DNA of 64,000 nucleotides from Tillus elongatus. Its lineage: Eukaryota > Arthropoda > Insecta > Coleoptera > Cleridae. The position numbers were made by a program, and so were the translations under genes. Each line of letters starts with the position of its first letter. Positions within the stretch are counted from its first letter, which is position 1. Shown in pieces: positions 1 to 64,000 of the stretch. Location: the NCBI GenBank assembly GCA_964006375.1, contig OZ023265.1, forward strand, positions 156,404,547 to 156,468,546, read 5' to 3'. The notes beneath the pieces are model-generated. The model ran no database searches. It saw only the letters and a list, made by a program, of their open reading frames with translations, and was not told the DNA's origin.

Positions 1-605
1 TTCACTTGTTGAATTGCAGAAGCGGCTGCTAAGAAATGAGGTTTCCTCTTCCGGGCTCACAAATACTTTTCACCAGCTAAACTCTATACCTTATATACTT
101 CACAAATAAGGCCAAACCTCGAATACTGCTCCCACATCTGGGGTGCTGCTGCCGCCTCTACACTCGCTATCCTGGACTCCACTCAGAAGAGAGCTATACG
201 TTTCATCGGTGACCCTACCCTCACCCAAAGGCTGCCATCACTTGCCCATCAACGTGCTGTTGGTGACCTCTCTCTCTTTTATAGATATCTGCAGGGGCAC
301 TGCTTAGAGGAGCTTTCTTCTATACTTCATCCACCTGCTGCCCCCAACAGATCTACCAGGGAAAAAGACCGAATGCACCCTTTTCCTATGCAGGTCATCA
401 GACATAGAACATCTTGCTATGCTCGCTCTTTTGTCCCGAGGACTTCCAAGTTGTGGAACTCCTTGCCGGCACATGTTTTTTCCTGTCCTCCAAACCTTCA
501 AGTCCAGAATTAACAAGTTTCCTCTTTCCTCCTTATCGACACCCACGGTACGATAGTATTTAGGCTGTGAGCCACCGTGGTGTGTTGTTGAAATAAAATA
601 AAACA
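1..605 (+). mobile_element. non-LTR retrotransposon 3' end (family NLR1, copy A)
   Basis: The conceptual translation is the C-terminal part of a LINE reverse transcriptase protein, with signatures such as LYTLYTSQIRPNLEYCSHIW and LWNSLPAHVF. It ends with the conserved segment TVR followed by a stop near 555. The short 3' UTR contains GTGGTGTGTTGTTGAAATAA and an A-rich tail near 605. The same sequence recurs at 16555-17535, 18530-19690, 33563-34862 and 61051-61690, which defines a family (named NLR1 here). The frame is broken by an in-frame stop near 36, so this is a dead copy. The 5' end lies outside the window. It resembles Jockey/CR1-like LINEs, but the clade is not settled from this fragment. 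Confidence 0.85.
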
Positions 606-1735
606 GTGGCTTGAGACTACCGTCATGTCAAATGCACAAGGTGCCAGTTCATTACTCAACGTATCAACAGAATAATGTACAACCAGAGGGATTACCAGCA
701 CTAATCTGCTCCTAGAATCAACAAATATGCAATCAAACAAAGTCGTTTACTCCTCTAGTGATACTTTAACTTGGTACCGTCAACAAATCATAATTCCAGA
801 TATAATATTGACACATATCATCACACAACAATTAAACGGCAGCAGTACAAGTATTATGCTTCAGTAAAACAACACGCCGTAATAATATCATGGACCTATA
901 TAGGTACAATTTCGTCGGAATATTACACGGGTACATCAATGGTGCTCAAATAACATCGGCTGTTAATACCTTTAATGTTAGCTCCCCGAAAAGTGTACAT
1001 TACGGTACAATAACAAGCAGTTATGACTAAAATGACTTGCTTGAAGAGCCTAAACAACGACAGTAGTGTTACATGCGTAACGAGTAACAACTGGAGTAAC
1101 TGGAGTTGTAAAATTGCGTGGTCCGTGAGGCGTCCTCGCAAGAGAAAACAATAACAAGATTCACTGGCTGTTCTAAATTATTTAGATTAACATTCAGAGG
1201 TGAAGCGCCCTTGCGGAGGAATATTCCTATTTATCCCCTCAGGGCTCGTCTGCAGCTTTGCCGCCCCGATAGCGCTGCTGTATATTCCTGTTGTTCATCA
1301 GCAATAAAATAAACGGCCTTGCAGGTCTTGAAATAATAACGTGAAAGTTATTAGTGGGGTTATATCTCCGATAAAAAGTGACGGATTACTACATAAAATT
1401 TAAATTAAACAATACTGCGGAAATACTATCCACATCCCCCTGATATTTAAATTAAAAGTGACAGTTTTCACTACAATGTTAAGTAAAAATAGCAATTTAG
1501 TCCACTGAATATGAAAATAGCAGGTAAAAAGGCGGTCTGCAATTTCACTAATACACTGGAAGAAAACACACGAAATGATGATTGTATGCTCATCTAGTTC
1601 CGGTCTCCAGAGAAGACTTCTTGACCTTTTTGCGTCAATAAAACTTAACCTTTGCATATAATATTCAACTGGCTTTATTAACCACACAAAATATTTTATT
1701 GTGCTCTCCTCTGGTAACGAGTGGTCTTTTTTGTT

Positions 1736-1736
<1 letters not shown>
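606..1736. other. no recognisable gene
   Basis: AT-rich sequence with only short open frames in both directions. None has a recognisable motif. I see no repeat shared with the rest of the window and no splice-framed coding segment. Confidence 0.5.
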
Positions 1737-2260
<524 letters not shown>

Positions 2261-2734
2261 TGCATTTTCTATCGAATTATAATGCATGTTTTATCGTTTT
2301 TGAGTTATTCCAATTGTTTTGGAGTTTTTCACGTTTTTGGCACATATCACAAATTGTGATACGGCGTTTTTGCCAACAGATAGCGGAGCCCCATGGAAAT
2401 GACTCATTCAGAATTTTTTTTTATTGGTATGTCGAGAAAACCAAGCTGCCGTACACAGGCGCTCTCAAATAGTGGCTGAATTTGAAAAGCTTTCGCAGAT
2501 TTTTTTTTTGTGTTTCCGTTGAAATACCTTTTGTAAGATTTTTGTGAAATGTTGGTAATTAATGATAAATGTTTAGTAAGTTATTGTAAAAAAAATGTCG
2601 AATTTTTGCAAAAAAATATAATTTAGTGTTATATCACTGAAGGCAATTTCTGCAAACAAAAATATTTGTAAAATAAATTTGCAAATTTTCGAAAAAACTT
2701 TTTTTTCAATTTTGGTCATTAAAGCTGTTTATGA
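2261..2734. other. AT-rich, no recognisable gene
   Basis: Very AT-rich. Parts such as the 'aatgcatgttttatcg' stretch and the runs of A and T resemble degraded family X tails (compare 12480-12590), but no boundary can be drawn. Confidence 0.4.
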
Positions 2735-3170
2735 ATAATTATATCTTGGCAGGTATGTAAATAGTTTGAGGTTCGTTCCCAGGAAAATGAGACCAGTTTT
2801 TTCTAGAACTTTTAAAGTTTTTATTTAAAAAAATATTTATACCTTTTGTAACAAGAAAGCTTGAGACATCATCATCAAATCTGGTATCCAGGTAGCACCC
2901 GACAGAGGAACGCTTCGAATTGTTTTTGGGTAAGACCACTTTAGGGGGTACCGGATAAATAAGGAGTGATTTGGTGAAAATTGAGATTTTTTTCAATAAA
3001 ACTCGAGTAATATAACGTTTCAAAAGTCTATGGGTACAGAAATATGGTGCATTGTTACTACTATATTGGTTATACTGGTAACCAAATGTTTTTCTTTTAA
3101 AAACAAGATTAGAAACATTTTTACGAAATTTCGCTACCATAACGCACTTGCTGCGTCCAGACATGTTTTA
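2735..3170 (-). repeat. chimeric repeat: family X terminus joined to family Y segment
   Basis: On the minus strand this starts with the family X terminal motif 'ctggacgcagcaagtgcg' (near 3160) and 'ggttaccagtataac'. It then runs into a family Y segment ('cgttatattactcgag', 'aattcgaagcgttcc', 'gggtgctacc') that otherwise occurs at 38540-39730. It returns to family X ('actggtctcattttcctggg') at the low-coordinate end. The 141-residue open frame spanning it has no recognisable domain and is best explained as an accidental ORF across the chimera. Confidence 0.6.
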
Positions 3171-3649
3171 AGTTTTCCAAATAAATTGACTACCAATATT
3201 TTGTAACTTTGCTAAATAGACCCATCAATATTCAATGATCTGAAAATAACTTTAGAGAGGCAAGGTCTAATGTAAACTTAAATAAGTATTAACGTAGACT
3301 GGTACATTTATCAACCATAAACTTATACAGCAGCGAACTAGTAAGTTAGTGGAGACATCGCAAACTATTTAAGACAGTTGGCTGAACCCAAAACATAGGG
3401 TCATTAGTCTATGTAGGAAATTATTGATGTCTCCTAGCACCAAACTCATGAAGTAAGCAAACCGCTAATTGGAAAAGTTTGCAAATATTATTTAGATTCT
3501 TGGGTAGAAAATGTTGGACTATATCGTGCATAAATTGTATAATTTGGAAATGTTTAACCTATTTTAATTAGATAAATCAATCCTTAGATTGTTAAATTGT
3601 AGTTTTTGGCTAGAACGGAAACTTTGCAAAATTATTTGTTAGATGCATT
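3171..3649. other. no recognisable gene
   Basis: AT-rich unique-looking sequence without a supported coding segment, inverted repeat or match to other parts of the window. Confidence 0.4.
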
Positions 3650-3671
3650 TACACCAGACATATTTATTTAG

Positions 3672-3706
<35 letters not shown>

Positions 3707-3761
3707 TATATTTATTTATTTATTTATTTATTTGTTTCTTTATTTATTTATTTATTTATTC
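3650..3761. repeat. (TTTA)n tetranucleotide microsatellite
   Basis: TTTA units repeat about 25 times with a few interruptions (ttatata, tttgtttc). A second tract of the same motif class is at 20299-20413. Confidence 0.95.
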
Positions 3762-4530
3762 GGGGTCACCAATATGGATGTTAATTGCACTTGTTGATAT
3801 TAAATCCATACGTAAAGCTTTAATATAACTTTATCACTTCACTTGGTTAAACTTTATGATATATTTAACTATAATAAACTTTATGATATAATAACAATTA
3901 CAACAGTACACGAGTACATAGCAAATAACCGACCGAGCGTGGGGGACGTGTGTTCACTGTAGCGGTTGGTAGAGAAGAGGAAGGAGAGATAATGCCTAGT
4001 GTCTCTTATAGTTGCCGTAGTTCTTGATAGCTGGCTGTCGCATAACGTAACTCTGTCGCATAACGTAACTCTGTCGCATAACGTAACTTTTAACTGTCAA
4101 GAGTATTAACGCAGAAACACAGAGTAGTGTTGGCGGAAACACTGCGGTCGGAAACACTGCGGTCGGAACCACCGCCACATACTCAACGAGAATCGTCCCA
4201 AATAGAGTAGGAATACAATATGAAAGCCATAGCATGTACTAGAGACACCGATATCATAAAGGTACTTTTAATCACCAAGTGGCGATGCAACGTGTTTTAG
4301 CTCAGACTCACTACAACCCAATATGTATGTGGATTGATGCACGCTGTTATAAAGGAAGCGCGATCTGTAAATCGGTAAGTAAAGCTTAACATTGGTCCTA
4401 GGTTGCGGTAGATAAAATTAACCGTATCTTCTAGCACTGACTCTAGGCCTGTGAAAAAGCAAAGTATGCAACAGCTCAGGACAGATAATGTTACTGTGAA
4501 GTAAATTATATATCAGAGAAAGAGAGCAGA
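3762..4530. other. no gene; two short minisatellites
   Basis: Three perfect copies of an 18-bp unit (ctgtcgcataacgtaact) lie at 4035-4088. A 15-bp unit (cactgcggtcggaaa) is repeated about two and a half times at about 4127-4175. Otherwise I see no coding signal. The open frame covering both is explained by the repeats. Confidence 0.7.
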
Positions 4531-4534
4531 ATAA

Positions 4535-4860
4535 ATTCTTTGGGTGAGTTTAATAAAAAGGCCTTTTTTTCTTTCCAAACAAATGTTTTATTCCTTGTTC
4601 CGACGCGTTTCGACCTTTTTAACTGGTCATCCTCAGGGAAATCTAGAATTTACAAAAGGCTTGTCAGAAAAAATGAGTTTTCCGGTAAGCTACTTCCGCG
4701 AGAGTACAATACACAGTATAAAAGAAAAAATTAGGCGACAAAAAGCTGACCTCAACATTAAGTCAAGAGTTAAAGAGCTAAAACTGTTTAACTACACAGT
4801 TACCAAAGATTACAAGTCAACAGTAATACAGGGAGTCAGGCCACCCTTTTAACAAAGAAA
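4535..4860 (+). repeat. left arm of a 1.4-kb inverted repeat, Penelope-like terminus
   Basis: This ~325-bp segment is the reverse complement of 5605-5942 with roughly 85-90% identity by eye. Its minus strand at 4601-4636 contains CUGAGGA, a GACC/GGUC stem and GAAAC. That resembles the hammerhead-type motif found in Penelope-like element termini, but has an extra base before stem II. The open frames in both arms are a shared translation of non-coding sequence. Confidence 0.6.
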
Positions 4861-5604
4861 GCGACGCAAAAATTCTACACCCTTCCAATTTGGGCATTGA
4901 ACAGTTCGTTGTTGAAGAAATATAACACTCCATTTGAATAGACCATGAAGTAACGATGCACAAATCTATGAGATGGTCTGCTCCGTGGTTTTCAGACCTG
5001 TCATTTGATTTTTATATCTGTGCATTTTCGAGTCGATATGTCACTTCTGTCAGTTGTCAGTTGTCATTTCCGTTCTCGGTTTCGAAGCCGATCTTGCGCC
5101 TTGTTGTTTTGGTCTTCTCGTGTCCGTCGTCACTGAAGACGTCTTTTTAAACTTATTTTTACAAGTTGAAACAAAAAAATTCGTTCTTATTTTCCATAAA
5201 AGTTGCTCCATTTCGTGTTAGTAACACCTCTGACGCCAATGGATCTATCCTACAGCAACACATGAAGCGTGTTCCTTGGGTATTCAACTGTATAGTTTTT
5301 TGTCCTGTTTAATAATGGACAAGTAAGTAGATCGCCATTTTGGCGTTTTCATTTTTCATAAAAAATAAAAAATTGGTTTCCGATTTCACTCTCATTCCGT
5401 TAATAAGTTGTAATATTCTCTGAAAGCTTCTTCTCAGCTACATGCCTTGCTAATGTTTGTGCTGTTGTTTCGATTATTACCTTCAGCTTAATTTAAGACC
5501 CTTCTAGCGGGTAGCTTTTTTAAGACTTTTTAAGAGTTTTTAGATTTAGATTTATTGTGAGTTTTTTAAATCTCGAGAGAGATTAACTTTTCTTACAGTT
5601 CAAT
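4861..5604. other. spacer between inverted arms
   Basis: About 745 bp between the two arms of the inverted repeat. No recognisable protein motif is visible in either strand. The short frame at 4956-5150 has no family signature. Confidence 0.5.
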
Positions 5605-5942
5605 TTGACTTGTATTTACTTTTATTGCATTCAGTGGTGCATAACGGTTGACTTATGATTTTGGTAGCTGTATAGTTAGACAGTTTTAGCATTTTAACTC
5701 TTGACTTAACGTTGAGGTCAGCTTTTTGTCGCCTCATTTTATATTTTATACTCTGTATTGTGCCCTCGCAGAAGTATCCTACCGGAAAACTCCGTTTTTC
5801 TGACAAGCCTTTTGTAAATTTTAGATTTCGCTGAGGATGACCGGTTAAAAAGGTCGAAACGAGTCAGGACAAAGAATAAAACATTTGTTTGGAAAGAAAA
5901 AAAAGCCTTTTTATTCAACTCACCCAAAGATGTCAACCCCAA
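5605..5942 (-). repeat. right arm of inverted repeat, Penelope-like terminus
   Basis: Reverse-complement partner of 4535-4860. The plus strand at 5831-5866 reads CUGAGGA, then a GACC/GGUC stem, then GAAAC. A third diverged relative is at about 44961-45000. The arm ends in 'aaaagcctttttattcaactcacccaaag', which abuts the LINE at 5930, so the LINE lost its 3' end at this junction. Confidence 0.6.
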
Positions 5943-7430
5943 ACATTTTGACGTTTAGGAACAATACAGAATCAATTCGCCTAGGCAGTAACTCGGCCTG
6001 TGGTGTACCAGTAACGGGATACACCCGATCTGCTCTGTATGCAAGGAACTTTACAAATACTCGTTGGACATTTTCAAGAGCGCTTATATGGACGTCATAC
6101 AGAGGAGACCACACCACACAGGTATACTCCAGATGCGGCCGCACATATGCACCAAACAATAGCCTCAATGTGTCCGCATTATGAAAGGAACCGGAAGTTC
6201 GAATAAGAAATCCGAGTGTCTTCGATGCCCTAACAATAGCATGTTCATAGTTGTCTACGAAGTCTTTAAAGGTTGCAGGTCTTTGTAGATGCCGTCTATC
6301 TATGAAGTACGGGAAACCTATTATACGGGGGTTGAGCGTATAAAACTTTACCATACATTTATTAATACTCAGTGGGAGGTTGTTAACAGAAGACCAGTGT
6401 TGAACCCTATGCAAACTGCCCTCAAGCACCGAACAGTCGCAGAGATTATCAATGGATAATAAAATTTTTACATCGTCCGCATACAGATGATGGGGTAAGT
6501 CGATCACATATGAAATATCATTCATGAACAGATAAAAAAACAAGGGTCCCAGAACAGATCCCTGTAGAATACCCGAACTATCAAAGACCTCCACGGACTG
6601 ACACCCGTGATAGTGGACAACACCAACTCGATCACGAAGATGGGATCCCATAAACTTCAGCAGGTTCGATAAGAAATCCATGTTATCCAGTTTCCTCAAA
6701 AAAATAAAATAAAATAAAATATCGTGATTCAGCCTATCAAAAGCCCTGAGGAGGTCCAGATAAATGACATTCATCTGCGACGTGTTGCCCAGATATATAT
6801 TCTACTATGCAGATTAAGTTAGTGGTCGTGTATCTGCCCTTCACGAAGCCATTCTTAACGCTAAAAATCACATTTTTTACCACAAATAAAATTTAATTCA
6901 AGACAATCTCAAACAGTCAAGGACTGAACAAGTATGTGAGAACAATCCCTGGCCAGAAAAGCTGGAATTTTTTCAGCGCCCGGTGTGTGCTCCCGTTTGT
7001 TTTTAAGGTAAGCGCTTAAAACCTGTTCCTCCGAAACCCGTTTGATATTCAAGTCAGTCCCACCACTGTAACAGGGAGGATAGCTCACGAGGACGCACTC
7101 GAGCAGGAGCCCTAAAAAACTCCGCAAAGGCACTCACTGCATCTGCATCGCTCGTAACAACCTACCCCCGATATGAAAGCGCAGAATGACCACAGTGACT
7201 TATTTTAAGTTGGCAAACCCCCAGAAGCTACCCGGAACAACGTGGATATTTCTCGCTACCATCTTCTCATAAAGGGATTGTTTAGTTGCAGACAACGCCT
7301 TGACACGTCTTCTAAGTCCCCTGAATAACCCATAGTCCGCAAGATGATTTGATCGCTTGAAGCATGCCCAGGTCTGAAGTTTGCTTGTATAACTTATAAG
7401 TTCAAAGTCAAACTTAAGAGTGCACTAGTC
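5930..7430 (-). pseudogene. non-LTR retrotransposon reverse transcriptase (family NLR2), decayed
   Basis: The minus-strand frame at 5920-6774 encodes 284 residues of a LINE reverse transcriptase. Visible motifs are IYLDLLRAFDRLNHD (RT block 3 region), GILQGSVLGPLFFYLFMNDI, and the catalytic box YADDVK with surrounding HHLYADD. After these come LGFLIRTS and ECVVWSPLY-type thumb motifs. Upstream to about 7430 the coding sequence continues but is broken by frameshifts and stops (for example YLKNKREHTPGAEKIPAFLA at about 6960-7030). An AAAAT microsatellite near 6698-6722 interrupts the RT. The 3' end is replaced by the Penelope-like arm at 5930. It is related to the LINE at 26160-28435. Confidence 0.85.
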
Positions 7431-8270
7431 GCACACATTTTTGGCAAAAAAAAAACAATGTTATGATGTCTTTAAGACACAATGACTTCTCTCAGTGAAC
7501 GCCATATAAAAAATTGTATTATATAGTCACCTTAATGCATTTATATTTTTCAATTGTACCTTTGCCCAACAAAATTTTAGTTCTATTATTTTGTAACATT
7601 AAATAAAAAATCTCTTTTGCCATTAAATGAGTATCAAAATCAGCAACTTCTAAACTTCTAACGAACATTCTTTGTCTCTATACAGATTTCCGTCTAACAA
7701 CACACAGTCCTTTGTTGTCGACGCCTTTGTATGTTGTTCGTAATTCACTACCTTTGTGATGTTAATTTTGCCTTAAGAGTTTGTATTCACGTAAAATGTA
7801 TATGTCAGGCTCCATAGGGTTTATATATTGAACAGTTTGCGGTAAGAAGACATAGCCACCTGATATTTTAGTTAATTTCTTCCAACCATGTCATTAGCTT
7901 TCCCGGAAAATTGCCTTCGGCATTTACGAAATTAAATTACCTCTTAAAGGCAAATATCAGGTTTCAGAAAGCTGTCCAGCAGGGAACGTTTCCTTTTGAA
8001 AACAGTGAAATAGAGGGGTGCAAATAATTGAGTTTACCATGATGCTGCTTTCAGGTTAGACATACTTCCAGTGCATTTAATGAAAAAGAGTACCATTTTG
8101 ACGATGCTAGGTATATATACTTTACTCTTGTGGCAGCCAGTATTTAAAACCGTCTCTGTTTAGCATTATATTGTATATTATATTACAGATATCGCAATTT
8201 GTGAAATCTTTATAGTGAATTATATATTTTTTGTATTCTTAATAAAATATTAAATTGTCGTTTCGTCTTG
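7431..8270. other. no recognisable gene
   Basis: AT-rich sequence without a supported coding frame. The 5' part may include eroded LINE sequence continuing from the element ending near 7430. Confidence 0.4.
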
Positions 8271-8460
8271 CAATTCTTTTTATATATTTTCTTTTACCAT
8301 CTTTTATCCTCTGATGACGTCAATTTTGTTAGTGGAACGATCGTCAGGTTTTTAAGAATATGTTATGATGATTTCGGTTTTCCACGTGTACTTATCATCT
8401 CAGTTTCCAATCTTCACTTAGTTAGCAAACAAAACTTCCGATATTGGCCTACATAAAATT
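8271..8460 (+). mobile_element. Penelope-like element 3' terminus with degenerate hammerhead motif
   Basis: The block 'ctgatgacgtcaattttg', followed by GGAAC and GTC (8311-8345), lies in the same order as at 37859-37893, where the core is complete. The downstream tail ('ttccacgtgtacttatcat', 'caatcttcacttag') also matches the 37915-37985 tail and the 62640-62720 tail. Only the element terminus is present here. The second catalytic box reads GGAAC instead of GAAAC, so the ribozyme is probably inactive. Confidence 0.65.
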
Positions 8461-9130
8461 TCAGATGGACAGTAGAGGTGGACGCTCAGCAGTGCTTAAG
8501 AACAAATATTTGTTTGGGTTTGTGAATGATTGAACCATATGTTTTTGATCAGACGCTAACATGCCAAAATATTCGATTTTTTTGCACCTGCCCGCATAGA
8601 ACCAAACCAACGACAACCTGATCGCCCAGGAAACCACCCTTTTCAGTTTGATGGAACACCTCCACACATACGGTCCCAGTTCGGATTTATTTTGGTAAGA
8701 TGTTTCCGGACAGATATTTTGCAAAAAAAAAGGATCTTCAGTGTGGCTACCGGGCTCTCTTTATATCACCCTTAAAGAATATTTTTAATGGATATATCTA
8801 AAATCCAAAGTTTACAAGAACAGGCCAAACAATTCAGACCATCCGAAGGAGAAAATCCGCCAAGAATTAGTTGTCATACCTCCGTAAGTCGTTAATAATG
8901 TGCTGTCAGATTTTTCCTACTGACTTGGTCAGAAACAAAATGGAGGGTCACCAAAAAACCTCTCTGAAATGGTTAATAATTCTTCCTGTGAAAGGTTGCT
9001 ATGGATATAACACTATCGCGACAATTAAGAATACTGCCATTCTTAATTATCTGAACAATTTGAGGTGTATTTAACAGGTTCCATAAAATTTGGTACTAAA
9101 TAGTTTGTTTTGTGTTTATTTTAAATATAA
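8461..9130. other. no recognisable gene
   Basis: No supported coding frame or shared repeat. The last part may be the 5' non-coding region of the adjacent mariner-like pseudogene, but no terminal inverted repeat is identifiable. Confidence 0.4.
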
Positions 9131-9139
9131 TTTAACAAT

Positions 9140-10080
9140 ATGTTTGGTAATGAAGAATATTTTGATATAATGGAATGTTATATTCGTTGTAACCAAAATA
9201 CTGAGGCAGCTGCAAATTCATATCAAAACAACTACCCAGAAGAACGACAACCAAACACCAAAATATTTCGCAGGATAGTGACCAATATATTGAACGACGG
9301 TAGCTTCCACGCAAAGAAACTACCAAATGAAGAAAGAAATAATGCCGTCTTACAGATTTCAAACGAAAACTTTCCGCAGTCTGTTCGGTTTTATGGTGAA
9401 CAAATTGACATTTCAAAAAGTACGGTACACCGTGTATTAAAACAAAGTCATTACCATCCATATAAACCTACAATCGTACAAGGCTTAAATGTTGACCATG
9501 ACCCTAAGCGACTTCAATTCTGCAGATTGTATCAAGAATAATGCCAGCAAAATGAAAATTTGCATTTGATATAATATGGACTGATAAATTTAGATTAACA
9601 AATTGTGGTGTGTATAATCGACACAATAGGCCTTATTGGGCAAATGAAAATCCCCATCTAAAGGAAGAAAGACGATTGCAAGACAGATTTGGTATTAATG
9701 TTGGGTGCGGCTTATTAGGTAAAAAACTGTTATTTTTAATTGCGGATTAGACAGTTAATTTTAAAAAAAATCAGGTAAGTTCATTGCTTCATTGTTGGTC
9801 CGTTCTTTTTTGAAAATAATTTATGTGGGGAAAGGTATCTTAATCTATTAAGAAATCATATCTTACCAACAATTAGAAGAGTTCATGATAATTTAGATGA
9901 GATTTGGTACCAACAAGACGGTTGTGCAGCTCTCAATGCTAGGAATATCAAAGAATTTTTGTACCAAAATTTTAATAATCGTGTCATTTGTAACAATCGG
10001 CCGGTTCATTGGTGTGCTTGAAGTCCTGCTATAACACCCATAGATTTTTATTTTTGGGGTACTATGAAGAACGATCAATT
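9140..10080 (+). pseudogene. Tc1/mariner-type transposase pseudogene
   Basis: The first 133 residues (9140-9541) are the helix-turn-helix part: MFGNEEYFDIMECYI, an NYPEERQPNTKIFRRI stretch, then STVHRVLKQSHYHPYKP and DPKRLQFCR. This matches the N-terminal organisation of insect mariner-like transposases. After a stop at 9539 the rest continues in other frames: WTDKFRLTNCGVYNRHN, RPYWANENPH, IWYQQDGCAALNARNI and a PAITPIDFYFWGTMKN-like end at about 10060. The D-D-D catalytic region is recognisable but the first acidic site is altered and several frameshifts are present. It abuts a (TA)n tract at 10163. No intact TIRs were found. Confidence 0.85.
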
Positions 10081-10161
10081 TCAAAATAACTCGAAAACGA
10101 AAAGAGGCAGGGCAAAATACAAGTCATATTTGAAACGAGCATGAAATTATACAAAACATTG

Positions 10162-10162
<1 letters not shown>

Positions 10163-10234
<72 letters not shown>

Positions 10235-10460
10235 GGGTGTTCGCTCGGAAAAAATATATCTCTGAAAATAACAAAGTTAGGGCAAGCAAATGTGGTATCT
10301 GGGTTTCTGTCATAAAAATTAAAATATGTACCACAATTCAGATCTCTATGTTAGAATAAAAAAAAGTTATAAGCATTTAATTAGGAAAAATTTGTACCAG
10401 ATCAGTTTGATGAAAAATCACTACCATAACGCACTTGCCACGTCCAGACTCTTAAGATAT
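10163..10460 (-). repeat. (TA)n plus family X fragment
   Basis: A (TA)n tract (10163-10231) is followed by family X sequence in reverse orientation ('tatctctgaaaataacaaag', 'cagatctctatgttag'). It ends at the terminal motif 'ctaccataacgcacttgcc' (about 10419-10437) and 'cgtccagact'. The organisation is the same as at 1837-2260. Confidence 0.75.
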
Positions 10461-10865
10461 TAATATGTTATAGAGAACTTGATAAGTTCATTTAGGTTTC
10501 CTTACAATTTAAAGCACAAAGCAATCTATTTTCTCTATGAGAGGTCTAGACAGGCATTACGAAAATAAATGACTCTCCTTAATGCCCCCTAGTGAAAGAG
10601 TTCTACTCCGTTTTCAGCTCGAACCCTAGAATAAGAGCAATATATTGTGTGCCGCAAATATAATTTTGTCCTGTAGCATTTAATCGAACGTCTTTCGCTT
10701 GCAAAAGCAATTTGTGACTAAGTTTTTGAGTCAATTACATTCAGAAAAAAATAGATAAGAACATCAAGTTACATTAATCTTACAATTTACGAAATATAAT
10801 TTCAAAAGTCTGGACGCAGCAAGCGTCTAGCGAGTGTAGTAGCGAGCTTTTATAGAAATAAAAAA
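10461..10865. other. no gene; one eroded family X terminus
   Basis: No coding signal. At 10807-10850 there is an imperfect copy of the 'tctggacgcagcaag' terminus, immediately outside the better copy starting at 10866. Confidence 0.5.
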
Positions 10866-10867
10866 TT

Positions 10868-11182
10868 CTGGACGCAGCAAGTGTGTTATGGTAGTGAATT
10901 TTCATAAAAATCTTTTTAATAACAAATATGTGTGTTTTTTTAAGAAAGCAGGCATCAAATTTGGTTACCAGTATAACCTATATAGTAAAACCAATGTGCC
11001 ATGTTCCATTAAAATAACTTTATTGTGTGAAAATGTACAAAAGTTTCCAAAAGTAAACTTAAAATGTTCCCGAAAAAACACGTTTCGTGGTCAACCTTAT
11101 AGGTTAATAGCAAATTGAGCTGTTCAAATATGAAACATTTGATCAAAATTCGCTACCATAACGCACTTGCTGCGTCCAGAAT
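10868..11182. mobile_element. MITE-like head of family X with 39-bp terminal inverted repeats
   Basis: The left end reads tctggacgcagcaagtgtg and the right end is its reverse complement (cacttgctgcgtccaga), with similarity extending through 'ttatggtagtgaattttcat'. Length is about 315 bp. Equivalent units occur at 21508-21822 (inverted), 50072-50505 and, with one end lost, at 15091-15310 and 53945-54227. Several copies are followed by the same 'atttattttcttacaaacatgcat' sequence, so it may now move only as part of family X. Confidence 0.75.
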
Positions 11183-11976
11183 TTATTTTCTTACAAACAT
11201 GCATTATATTTCGATGGAAAATGCAAAAATGCAATAACATAAGGCGTGTTTGATTAAAAAAAAGGAAATTTGTATCACCAACGACTTATGGGCCACCCTG
11301 TGATTGCAGAAATATTATTTTAAGATGTAGCTCAAGACACCCTATAATTAATATATACAAATTTTCTTCATATCTTATATAATAAAGGATATATTGAGCT
11401 TTATTAATTTTTTACGAAAATTCGACATAAATTATATACCATTAAATGATAAACTCTATAGCTAAGGCTACTGCCAAGCATCAGAGAAAGGGTCTATTTG
11501 AAATGAATTTTCTGGAAACATTTTAGTAAAATGGAGGACAATGACGGTTGAAACTAAGACTTTAGGGTTTGTAAAACATCCTTCTTGAGACATTTTATTT
11601 CTATAGCCCGTATTAGATTTAAGCTATTTGCCTAAATGCTGCCAATTTTGACATTTTAAATCGTCACTTTGACGTTTTGAGGAAAACCCCAATTTATTTA
11701 TTTTTAAATGCCTATAACTTTTTTGTCTTTTGACCTATATAGATAAATTTTGGTAGGTAACTTACCTATAAGGATGTAAATCTGCATACCAAATTTGGTT
11801 GCCCTTACTTTGTTAATTCCGGAGATATAAATTTTTTTTGAAAGAAAATACAAAATTTTCCGGGAAAACCTAAGCAGATTTTCCTGACTAACGAACTCAT
11901 CCAAGCCATTTGCAAAAGGAATTTTTTCACCAAATTTGATCAAAATCGGCTTATTATTTTTTGAGTTATCGGTGTG

Positions 11977-12168
<192 letters not shown>

Positions 12169-12290
12169 ATATAAAAATTGAAGCTGACCCCGGATATGTT
12201 TTCTGGGGGGCCTAATTAGCGCTCATTTGAAGAAATTTTTTCAAAATTCAAAAGTCGGGATCTAAGAAAATTCACTAAAAGCACGCATCA

Positions 12291-12595
12291 AATTTGGTTA
12301 CCAGTATAACTTATATAGTAGAAACAATATATCATATTTCATCAAATAACTGTATTGTTTGAAAAAGTAGAAAAATGTTCCGAAAATAAACTTTAAATGT
12401 TCCCGAAAAAACTGGTCTGATTTTCCTGGCCTACTAACCTTTTGGTGGGTAAACACTTACCAAGATATAATTATTTACAAAAAGCTTTCCGACGAAGCTA
12501 CCCAAAAAATTTTGCATTTAAAATTACAAACAATTTTTTCACGAAAATAAAAAAAAACATTTTTTTACAATAACTTATTAAACATTTATTATTAA
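12291..12595 (+). repeat. fragment of family X head joined to an AT-rich tail
   Basis: Positions 12287-12430 match the interior of the MITE-like head ('ggttaccagtataac', 'gttcccgaaaaaactggtc'). The rest is A/T homopolymer-rich and ends at the Helitron boundary at 12596. Confidence 0.55.
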
Positions 12596-13009
12596 CTAGC
12601 TGGCCTAGCGAACTTCGTACCGCCTAATAGAAAATTAATGTCGTGGTAATATGTAGATAAAGTTAATTTAGGATTTAATTAACGTAATAAAATAAATACT
12701 AAACAACGTCCGTTGGACCAATACTAACGAAATGATGTGAGCTGTAATCAATTGTGCAATCATATAGAAACGATGATCGATTCAAATCGACACTTATAGC
12801 TTTCTTCTTGCACGTCCAAAATTATCCCCGTTGTGGATCTGTGCGATAAATTCGACGATTTCTCATTGCCAACCGAATTGTTTCACCGGCTGCCTCTCTT
12901 TGCTCTTATGTTTAAGAAGCACAAAGTCGGGCCATACTAACGCGGCGCTCTTCTCGTGCGATTTCACGTTCTTCTTCGGTGGATTGATTCACAATGTTTC
13001 GAAGCCTAA

Positions 13010-14485
13010 TAGTCCGGTCAATCTAGACCAAAAAAATGAGAGTGAAGGTGCATAAAGTCCCAACAAGCTGAAAATCAGTAAAATTGTTCAAAACATAATT
13101 ATAAATATAATTTAAAAGTTCCCCATCATTCCCGTGTATGGAAAAATTTTTATTCATGGTCAAAGGTCAAAAAAATGAGTTTTTCGCGATTTTCAGCAAA
13201 ACGGTAAGTTTTATCATAAAAGTGCCTTAGACCATAAAATTATCTATAAAAAATGTATCAATACTTTTTTTCCTACGAGCCACCGTTTCTGAGATAAAAC
13301 GATTCAAAAAGTTGTAAAAGTTGTTATCGTCATAATATGCATGAGTACGCCACGTATATACATCTCTAGAGTTGTTATATATGTTGAAATATTTTTCTAT
13401 TGGTCATTGTAACTTATACTTAAAATATAAAATATGCATAAGCTATGCATAAGCTATGCATGTTTCGTTAAAAACACTAAAAATAAAAAACAAGTTCAAT
13501 TAGCTTGTCTTCCTCCAACCTCAGTTGCTGCTCATCAACATCTTTTTCGGATATATTACCAAGTTCAAGTGTGGCTTGGTTATCAGCTAGACCCTACAGA
13601 CTGGGGTTGGAAGTTGGTCAACAATATATTAGAGCCAGTTCAAACTTTACTCCCACCTGCGCCGGAAAAACTGCTAAACACAATTTTTTGCAGCTGCAAA
13701 AAGGGATGCAGTGCTAAATGTGGTTGCAAAAAAGTCGGACTGTTTTGTTCTCTGGCATGCACATATTGTCAAGACCGGTCGTGCTCTAATGTTGAATCAC
13801 CAACAGTGGAGGATTCGTTTGATTCCAACGAAGTGGCATGCGATACATCGCTATTGACGCAGTTTACTTACATCCAAAATGAAGATGAAGCAGGAGAAGA
13901 AGAAGAACAAGAACAAGAAGAAGATCAAGAAGAAGAACAAGAATTTGAAAGTTACGAATCAGGCGAATGAACTTCACCACTTTTTTTTTAAATCTACATC
14001 GCTTTTATTTTTTCCAATCTTTGAAAATTTGCGTTATTTTGCAATAGTTTCAAATTAAACAGGATCACAACTGACCCGTGGAGTAGGCCTACTGGGGAAA
14101 CCACGTTAAAAGAAACGCGCTAAGTACACTACCTCATAGGTGGCGTGGAAACGTGTGCATATTATGACGAAAACAACTTTTACAACTTTTTGAATCGTTT
14201 TATCTAAGAAATGGTGGCTCGTAGGAAAAAAGTATTGATACATTTTTTATAGATAATATGATCTACAATTTTTGTCTAAAGTACTTTTATGATAAAACTT
14301 ACCGTTTTGCTGAAAATCGCGAAAAACTCATTTTTTTGACCTCTGACCTTGAATAAAATTTTTTCCATACACGGGAATGATGGGGAACTTTTAAATTATA
14401 TTTATAATTATGTTTTAAACAATTTTACTGATTTTCAGCTTGTTGGGACTTTATGCACCTTCAAATGTCTAAATTGACCGGACTA
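13010..14485 (+). mobile_element. DNA transposon with ~340-bp TIRs and a CXC-like ORF
   Basis: Left arm 13010-13350 and right arm 14130-14485 are reverse complements with scattered mismatches. Both outer ends read TAGTCCGGTCAAT. The element is flanked by TAA at 13007-13009 and TAA at 14486-14488, the best candidate target duplication. A 2-bp AT duplication with slightly shorter ends is an alternative. The centre carries one ORF ending at 13970. A 3-bp TWA duplication is known for PIF/Harbinger elements, but no transposase of that family is visible, so the superfamily is unassigned. It looks like an internally deleted copy keeping the 3' coding end. Confidence 0.75.
13482..13970 (+). CDS. cysteine-rich (tesmin/TSO1-CXC-like) C-terminal protein fragment in a transposon
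   Basis: The homologous-looking part starts near 13482 (KNKKQVQLACLPPTSVAAHQ). The frame opens upstream at 13434, where a short repeat (atgcataagct) makes the first residues doubtful. Next comes WLGYQLDPTDWGWKLV. About 22 residues further on is a cysteine-rich block with CSCKKGCSAKCGCKK, then GLFCSLACTYCQ and SCSN, spaced like CXC-type zinc-binding regions. The last ~60 residues are an acidic, glutamate-rich tail. Similar tails are common in multi-copy uncharacterised arthropod proteins. The frame is open and lies wholly between the inverted repeats, so it is part of the mobile element. No catalytic domain is present. Confidence 0.65.
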   Translation, partial: NKKQVQLACLPPTSVAAHQHLFRIYYQVQVWLGYQLDPTDWGWKLVNNILEPVQTLLPPAPEKLLNTIFCSCKKGCSAKCGCKKVGLFCSLACTYCQDRSCSNVESPTVEDSFDSNEVACDTSLLTQFTYIQNEDEAGEEEEQEQEEDQEEEQEFESYESGE

Positions 14486-14544
14486 TAAGTGCATTACGGC
14501 TTTGTTGCGAAGAATCAGATCTTCTTCTTCGCGGCATCGTTAAT

Positions 14545-15025
14545 AATAATACTCGCACCATAAGATTTATTAATAACATTCGCACAAAACAAAAGTTGCG
14601 TGTGTGTGATTCCTTTCTTTAACGTCGGCCTATTTCCACGACTCTGGCCAATCACCGACGCCAGGGAGCAGTTTCACCCCACTATCCTGGAAATTTTGCC
14701 GAATCCCTGCCTTTCTGTAAGGAGGGTTGGGATCTTTAACGTGCTCAACATCGCATGGATACAGGACCGACGGCTTTACGCCTCCTCCGAAGGGCCGAAC
14801 GTGCAGGCATTCAACTTGTTTAAATACAATGCCAGAACTTCGGTTGATGTTAATGTTACAGTTTGTACTGAATAAGTAAAAGGAGAACCCTGTGATCGAA
14901 CCCAGTACCCTTCGGTTCAGAGGCAAACGTTCTTAACTCTGAACCACCGAGGCTCTTAAAACAAACGTTAATGTTAATACTCGCACAATAAGAATTATTA
15001 ATGACGCTCGCACAAAACAAACAAA
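14545..15025. repeat. 60-bp direct repeat flanking the SINE
   Basis: The sequence 'gttaataataatactcgcac...' at 14541-14598 is repeated as 'gttaatgttaatactcgcac...' at 14966-15024 with about ten mismatches. The copies sit immediately either side of the SINE. It is too long and too diverged for a normal SINE target duplication. More likely it is a pre-existing tandem repeat of the Helitron 5' region. Confidence 0.5.
14605..14960 (-). mobile_element. tRNA-derived SINE, copy 1
   Basis: Read on the minus strand, the 5' head is tRNA-like: AGCCTCGGTGGTTCAGAG corresponds to box A, and GGGTTCGATC (here with a T>A-type change) corresponds to box B about 50 nt on. The ~280-bp body ends in 'ggccgacgttaaagaaa'. 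Other copies are at 29070-29416, 30518-30864 and a head-only piece at 28539-28604. All are on the minus strand. Confidence 0.75.
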
Positions 15026-15087
15026 TCTACCGGTAATCTTTATATTCTTTGCTCAAAACAAATCACAGACAACATAAAGCAAACAAA

Positions 15088-15320
15088 AGTCTGGACGCAG
15101 CAAGTGCGTTACGGTAGTGAATTTTCATTTAAATGTTTTTAATAGAAAATATGTTCTTGTTAAGAAAGCAGGCATCAAATTTCGTTACCAGTATAACGAA
15201 ACAATGTCCCATGCTTCATCGAAATAACTTTGTTGTTTGAAAATGTACAAAAATTTCTGAAAGCAAACTTAAAGTGTTCCCGAAAAAACTGGTTTCTCGG
15301 TCAACCTTAGTTGACTCTAA
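15088..15320 (+). repeat. family X head, 3'-truncated
   Basis: Begins with 'gtctggacgcagcaagtgcg' at 15091 and follows the MITE-like head through 'gttcccgaaaaaactggttt'. The right inverted end is missing. Confidence 0.7.
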
Positions 15321-15429
15321 ATATTGTTTACTAAATTACTTAAAATTCGCAACATAGGTTTATTTGCACTATTTCTAGCCACATGTAAAGTCTCATTCCA
15401 GTTACTCTGATATTTACAAAAATATAGCG

Positions 15430-15860
<431 letters not shown>

Positions 15861-16550
15861 ATGTATAATGTAAAACTAGGTATTAAAAAGAGTTAATTTT
15901 ACGAAATTTAAATGTATTTCATAAAATATATTAGCATGTTTTTGCTGTCGTTCATTAGACAAGTTTCTTTACATAATAACTCTAACAGAGAAAAAAACGC
16001 AATACGAATCTGTCATAGCTACTGAGTAGCGAAACCAGTCGTAAAGTCTAATAAATATTAGCAAAACTTTGGTAGTGTGGTTTACAAAACAAAATAAAAT
16101 GAATTTTAATGCTAGATCAGTAGTGTTGGCAGAACGAAATTTTAAATGAATAATTATTTTGTACCGAATGAAAAATGATGATTTTAATCAACGTAAATTA
16201 TAAGCAAAGCGTGTATTATATAATTTGGTTTAAAACGTTTATATTAATTTAATAAAAAGCTGATTAAAGTTATGTAATTCTTGTTAAAGATGAATTAATA
16301 GGAAATAGTTAACTTAACGATGCCTTGACTGAAGGCAATTGAACGCAATGACAAAGAATTTTTAAGGAATTACTATATTTATCCTAGACAGCGTTTAAAT
16401 GTTGTTGCCATTAAAAAAGGCGACAAAGAAAAACGTTAATGTATCTATCCAGGTGATTTATTAGGTCACCATCAAATTGTGACAAATGGAAGGTGAGGTA
16501 GTTTTAAGAAGAAAACTTATTTATTTAATCATAATATGTCCTATTTCAAT
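15861..16550. other. no recognisable gene
   Basis: AT-rich sequence without coding or repeat signals that I can tie to other parts of the window. Confidence 0.4.
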
Positions 16551-16554
16551 TATT

Positions 16555-17535
16555 TCAGGAGTTACGGGACCTAACAACAAAATTCATCTGTTGCATTTAC
16601 CGGTAACCTTCTGACAACAACTTTGTCCAGCTCTTCGACTACCTTTCTGAAAAAAACGACTATCTGATTTCTGAATATCCTTCCTTCCGAACCACTATTC
16701 TTGGTGACTTCGATGCCCATAATAAGGAATGGCTAGGATCTTCAAAAACCGATCCAGGAAAGCCTCTGGCCTTGACGAGATCCCAGCAATTGTTCTCAAA
16801 AAATGCGCACCAGAACTGTCCAGACTCGTCTCTTTTAGACATATTACAATAGAGGCATATTCCCTAGTAACTGGAAAAGTGCTCGAGTACAACCCGTACC
16901 CAAGAAAAGTTCCAAAGCGCTTCCTAGCAACTACAGGCCTATTTCTCTCGTTTCAGTCGTCTCTAAAGTGATGGAAAAGTATATGAACACCGAATTACTA
17001 AAATTTCTTAAAAAACGCAGTCTAATCCACGACAGGCAGTATGGATTCCGTCAGCGCAGATCAACTGCCGACCTCCTTTCCTTTGTCACCCATTCTCGGA
17101 ACAAGTCTATGGAACTACACGGTAAATCCCAGATTGTCACTCTAGACATATTCAAAGCATTCGACCAGGTCTGGCACGCAGCGCTGCTTAACAAATTTCT
17201 GGAAAATCCTGGACTCAATTCAGGAGAGAGCTATATGTCTTATCTTGGTCCCTACCCTAACCCAAAGGCCGCCAGCCCTTGCCCACCGACAGAGCGAATG
17301 CATCCTTTTACTGTCCAGATCACTAGACATAGAACATCTTGTTATGCCCGCTCTATTATCACGAGGATTTCCAAGTTGTGGAACTCCTTGCCGGCACATG
17401 TTTTTCCTTCTTCTCCGAACCTCCAAACCTTCAAGTCCAGAATTAACAAGTTGCCTCTTTCCTCCTTGTCTACACCCAGCGTACGATAGAATTTAGGCTG
17501 TAAGCCCTCGTGGTGTGTTGTTGAAATATAAAAAC
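16555..17535 (+). pseudogene. non-LTR retrotransposon (family NLR1, copy B), internally deleted
   Basis: Starts in the endonuclease domain: NNFVQLFDYLSEKNDYLISE and ILGDFDAHNKEWLGS (16605-16740), where GDFDAHN is the apurinic-like endonuclease motif with its catalytic Asp and Asn/His. A deletion then joins to the reverse transcriptase at KASGLDEIPAIVLKKCAPEL. The RT continues with RQYGFRQRRSTADLLSFVTH and IVTLDIFKAFDQVWHAALLN at about 17030-17190. A second deletion removes the YADD box and joins directly to the C-terminal segment (YARSIITRISKLWNSLPAHV) and the family 3' UTR. It is the only copy here that shows an endonuclease remnant. Confidence 0.85.
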
Positions 17536-18525
17536 AAGCCGTAATTTGGTAATATTACATTTGTATCAAACAACGCCCCTTCCTTCCTTAATTATTTCCA
17601 CTAATTAACAAACAACGTAATCAGAGAAATAACTGTTTATAAAAGTGGTATTAAATCTAAGATGAAATGCGGTGACTGCAATTGCACAAATTGCCAGAAT
17701 TCTACACCGATCACGAATTTAGGTAAAGTTGTGCAGGAAATAAATATACATGCATATTTATGAGCTCTCCTGTTAAGTCGATTATCCTCGGGTAACCGTT
17801 AGATCGCTTTATAGACAGTTTGTTTGCTCTTTGTAAAAAAACCTAATTAAACTAGTGTCTGCAAACAAAGGCTCCCATATTTCATTAAAAAATGAGTTTG
17901 AAGTTGGAGTTAATCAATGTAAGTTGGTAATAACGTAATGGTTTTATGATGCTGATCAAATAGGGTTTGATCAAAGTACACTTATTATCAACATAAAAGC
18001 TTTATAAAACGGTAAGTCAGCTTTAAAGCAATGAATGTGTGCTAAAAAGTATTTCAAATAGTACGCTTGATGCTGTATAATGCCAGAGCAAAATATCCGA
18101 AGGAAAACTAAATATTGATATTAGTTCGTTACGTGTTCTTGCTCTTTCTTTGCGAAATCGTTGTATCTTGAACACTGATGTAGAGACTTATTTCTTGACC
18201 TTACAAGTGCTTCTCCGCAACCAGTTTCGCTTTTTGTGGCATCGTCCGGTAGGAGAAAATTTAATTTATACACGTTCATGACAACTATGAATTAAAATCT
18301 GTAGCTATATTAGGGTACTTTTAATCACAACCACGCTAACCCTACGGTGGGCATGCAGCAGAATTTTATGTCGCTTTTCTGTTTATTCATTCGTATCTCC
18401 CTTCTTATTAGGTTTATGGCAGTTGACTCCTAAGAATGCTTCATTGGCTGTTACAGAAACTGAATGACGTGATTCTTGTGGCATTTTAAATGTTACAACA
18501 GTTGTATTTTAGCATTATTTTCTAG
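17536..18525. other. no recognised gene; one short cysteine-rich ORF
   Basis: At 17662-17763 a 33-residue frame begins MKCGDCNCTNCQ (CxxCxCxxC spacing) and may end its exon at 'tttag/gtaaag' (17721). Its size and motif are suggestive of a metal-binding peptide, but there is no supporting promoter, second exon or homologue visible. The rest is unassigned. Confidence 0.3.
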
Positions 18526-18529
18526 ATAT

Positions 18530-19690
18530 TTCAACAACACACCACGAGAGCTTACAGCCTAAATACTATCGTACCGTGAGTGTCGACAAGGAGGAAAGAG
18601 GCAACTTGTTAATTCTGGACTTGAAGATTTGGAGGTTCGGAGGAGAAGGGAAACATGTGCCGGCCAGGAATTCCACAACTTGTAAGTCCCCAGGACAAGA
18701 GAGCCGGCATAACAAGATGTTCTATGTTTGGTTCCCTGGACAGTAAAACAATGCATTCGCTCTGTTCCACTGGTAGATCTGTTGGGGGCAGCAGGTGGAA
18801 GAACTATGGAAGAAAGCTCCTCTGAGTAGTGCCCGTGCAGATATCTATTAAAGAGAGAAAGAGAGGCACGTCGGTGTGCGAGGGATGGCAGCCTTTGGGT
18901 AAGGGTAGGGTCACTGATGAGACGTATAGTTCTCTTTTGAATGAAGTCCAGAATAGCGAGTGTAGAAGTGGCAGCGGCACCCCAGATGTGGGAGCACGAC
19001 GTTTGGCCAAATTTGTGAAGTATATAAGGTATAGAGATTATCTGGTGAAAATATTTGCGAGCCCGGAAAAGGAAACCTAGTTTCTTAGCATCCGCTTCTG
19101 TAATTGATGTGGCATGTTGGTGCCAATTAAAATTTCGATCCACAGAAATGCCAACAAGTGAAACAGACTCATTACTTTAAACAACTTGGTTCTTCATTGT
19201 GATGGGTCTAGGGCTGGTGTATTTCGTATGAGATAGAAGGCAAGACTGAGATTTGGTGGCGTTGAATTTTGCAAGATTTCTACTTCCCCAGTCAATATTT
19301 TTTGGAGATCCACAAAGACAGAACCATCGATGAGTCTGCGATCCTCATCTAATTGGGCTAAAGAGACAGGCTTAGAATATTGTATATTTGAGTGTGAACT
19401 GGGTTGGATGTGCTAGAGAGAAGGTTATGAAGAAACAAACTAGGGGCTAAAGCTGAACCTTGAGGAACGCCTGCATTAATTGGATACAGTTTAGATGAAT
19501 GGCCATCCACGACAACAGAAATGCTCCGGTTGGAGAGGAAATTTGCTGTCCAGATAGAGAGTTTTGGTGGTAGGCCAGACCTGGTCGAATGCTTTGGATA
19601 TGCCTAAAGCGACAATCTAGGATTCATCGTGTAGTTCCATAGACTTCCTCCAAGAATGGTGGTGACAAAGGAAAGGAGGTCGGCAGTTGA
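18530..19690 (-). pseudogene. non-LTR retrotransposon 3' half (family NLR1, copy C)
   Basis: Minus-strand copy. From high to low coordinates it shows STADLLSFVT (near 19690), INAGVPQGSALAPSLF-like RT sequence near 19460, the C-terminal domain (LNWHQHATSITEADAKKLGF-like, LYTLYTSQI, RRASLSLFNRYLHGH) and the conserved 3' UTR ending at about 18530. Multiple frameshifts break it. The YADD region is deleted or corrupted near 19380-19430. Confidence 0.85.
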
Positions 19691-19996
19691 TCTGTTGAAA
19701 ATAGAAAAGCAACAGCGCAATACCAAGCAGAAATATATTGTAGGCAAACCACTGCTGTTAGAATAAAAGCTGTGTTTGGGGTGCTCATTATAATTGCGGT
19801 CAAGAACCATGTAAATGTTCAAGAACTGTGGTCCAAAGATGGGACTAGCATGTTGCTCCTGAGGGCTGGTTTCGGGTATAAAATCTTACAATCCTCTTGA
19901 CATGGATATTGACGAAGAAAATACAGTCGGCTAGGTCTCGCTTTCAACAATTCAAAATTGCGGCGAACAAAAGATAAAGGAATATTTTTTCCAACA

Positions 19997-20000
<4 letters not shown>
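19691..20000. other. no recognisable gene
   Basis: No family signature on either strand. The sequence upstream of the LINE copy does not match other NLR1 copies, so this is probably older flanking DNA. Confidence 0.4.

Positions 20001-20069
<69 letters not shown>
20001..20069. repeat. (TA)n microsatellite
   Basis: About 69 bp of TA dinucleotides, not embedded in recognisable family X sequence. Confidence 0.98.
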
Positions 20070-20071
<2 letters not shown>

Positions 20072-20298
20072 GAGTCAAATAAAATAGTTTTACAAGTAAA
20101 GTATAGTGGTCTAGGTCAGGCGATAATAATTGCACTATGGCGGCTGAGGCACAGTAGCGAGATATATTTTTCTTTAGGACCCCCTTGACATTGGTATCAA
20201 CAGAAATGGCTGCGCGTGTAAAAAAACAGTGGTCTCAGTAAAATGGCGACTGACGTAAGACGACGGAATAACTATTTCGAAACAACCTCCTTGATATA

Positions 20299-20380
20299 TG
20301 TATTTATTTAATTATCTATTTATCTATATATTTATTTATTTATCTATTTATCTATATATTTATTTATTTATCTATCTATC

Positions 20381-20412
<32 letters not shown>

Positions 20413-20413
20413 A
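20299..20413. repeat. (TTTA)/(TCTA)n microsatellite
   Basis: Mixed tttattta, tctattta and tatatattta units. It is a compound tetranucleotide repeat. Confidence 0.93.
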
Positions 20414-20534
20414 CTTACAAATTGTGCAATACAAAGAAGCGGAGTTTGTACTTGCGGAGCAATACAGTTTGGCGTATATAGTCCAAACGAAACTAAGTGT
20501 CAAAATCTACTTGGGTAGGCAATGTCACTTCTTT

Positions 20535-20619
20535 TAGTGAATTTTCTAACAAAAACTTCACTAATGAGAAGATCCGGACTTTTGAATTTCGAATCCGCGG
20601 TCAGTTTCGATATTTATAT

Positions 20620-20700
<81 letters not shown>

Positions 20701-21822
20701 AGTATCACACCGATAACTCAAAAAATATTGGGCAGATTTTTACTAAATTTCGTGAATGCCTTCCCTTTGGAAGTGGCTTGGATAAGTTCATTATCCAGCA
20801 AAATCGGCTTAGGTTTTCCCGGAAAATGTTGTGTTTTCTTTCGAAAAAAATTTATATCTCCAGAAAAAACAAAGCAAATGCAATTAAATTCGTTACACGG
20901 GTTTATTTCGCTCTAGAAAAATGAACTACCAAAATCTAGCTCTGTAGGTCGAAAGGCAAAAAGTTATAGGAATTTAAAGTAAAGTAAATTAGGCTTTGCC
21001 TCAAAACGTCAAAGTTGCGATTTAAAACGTCACAATTGGCAACATTTAGGCAAAGAACTTGAATCGTATACGGGATATGGAAAGAAAACGTCTCAAGAAG
21101 AATGCTTTAGAAACCCTGAAATCTTAGTTTCAACCGTCACTGTCCTTAATTTTACTAAAATGTTCCCAGAAAAGTCATTTCAAATAGACCCTTTCTCTGA
21201 TATTGGGCGGTAGTCTTAGCTATAGAGTTTATCGTTTAATGGTATATAATTTTTGTCGAATTTTTGTAAAAAATCAATAAAGCTCAATATATCCGTTATT
21301 ATACAAGGTATAAAAAAAAATTGTATACATTAATTATAGGATGTCTTGAGCTACATCTTAAAAAATTATTTCTACAATCACAGGGTGGCCCGTAAGTCGT
21401 TGGTGATACAAATTTTCTTTTTTTTTTTTTTAGTCGAACACGCCTAATGTTATTGAATTTTTGCATATTCCATCGAAATATAATGCACGTTTGTAAGAAA
21501 ATAAATTCTGGACGCAGAGAATATGCTATGGTAGCGAATTTTTATTTAATACTTCATATTTGAAAAGCTCAATTTGCTATTAAGCTATAACGTTGACCAA
21601 TAAACGGTTTTTTCGGGAACACCATAAGTTTACTTTCGAAAATTTTTGTACCTTTTAAACAATAAAGTTATTTTGATGAAAGATGGCACATTGTTTTTAC
21701 TTTATAGGTTATAGGGGTAACCAAATTTGACGACTGCTTTCTTCACACAAAAAAACATATTTGCAATTAAAAACATTTTATGAAATCTCACTACCATAAG
21801 GCACTAGCTGCGTCCAGACTTT
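20535..21822 (-). mobile_element. composite repeat family X, near-complete inverted copy
   Basis: Same order as 10866-12290 but on the opposite strand. The tail hairpin sequence ('tagtgaattttctaacaaaaacttcacta') is at 20536-20565. It is followed by 'atccgcggtcag', a (TA)n tract (20622-20693), 'cacaccgataactcaaaaaat', the body (20720-21505) and the MITE-like head (21508-21822), which ends in 'gctgcgtccagac'. Identity with 10866-12290 looks high across the body, for example 'gagctacatcttaaaa' and 'cacagggtggcccgtaagtcg'. The frames across it do not encode a recognisable protein. Confidence 0.8.
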
Positions 21823-21825
21823 TTT

Positions 21826-23564
<1,739 letters not shown>

Positions 23565-24395
23565 CCCCCCAGGGATATCCGTCTCCCTCAAGGCTCATCT
23601 GTACCAGGCCTGCACGGGAGTTTGATTGACTCGAGGCGGTATCATAAATTCCCGCCCTCGAGCAGCATCCAAGCGGGGTTGTTAGCCCGTTTCGAAGCTC
23701 ATAGACTAGGTCTTAATCCCCAGGTGTAATCCACCCCTAGAGATCTTAGCCCTTCTCCGGATTCGTCTAGATCCGATACCCGCCAGTGTTAGCTTAAATT
23801 TTACCCAACAAATCGGACTCCCCGCAGGATACGATATTTGTGAGGGTGAAAGTTGGTTCACAGGTGTACTGCCATCTGAATTAAGTCGCTTGCCCGTTTC
23901 GTGGCTCAAAGAGATATAACCTCTCTCAGAGTTAGTCTGGACCAGACATTAGAGGCGGTGTAATAAAGTCCCGCATCCAAGCAGCCACCAAGTCGTTTGC
24001 CCGTTTCGAAGCTAACAGAAGAGGCCACCTCCGGTTTCGTCTAGATCCGACACTCACCGGTGCTAGACTTAAGGCGACAGCCAATCGATTCCGCTCCCGA
24101 GCATTACCCAAGGGACGCAGTCCGTCCGTTTCGAAGCACAAAGTGGCGGTCTCAAACTCCTGCTGTATACCACTCATCAGAGATCTTAACCTCCTCCAGG
24201 TCGTCTGGACACACGACACCCACTGGCGCTCAACCCAATATGGGATCATCTGGAAGCCCGTTTCCGAGTAACAACCAAGCGAGATCAATTGTCCACTTCT
24301 CAGCCCACAGTGGAGGCCTCATAATTCGGGTGCACATTACTCCCGAGAAATATCCGCCTCCCTCCAGGCTCACCTGGACCAGACCCCCGTCAGTG
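23565..24395. repeat. old GC-rich tandem repeat, ~165-174-bp period
   Basis: The motif 'cctccaggctcgtctggaccagac...c(g/c)ccagtgtt' recurs in diverged form at about 23582, 23746, 23920, 24026, 24186 and 24360. The motif 'gcccgtttcgaagctca' recurs at about 23683, 23887, 23995, 24122 and 24254. Spacing is about 160-174 bp, apart from one 106-bp step. The block is much richer in G+C than its neighbours. Open frames on both strands (67, 118 and 146 residues) follow the repeat and share no known domain. It is a degraded satellite or an unrecognised repetitive coding element. Confidence 0.7.

Positions 24396-24487
<92 letters not shown>
24396..24487. repeat. (TA)n microsatellite
   Basis: About 92 bp of TA dinucleotides, starting within the last GC-rich repeat unit at 'cagtgt'. 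Confidence 0.98.
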
Positions 24488-24489
<2 letters not shown>

Positions 24490-26065
24490 ATATGATATAA
24501 AGGTCTCAAACAGTACTTACAGTTTGCACGAAATGTATATGTACTCTTTTGTAAATTGTATTTCATGATAATAAATGTATAAAACCAGGCCAATAAAAAT
24601 CATCCATATTACACAACACTAGCCAGGTGAAAACCGTAAATAGCAACACATTGTCACCAGGCATATTCTTTTTTACTGTTATTTAGCACTGGATACATGA
24701 GATATGAATAAGCTGAAAAAGAAATGTTTCATTTAAATCATTGTTGAAATTTAATATATATAACCTATATAATGTGGAACAATATTAGTAAAGAGTAATT
24801 AAGCTACATACCTAAAGGTGTATGTATAGCTAGCAGTTTAAAAAACAGGTTAATTTTAAAGCAAAGAAATATTGTCAAAAGATTTTACTTACATCATTAA
24901 AAAATAAAATGTATTGAAAAACACTATGTATATTAATAAGTGAAATGAACACCCCTAAAGACAACAGTGGTTTAAAAAAAGACTTCCCAAGCAAGATTGA
25001 AGATTTAAAAGTGTTTTTAGTTATATCAAAAATCATTGTTTATATTTAATATGTTAGGTTATCCAAATGTCATATCTAGAAATAGGAACTTTTCTTTTGT
25101 AAATCTCATTAGAGTGAAGGATTTGAATTTGGCGGGTAGCTAAATAGACTTACCTGTCAAGAGAAACGACGATAATTTTTCCATGCTACACTGGTTGTCG
25201 CTGTATATGCAGCTCAGGACATGAGACAAGAACAATGAAATGTTAAATATAATTTCCAGACAGCTTGCCATGAATTGGATACAGGAGCAGGAAATAAGTT
25301 TCGAGATTATTTTTCGACGATATCCGTTTTAAAGGGTGGTTGTTTGATGAACGCCGAGAAAAGAGCGTCATTTTACCGTCCAGGTAAATTATAAATTTTT
25401 AAGTGAATTTTGTGCGTTAACAGTACCAAATATGTCCAATAAGTAAACAAGTAGCCCAGTAGATGTTCCAGACCAGAAAATCACGACGAGAAATGAATAT
25501 ACGGCAAAACATTACCTGTATCACCAATCATCAGACGCCAAGGTACACCAAAATTCACATAATTATTATAAATCACAATTAAAGCAAATTTCCTCTAAAT
25601 ATTAATCGAGGAGAATGATCCATCTGTTATTGGGAAATAAATGTTTATATGATAATATCAGGGTTCATAAATGTACCCGAAATTTAAACCAAATTCCCAT
25701 AGTGTTTCACAAGCAAGATCATAGAAGGCGGATGGTGTATCAAATTCGAAACAGAAAGAATAAATTTTGGCCATGTTGTTAAAAATCAAAGCAATTTTAA
25801 AAATCCTGTCACTCAATAAAATAAAACTTTGTTAGTAATTTTAAACACAATAAAAAAAAATTCTAGAATATTCCAATCAAATTTAAATACAAATATTCGT
25901 TATACTTTAAAATTCCTTGGTGTATTTTCTTTGGGGGTATATTTATAAAACATATAAGAATTAATGGCATATAGCACCATCTCTAAATTAGAACCGACTA
26001 ACTGAGACTGGAGTCAGAAGCTAAAGTAGCCGAGGAAACTTTAATTAATGGGCAAGTATATTATT
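24490..26065. other. no recognisable gene
   Basis: About 1.6 kb of AT-rich sequence with only short frames. It shows no shared repeats with the rest of the window and no coding signature. Confidence 0.45.
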
Positions 26066-26066
26066 G

Positions 26067-26067
<1 letters not shown>

Positions 26068-26150
<83 letters not shown>
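26068..26150. repeat. (TA)n microsatellite abutting LINE coding sequence
   Basis: About 83 bp of TA with one interruption (tttat). It directly precedes LINE sequence translating as TVDQAWDAFYWLLYSIFDKY. Confidence 0.97.
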
Positions 26151-28604
<2,454 letters not shown>

Positions 28605-29065
28605 ATAACAATGTTGGTATTACTCAAAAACTATTGAACCAACTTCTACAGCAGTTTTTTGTGCTCAATGCTTGTAGTTTTAATACTCCATATAAGTTTA
28701 AAAACATATACAAGATCAGAAAACAATTATTATTTTCTTCTTAGTAAACTTGCAAAAGTGTTTCAAAGTTTTTCTAATATATATTGATTGTCACAAGACA
28801 AATGTATTGGAAATACTTAGTGCAACTAAAGGTAATATATGGTTGTACGCAATTACGAATGAAGCTTGTAGTTTACGCTTAGTTAATTTAGAATTACTGA
28901 CGGAGTATATTTGTCTATAAAATAGCTTTTTGAAAATCTGTAAAGGGTTAATTAATGATTCTATCCTTTAATGTTTACCATTTCTTTAGGGATCCCCCTA
29001 TAGTCAGTTGAAATTTAATCTTTTTAAATGTACGAGTCACTGCACTGAGAATCTGTGTGTGTGTG
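28605..29065. other. no recognisable gene
   Basis: AT-rich sequence without coding or repeat matches. A short (TG)n lies at 29057-29067 next to the SINE end. Confidence 0.4.
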
Positions 29066-29069
29066 TGTT

Positions 29070-29416
29070 TTGTTTCTTTAACGTCGGCCTATTTCCGCGA
29101 CTATGGCCAATTCCCGACGCCAGGGAGCAGTTTCACCTCACTATCCTGAAAATTTTGCCGAAGCCCTGCTTTTCTGTAAGGAGAGTAGGGTTCTTTAGCG
29201 TGCCCAATATCACATGGACACGGGACCGACGGCTTTATGCCCCCTTCGAAGGGCGGAACGTGCAGACATTCAACTTGCTCAGATACAATGCCAGAACCTC
29301 GGTTGATGTTAATGTTACAGTTTGTACTGAAAAACTGAAAGGAGTACCTTGGGATCGAACCCAGTACCCTTCGGTTTAGAGGCACACGTTCTTACCCCGT
29401 GAACCACCGAGGTTCT
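29070..29416 (-). mobile_element. tRNA-derived SINE, copy 2
   Basis: Full-length copy of about 347 bp. The minus-strand head has GAACCTCGGTGGTTCACGG and, further in, CTGGGTTCGATCCCAAGG. The body ends at 'ggccgacgttaaagaaac'. The open frames on both strands are shared by all copies and are not genes. Confidence 0.78.
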
Positions 29417-30515
29417 ACTGAGAATCTCATTATCGAGAATTTAAATTCACGTTTTTACATCAAACGTTTCATTATTATTTCCTTCAAATTTTGCTAACTG
29501 ATTAACTAGCAATTTTGTTTTGGGAACACACATTTGTTATTATAATGCTTTTGTTGCGTCCGGATTTCTTTAGATTTATGTAGGATTATAACTAAAATGT
29601 TGATGTATCAAATGGTATAAATTGGGTGATACCAGAAGCTACAAGACAGCAGAGACAAAGCTTGAATGATATCATTTTCTGAAAACAGTTAATAATAATA
29701 GTTATTATCTTTGTACGTCTGTGATAATTGTGATATCAGTATACTGTCAACTTTCAGAGATACAGCTCCGAATTCACACTCCCATAAACTCGGTATTTGG
29801 CGCGCACGAGTCATCCAAAGCTTGGGCACACTGATCAATATCCTCCCCACTTTGCCCCTTATCCTACCTCACTATTCCTCCTGGAGTAGCTCACAGGACG
29901 CTCATTGCATCGGGATGAACTCTTCCTAGTTGACGCTGGCCTTAAGAACAAAGCACACTGACCTGAATCTGATTCCACAAATGATATTCACGTACGATTT
30001 GTTTCTCTATATGGATCAGGGTTAAATACACTGAGTTAGCTTAATTTTATTGTGGTGCAATTTATATTGAACAAAAAAAAAAACAAATTTCCTCTAAAAA
30101 TCTTTTTAGTAAATATGATTATGATACAGTTGAATCTTTGTTATTTCTGCGTGCCTAAGTAACGACAACATAATTAATTTAGGTACATAGTAAGACCTTT
30201 ACTAAAGCAAGATATACAAAAAATTTCATTAAAATAACTTTGTAAAATTCGGAGAAAAAAAAATAATTTTTTTTTGCAAAGTCACACCATCGATACCTCT
30301 ATTAGTAAATTTTTTTAAAATAAAAACTCACTAAAAAGGCCAACAAGCACTTTCACAAATACAAACACCTGTCTCTAGTTAAAATACAAAGACAGATTAT
30401 ATATGCTGAATATCTATAAATGTAGACTAAATTATATATGCATGGTAAAAATCCACCCCAAAAAGGCGAAATCATCTGAGCACACCCACCCACACACATA
30501 TACTGTTCTGTTTCT
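29417..30515. other. no recognised gene
   Basis: Contains one eroded family X terminal motif ('cttttgttgcgtccgga' near 29550) and a fragment like the family X tail near 30280-30340 ('agtcacaccatcgatacctc', 'actcactaaaaagg'). The rest is unassigned. A moderately GC-rich patch near 29760-29930 has no identifiable product. Confidence 0.45.
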
Positions 30516-30517
30516 GT

Positions 30518-30864
30518 TTTGTTTCTTTAACGTCGGCCTATTTCCGCGACTATGGCCTATCACCGACGCCATGGAGCAGTTTCACCTCACTATCCTGGAA
30601 ATTTTACCGAACCCCTGCCTTTCTGTAAAAAGGGTAGGTATCTTTAACGTGCCCAACATCGCATGGACACCGGACTGACGGATTTACGCCCCCTCTGAAA
30701 ACGGAACGTGCAGACATTCAACTTGCTCAAATACGATGCCAGAACCTCGGGTGATGTTAATGTTACAGTATGTACTGAAAAAGTGAAAGGAATACCCTGG
30801 GATCGAACCCAGTACCCTTCTGTTCAGAGGCACACGTACTTACCTCTGAACCACCGAGGCTCTC
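30518..30864 (-). mobile_element. tRNA-derived SINE, copy 3
   Basis: Full-length copy. The minus-strand head has AGCCTCGGTGGTTCAGAGG and CTGGGTTCGATCCCAGGG, with complementary acceptor-like ends. The body ends with 'cgacgttaaagaaacaaaac'. Confidence 0.78.
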
Positions 30865-31084
30865 ACACACATATAATTAAGGTTGGTTTACGAACTACGT
30901 TTTCTTATTTCCATGTGCTAAGGCCACAACAGCAAATTCTATTTAGTTCCTGAAAAAATGACGTTTTCCTTACATTTGGGGTCCCGCAAGTCATTCTTTG
31001 AGATAATGGAAAGCCATTTATTTCTCAGCCATTTGAAGCTTTTCTGGAAAATATAAAGTTCAGAAACATTTTCTTAACACCCTA

Positions 31085-31658
31085 TATCATCCCCCAGTTA
31101 ATTCAGGTGAAAGGGTAAATCGGGTCGTCATTGCAGTCATTTCCTTATATCTTCATGAAAATCACCGTGACTGGGATGACCATATATTTGAGATTGCTCA
31201 AGCCATTCGTCTCGCCAAACGTGAAACCACGGGGTATAGCTCCGCCTTCTTAATGTTTGCTCGGCTAGTGCCCATATCTGGAGAGTTTTATGGTCCCATG
31301 TCTTCTGATGGTGATTCGACTTTATCTATAGGAGACAAATCTGCCAGGCTTGATGATGCCCAAACTTTACCAGAACTTTATATTGACCTTCGTAGTGAGA
31401 TCCAAACTGCTTTTCGGAAATACCAGAAGCATTATAACTTGCGAAAAAGACCAGTATCTTATAGAGTTGGTGACAGAGTTTGAAAACGTAATTATACTTT
31501 GTCAAATGCTGCTAATTATTATTCTGCCAAATTAGCACCTACGTATATTCCTACTGTTGTGACTAAAGTAATTTCTAACTTGGTGTATGTTCTGCAGGAT
31601 ATTGAGGGACGAAATCTTGGCAATTGGCACGTCAAGGATCTCAAACCGGATCATTGAT
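31085..31658 (+). pseudogene. Ty3/gypsy-type integrase C-terminal fragment
   Basis: Conceptual translation across one stop gives NSGERVNRVVIAVISLYLHE and HRDWDDHIFEIAQAIRLAK (the integrase catalytic-core end, with the conserved Glu in the GERVNR-type motif), then ETTGYSSAFLMFARLVPISG, HYNLRKRPVSYRVGDRV, SAKLAPTYIPTVVTKVI and a terminal NWHVKDLKPDH. This order matches the end of pol in insect Ty3/gypsy elements. A TGA near 31482 breaks the frame, and no gag, protease or RT is nearby. No LTR pair was found, so this is a solitary pol fragment. Confidence 0.82.
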
Positions 31659-32385
31659 GTGCTGGTTCCTCTGAGGCTGAGGACGGCGATGCCTTGATGA
31701 GGTGAGCGGTGGACTTGGTGACCATTCCGCTTGTGGAGGAAGCATGATGCTGCATCTTGTGTAGAGAGATTCAGCCTGCAGGAAGATTCCCTATGGCAGA
31801 TGACCGGCTGTTTGCTTAACCCACATTAGTGTTGTGTCCTCGCCTTGTCCAGCTACTCGCTTCGTCCTGGTGCTTCGTTCCTACGCCGGGTGGGAGCACG
31901 TAAATTGTAAGTATATTACTCATTTTTCTTTAAATAAGTTGGTATTATTTTAGCTAACTGTTTTCACATGCAGCAAAGCAAAAATGATTTGCCTCTTATG
32001 TCTTTCAGCCTGGACAACTGAGCGGAAGCATGGGGAGATTGTAGTTGATTTGAGTCTTCGTTTACGTTGGGCCACTTTTTTGTTACCGTTTTTGCATTTA
32101 GTAAATATTATGATCTAGGAGATGGTTTGATGCCGTTCATGAGTGCTCTCTTGTTGTGTGGCAGGAGTGAGTTTGTGTTTCAGTTGCCATGTCCTGTGGA
32201 AAAATATCCACACAGAAGTAAAGATCACTAAGAATCATCATAAAATTTCAATGACACTATCATTAGGTAGGAGTCAAATCAATGATATAAAGAGTTTCCC
32301 AATAAGGACGATGTGCTTTTAAAATTAAATAAAATACAAAATATTTGAGATAAAAGCAACACTTTTTTTTTCATTTCAAAGTACA
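31659..32385. other. possible retroelement 3' non-coding region
   Basis: Sequence after the integrase end is GC-richer to about 31910 and could be the 3' part of the gypsy element, including an LTR. No repeated partner exists in the window to prove an LTR. The remainder is unassigned. Confidence 0.35.
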
Positions 32386-32394
32386 ACTTATGGC

Positions 32395-33190
32395 AAGATA
32401 TCATTCAAATGTCCATCTCGCCTTCGTTTGCAGGATCAAATTCGATGAACACAATTTTAGGTGACGTTTTTCAACAAATCAGGCGTAATTTCACTAATGC
32501 AGCGTTTGGTGTTCAATTTCAAAGCGTTTCTAGTTCGAGGTTTGATAGGCATGGACCAACGACTTCCAATACCCCCACAAAAAGAAATTCAAAGGTGTTA
32601 AATCACAACTTCTTGGAGGCCAATTAACAGTTTCATTCCTTGAGATAACAGATTCCACCAAAGTTTTCTCTCAATAACTCCATACTGGCATTTACAAAAT
32701 GTGGACTAACACCATCTTGTTGGAAAAACATTTCCTGCAAATCAATCATTATCTAATTTTCGCCACAAAGAATTTGTTAACATTGCTCGATAAGGCTCAC
32801 CATTCACTGTCACTGTATTTCTAATTGCATTTTCAAAACAAAAACAAAAAATAGGTCCGATGATGCCACCATGCCATAAACCACACCAAAGATTAACCTT
32901 TTCTGAATGCATAGGCTTCTAATGAATCTGTTGTGGATTATTTTCACAACCAAAATGACAATTTTGTCTCTTACAGAGCCGTTTAACCAGAAATCAGCTC
33001 CATCTACAGAAATTTTTGTTCGATTTCAAGTTGCTCTAGAACCCAATCAGCAAACACACGACGCTTATTATGATGGCTAAGTAGCTTCAGGTCTAGAGTC
33101 AACAGGACTTATCTATAGGTGAGCTCAAATATTTTCTGAAAATACTACAAATTTTCATTCCTGAAAGGTCAATTTCTGTAACGGTCATGT
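32395..33190 (-). pseudogene. mariner-like transposase C-terminal half, decayed
   Basis: Minus-strand conceptual translation in several frames gives RRVFADWVLEQL, HFWLNGSV, NCHFGCENNPQQ, HSEKVNLWCGLWHGGIIGPI, TVTVNGEPYRAML, MFFQQDGVSPHFVNASMELL and an SCDLTPLNFFLWG-like end. This is the DDE core and C-terminus of an insect mariner-like transposase, with the central QQDG catalytic Asp preserved. At least six frame breaks are present. The DNA-binding N-terminus is missing. It belongs to a different subfamily from the copies at 9140 and 46925. Confidence 0.82.
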
Positions 33191-33562
33191 TTTATTCATT
33201 CCGTAACTCCCCTACTGACAACGAGAACCTAAAAGGAAGCTTAAATAAAAAAAGGTTCCATCGTAGTGCTCTTACTGCATTCCCTTTATATACGTTAAAT
33301 TAAAATATCAACAAACGGAATATTTGCCTTAAAGAAAAGGTTCGTTATTTATTACAATTTCCTACTAGGTTTGTAAATTGGAAATCTAGAAGCAGGAGAA
33401 TATCGTTGCAGAGATGAATATTTACCTAAATGACGCAATACCATGATCTGAAGTATTAGAAACCAGAGGTGGAAATATTATCAAAGATACCGAAGATTAC
33501 AAAGTCGGAAATTTATAAGACAGGTTGACAACTGAAAGAAAGGCCAACAAAGCAAGCGCTAT
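33191..33562. other. no recognisable gene
   Basis: AT-rich sequence between the mariner pseudogene and the LINE copy. No motifs seen. Confidence 0.4.
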
Positions 33563-34862
33563 CGTTAAGCAAATTTCTTGAAAAACACCGTCTAATCCAC
33601 GACAGGCAGTATGCATTCCGTCATCGCAGATCAACTGCCGACCTCCTTTCCTTTGTCACCCATTCTTGGAACAAGTCTATAGAACTACATGGTGAATCCC
33701 AGATTGTCGCTCTAGACATGTCCAAAGCATTCGACCAGGTCTGGCACGCACCGCTGTTTAATAAACTTCCGGCCTATGGCCTACCACCAAAACTCTGTAC
33801 CTGGACAGCAAATTTCCTCTCCAACCGGCGAATTTCTATTGTCGTGGATGGCCAATCCTCTAATTAATGCAGGAGTTCCTCAAGGTTCAGCTTTAGCCCC
33901 TACTTTGTTTCTTCTCCACATCAATGACATCCTCTCTAGCACATCCAACCCAGTTCGCAGTTACGCGGACGACAGCACCCTCCACTCAAATATACAATAA
34001 TCTAAGCCTATCTCTTTGGCCCAACTAGATGAGGATCGCAGGCGAATCGAGGGTTCTGTCTCCGTGGATCTCCCAAAAATATTTGACTGGGGGAGTAGAA
34101 ATCTTGTACAATTCAACCCCACCAAATCTCAGTCTTCCATTCTTTCTCATTAAAGATACACCAGCCCTAGAACCATCACAATGAACAACCAAGTTATTCA
34201 AAGTAATGAGTCCTTTTCACTTGTTGGCATTTCTGTGGATCAAAATCTCAATTGGCACCAACATCAATTGCAGAAACGGCTGCTAAGAAATTAGGTTTCT
34301 TCTTCCGGGCTCGCAAATACTTTTCACAAGCTAATCTCTATACCTTATATACTTCACAAATAAGGCCAAACCTCGAATACTGCTCCCACATCTGGGGTGC
34401 TGCTGCCGCTTCTACACTCACACTCCTGGACTCCATTCAGAAGAGAGCTATACGTCTCATTGGTGACCCTACCATCACCAAAAGGCTGCCATCCCTTGCT
34501 CACCGACGTGCCGTTGGTGACCTCTCTCTCTTTTATAGATATCTGCACGGGCATGGTCAGAGGAGCTTTCTTCCATAGTTCCTCCACCTGCTGCCCCCAA
34601 CAGATCTACCAGGGGAACAGAGCAAATGCACCCTTTTACTGTCCAGGTCACCAGATACAGAACATCTTGTTATCCCCGCTCTTTTGTCTCGAGGACTCTC
34701 AAGTTGTGGAATTCCTTGCCGGCGCATGTCTTTCCTTTTCCTACGAACCTTCAAACCTTCAAATCAAGAATTAACAAGTTGCCCCTTTCCTCCTTGGCGA
34801 CACCAACGGTACGCTAGTATTTAGGCTGTAAGCCCTCGTGGTGTGTTGTTGAAATTTAAAAA
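33563..34862 (+). pseudogene. non-LTR retrotransposon RT to 3' end (family NLR1, copy D)
   Basis: The longest NLR1 copy. It contains FLEKHRLIHDRQYAFRHRRS, VALDMSKAFDQVWHAPLFNK, FLSNRRISIVVDGQSS, NAGVPQGSALAPTLFLLHIN and the catalytic SYADDSTLHSN box (33960-33995). The C-terminal domain (NWHQHQ, AKKLGFFFRARKYF, LYTLYTSQIRPNLEYC) and the family 3' UTR with A-rich tail at about 34862 follow. Frameshifts near 33870 and 34160 and other lesions inactivate it. It is 5'-truncated before RT block 1. Copies A, B, C and E can be aligned to it. Confidence 0.88.
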
Positions 34863-36685
34863 AAAGCATATTTGGCAGATACTGGTCGCATGTAACCATT
34901 GAGACTGCCAAGCTCGACGGAGTCCGTGCAGAAACTGGCACGAAACACATGCATCTCTGTATTTCTCTCATACACATGGAGGTAGATGGGTAACTAAAAA
35001 GGACAGAGAACATCATCGAAGCAGCGTTGACGAGGGTGCAGAAACCGGGGGCCTACTTAAATACAGACACTACTGAAGCAAGATCTGCGCTACCTCTCGA
35101 GTTCACTTTGGGAGAGTTTTCTATCGGGCAATGAAGTAAAGCGTAACTTCTGCAGGGCATATAGGCCTAGTATAATTATCGTGCAAGTGCTGCAAATAAT
35201 TTCAGTTTGGTTTAGTGTATTATCACATCCCGCTTGAAAGAAAAATGGATTGGACAGTGCGTCTTTAATAAAGTTGTTGACGGCAGTTTCAAGTGAACAC
35301 TTCCAAGTAAACAGTTGCGAGTTTTCAATATCAGTCTCAGTCTCAAGTTTGCCTTTATGCCCGATTTTTCCGTATACGTTCAAACATACCTTTGTCTCAG
35401 GATTTACCGTTAAAATACAGTTTTGCTGTTCCGGTTCAAGTACATAGAGTTTCAACCCCAGTGTCTGCCTAGCCTCTTGATTGTACATTGCACGTACACT
35501 CTCTTCCTGTCTCCACTTCTGCAAGCGTTTTCTACCAGTTCCTGGGTCCTCTCGTGGGGAAATTAAGCGCCTATGGTAAACGCTGAATACCGATGTTACC
35601 CTCTACAGTTTCTACATTTCGTCAGCAGGCAAGTCAACATTTGTGGGACCTCAGGTGTAGATTCAGACCAGCTGATGAATCTTTGGAACTGCGAGCGCAC
35701 TACATGTGAGTCATTTTCAACTTTTTGAGTGATCTTTAAGACTAAACAGACATAATATTCCTACATCATTTAAATTTCTCAATAAATTGCAACATAAATC
35801 AGCCAAAATCAAAATTTTTGTCAGTGAGATTGATAGTTATATAAACGTATTTTGTATTTTTCTTCTGTATAATGTTAAAATATGTAAATTAGGAACATTA
35901 GTATGATCTTAATTAATTGACATTTTGCCCACGAATTTTTCAAACCTTTAAATGTTTTAGAGTACAAAAAAAGTAACTTGTAACCTTTCATTTAAACAAA
36001 AGTAAACAATTACTTAATTTTACAATATCTGAGCTTCTCCCGCAAACTGTTAAGAAAACAAAACATACTCTGGTCAGAACAATTAACTAGAAATTTACTT
36101 ATCAAATTAAAATTGAGAGCATTGGTAGAATTAATAGAAAAACCTTTAACTTTACATTTGATATTAAAGTTTCTTTGTAATGTACAACTTATATTTGATT
36201 TACCAGGAATCTTGACCTAAATAACTCCCATTATTGATTTATGTCAATAAATTTCAATATTTTTAATATCTGTTTTGATTGAATAACAAATTCCTCACTT
36301 AACCTTTCTCAATTCTGGTGATGCTATAGCTGGAGATTCTTCATATCTATTATCTAGATCTCTTCAAACTAACTAACTAACGTAGTGTCGGTATTTTGAC
36401 TCGAAGATCTCATAAATCTAGGACTTTGGTCAGAACAAGATTAGAGCTGAGTATTTGATTATCTTTTCATCTTCAAACCAAACAGTTTGTTCTTTATCTT
36501 ACAAAATAATAAATCGGAGAGATGAGTGCAAATAGGTTAGGGTTTGGGAGGTGATTATGGCCTCACTATTGACAGGATTTAGATCCAATTGAAATCTGTC
36601 ACGAGATATCAATTGCGGCCAAACATCAAATAAATACACTCGGGTTTTTAGGTTTAAATTGGCACAGTTCTTGAAAACGTAGGAA
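34863..36685. other. no recognised gene
   Basis: The minus-strand frame at 35090-35524 (144 residues) has no recognisable motif, no signal peptide and no support from neighbouring exons. I treat it as unproven. Sequence from about 36050 may be eroded Penelope-like coding sequence leading into the element that becomes clear at 36690. Confidence 0.4.
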
Positions 36686-36689
36686 AATA

Positions 36690-38000
36690 CTTACTTTCAT
36701 TTTCTGAATCCGTCCAAAATCCACTCATTGCAGACCTTTTCATGGGTAGATTTGAGACGGGTTTAGAAAATGAAGGTGACTACTTTCCTAGGGTATAATT
36801 CCGTTATGTGGACGATATTTCTCAAGTGTTTAACACAAATATATGCAACGTAGATGATTTTGTTAAAAGACTGAACTGTCAATTTGATTCAACAAAATTC
36901 ACCCACGAATGACAAGTTAACAGTAAACTTCCTTTTCTAGATTATTCTAGGTAAAAATAATGACTCTTTTGAATTCGATGTCCACAGAAAGGTAACTACA
37001 ACTTAAAGTTACATTCAAAATGACTCATATCATACGTTTGCACAAACAATGTCAGGTTTAAATTTATTAGTAAATAGATTAACAAAATTTCCCTTAAGTG
37101 AAAGTAAATATGGTAGAGAATTAGATTACATTAAAAACGTGACCAAATATTACGAGTATTCGGACTGCTTAGTGGAAAAATTAATTAATAGACACGGAAG
37201 AAAGAAAATGTTAGCAGAATGCACGATATTCAGAAAAGATCAAATAGAGAAAAAAATTGTTTGCCTACCTTTTGAACAGCGTATCACAAGGGGTCTCGAG
37301 AACATTTTTAAGAAAGCCGATTTGCCTTTTTCGAAAAAAAAAAAGAAGTAATTTGTTAGGTCATACGAAATATAAAGATAAAGCCACTGAAATGTCCGGT
37401 ATCTAGGTTGTAAAGATTGTAATCTTAAATACGTTTGGCAGATTAAGAGAATCATTGAGACTAGATTTCGTGAACATCTGGCACAGCTGAGATACGGTAG
37501 TGTCATGCGTGTCACAACATATCTGGGATAATAACCACCACATTGATAAAGACAATCTGAAACTTATCAAAGTGTTAGAAAGCCAGCAAAGCTAGATTCG
37601 TACAAAATTACCAAATTTTCCAAAACCGAGCGCCGCCACTGACTTATAGTCCGTTGTTTGCGCTCTGCCTTTGATACAGATAAATATTGCGAAACTTGGC
37701 AGGTAAAAATATGAAGGAAGTTCAAAGCCTCGTCCGGTAATTAAAATACAGTACACAGAAAATTTGGCGATGTCGTCTCCCTCTCGGTTTCGATCTTTAC
37801 CTAAGACTCACTATAAAAGGTGATGCTTAGTAGTAAGTAGATTAGATCTTTTCATCCACTGATGACGCTAACCTTGTTTGTGAAACAAAAGTCAGATCTT
37901 TAAAAAGATGTGTTGTGGTGATTTGCGTTCTCCAAGTGTACTTATCAGTGCCCATCACAGGTTCAAATCTTCACATAGTGGAGAGTCGTCCAACCATATA
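36690..38000 (+). pseudogene. Penelope-like element: RT end, GIY-YIG remnant and 3' terminus
   Basis: Translation gives PLIADLFMGRFETGLENEGD then FRYVDDIS, the Penelope-type catalytic box with YVDD, at about 36800-36830. It continues KLPFLD, the KADLPFSKKK linker, and a GIY-YIG endonuclease remnant with GCKDCNLKYVWQ and RIIETRFREHLAQLRYG (37405-37500), followed by a terminal KLDSYKITKFSKTERRH. In-frame stops and frameshifts are frequent. The 3' region carries a hammerhead-type core at 37859-37893. Similar GIY-YIG and 3' fragments are at 59930-60115, 8271-8460 and 62630-62725. Confidence 0.85.
37859..37893 (+). ncRNA. hammerhead ribozyme motif in Penelope-like 3' terminus
   Basis: The core CUGAUGA (37859-37865) is followed by an imperfect stem II (CGC-U-AAC paired with GUU-U-GUG), then GAAAC, an AAAA loop, and GUC at 37891-37893. 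This matches the minimal type I hammerheads known in Penelope-like elements. Stem I next to the core is weak. AGATCT blocks lie just outside on both sides and could pair, but with unequal spacing. Activity is uncertain. Confidence 0.6.
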
Positions 38001-38535
38001 TAAAAGATTTAACGTCTGTAATATTTGAACAAATTTTCTCCGAAATATGTAAGCTTCAAAAATAGTTAGGTTCTATAGCGTCGATAATTTGATCTGGAGT
38101 CTGCTTTATCTCTAGCTGCACTAGTTTTGTCCTAGCACAAATTTAAGCTTTTGTCCTTCCTTTAGTATTAAGGTTCTGTCTTCTATTCACCGACTCCAGC
38201 TTGAGTTCGTCTTAATGCCACTGGGAGACTGATACTGTAAATCAATCGAAGAACTGATTCAGACGTTGATACGTGCTGGAGATTCTCAAACAGTATTTCT
38301 TTAGCTTTTATCTAAAGAAAGGAACGAAATTGGCTTTTTTAGAACTTTTATCTTGCTACAATGAATTCCATGCTAATTTCTTTCCAATGTCGTCCAGCTA
38401 ATGTCTCCGTATTTTTTTCTATGTGTAATGAAGTTTTTAGTCACTAAAATAGTGCTTCAACGTGAACCATAACTTCCACATAGCTGTGATAATTTACTTT
38501 CCGCAGAAAGACATTCTCATGAAATGAATTTAAAT
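38001..38535. other. no recognisable gene
   Basis: AT-rich sequence without coding or repeat signals. Precedes the family Y array. Confidence 0.4.
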
Positions 38536-38539
38536 ATTC

Positions 38540-39730
38540 GCTTCCCGTAAAACGATGTTACCCAAAAACAACTCGAAGCGTTAACTCTATACCAAATTTG
38601 AAGATGATATTTTAATTTGGTCGAAAGTTATTACACACACAGACGCGCGCGCGCACGCGCACACACACGCACAATTTCAACCACTAATTTAATTTTAGCA
38701 CAGGATACCAGATTTTTCATAAAATTTAAAGGTTTCTGATAAACAAACCCTAAAACGTTATGTTACTCGAGTTTTAACGAAAAACTGTAAATTTTCATCA
38801 AAGTATCCCATTCATCCCCTACCTCCTGGAGAGATATTACCTAAAAACAATCCAAACCGTTAGTATATTGAGTGATAACTGTGTACCAAATTTGAAGACG
38901 ATATCTCAATTTGTTCTAAAGTTATCGTCGATACTAACAGACAGATATACGGGCATACATCCATACAGACTGACAGACCGACACACATACAAAATCTCGT
39001 TCTAGAATCAAGTTTTGTATATGTTTTCAGGCTTTTGCTTTCACATCGCAAATACTTGTGGAAGTATGGCATCGACGACAAAAATTTCCAACATTTTATT
39101 TCGCTTAAACGTCGTAAAAAGTGTTAAGACATAATATAGAAAATATGATTTGGGAACGAAAATTTTTTGGTCTGTCGGTTTGTATGTCTGCCTGTTTGTA
39201 GCCACGATTACTTTAGGACGAATTGAGACATCGTCTTCAAATTTTGTGTACAGTTATCTCCCGACAAACGAACGGTTCGAACTGTTTTTGGGTAAAATCG
39301 CTCCAAACGGTAGGGGATGAATATTTGCTGATTTGGTAACAATTGATATTTTTTTGTTAAAACTCGAATAATATAACATTTTAGGGTTTGCTTATTAGAA
39401 AACTTACAAAATAGCATGAAAAGAGTTAAAAATGTAGAAAACTTGATGCTGGAACGAAATTTCTTTGTCGGTCCGTCCGCCTGTCGGCATGTAGTCTGCC
39501 TGTTAGTAGGCGCAATAACTTTCGAACGAATTTAGATTGATCTTCAAATTTGTTACACCGTTAGCACCCGACAAGGGAACGCTTTGAATTCTTTATGTGT
39601 TACATTGTTTAGGGGGTGAGGGATAAATTAAAGATGATTTTGTGAAAATTGATATTTTTTCATTAAAACTTGAGTACTATAACGTTTCAGAAGTTTATTG
39701 GTACAGGAATATAAATTTTTTCTATGTAGT
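38540..39730. repeat. family Y: two direct and two inverted copies
   Basis: The block 'accaaatttgaagacgatatctcaattcgtt...aaagttat' followed by a cag/aca-rich minisatellite and 'aaacgttat(g/a)ttactcgagttttaa' occurs twice in forward orientation (about 38540-38790 and 38800-39060). It occurs twice in reverse orientation (about 39130-39405 and 39430-39720). A CA/CG dinucleotide run lies at 38633-38672. A fifth copy is embedded in the chimera at 2735-3170. The minisatellite segments ('cagacagac', 'gacagaccgac') are characteristic. No product is recognisable. Confidence 0.7.
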
Positions 39731-39759
39731 CAAGTCATGGACCCTACGTACCACCATTG

Positions 39760-40870
39760 ATAATTTTCCACAGGAAAAACATGAAATCATAGTTGATGCT
39801 AGGAGATCTAACCGGGGCGGTTGCAGAATGTCACATATCATGCTGGGTAGAGACAGACACTTTCACTAGATGGTTCCAGCACTTTTTGCCTTCCATCTCA
39901 CTCAACAAATCAAATGCAACCGCTGGATCATGCTTTTATATCTCCATTAAAGACGTATTATGCTCAAGTGATAGAAAACTGGCTTAGGGAGAATCAACTG
40001 GGTACTGGTTCACCATATGCAATCGCTGGTATTTTTTGCAAAGCCTATAATAGAGCTGCTACTATGGAGACATCGTGCAATGGTTTTCGAAAAACTGGAT
40101 TTGTTCAACTCAACGACCTATGAAAAGGCGAAAGGTCAGTCAGGCCAAGCATATCATTCAGAAAAGCAAGTACATGAGCTAATATCAAGGAAACAGATGA
40201 GCAAGACAATCAAAATGAAAGTGATTTTGACTACGAGGAAAATGCCTGTATAATCCCCCTTTTTGCGGTCCCTGTACAATTTAGAGAGCAGCGAACAACA
40301 AGTCCGCCTTCAGAAAAAGAATCTCTCTCCTACAGACATTTACCTTTTGCCTTCATACAAGAAAACAAATAATAAAATAAATCCAAGAAAGCGGGGAAAG
40401 CGTCAGGTAATACACTGACCTCGTACAAGAAGGAGTTACAAGAAAGCCTAGACAGGAACAAAAAGGCATCAATTCCCAAGAATAATCTGGACGCTAGGTT
40501 AGCACCAAAACGAAAAACACTGAAGAAAAAAACACCTCAAAAAGAAAATATCTGCCTTGCTTCGGATACGGTACAATCTACAGAATCGAAGAAGAACCAG
40601 CGCTCCACAGCAGGTGTAAAAAGGTTGAGAAAAGCAAAGAAGCCCTCGTGGTCCAGTTCTAGTTCAGAAAGCATCGAAAGTATTAAATTAGCCGATTATT
40701 CTTCAGATGAAAGCGGAGGAAGTGATGCCGAATGTTTATTCTGTATGGGTCGATTTTCCGAGGACAAGTATGGCGAAAAGTGGGCAAAATTTGTTTAACG
40801 TAGTAGATGGGCAGACGAAGATTGTGGATAGTTACGCAGTAGCAACTTGATTTGCACTTTTTCTGAAGAA
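39760..40870 (+). pseudogene. pogo-like DDE transposase C-terminal half with PHD-like tail
   Basis: Segments in order: LTGAVAECH (39805-39835), QPLDHAFISPLKTYYAQ and NWLRENQLGTGSPYAIAGIF (39914-40035), FCKAYNRAATMETSCNGFRK and TGFVQLND. This is the end of the DDE superfamily domain typical of pogo/jerky-type transposases. An acidic and basic linker follows, then near 40730-40830 LFCMGRFSEDKYGEKWAKF and RSRWADEDCG, a degenerate zinc-binding tail. Stops and frameshifts are present throughout. The N-terminal DNA-binding part is missing. The fragment at 51956-52330 carries a better preserved version of the tail. Confidence 0.78.
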
Positions 40871-41162
40871 AAGCGATTTTTTGAAGAGTATCTCTAATTT
40901 GGATACCTGCCAATCTTAATTTAGAAGACTCCTTTTTTTTAATGACATGAAAGTCAAAAAGTTTTTGAGGTTAATTTTTTTCTAGTAAGTATTGTTTACT
41001 TTTACATTTCTCGATGATAATGTTTTGCAACGAAGTCAATTTGAAGTTTGGTATAAAAATATATGTCATCTATAACTTAAATGTATTTTATTCTTAATTA
41101 TAAAAAAGTATATCAAGTTTGGTGCCTTTCCTTTAGGCTCTAAAATTGTAAGCGACATAAAT

Positions 41163-41254
<92 letters not shown>

Positions 41255-42114
41255 GTATTGCTAACCTGTATCTACCTACTGCAGACAAACCATTACAGCT
41301 GGTCATTATGAAACTCCCCTTGAGATACAGTCGCTAGCTTGATTTTGCTACGTAACCGGTTTTGCCCTCTTACAGCATCGTTAAACCGGAAAAAATCATT
41401 GAATAAATAGGTGCCCTATCAAAACAAGTTATTTTTAGCGGTATAAAGCCATGTAGTATATATTACATATGTAGTTACTTATATTTTCGCGTTACATATT
41501 AAGAGCCGTTAAATTTATGTAACATAATAATTTACCTAAAATTGGGAGGAAGAAAATATGACAAAAAATTGAAGGAAAAACATAGCAGTGCAAATAAGAT
41601 TATGCCTGAAGCTTGTACGAGTATGTAAAGGAAAACGACAAAGGCACCAGTGCATGTACGTAACTTGTTTACAAGAACTCGCGAGATGACAAGCAAATTC
41701 AAGTGTCCTTGTTTCAGCGAGGGTGGGTTGGCTTACTAAGTGGGGAGTAAGGAGATCTAAGGTTTTCCTTGTTTCCTATAGAAGATTATATTACTTGTAT
41801 ACATATAATGCAAGCTCATAAAAATTCTTCTTATATTTATTTTAAACAATTAATAGTATTAAGGAGTATTAAGAAAATTAGGCATACTTGATTTAGAACT
41901 TACTGAAGGTTTTCATCCTGAAAAAGACAAATGCTTACGTTTTAATAATAACAGCCATTGTTAACGCAAACTCAAATTTAACTAAATTAAAGACCCTTTA
42001 GTTCATATAAGCTCTATTTTAGACAACAATCTGTTAAACGCTTTTAACCTCATTATCTAATGACGTTAACATTTTGTAGATGTCAGTTGACTAGCCATTC
42101 AGTTTATCTGTAAA
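40871..42114. other. no gene; (TTA)n microsatellite
   Basis: A (TTA)n tract of about 90 bp lies at 41163-41252. The rest is AT-rich sequence without coding signals. Confidence 0.55.
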
Positions 42115-42215
42115 TATTTTAGTGAATTTTTCGTAAAACTTCCCTTTGTAAGTGCCTTGGATAAGTTAGTTAGCCAGGAAAATCGGACCAGTTTTTCCAG
42201 GAATACTACTAGTAG
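42115..42215 (-). repeat. family X fragment
   Basis: About 100 bp match the family X block 'aagtgccttggataagttagttagccaggaaaatcgg'. It is followed by a short (TAG)n at 42207-42230. No (TA)n is attached. Confidence 0.6.
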
Positions 42216-42436
42216 TAGTAGTTGTAGTAGCAGTGGTGGGGAGGCTAACGCCAAGCAAGTAGGCCACAATGGGTCCTTTTTGCCAACCCCAGCAACCATG
42301 CTCTACTCTTCCTCGGTTCCGTCGCCAAACCGCCTTGACCTCGAAATGAAGGCCGTGACGGTCTTCAGTTGGACGGTATTTACCTGATTGCTTTGCACAG
42401 TCCTCAAACCGAACAATTCTGCTCGAAGACTCCCAA

Positions 42437-42437
<1 letters not shown>

Positions 42438-42514
<77 letters not shown>
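42438..42514. repeat. (AAT)n tail of the LINE
   Basis: About 77 bp of AAT units on the plus strand, equal to an (ATT)n tail on the LINE coding strand. It is preceded by AATAAA. Trinucleotide tails are known for I-type LINEs. Confidence 0.85.
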
Positions 42515-42515
<1 letters not shown>

Positions 42516-44390
42516 TTTATTGTTCAAGATAACAATTTCTGATAAAATACAAGGTGTCTTAACATATAAAGCTTAAATAAGATAAAATGAACATATGAAT
42601 AATTAATTAATTAATGTATTAAGTTAATGAGTGTACTGTAAATCCGTAGGATTTGTGTGTACACCTTCTTCATTTCTGTATTACTTTTTAGATGTAAATT
42701 AACATAATATAATATTGACATACTAACTAAACATATTAACATTCCTAAAGTTCTTAAATTAGCCTAAATAAACCTTAATATCTACAACACTAAAACTTTA
42801 AAAGTATATGTACTGCATGACGTGACTGACCGCGGTTACAATTCAAGAACGATATTGATTGTTTACAATTTATTAATTTTCTTTTTAACAAGTGTTTTAT
42901 GCATTTTATACCAATTTTTTAGGGTTTTATTGAAAATTTTAGTTTTATTATGTAAGATTATTAATGGAATCTCATTGTATATCAAAGGACCAAAGTATGA
43001 GATATGTTGCTGTGTGAGGTTTAGTGCCTTAAAGGGGACTGATAGTTTGTCGTTGCTTATTGACCTAGTAGTTAAAGCCTCGCATTCACACAGGTAGCGG
43101 TAAGACGTTTCTTCATCCTCGCCGCATTCCTGGCAAATGGGATCCTTCTCTATACCTATCAATGTGAGGTGTCTTCTAAGGGCGCAGTGGCTTGTCAGCA
43201 GCCCAAGGATGCGGCGAAGCGTAGGTCGACTCCTACCGAGTAGCCAGACAACTTTATCTCTGTCCAACCCCTCCACGAAGTCCCTCGCCTGTCTACAGCC
43301 ACCAACCGACCCCCAGTGCCTCTCCATGGCTTCCCCAGTCCACCTGTATAAGGAGACAGAAACGTCATCCTACTTGTGCCTATCGAAGGCTTCGAGCAAC
43401 AGAACAGCCGCCGGGAACCAAGCCTTGTGAGATTATTCGCTACCTCATTCCCCGTTACGCCACAGTGTCCCGGAACCCACACCAGTTGCACCTCCTGGCT
43501 AGTCCTTTGAGAGCTTTAGCGCACTTCTGAACCAGTGTTGATCTGATTTTGGCCCGCAGACTGCCCGGAGGACCGCCTGGCTCTCCGAGCAAATGTATAC
43601 ACATTTCTCGGGGCTCCTCCTCACATCCCGTCTATTGGCCACAGACAGGATAGCGTACACTTCTGTTTCTAATGCCGTGGTATATGCACCAGCAGCATAA
43701 CTCTCGCGCACCCCCAGGTTTTCGATGTATATTCCTAAAGCCGTGGTCCGTCGGTAAAATAGACCATCGCTTGCGGGCTGGAATGCAACCTCATTTTCCC
43801 TCTACTGATCCCTACTGGGGATCCTGAGGGTATATCGCCTAGTCAACCTAATATCGTCCTCGGCATTCCGTACCTTGATGGCGGAAATCAACATTTCCTT
43901 TTCTACCTTCTTGGCGACTCTTGCATGCCCTATTATTGCTCACTCTCCGCACCAGTTTCCAGAGTCTCGCATTCTAAGATGCGACGCCATAGCCTCCCTT
44001 CTGATACAGATGAGAAGCAGTGGCAGCATCAACAAGACCTCTAGCGCGGCTGAGGGTGTCGCCCTCGTAGCGCCTGTGATACCCAGGATTGCCAGCCTTT
44101 GGAGTTTGGCCAGCTTCCTGGTAGTAGTTTCGTTCACACCATACCACCAAACCAACGCCCCATAGAGGATTTTCGGCCTGACAATCGCAGTGTAAATCCA
44201 ATGAAAGGTCCGAGGATTAAGTCTCCAGGTCCTCCATATCACTCGACGCAGCTACGAGAGGGTCGCTACTTCCTTCCTCACTACTCGTTCTATTTGCGAC
44301 CCCATGTTAGTTTGGAGTCCAGGACCACCCCCAAATATATGACCTCGCGCACTAAAGCTAAAGGTTTTCCAAAGGAATACTACTAACAGC
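42438..44390 (-). pseudogene. non-LTR retrotransposon with RNase H domain (family NLR3), 3' half
   Basis: Minus-strand order. The RT C-terminal (thumb) region has YLGVVLD-like sequence near 44320 and WIYTAIVRPKILYGALVWW at 44120-44180. An RNase H-like domain follows, with ETEVYAILSVANR (43625-43680), then YICSESQAVLRAV with an Asp-to-Glu-like change at the second acidic site, then LVWVPGHCGVTGNEVANNL (43430-43488). After that come the C-terminal Cys/His region (GLLTSHCALRRHL and CQECGEDEETSYRYLCECEA) and a 3' UTR ending in AATAAAC plus an (ATT)n tail. The order RT then RNase H fits the I/LOA/R1-type LINE groups. Frameshifts near 43190 and 43495 inactivate it. It is 5'-truncated near 44390. 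Confidence 0.85.
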
Positions 44391-45640
44391 AGCCACATTA
44401 CATGTCATTTTGAGACAATACCGCCACTTGTATGTTGCTAATCCTTTATGATTATGTAACCAATTATTCGCTTGTTCAACCTGTAGTATAAGTAACTTGG
44501 CCTTTTTGTATCTGAGCGCACCGTTGCTTATACATTCTTTCCCTGAGATTAAGTCTAACTCACTTGCTATTTACGGACTCCAAACTTATACCGGGTGTCC
44601 CATTATATTTTGAACCTCTATAAACTTATATAACTTTCTCAAATTAAGCTAAGTATCAAAGCAAAATGTATCAACGCTTTACATTTTGCTTTGATACTTA
44701 GCTTAATTTGACTTTTAATTGCATATTTCAGCTTTAACATAGTTTTTAGTTTATGTTACTGTATTTGCTTGTGCTTTTTTGTAGCTCTCTCAGATTTTAG
44801 GTTGACTGTTGGATAACATTTTACTGTGTGACTTGTGATTTTAGCTTTTGACATTTTCTGTAGAGAATATCTTGTCATCATTGTGCTCTAACGTGCACAA
44901 ATGCCTACCGGAAAAACTAATGTTTTTCTGACACACCCTCTTATTGTGATTATAGATTTATCCCATGAGGATGGCCTCTTGGAGGTCTAAACGCGTTGGG
45001 AAGTGATTAAATGAATAAATTTGTTTTCTGGTAAGAAGCCTTTTCATTCAATGTCTAGTGATCTGGTATTTTATGTTAAAACTAAATTAGGGGTTGAATG
45101 TGTGGGGGTGGAATATCGGTGAAAGAAATTTCGAAATTTATTGCGTAAACAGTCGCAATAACTTGCGCCTTTCAAGAGAATACGTCAAATACTTTTAACA
45201 TATTATGGAAAATCACCTGTACTTTTTTTTAATTTGGCTTTTGGGATGAGGTAACTTTGACTAAATCGTCATACGTACCGTCACTTTTTAAGAACCCTGT
45301 ATATATAGAACATCTTGAATACAAGGTTAACGAGTCACATCAAATTTCATTTCTGCTACATCAAAGATGAAACTAAGGTTACTTTTTGTAGCATCGCTCT
45401 AATTGGAAGTGTAACAAAGCAGATAAGACACGAATATCCAGTCCGTATGACATGAACGCAGGAATACAAAAGATTTTTCTCCAGTTTCACATTCGTTCCA
45501 ACGGGACCAACTTGCTGAATGAGAATCCTATTAATCTGTACTCAGCTTCCACTAGGATGTGCTCTAATCATAGAGGGATCAAGCTGGGTTAATTCGGTAA
45601 ATCAATTATACATTGGGGTTGTAACTTGTCCTTGTATGCA
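44391..45640. mobile_element. possible MITE with perfect hairpin and Penelope-like insert
   Basis: A likely outer terminus 'tataccgggtgtcccattat' at 44588 and an inverted 'accctgtatata' end at about 45294-45304 suggest a TA-targeting MITE. Within it are a perfect 31-bp hairpin (44639-44711) and a segment like the inverted-repeat arms at 4535-5942 (about 44880-45060; 'cctaccggaaaaactaatg', 'gaggatggcc...ggtctaaacgcg'). The outer boundaries are tentative and there is no coding frame. Confidence 0.4.
44639..44711. repeat. perfect 31-bp inverted repeat (hairpin)
   Basis: Left arm 44639-44669 (starting tcaaattaagc) and right arm 44681-44711 (ending gcttaatttga) are exact reverse complements. They are separated by an 11-nt loop (atcaacgcttt). 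Confidence 0.95.
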
Positions 45641-45835
45641 TTATACCGTGTGTCCTAAACTTATTTGACGAGGCTATAGTTCCTTCCTATAGTTCCACGA
45701 TTTGAGTCATAATATTGATATAAAACCAGAGTCCTTAGCTGCGAAGATGCTTCGAAATAACAGCAAAAAACTTAAAAAAACTCATTAACAAAAATGTGAA
45801 CCAAACCGTCAAATTTTGAATAACACCCAGTATAT
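45641..45835. mobile_element. short TA-flanked MITE
   Basis: The left end 'tataccgtgtgtcc' at 45642 and right end 'cacccagtata' at 45822-45832 are inverted (TATAC-GTGTG / TATACTGGGTG). They share an inner 'tttgacg' / 'cgtcaaa' pair. Length is about 190 bp and there is no ORF. It looks like a non-autonomous mariner derivative. Confidence 0.45.
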
Positions 45836-46509
<674 letters not shown>

Positions 46510-46791
46510 GGGTGGCGCATTGAAAACGAAACAGACCGATTTGCGTCCAGAGAATTTTTTTTAAGAAACCTAAAACACGTCAATTTTAATATTAAGGGGG
46601 ACATGTTCAGACATAAAACTCAACTTTGTCACATCAACCCCTTAAGGGTGATGATGACAATCCTTATATTTTAAATATACATTACATCATTTGAAAGCTT
46701 TTTTTTCTGAATTCAGCACACTAATTTTTTTGGAAGTTTTATTAACTCGTTTAAAATTTATTCACAGTTGAAGATGCAAAAACGCATTTCA

Positions 46792-46881
46792 CTCATTCCG
46801 ATAAGAAATGTGCTGATAGTCAATGTTTTGTTGGTTTGTCAATAAAAAATTGACTATCAGAACATTTCTTATCGGAATGGG
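46792..46881. repeat. subterminal inverted repeat in the mariner element
   Basis: The sequence 'attccgataagaaatgtgctgatagtcaat' (46797-46825) recurs inverted at 46850-46880 ('attgactatcagaacatttcttatcggaat') with one mismatch and a ~25-nt spacer. A third related copy is in the right TIR. It could be a transposase binding site or a strong hairpin. Confidence 0.8.
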
Positions 46882-46924
46882 AGAAATGCGGTTTATTATT
46901 TCAGTTTATCGGTCAGTTTGATAC

Positions 46925-48008
46925 TTGATAGTACTACCGAAAATTAATTTCACAATTGTGTATTCTGTAGAAGAAAGAGTTGAAATAATTACTCTTTTTC
47001 CAAAAAACGATGACTGTGCCAACCGTACCGCAAATTTGTTTAATGAACGACATCCGAAAAGAAAATACATTCTGGAGTTAGTTGCAAGATTTCGACAAAG
47101 TGGTTTAGTAACCAAAAAAAAAAAAAAAAAACTGGATCCTGAACGTGAAATTTGGTTTGGAAATGAGGCTACTGAGTTTTAGGACAAATTGCTGCAGACC
47201 CAGCTTTGAGCACGATAAAATGGGCCACTGTTTCAAACATCAAAAGAAGAACTATTCAGCGAATATTGAAGCATCATAAATTTCACCCGTATAAAATTCG
47301 TCTTGTACCACAACTGAATGAAGATGATTTTGAACGTCGGCTGGAGTTTTGTGAAGTTATGACTGCACGAATAGGTGATAACGGGAACTTTTTGTTCAAT
47401 ATCTGTTTTTCAGACGAGTGTACGTTTTTATTTAACTCTACAGTCAATCGTCATAATTGTCGTTATTGGGCAGATAATAATCCGAAAAATTTTCACACTC
47501 AAACTCCACAGAAATTGAATGTCTGGACTGGCATTTTTGGAGACCGTTTAATCGGACCAATTTTTCTTGATGGCAATTTGAGTTTCGAAACGTATTTGGA
47601 ATTACTAGAAGATATCGTTTACCCTCTACTAATTGACATTGTTCAAAATGATGATCGCTATCAAGAAAATCAATTACTGTTTCAACAAGATGGAGCTCCT
47701 CCGCATTTTTCACAACGTGGTAGGGAGTTTTTAAACACAGAGTCTACAGGACAATAGATTGGGCGTAGAGGTGCTATTGAGTGGCCCCTAGATCACCGGA
47801 TTTAACCCCTTTAGACTTCTTTCTATGGGGCTATTTAAAGAGTGGAATTTACGCAACAGAACTGGCGTCTCTGGTAGAATTACGACGACGCATTGTTGAA
47901 GAACTCCGTCTAATAACTCCACAAATGCTCCAGAATGTCTGAGCTCGTTTTGAACAAAATTTGTACTTTTGTATGGAAGCTGGTGGTCAACAATTTGAAC
48001 TTAACTGA
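46925..48008 (+). pseudogene. Tc1/mariner transposase of the long-TIR element
   Basis: N-terminal helix-turn-helix: VEERVEIITLFPKNDDCANR, FNERHPKRKYILELVARFR (46960-47110). An A17 run at 47116-47132 and a stop at 47181 separate it from the rest. The second frame (47206-47757) has TIQRILKHHKFHPYKIRLVP, the first catalytic Asp in FSDECTFLFN, NVWTGIFGDRLIGPIFLDG and the second catalytic Asp in LLFQQDGAPPHF. The rest is readable in shifted frames as AIEWPL.SPDLTPLDFFLWG, containing the third catalytic Asp, ending MEAGGQQFELN near 48007. Only a few lesions are visible, so the element is younger than other transposons in the window but not intact as read. Confidence 0.87.
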
Positions 48009-48378
48009 ATAAACATTTTTTAACGTTTGGTTTTGTTTTTTATTTTTTTTAACGAAAAATTGACTAATTAGTGCATTTCTTATCACAATGAATGAAATAC
48101 GTTCTTGCAACTCCAACTATGAACGAGTTGATAAAACTTCCAAAAATTGATGTGCCGAATTCAGAAAAGAAAGAGCTTTCAAATGATGTAACAATCTACC
48201 CATGTTTCCTATTTGAAATATAAGGGTTGTTATCACCACCCTTAAGGGGCTGATGTGACAAAGTTGAGTTTTATGCCAAAACATGTCCGCCTCAATATTA
48301 AAATTGACGTGTTTCAGCGTTTCTTAAAAAAAAATCCTCTGGACGCAAATCGGTCTGTTTCGTTTTCAATGCGCCAGC

Positions 48379-48381
<3 letters not shown>

Positions 48382-48453
<72 letters not shown>
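48382..48453. repeat. (TA)n microsatellite, right of mariner element
   Basis: About 72 bp of TA dinucleotides, directly abutting the right TIR. Confidence 0.98.
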
Positions 48454-48456
<3 letters not shown>

Positions 48457-50060
48457 TATTATATTTGGGCCGATATTGGGTATTGGGTATTAACCCAACA
48501 TAAGCCCACAGTAAATGACTTGCATAGAACGATATTTTTGTAGTATTAGCAAGCTCAGTAACAATAAAAAATCTTTCCACCTTTCTACTGCCAATTATCA
48601 CTTCTTAAAATTCTGTTTGGGAAATCTGTGTGTATATTTTTTTGAAATAAGTAAAACTTTTATAAAAAAATATAAATCTTTTAAGTTAGAAAACTTTTGT
48701 TAATTTTTTAAATACGAAAACGAATGAAAATTCGCTACCATAACACACTTACTGCATCAGGAAATTTGTCGATAAGTGTTGTGATGAGCACTAAGGAATA
48801 CATTGGAAAATTCAGTTCACCACAACATATTTTCAGACATTGCTATCATTTAGCTAACGAAATTAGCTACATCGGTCGATTGAATAAACATTGTTTTTTA
48901 ACTTTTATGTTTTTATTAGTAGATATTATCGTCATTTTTCAGTAAAAGTAATTTTATATGAAAATTTTTGTTTGGTAGGTACTGTCAACAAACTCATATT
49001 GTATTCGCGCATAATCTAAATGATTCATTCGGTATGTTGTCCTGAATAAAAACATTTTTGGGTTCTTCAAAGTCTACTTATTTTACCTTAACAAAAATTA
49101 TGTTTATAAGGAATCAAAAAAGAAATTAAATATTTTTCCGAATGACGATAAAAATAAACATGTTTTGTTAGCCTCAAAAAGGCTCCATCTAACTTAATTT
49201 ACAAGAACTATGCAAAAATCAATACATGCCAAACAAAATAACGAACCAACTGATAATAAAATAATATGTGACGGTCAAACTTCATACCAGGTTCAATCTA
49301 GTGTACAGAATGCGAACTGCATGCATGATTTATTACAAGAGATCTCTAACTGACGTAAAATCGCTGGCGTTTTTAGACTCCCAGACTCGGTTTTAAAATA
49401 GTATGGGAATGATTTACAAAAATGAATAATCGATTAAGCACAATAATGCGATAAAAGTAAATTTCAGGTAAGAGAACTATTAACTAAAGATATTGATGCT
49501 AAAATTCCATTTATTCTACCACGGCCATCTAGTGTTTAAGAAACTAACAAGATATATGCGGGTTAACTCAATAGACGACTCCTAAGCTATGATCATTGAC
49601 CGTATATATGTAAATACCTTTATTATTAATTTAGTATAGAAATCTAGCATAATGCGCTCGTTAGGAATTATGCAAAGGATTTGGTAATAATAATAATAAT
49701 AATATCTACTTCGTATCTTCTACCTAGTGTTGAAATGATTCAAAACTTACTGAAAATTGGAAACATCCTAATATAAAAATTGCAGTAGTTAGAGGAAAGA
49801 AACCAAATTTGATATACTTTTTGAAAATTAAAAATAAAATGCAATTTTTACCACTTTCTGTACTTTTCTTAATTATAACTCAAAATTAACTTTGTTACAT
49901 AACATTGAGATTAAAAAACAAAGGAAAATATTTACGACCTAGTAAAAAGTATAATATCTAAAAATGTTTACATGAAATGTGTGAAGAAAATAAGTTTCCT
50001 CATTTGAGAAAGGTGGTTTCCCGAAATTTGGATACACCGTTAATTTGAGGCACTATTAAA
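48454..50060. other. no gene; family X terminal fragment and small (TAA)n
   Basis: One family X terminus ('gaaaattcgctaccataacacacttactgc') lies at 48725-48755. A short (TAA)n tract is at 49686-49703. The rest is AT-rich without coding signals. Confidence 0.5.
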
Positions 50061-50064
50061 AAAT

Positions 50065-51736
50065 ACTAGATGCAGAAAGTGCGTTATGGAAGTGAATTTT
50101 CATAAAAATGTTTTTAATTACAAATATATCGCTCTAATGCGAGCAGGAATCAATTTGGTTACCGGTATAACTTATATAGTAGGAATAATGTACCATATTT
50201 TATCAAAATAATTATTTGAAAATGTACAAAAATATTCCGAAAATAAACTTTAAATGTTTCTGAGAAAATTGGTCTCCTAGCCAATGAACCCAAGGTTAAT
50301 AGCAAATTGAGTTATTGAAATTTGAAACAATGAATGAAAAATCGCTACCAAAACGCCTTTGCCGCGTTTATACAAAAAATTTCCGAAAATAAAGTTAAAT
50401 GTTGGTTTCCTAACCAACAAAACTTACGTTAATAGCAAACTGAGTTATTGAAATTTGAACGATTTAATGCAAATTCGCTACCAAAACGCACTTATTGCGT
50501 CCAGATTTATTTCTTACAAACATGCATCATATTTCGATAAAAAATGCTAAAATGCAGTAACGAATTTGTTCAGCGAAAATTAGCTAAAAATTATAGACTG
50601 TTAAACCATAAACTTCACTAAACCTACAGCGAAATCATCAACTTAACTAAACCGACAGTCAATGCATCAGAGAAAGGGTCTATTTGAAATGAATTTTCTG
50701 TAAATATTTTAGTAAAATGAAGGTCAATGACGGTTGAATCTGAAATTTAAGGGTTCGCAGAACACTCTTCTTGCAACATTTTCTTTTCACAATCCGTATT
50801 GGTTTCATGTTCTTTGCCTAAACATTGCCAATTTTGACGTTTTAAATTGCGAGTTTGACGTTTCGAGGAAAACTCCAAAATTTGTTCTTTAGCTGCACGT
50901 AACTTTTTGTCCTTAAACTTAGAGACCCAAATTTTGGTACATCGTTTACTCATTACAATGCAAATACGCGTACCAAATTTGGCTGCCCTCACTTTGTTAT
51001 TTTCGGAGATATACATTTTTTTAGAAAGAAAACACAAAATTTTCCACGAAAATCTGGTCCGATTTTCCTGGACAACGAACTTGTCCAACCCACTTGCAAA
51101 AGGAAGGTACTCACCAAATTTGATCAAGATCGGTTCATTCGTTTTTGAGTTATCGGTACGATACGAATATTCGACAAAAATGATATACCATTAACCGATA
51201 AACTCTATAGCCAACACTACTGCTAAATCATCAGAGGAAGGGTCTATTTTAAATGAATTTTCTGGGAATATTTTAGTAAAATGAAGGACAATGACGATTG
51301 AAACTAAGACTTCAGGCTTTGTAAAACATTCTTCTTGGAACATTTTCCTTCTAAAGCTCATATTAGTTTCAGGTTCATTGTCTAAATATTACCAATTTTG
51401 ACGTTTAAAATCGCGACTTTGACGTTTTGAAGAAACCCCAAATTTATTTTTCTTTAAATGCCTGTAACTTTTTTCCCTTTTAACTTATAGAGCTACAATT
51501 TGGTAGTTAATTTAAACATAATGATGTAAACGCGCATATGAAATTTGGTTGCCCTTACTTTGTAAATTCGGGATATATAATTTTTTTTCGATTTTTTTCG
51601 AAAGAAAACACAAAATTTTCCGGGAAAACCTCGGCTGATTTTCCTGGCTAACAAACTTGTCCAAGCCACTTGAAAAAGGAAGGTACTAACCAAGTTTTAT
51701 CAAAATCGGTCCATTGTTTTTTTAGTTATAGGTGTG

Positions 51737-51832
<96 letters not shown>

Positions 51833-51960
51833 ATATACAGTCTGAAACCGACCTCTGATTTGGGTTCCAGGGTCCTAAATAGCGCTCATTTGAAGAAAAT
51901 TCAAAAGTCGCGGTCTCCTCATTAGTGAATTTTTTTTAAGAAAATTAACTAAAAATCAGT
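50065..51960 (+). mobile_element. family X, expanded copy with internal tandem duplication
   Basis: Starts with a diverged head (from 50072) that contains an internal duplication of its 3' third (50372-50505 repeats about 50235-50365). The body is duplicated in tandem: 'atcagagaaagggtctatttgaaatg' at 50665 is repeated as 'atcagaggaagggtctatttt' at 51229, and each body runs to a 'gagttatcggt' or 'agttataggtgtgac' site. Only the second reaches a (TA)n tract (51740-51829). The tail has 'tcagtctgaaaccgacctctg'-like sequence and the terminal hairpin 'attagtgaattttttttaagaaaattaact'. No protein is recognisable. Confidence 0.8.
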
Positions 51961-52330
51961 TTCGTTCACAAAATGCGCAAATTGAAGTGCTGCTTTTGAG
52001 TTTTCGACATTCTTCATGTGCCCACCTGGAACACTGAACACATTTAGACCATTTTTTTGCCATGTTCCTCCTAGATATATCGAACCGAACAGGACAAACA
52101 TTCAGCATCACATCCACCACTTTCGTCCAAAAAAAATCGGTCAACAGAACATTCTCGTCGTTACTTCCTAACTCTGAACTAGACCAATTTGCCTGTGTCA
52201 TTTTCAGTCTTTTACCTTTTGATTTAGACGGCTTCTCTGTTGTTACATCTCAAAAGCTCTTTGACGAATCTGGTTTATACGATGCGATAAAACGAATTCA
52301 ATATACTATGTTATACAAGACATTATCTTC
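51956..52330 (-). pseudogene. pogo-like transposase C-terminal zinc-binding tail
   Basis: The minus-strand frame starting about 52270 reads KPSKSKGKRLKMTQANWSSS, then a DEN-rich segment. It ends KKWSKCVQCSRWAHEECRKL and SSTSICAFCERN at 51956. The Cys/His spacing is PHD-finger-like, as found at the C-terminus of many insect pogo-type transposases. The first Cys pair is damaged (NVLLTDFF in place of a CLFC-type pair). The DDE domain is absent. It is a better preserved version of the tail at 40730-40830. Confidence 0.7.
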
Positions 52331-52482
52331 AGCTAATTCAGAATAAATTGACAGCAAAAGTGTTTTAAATTATATTCAGCATTTACGCTTTAATAACTTG
52401 TTTTAGAAACATTTGACTTGGACACGATTACAATTTCCTTTATGGTTTAGATAGGCTTGTAAGACTAGATGTATTCTCACAA

Positions 52483-52543
52483 TAATTAGAACCGCAAACC
52501 GGTTTCGCTCTAATTAGAGCTCATCAGTACGGTATACTAATTA
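52483..52543 (-). ncRNA. hammerhead ribozyme, array 1 copy 1
   Basis: On the minus strand: core CUGAUGA, stem II GCUCU/AGAGC with AAUU loop, GAAA, self-complementary ACCGGU-like stem III (here ACCGGU followed by U at the cleavage position) and inner stem I CCGUA with UGCGG. An outer stem I of UAAUUAG with CUAAUUA is separated by an internal loop. Predicted cleavage falls between 52497 and 52496, with U instead of C at position 17, which the UH rule allows. Confidence 0.8.
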
Positions 52544-52790
52544 CAGCGAGAACACATCTATAAAGTAATACGGCTATTGCCAGCCTCCTAGATAATTGTA
52601 AGATGTACGACAGGGTCGCCATCTCGGTGTGGCACCAGGTAGTATCTTATCACGACAGCTCCAAATAACACAAAATCTTATAAAATAGAGACTGTGTACA
52701 ACCAACAAACAATTTTGTAAATTGCCAGCCCTGGCCCATTTCTTACCTAAGGTAGGGACAATGTATGTAAGGCTAGATGTATTCTCACCA

Positions 52791-52851
52791 TAACTAGAAC
52801 CGCAGACCGGTTTCGCTCTAATTAGAGCTCGTCAGTACGGTATACTAATTA
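52791..52851 (-). ncRNA. hammerhead ribozyme, array 1 copy 2
   Basis: Minus-strand core CUGACGA, stem II GCUCU/AGAGC, GAAA, ACCGGU, C17, inner stem I CCGUA/UGCGG. The outer stem I pairs UAAUUAG with CUAGUUA, where an A-to-G change keeps pairing as a G-U wobble. Predicted cleavage between 52805 and 52804, 308 nt from copy 1. Confidence 0.85.
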
Positions 52852-53013
52852 CTGCGAAAACACACCTATGAAGTAATACGGTTATGGTAGCTAGCCTCCT
52901 AGAACATTGTGAGATGTGCGACAGGGTCGCCATCTCGGTGCGGAACCAGGTAGTATATTGTCACAACAGCTCCAAATAACACAAAATCTTTAAAATAGAG
53001 ACTGTGTACAACT

Positions 53014-53058
53014 GTAATGAGCTCTAATTAGAGCGAAACCATTCTGTGGTCCTAATCA
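53014..53058 (+). ncRNA. degenerate hammerhead at inversion junction, array 1
   Basis: Stem II and GAAA are intact (gctctaattagagc, gaaacc), but the first core box is cut at the inversion junction (actgtaatga) and the cleavage region reads ATTC. It should be inactive. Confidence 0.7.
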
Positions 53059-53130
53059 TGGTGACAAAACATCTAGCCCTACATACATTGTACCTAAGTT
53101 AGGGAAGAAATGGACCAGGGCTCTAGTCAG

Positions 53131-53940
53131 AGTTACTAATACCTGCAGTCACTGCTCTATACTTTTTCCTGGGTACAATTTTTGTAAGAAGGCAACGGAC
53201 AATTGTCTTTTGAAGAAACTAATACATCTTGAACAATTATTATACGGGTAGTTGTAGTTAAATGTTGATTTTCATTTGCAAAAATGGGCGGGCAAATCAA
53301 CTGAATAGACCCTTCGTTGCTGGCAGTTTCATTTATTGAATACCCCATTTCGTTGCCTGGGTCCTTAGGTTCCAAACGTAAAATTTCTTGGTCGACACCA
53401 AAACTACGCTCCTTTAAAATATTACTATTCAGAAGTACTACTAATTCTGGCAACGATTCTCGATTAATCGATTAATGGATTAATAAAAAACCGCGATTTT
53501 TTACATCGCAGGAACCTGAAAAAATCGAATAGATAAATAGAACAATCGAATAATCTATTGTGTCGAATATCTAAGATGAAAAAATCACTTTCGATTAATA
53601 GATTGCTAGGATAATCTAATAAAACCCATCGGGACCGGTAACGGGCAAACAGGGCACTGAATCAGTGAATGATTGCTAATTACTCCTGGAGTAATAAATC
53701 TACGGGTGTCCATGATAAGCTGGTATTACTTAGTTTCTTACTAGTTGATATTTGGAGATAGAAAGTCGAATAACCCGTCAAAGTTGTGCAGAATTATATG
53801 CTTAATAATGCCTTTCACAAAGCAATTGAATTTTCACGCGTTACGCATTTATTTCGAGAAACCTAATAATGAGAGGATGATAAAAAAATAATGTCCAAAA
53901 TTACATATCCATATAGTTTTGACATATGACATGACATATC
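53131..53940. other. no recognised gene
   Basis: The minus-strand frame at 53157-53453 has no recognisable domain. A 'cgattaat' palindromic cluster occurs at 53460-53625 ('cgattaatcgattaatgg', 'ttcgattaatagattg'). No repeat match is seen. Confidence 0.4.
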
Positions 53941-53944
53941 ATGT

Positions 53945-54469
53945 GGACAAGAAAAAAAAAAGCAAATATGTGTTTTTTTTAAAGAAAGCAGACGGCAAAT
54001 TTGGTTACCAGTATAACATTTATGGTAGAAACAATGTAACACATTTCAACAAAATAACTTTACTGTGTGAAAATGTACAATTTTTTTTCGAAAATACACT
54101 TAAAATGTTCCCAAAAGAAACAATTTCCTGGCCAACGAACCTTATAGGTAAATAGCAAATTGAGCTATTCAAATTTAAGACATTCAATAAAAATTCGCTA
54201 CCATAACGCAGTTGCTGAGTCCCGAATTTATTTTCTTACAAACCTGCATTATAATTTCATGGTCGAAATTCCATACATTTAAGGTCAGCTCAGAACTGTT
54301 ACTGACCGAGGGAATTCCTCTGTCTAATTAAAACAAATCATTGTTTAATCTATTTCAACTGAGCGGATTTTCCTGGATAACGAACTTATCCAAGCTACTG
54401 GCCAAAGGAAGGTGTTCACTAAATTTGATCAAAATCGGCCCATTATTTTTTGAGTTATCGGTGTGATAT

Positions 54470-54565
<96 letters not shown>

Positions 54566-54600
54566 TTATATATTATATTATACTCATTAAGAAAATTCAC
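53945..54600 (+). repeat. family X copy: head, short body, (TA)n
   Basis: The head without its left end runs 53945-54227 and ends 'gctgagtcccgaattt'. It is followed by the usual 'tttcttacaaacctgcattat', a body deleted to a short remnant, 'ctaaatttgatcaaaatcgg', 'gagttatcggtgtgata' and (TA)n at 54482-54561. The tail is 'agaaaattcactaaaag'. Confidence 0.75.
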
Positions 54601-54639
54601 TAAAAGAGAGGTATGGATGGTAAGATTTTTAGAAAATTT

Positions 54640-54694
54640 CTTCAAATGAGCGCAAATTGGGACCCCTACAACCCAAATCCAAGGTCAGTTGAAA

Positions 54695-54781
<87 letters not shown>

Positions 54782-54790
54782 GTGTGTGTG
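54640..54790 (-). repeat. family X tail with second (TA)n
   Basis: Reverse-oriented tail sequence ('ttcttcaaatgagcgcaaa', 'ccaaatccaaggtcag') followed by (TA)n (54698-54779), a (TG)n run and 'ccgataactcaataaat'. With the previous feature it forms an inverted pair of X tails, one tract on each side. Confidence 0.7.
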
Positions 54791-55339
54791 TATCCAACCG
54801 ATAACTCAATAAATACTGCACCAATCGAAACCAACTTTGTCAATTCCGTTTCATTTTGTTAATAGCTTGGATGAGTTCGTTAGACAGTTTTGATACTCAC
54901 ATACTTTCAGAAAGAATGTTGAGTTGAGTTTGGGTGAGTGAGTGTAAACACTCAACCACTCGGGATGGCACGAACTTGTAGTTCATTCACCATAGATTTT
55001 TGAATTGCAGTTGAAGGTTATTTATATTTATTATACCTATTGGTCATAGAAAAAATGTGAAAAACTGTTTGAAAACGCAATATCTTTTAAATTACTAGAA
55101 GTATGAAACTTTACAAGCACGTATATATCGTATCAGTGGCCCTCTATACACAATTTGAAGTTAATCGGGTCAGTAAATTTTGAATAATAACCAAATAAAA
55201 AATAAATAATTTACGATATAACCTTAAATTACCTCGAATGGGTGCCTATAATGTTACACAAGGTCAGACAGATATATCAAGGTTGCGCTGCTATTGCAAA
55301 CAAATGCTCCAAATTAAACTTCAAATGAGCAGGTTAGAA
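54791..55339. other. no recognisable gene
   Basis: AT-rich sequence with a weak family X beginning ('gcttggatgagttcgttaga' at about 54862-54882). No coding signal seen. Confidence 0.4.
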
Positions 55340-55342
55340 AAA

Positions 55343-55905
<563 letters not shown>

Positions 55906-56210
55906 AGCTGTTCGATAAAAAATAGCTGTTTAGTTTTTATCTCAAAAACGCGTTGTTTAACTGTTCGGAATCACCCTGAACATATAAATTATCACAAATA
56001 AATACAGAAAGTGAGATATAAGACACGAAGCACGTGCCGCCACCTCGTTGCGGAACCAAGTACTATGTTGTCACGGCAGCTTAAAATAACACAAAGTGTT
56101 AAAAATAGAGACTATAAACAACCAACTAACAATTTAGTAAATTATTAGCCCTCGTCCATTTCTACCCTTATTAAGGGACAGAGTATCTAAGGCTAGATGC
56201 ATTCTCACCA

Positions 56211-56271
56211 CAATTAGAACCGCAGACCGGTTTCGCTCTAATTAGAGCTCGTCAGTACTGCATACTAATTG
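56211..56271 (-). ncRNA. hammerhead ribozyme, array 2 copy 1
   Basis: Minus-strand core CUGACGA, stem II GCUCU/AGAGC, GAAA, ACCGGU, C17. Inner stem I CAGUA/UGCGG has one mismatch (A with G). Outer stem I CAAUUAG/CUAAUUG is a perfect 7-bp helix. Predicted cleavage between 56225 and 56224. Confidence 0.83.
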
Positions 56272-56520
56272 AAGCGAAAATACATCTATAAAGTAATACG
56301 GCTATGGGAGTCAGCGATCCAACACTAAGTGAAATATAAGACACGCAGCACGTGCCGCCACCTTGTTGCAGAACCAAGTAGTATGTTGCCACGGCAGCTC
56401 CAAATAACACAAAGTGTTAAAAATAGAGACTTTATGCAACCAACTAACAATTTAGTAAATTCTCAGCCCTGGTCCATTTATACCCTAATATAGGGACAAA
56501 GTATAGATGCATTCTCACCA

Positions 56521-56581
56521 CAATTAGAACCGCAGACCGGTTTCGCTCTAATTAGAGCTCGTCAGTACGGCATAATAATTG
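56521..56581 (-). ncRNA. hammerhead ribozyme, array 2 copy 2
   Basis: All core boxes intact: CUGACGA, GAAA, C17. Inner stem I CCGUA/UGCGG and stem II GCUCU/AGAGC are fully paired. Outer stem I CAAUUA/UAAUUG keeps 6 pairs. Predicted cleavage between 56535 and 56534, exactly 310 nt from the neighbouring site. Confidence 0.85.
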
Positions 56582-56798
56582 CAGCGAAAATACACCTACA
56601 CAGTAATACGGCTATGGTAGCCGCCCTTCCCGCAGTATACAGTTTATTTTTAACACTGTGTGTTATTTGCAGCTGCCGTGACAACATACTACTTGGTTCC
56701 GCAACGAAGTGGCGGCACGTGCTTCGTGTCTTATATCTCACTTAGTATTGAAAGGCTGGCTACAATAGCCGTATTGCTTTATAGGTGTATTTTCGCTA

Positions 56799-56859
56799 CA
56801 ATTAGTATGCCGTACTGACGAGCTCTAATTGGAGCGAAACCGGTCTGTGGTTCTAATTG
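56799..56859 (+). ncRNA. hammerhead ribozyme, array 2 inverted copy
   Basis: Plus-strand version with an intact core. Stem II GCUCU/GGAGC uses a U-G wobble where other copies have U-A. Inner stem I CCGUA/UGUGG uses a G-U wobble where others have G-C. Both changes preserve pairing. Outer stem I CAAUUAG/CUAAUUG is perfect. Confidence 0.85.
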
Positions 56860-56885
56860 TGGTGAGAATGCATCTAGCCTTATAA

Positions 56886-57620
56886 ATACAGTAGGTAATT
56901 TGTTGCATCTTCTTGGTTTAGAAAATTATAGGGAAAATAAAACAGCATTACAACAATTATTGTGCCATTATATTGCAAACACTTTTATATTTCTCATACA
57001 TAAAAACATTAACAATTGTTTTCTCTTTATATTGTTATGAAGCGTATATCATTACTTTTTCTAGGCTCAATGCCCTAAACTGGAATTTTGTTCCTCAGTT
57101 TTGAATTATTGCATATTTGTAGACAAACAACAACATATAGTTTCAGAGACTGGCTCCTTTAACATCTAAACTTTAATATAGCTTTATTAATAGTTAAATA
57201 AAGGATGAAAACAAAGTTCAGTTTCTCTACAGATGTATGAGTTCCTTATTTACATCTATTTTTGCAGCACCTGGTTGGTTAACTAACGGGTTTATAACGT
57301 TTGGGCTAATAATTAGGCAGAACATTTTTACATAGTCAATTTAAATTTCTGCAAGCATATTACAACCTATTTATCTAATAATCAAACTGGTAACTACTAG
57401 AGATCATTCCATATTAAGTCGCTAACCACAGAAGTTAACAATTTATCGCGTGGATCAGTTGTTATTACATTAACGATTTTATTGAACCTTGCTGGGACAT
57501 TTTAATTTTTTTGGCCTTCTTTTTAAAAATAGAAATAATAGTTTTCTCCTATTGAGCAATGTTTTGTCCAATGGAGCAGATTTTCTAACATACATTAATT
57601 TATCGGACCTTGATTATTAT
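56886..57620. other. no recognisable gene
   Basis: AT-rich sequence with no coding signal. A 'aatagaaataatag...attgagcaa' segment at 57527-57565 recurs in diverged form at 59279-59316 on the other side of the palindromic element. Confidence 0.4.
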
Positions 57621-59235
<1,615 letters not shown>

Positions 59236-59594
59236 GTACTAGATGAGATATTTTAGATGTTTTGCGCTTATTACTACCAATAGAAATAAATATTCTCCCC
59301 CATTGAGCAAAATGTATTACGTTTTGGGCTTCGTTGGTCCTTGATGGAACCTAAAGTTGTCACATATTCCAATACAGGTCGTACCCAAGCTATGTGTACG
59401 TGTATCTAATAAGTGCCACTGAGCAGTCAGAATGAACCAGTCTCTGTTACAGACGGCTCTATCAAATTAAAACAAGCTCTTATTAAACAAAACAGATTTC
59501 ATTGCAGGAACATCACATTTATGTATTTACTTCACAGTTTTCGTTAAAATATATTCTAAGTATTGCATCTTTTAAATTTTCTTACACATATACT
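59236..59594 (-). other. 3' flank of the CRAL-TRIO gene
   Basis: Minus-strand region downstream of the stop codon at 59595, likely including the 3' UTR. No canonical AATAAA is obvious close to the stop. Part of the distal sequence resembles 57527-57565. Confidence 0.4.
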
Positions 59595-59798
59595 TTAAAT
59601 TTCAGTTTCTTGCCCTTCTCCAGCGTCAATTTTGTAACCATATTTTTCTTGCTCCTTAAAGTAGTTTTCGTCTGCAAGCAGCTGCATATACCAAGAGCGG
59701 TTATCAAAATTACCAGCTGTTCCCCCGTACTCGCTAGGTAAAATATCAGTCGATAAGAAGGCATGTAATGAACTTAAGTCGTTTCCATGGAGAAATAT
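59595..59798 (-). CDS. CRAL-TRIO domain protein, terminal exon
   Basis: The minus-strand exon begins after the acceptor 'ttttaattttcag' (59799-59811). It encodes 67 residues: IFLHGNDLSSLHAFLSTDIL, PSEYGG, FDNRSWYMQLL, YFKEQEKYGYKI and a polar C-terminus ending ETEI and a stop. The IFLHGN...SLH...LPxEYGG series is the end of the lipid-binding CRAL-TRIO fold (alpha-tocopherol transfer protein, clavesin, retinaldehyde-binding relatives). It joins in phase 0 to the exon at 62817-63121. The family binds small hydrophobic ligands in the cytosol. The specific ligand cannot be told from this. Only the last two exons are in the window. Confidence 0.88.
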   Translation of the reverse strand: MFLHGNDLSSLHAFLSTDILPSEYGGTAGNFDNRSWYMQLLADENYFKEQEKYGYKIDAGEGQETEI

Positions 59799-59929
59799 CT
59801 GAAAATTAAAACTGTATGTGAGCAAAAGTAAAAAAAAAAATCATAACATTAAAAAACTTGCCAGATAACTCAAAATAAAAATATAAACCACCAAAAAGTC
59901 ATGGATAATTTAAAAACCGTACAAGGCTT

Positions 59930-60115
59930 ATAAACTTGAACGTGTTACGCAAACTAAAAGATGTTTTAAAACTCGGTTCAGAAAACATTTAGCACAACTA
60001 AAATATGATAATATAATAGGTAAGTGATAGGTTGATCAGCATTTTTGGAATAATAATCACCACGAGTAGGTAATGCGACACTTTTGTGATGACGAACGCC
60101 TCCACTTTTTCCTTC
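59930..60115 (+). pseudogene. Penelope-like GIY-YIG fragment
   Basis: The translation contains KTRFRKHLAQLKYDNIIG and DQHFWNNNHHE-like sequence. It corresponds to RIIETRFREHLAQLRYG and the following segment in the Penelope-like element at 36690-38000. It is a short, broken fragment inside the CRAL-TRIO intron. Confidence 0.65.
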
Positions 60116-60119
60116 AAAC

Positions 60120-61050
60120 AATCAGAAGCCATCAATCAGATGGTTATTTCTGAACATATGCTGGACATCCCACTTGAATTTTCGACCGTTTCCCTCCAAC
60201 AAAACCAACTCGATCAATTCCGTGAACAGCGGTGGCGTTCTGGCAGTTGCTTGCTAACGTAACCACACTGTTGTTATGCCATTTCACGACCAGCAAATTT
60301 CTTTCAGTTTTGAAACAAAAGTTACCTCTTTTTCTTTTTTCCGTAATTTGCTTTGCATAAGAGGGCATTACCTGAGGCGGTTTTATCGAATAGTACCCGT
60401 TCCACCATTGTTGTGGTCCGATAGAACACCCAGTAATTCGAAACAAAACAAAAATGCCAAAATAAAATTTATATGGCGACAAATGGTTGGACAGCCTTGA
60501 TTCTAACTCTAAAATTACAGCGACACCAGATCCATATTCATCTTGAAACGGTAATTTTGCTAATTTTGCACCTTGGTACGGCTCGGAAGTAATGAGGTAG
60601 CTATTTTGGGCAGCGGCAGACCAAAGCTTATATCCAAATCTTATAGGCTTTTAGCAGATATGTTGTTTAGTGCCGCGCCTTCCATAACAAGACAGCATGG
60701 TTTCATCAGTATCAATATGACTTGATGCTGCTTTTTCATAGTGAAGAATAAATTTACTTTAAAGCGCTGAAAGATGATCTCTTACCTTTCCAAACTTACC
60801 ATTTTCTGGTAAATTTGTATTGTCACATAAATGCAGATACTGGAGAATTTCCAGAAAATGGTTTCTACGCATACTATTTGCTACTGCCTCATTATGGGTG
60901 TCTAATTTGATCTCTTAGAACATTCGAATGTGTTTAGGTGTCATCTAACCCGTAAGATGGCTACATAAACTCTCAGTTTGTTTTCTGACATGTTCAGATA
61001 ATGATTTCTTTGCATTGCATACAAATTGGATATTTCCACAGTTGTTTTAA
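60120..61050 (-). pseudogene. piggyBac transposase, C-terminal portion
   Basis: Minus-strand reading from high to low coordinates gives NLYAMQRNHYLNMSENKLRV, then MRRNHFLEILQYLHLCDNTN, HIDTDETMLSCYGRRGTKQH (first catalytic Asp region), KPIRFGYKLWSAAAQNSYLI, SEPYQGAKLAKLP, and finally RGNFCFKTERNLLVVKWHNN plus SKIQVGCPAYVQK. These are piggyBac DDD transposase motifs in order. Stops and frameshifts are frequent. The N-terminal part is at 61692-62160 on the other side of a LINE insertion. Confidence 0.85.
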
Positions 61051-61690
61051 CAATTTCTGTGGATCTAAATCTCAATTGGCACCAACATGTCACATCAATT
61101 TCAGAAGAGGCTGCTAAGAAATTAGGTTTCCTCTTCCGGGCTCGCAAACACTTTTCACCAGCGTATCTCTACACCTTATATACTTCACAAATAAGACCAA
61201 ACCTCAAATACTGCTCCCACATCTGGGGTGCTGCCGCTTCTACACTCGCTATCCTGGACTTCATTCATAAGAGAGCTATACATATCATCGGTGACCCTAC
61301 CCTCACCCAAAGGCTGCCATCCCTTGTCCACCGACGTACCGTTGGTGACCTTTCTCTCTTTTATATATATATATCTGCACGGGCACTGCTCAGAGGAGCT
61401 GTTTTCCATAGTTCATCCACCTGCTGCCCCCAACAGATATACCAGGGGAACAAAGCGAATGCACCCTTTTACTGTCTAGGTCACCAGACATAGAACATCT
61501 TGTTATGCCCGCTCTTTTGTCCCGAGGACTTCCAAGTTGTGGAATTCCTTACCGGCACATGTTTTTCCTTCTCCCCGAACCTCCAAACCTTCAAGTCCAG
61601 AATTAACAAGTTGCCTCTTTCCTCCTTGTCGACACTCACGGTACGATAGTATTTAGGTGGTAAGCCCTCGTGGTGTGTTGTTGAAATAAA
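61051..61690 (+). mobile_element. non-LTR retrotransposon 3' end (family NLR1, copy E)
   Basis: 5'-truncated copy starting at 'atttctgtggatctaaatctcaattggcacc' and running through AKKLGFLFRARKHFSPAYLY, QIRPNLKYCSHIWG, DPTLTQRLPSLVHRR to the family 3' UTR and an A-rich tail (61683-61706). It sits in opposite orientation inside the piggyBac pseudogene and within the CRAL-TRIO intron. A (TA)-type 'tatatatatat' expansion is visible at 61364-61372. Confidence 0.87.
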
Positions 61691-61691
61691 A

Positions 61692-62160
61692 AAATAATAA
61701 AAAAATTCACCCGTAAACAGAAACTCAAACCATTCTACTGCCGAAATGTTCAAATTTTCAGATTTTGTGATCACTTCAGGATCTCCGCGGCCGGACCTGG
61801 ATACAAAATCTTCTAGGTTTTTAGACCACTCAATCTTTGACCCCACTTTTTTTTTCTTTTGTGGTGATTTTGAGGACAAACTGGCTATTGTTTCCTCTGG
61901 ATGTTACTGGTCATTAGCTGTAGTTGCATATGTAACTTCTACTTCTGAGCGAAGAAGTCTGCCTGGTAGATGATTTATATAAGCCTCACTCTCATCTCCA
62001 CTTTCTTCAACAGTTGAGGGAAAATAGGGGAACGGTCTCAATATCCTTATCTTCATAAAGAAGTTCCTCGATCTCATACCGTTTTTAGTCCAAAAGCAAA
62101 TGCAAACAAATAATGTCAAATTGTGCCTGGTGTCACCACTAGATAACGGAAACATCTCAA
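61692..62160 (-). pseudogene. piggyBac transposase, N-terminal portion
   Basis: Minus-strand translation gives an acidic N-terminal region (VEESGDESEAYINHLPGR), KKKKVGSKIEWSKNLEDF, and ISAVEWFEFLF, where piggyBac transposases typically have a T-x-[FVL]-E-[FY]-F-x-L-F-type motif. It is cut at about 61707 by the LINE copy and resumes at 61050 (VKTTVEISNLYAMQ). Confidence 0.7.
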
Positions 62161-62629
62161 ACGACTAAAAAGATGTGGAAATATTTAACAATTTACAAAG
62201 CTGTCACTCTTTAGCTATCGAATGTACACAAAAAAGTGTTGCATACGTACGTCCTCGTAAATTCCTAACAATTTTTGTTTATAACCTCACTCTGTTGGGA
62301 CATTGCTGCAATACGTTCTCATATAGAGTGCCAGCACACAAGCAAAAACAACGCAACTGTCGAGTGAGTACATGATGTGCTTTACTGAGAGCACCGTCTT
62401 CCGACAGATATCGTTACTCAGACCAAATTTATGCTAGTAAACGTAAAATTGATGTTTGAATAAGGAGCACCTTTAGGTGACACTGAGCGCGAACTAGATA
62501 TACTAGTTGACAAGCAATCGCTTGCAATACCCTCTACAAAAGTATATAGACAAACACTTGTTGTTTGGGCAAAAGTCATGTACAAGGAATATAGCCTGTA
62601 TACCTTCGTGGGGGGCGTTATTTGCGAAA
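62161..62629. other. intronic sequence, no recognisable gene
   Basis: No coding signature. This is part of the CRAL-TRIO intron, upstream of the piggyBac remnant in its own orientation. Confidence 0.4.
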
Positions 62630-62725
62630 CTATTGCCAGGTCTGAAAAATTGCTTTTGGTGAATTGGGTTCTTCAAAATCTACTTGTCAGTGCTCATCAC
62701 AAGTTCGAATCTTCACTCGGTAGTT
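62630..62725 (+). mobile_element. Penelope-like 3' tail fragment
   Basis: The sequence 'ttcttcaaaatctacttgtcagtgctcatcacaagttcgaatcttcac' matches the 3' tail of the Penelope-like elements at 37930-37980 and 8375-8440. The ribozyme portion is not present. Confidence 0.65.
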
Positions 62726-62816
62726 TATCAAAATTGTCTTAAAGCACAAGCACTGGCTTTGGATGATACAATGTAAAATTTAGGTAAAAAAAGTGAAGCA
62801 GAAGAGTATAACTTAC

Positions 62817-63121
62817 TCGTTTTCTGATTTTTTCCTTAATAAACGGTTTTAGCACAGCCATGACAGCATCGAAGTAAAAAGGCTCATTGATGATGTGGAA
62901 GCCCTTGAATCTCAGTGGAAAGGTTTCTTGCACCAACTCAACCATTCTTTTTGCATAATAGGGGGTGAAAAACTTGGCGTGTTGCAGACTTAGACCAGCT
63001 AAATCCAACAACACCACTATACCTGCCACTTGAGTTTCAGGTTCACGTACAACACACTCCAATGCTAACACATTTGTTCGGAATATATCTTCTATCGTTA
63101 CTCTTGATGAATCAAAATAAT
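62817..63121 (-). CDS. CRAL-TRIO domain protein, penultimate exon
   Basis: The minus-strand exon is 305 nt. The acceptor is 'ttgttatttttag' just above 63121, and the donor GTAAGT is at 62811-62816. It encodes about 101 residues: DYFDSSRVTIEDIFRTN, REPETQVAG, IVVLLDLAGLSLQHAKFFTP, YYAKRMVELVQETFPLRFKG, FHIINEPFYFDAVMAVLKPF and IKEKIRKR. The order (DLAGLS, QETFPLRFKGFHIINEP, FDAVMAVLKPFIKEKIR) is diagnostic of the CRAL-TRIO lipid-binding domain. The frame enters in phase 1 and leaves in phase 0, and joins to IFLHGND in the next exon. Upstream exons lie beyond 64000 or were not recognised. The ~3.0-kb intron to the last exon is full of transposons. Confidence 0.9.
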
Positions 63122-63687
63122 CTAAAAATAACAACAAATAAAAGTAGAGATTATGGTAAGCACTAGTATGTGCATTTTGGAAAAAGTAGATTCTTTGAAT
63201 CTACCGCCGCCTAGCTTTGTACGTGCTATACCTAAATGAAACTAGTAGCTAGTAGGTGAAAGTATAAAAACAAATTCTTGGAAGGATTGTCGGTAATGGC
63301 GCTTTTTTCTTTGTACTTTACATCAACGTGAAATAATTAGCAAAATGCAATTTGTAGGTATTGTATAAATCAAACATTCGTAAGAACTATGGTTTTAAGC
63401 TTGCTCATCATAAAAACTGTGTCTGGAATTACCAGTAATAACTGCAGAATGTATTAAAAGGACTGGCCGCCAGGTAATTTTATTCGTATCTTAAATCTCG
63501 TAAGAAGACATTAAAGGGGATTAGGGCTCTTTTATTTACACGCCAGTAGTGTCTAGGATTGAAATAATTTGGTTCTCTTATTTAGTTTGCAAGTGCTGCT
63601 TCTGTTTAATTTCACGCACAGTGAATTTACTTCATCTTTAGACAGTGTTAGTGTAGGGTTGTTTTTATTATTTTATACTGTAAAAAA
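63122..63687. other. upstream intron, no recognisable exon
   Basis: On the minus strand this should be intron of the CRAL-TRIO gene. I see no further exon of that gene here. The plus strand has no clear promoter. Confidence 0.45.
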
Positions 63688-63777
63688 ATGTGCTCGAATT
63701 TGCCAAACTGGATACGGCCACACTCAGGGCTTTCCGCAGATGGTGACAACGTTTTTTGTAAACTATGCGGGAAAGTG
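63688..63777 (+). CDS. possible BED/C2H2-type zinc-finger exon
   Basis: The frame MCSNLPNWIRPHSGLSADGD followed by NVFCKLCGKV ends at a consensus donor GTAAGT at 63778-63783. The C-x2-C within FCKLCGKV, preceded by a short hydrophobic lead, is like the first half of the zinc fingers in CGG-binding or hAT-derived proteins (a His pair would be on the next exon). Start choice is uncertain and no downstream exon is in view. It could be a transposon fragment and not a host gene. Confidence 0.4.
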
Positions 63778-64000
63778 GTAAGTTACTTTTCATTTTGAGC
63801 AACTGATCTATTTTCTTTGATTTTCTAACCTTCGCTATTAATCAGCCCAGTATCTATTTGCTAAATTTTCCGAGACATGATTTCTATAATCGAAAATTAT
63901 GAAATTCAATCGAAATAAAAAATTAAATAAAGTATTAAAAAAAGTACCTTGCAGTACTTAAAAAAATTACTGAAATACAAATTAAAAACATACTTCTTCA
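63778..64000. other. no recognisable gene
   Basis: AT-rich sequence to the window end, with no motif recognised. Confidence 0.4.

Follow-up and report, generated by a model that had tools for sequence, protein, structure and literature searches.

The locus at 55998-56891 of the window (the whole 64-kb stretch of DNA analysed here) is best read as one insertion of a non-autonomous hammerhead retrozyme, of about 318 nt per unit, that uses the Penelope-like element (PLE) machinery of its host; we put the probability of this reading at roughly 0.8. What supports it is a head-to-head layout, two preferred 3' ends that pair as A with B, target duplications, and host PLEs that show this two-end pattern as well. 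That the locus is a retrozyme-type element is, judged from its sequence, nearly certain.

The insertion and its hammerheads

The insertion is single, 874 bp long and flanked by a perfect 10-bp target duplication, ATAAATACAG, with identical copies on the left (55998-56007) and right (56882-56891). It consists of nearly two tandem units on the minus strand (56008-56629), mapped to a real 318-nt unit and read as a first cDNA with its RNA-sense 3' end (site B) at 56008, lying head-to-head with one partial inverted unit on the plus strand (56635-56881), read as a second cDNA whose RNA-sense 3' end (site A, CTTA) falls at 56881/56882 by mapping and sequence. The first-pass annotation had proposed a retrozyme-like array of ~310-bp units, two in tandem and one inverted. 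All three are present, with predicted cuts on the minus strand between 56225 and 56224 and between 56535 and 56534, and on the plus strand between 56845 and 56846. The family unit is usually 318 nt; at this locus, with unit 2 missing 8 nt, the minus-strand cuts are 310 nt apart. The whole is framed by a target duplication and includes an inverted part joined head-to-head; the apparent array is therefore one insertion. The element is of the retrozyme type, and thousands of copies of it lie dispersed in the genome. The insertion has 42.1% G+C and a longest stop-free stretch of 83 codons, and the frames of the unit, on inspection, contain no open reading frame (ORF) for a reverse transcriptase (RT) with GIY-YIG.

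A covariance model trained on 26 family copies, all from outside the window, placed three type I hammerheads well above chance at 87.8-89.4 bits (E ~1e-22): unit 1 at 56211-56271 (minus strand, 87.9 bits, E 4.5e-22), unit 2 at 56521-56581 (minus, 89.4 bits, E 1.7e-22) and the inverted unit at 56799-56859 (plus, 87.8 bits, E 4.9e-22). At gathering score no Rfam family was found in the window; at a lax threshold Hammerhead_HH9 (RF02275) was the best Rfam match to all three (26.7, 24.8 and 18.7 bits; E 0.00037, 0.0014 and 0.13), yet these 19-27 bits lie far under its gathering score of 52. As the first pass had listed, the three share CUGACGA, GAAA, the cleavage site (GUC/U, cut at the slash) and an outer helix, of CAAUUA/UAAUUG type, past an internal loop. 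The elements run in the order CUGACGA, stem II GCUC/GAGC with loop UAAUUA, GAAA, A-CCGG-U and GUC/U; stem I has 6 bp, followed by the internal loop and the outer helix, which grows to ~20 bp when 100-nt pieces are folded.

Helix III is a single A-U pair closed by the palindrome CCGG. Axolotl hammerheads with a weak, one-pair palindromic helix III are described, in the available part of PMC7229834, as cleaving poorly as monomers and well as dimers, and by analogy the form seen here suggests a ribozyme that works as a dimer. The hammerheads had been called intact: this is true of the core, but with such a helix III, and an A.G mismatch in stem I of unit 1, not necessarily of fast monomer cleavage. 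A common 61-nt structure had also been claimed; minimum-free-energy folding did not return three identical 61-nt hammerhead folds. Pieces of 100 nt gave a common long stem I and stem II with the core partly drawn as paired (ACUG/CGGU); for units 2 and 3 alone, pieces of 68 nt adopted another fold.

Compensatory changes were found in 0 of 17 pairs of the family alignment, in which 93.9% of cells pair versus 25-43% with the partner slid. A loose regular expression for the core matched 58 of 90 aligned copies, a favourable sample consisting of those nearest the window's copy. Where the core has no gap (65 copies), 61 carry the loop CCGG, and the cut follows C in 59, U in 3 and G in 3. The two units whose circle was predicted come out 68% and 72% paired (z -5.3 and -6.5 relative to 30 shuffles each); stems I and II form in these predictions, and the core is partly drawn as paired. 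A lone Hammerhead_1 match on C1 (L001:1500-1546, placed from 1.5-kb flanks) reached 33.7 bits, just under the Rfam cut-off of 34; it was rejected as a family member, since a comparison with the retrozyme unit at E up to 1 showed no similarity.

Metazoan non-LTR retrozymes (Cervera and de la Pena 2020, PMC7229834, in the part available) have a type I hammerhead, tandem units of ~170-400 nt, low G+C, no ORF of note, a dispersed distribution and a highly self-paired predicted RNA; the axolotl element Amex1 has the same form of helix III as the window's hammerheads. The element analysed here likewise combines a type I hammerhead with tandem units bearing one hammerhead each (310 and 318 nt, within ~150-450 bp), G+C below 50%, no protein-coding frame, many dispersed copies (2860 exact cores), a target duplication longer than 4 bp (10 bp at 55998-56891) and a stable, highly self-paired RNA by prediction. 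We read it as a new family of a kind already known. The head-to-head layout and the two PLE-like end sites found here are undescribed in that part of the paper. Plant LTR retrozymes differ in carrying a type III hammerhead within LTRs and a 4-bp target duplication, against type I and 10 bp here.

A dispersed family with two preferred 3' ends

A search of the 1.72-Gb host genome gave 2860 occurrences of the exact 31-nt core and 0 of its reversed pattern. In the first family search 40 places, scattered across chromosomes, were scored among 4261 first-look candidates. A second array in the window, at 52458-53122, lies outside the first-pass finding and is related to the 56008-56881 family; the window therefore holds two retrozyme insertion loci, 55998-56891 and 52458-53122. 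The second belongs to a divergent subfamily with ~311-nt spacing that is itself dispersed (40 scored of 3809 first-look candidates). It has hammerheads at 52791-52851 (minus strand, 87.3 bits) and 52483-52543 (minus, 87.1 bits), and a decayed one in its inverted part at 53000-53057 (plus, 32 bits, E 4.2e-06).

Copies at different loci lie at a mean distance of 8.9%, hence roughly 4% from a common source, and the sampled copies are by this measure probably not recent. In a within-array template test, the fraction of derived changes in common was 24% for same-strand pairs (a value inflated by L033, L044 and the subfamily array at 52 kb of the window), 10% for opposite-strand pairs and 3.6% for pairs from different loci; one array (L042) shares 6 derived changes across strands and many share none. 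L033:1-2876 is a satellite-like tandem run whose units have derived changes in common, and most dispersed copies are unlike it. At L022:1103-1810 a retrozyme copy is apparently split by a short inverted-repeat sequence, with a 9-bp retrozyme target duplication enclosing both.

Mapping to the real unit covered 41 stretches, the two of the window and 39 loci from other parts of the genome; with phase counted from the first base after the cut, it gave 45 copy clusters. RNA-sense 3' ends cluster at two places: site A (defined as phase 30-50), at phase ~37 after TTGTGGTGA...CTTA, and site B (phase 208-228), at phase ~219 after TCTCACTTAGTG. On the retrozyme RNA a start at site B would be expected at CACTTAGTG. 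The 3' ends number 22 at A, 37 at B and 11 elsewhere. The 25 clusters that have 3' ends on both flanks comprise 16 A/B, 2 B/B, 0 A/A, 5 B/other and 2 A/other; under independent ends, at least 16 A/B in 18 has P = 2.5e-4. The second array is among the 7 of 25 with one end that is neither A nor B: unit mapping puts its left 3' end at site A (phase 39) and its right end at phase 78. The remaining 20 clusters show only one 3' end, which lies at B in 12, at A in 4 and elsewhere in 4. The 5' ends join mid-insertion at variable points.

Target duplications accompany this layout. A duplication score of at least 7 was reached by 16 of the 45 clusters, versus 3.5% of 200 random pairings, and by 11 of the 16 A/B copies; the 16 matched target stretches are 7-14 bp long and 73% A+T, at least one of them (L024) being a simple AT repeat. 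The first 100 exact cores listed on C1 include 10 neighbour pairs within 1 kb, 8 of them head-to-head (all minus-then-plus), 2 tandem (309 and 318 nt) and 0 tail-to-tail. Among the rows of the match table for the second subfamily, 7 of 92 stop at query positions 294-296 and 3 of 92 at 125-127, apparently the positions of B and A.

Host PLEs and the match of ends

A GIY-YIG search of the genome gave 14221 first-look candidates; 150 were scored and 150 of 150 matched. One locus (L059) has a 478-codon open frame, which we read as PLE RT plus GIY-YIG. Just before their ends the PLEs have a hammerhead-like motif, CUGANGA...GAAA-CGAUCG-U(A/C)-AGG with the cut before AGG, which has one extra base ahead of stem II. 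In an alignment of 24 such motifs (L049 dropped), helix III is one pair with the palindromic loop CGATCG in 22 of 24, and 139 of 144 stem II cells are paired, two pairs compensating on both sides. After the hammerhead comes TTGTGGTGA, then end site A (GTGTACTTA) and then B (TTTTCACATAGTG, or TCTTCACTTAGTG in another subfamily), the distance from A to B being 33 nt in 19 of 22. We recognised 51 ends (29 A and 22 B) in 42 of the 50 stretches examined; in the other 8 the pattern recognised no end. Opposite-strand end pairs are 8 A/B and 1 A/A, one A/B pair joining L080 with L081 from two stretches 2.9 kb apart.

This two-end pattern of the host PLEs is explained by published work, according to which two reverse transcription start sites delimit the PLE 'tail' and both target strands are cut and extended by the PLE protein (PMC11167929, in the part available). 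Rotifer PLEs form head-to-head copies with the tail on one of them and 8-10 bp duplications, according to the available part of PMC3846280. Tailed PLEs in these two accounts have in common with the retrozyme head-to-head copies, two end sites mostly one per flank, short target duplications and a hammerhead with a weak helix III. The retrozyme insertions are head-to-head and have two end sites, one per flank in the 16 A/B of 25 two-flank copies. They differ from PLEs, which encode RT and GIY-YIG, in that the unit has a frame for neither and no L059-type frame bounds the units in 42 stretches; moreover, the retrozyme A and B sites are ~180 nt apart versus 33 nt in most PLE copies.

The window itself holds Penelope-like ORF remains of the proposed partner type at 36718-37671 (plus strand; tblastn with the L059 frame, best E 4.4e-45), and at 37827-37980 (plus) a PLE hammerhead-like region and tail that stops at PLE site B and is 85% identical to the tail region of L057. 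PLE tail regions at 8299-8422 and 37827-37980 reach PLE site B, and one at 62618-62717 reaches a diverged site B; a diverged PLE ORF fragment lies at 59692-60063 (36% identity to the L059 frame, E 1e-9). At L071:2066-2452 a retrozyme copy sits inside PLE ORF remains and ends at site A.

For the B end of PLE subfamily 2 (one copy), the best of the 318 phases of the unit is 220, where 10 terminal bases are identical; subfamily 1 likewise favours 220, with 5 terminal bases and 10 of 14 identical. The B end of a PLE copy from the window has its best suffix match at 218 and a tie on identity. With the A end of the PLEs, the exact suffix favours phase 217 (5 bases), then 37 and 206 (4 each), and identity over 14 bases favours 266 (9), then 37 and 41 (8). 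The PLE tail piece TTGTGGTGA occurs once in the retrozyme unit, 11 nt after the cut. Shuffle tests on the short end pieces gave p = 0.022 for A, and p = 0.81 and 0.20 for B (imperfect B end of the 56008 locus). By these comparisons the sequences at sites A and B both appear similar to PLE ends, with the closer terminal match at B; the argument for a link to PLEs is carried by the layout more than by the short end matches.

Proposed mobilisation and alternatives

From the sequence we infer that a PLE RT moves the retrozyme, copying from both target strands, and likewise the enzyme, the circle and all RNA steps of the following cycle. Genomic units would be transcribed; as in published retrozymes, the hammerheads, probably dimerising through the CCGG loop, would cut the RNA into units, some of which a host ligase would circularise. 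A PLE protein would then recognise start sites A and B on the RNA, nick both strands of an A+T-rich target and begin a cDNA on each flank, one from A and the other from B. Both cDNAs would proceed toward the RNA 5' end, often past the cleavage site and for more than one unit, before meeting 5'-to-5', and repair would duplicate ~7-14 bp of target. As the cDNAs run through the hammerhead cut and are often longer than one unit, the template must have been either circular or an uncut multimer.

The A/B rule suggests that a single RNA is engaged at both sites, each serving a different target strand. In vitro the PLE start site is the same on both target strands and hammerhead cleavage is unneeded for insertion (PMC11167929, available part), so something else would have to enforce the pairing. 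We tentatively propose, at slightly less than even odds, that animal retrozymes are parasites of PLE RTs: one RNA circle would carry both PLE start sites, a PLE dimer would load both, and each target strand would be extended from a different site. If true, the use of a different site around the circle for each strand would explain flanks of A plus B and not A plus A. In SINE/LINE pairs, a non-coding element borrows the enzyme of an autonomous element through a shared end. The borrowing proposed here is similar, with a PLE as the partner and two end sites shared.

The same layout and PLE-like ends would be expected if the units were no independent retrozyme but solo pseudo-LTRs, or reduced fragments, of a PLE family not yet seen, from which they had inherited their ends, and solo pseudo-LTRs and captured sequences with target duplications are known in rotifers (PMC3846280, available part). 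We consider this unlikely. PLE ORF matches lie near units in only 3 of 42 stretches (L006, L037 and L041), 0.6-2 kb off and not bounding them; the units form direct repeats of ~318-nt period that no ORF separates; and in a comparison of the unit with 30 PLE loci at E up to 1, DNA similarity was confined to four stretches, read as nearby retrozyme copies or fragments, one of which (L050) matches at 79% over 150 nt. As two arrays already fall within the 64 kb of the window, these 4 of 30 loci are not taken as a sign that retrozymes are enriched beside PLEs.

Twin priming yields the same 5'-to-5' topology, and LINE-type RT remains are present in the window, so a LINE might instead move the retrozyme, the head-to-head form being a product of twin priming. 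This is improbable, since the two internal sites at which the 3' ends gather are similar to PLE ends, and their A/B pairing mirrors that of PLEs. Ordinary satellite DNA, spread by unequal crossing-over and bearing the hammerhead incidentally, is less probable still: the long tandem run at L033, with derived changes common to its units, would fit it, but the copies lie scattered over chromosomes, bear target duplications and stop at preferred ends.

The enzyme that mobilises animal retrozymes has only been proposed, from co-occurrence, tandem copies and shared hammerheads, in the available parts of PMC7229834, PMC7761336 and PMC11722881; PLE-like ends, the head-to-head layout and one site per flank now offer a sequence-level link to it. 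The literature searched, with incomplete coverage, contained no report of PLE-type ends in retrozymes.

As to a tRNA-like origin, ARAGORN in its bacterial setting found no tRNA in the whole window. Remains of RVT_1 reverse transcriptases, probably of LINEs, lie at 5920-6774, 16968-17489 and 27324-28331, and a CRAL/TRIO-domain frame at 62739-63137 (minus strand, E 7e-21) is probably a host-gene exon.
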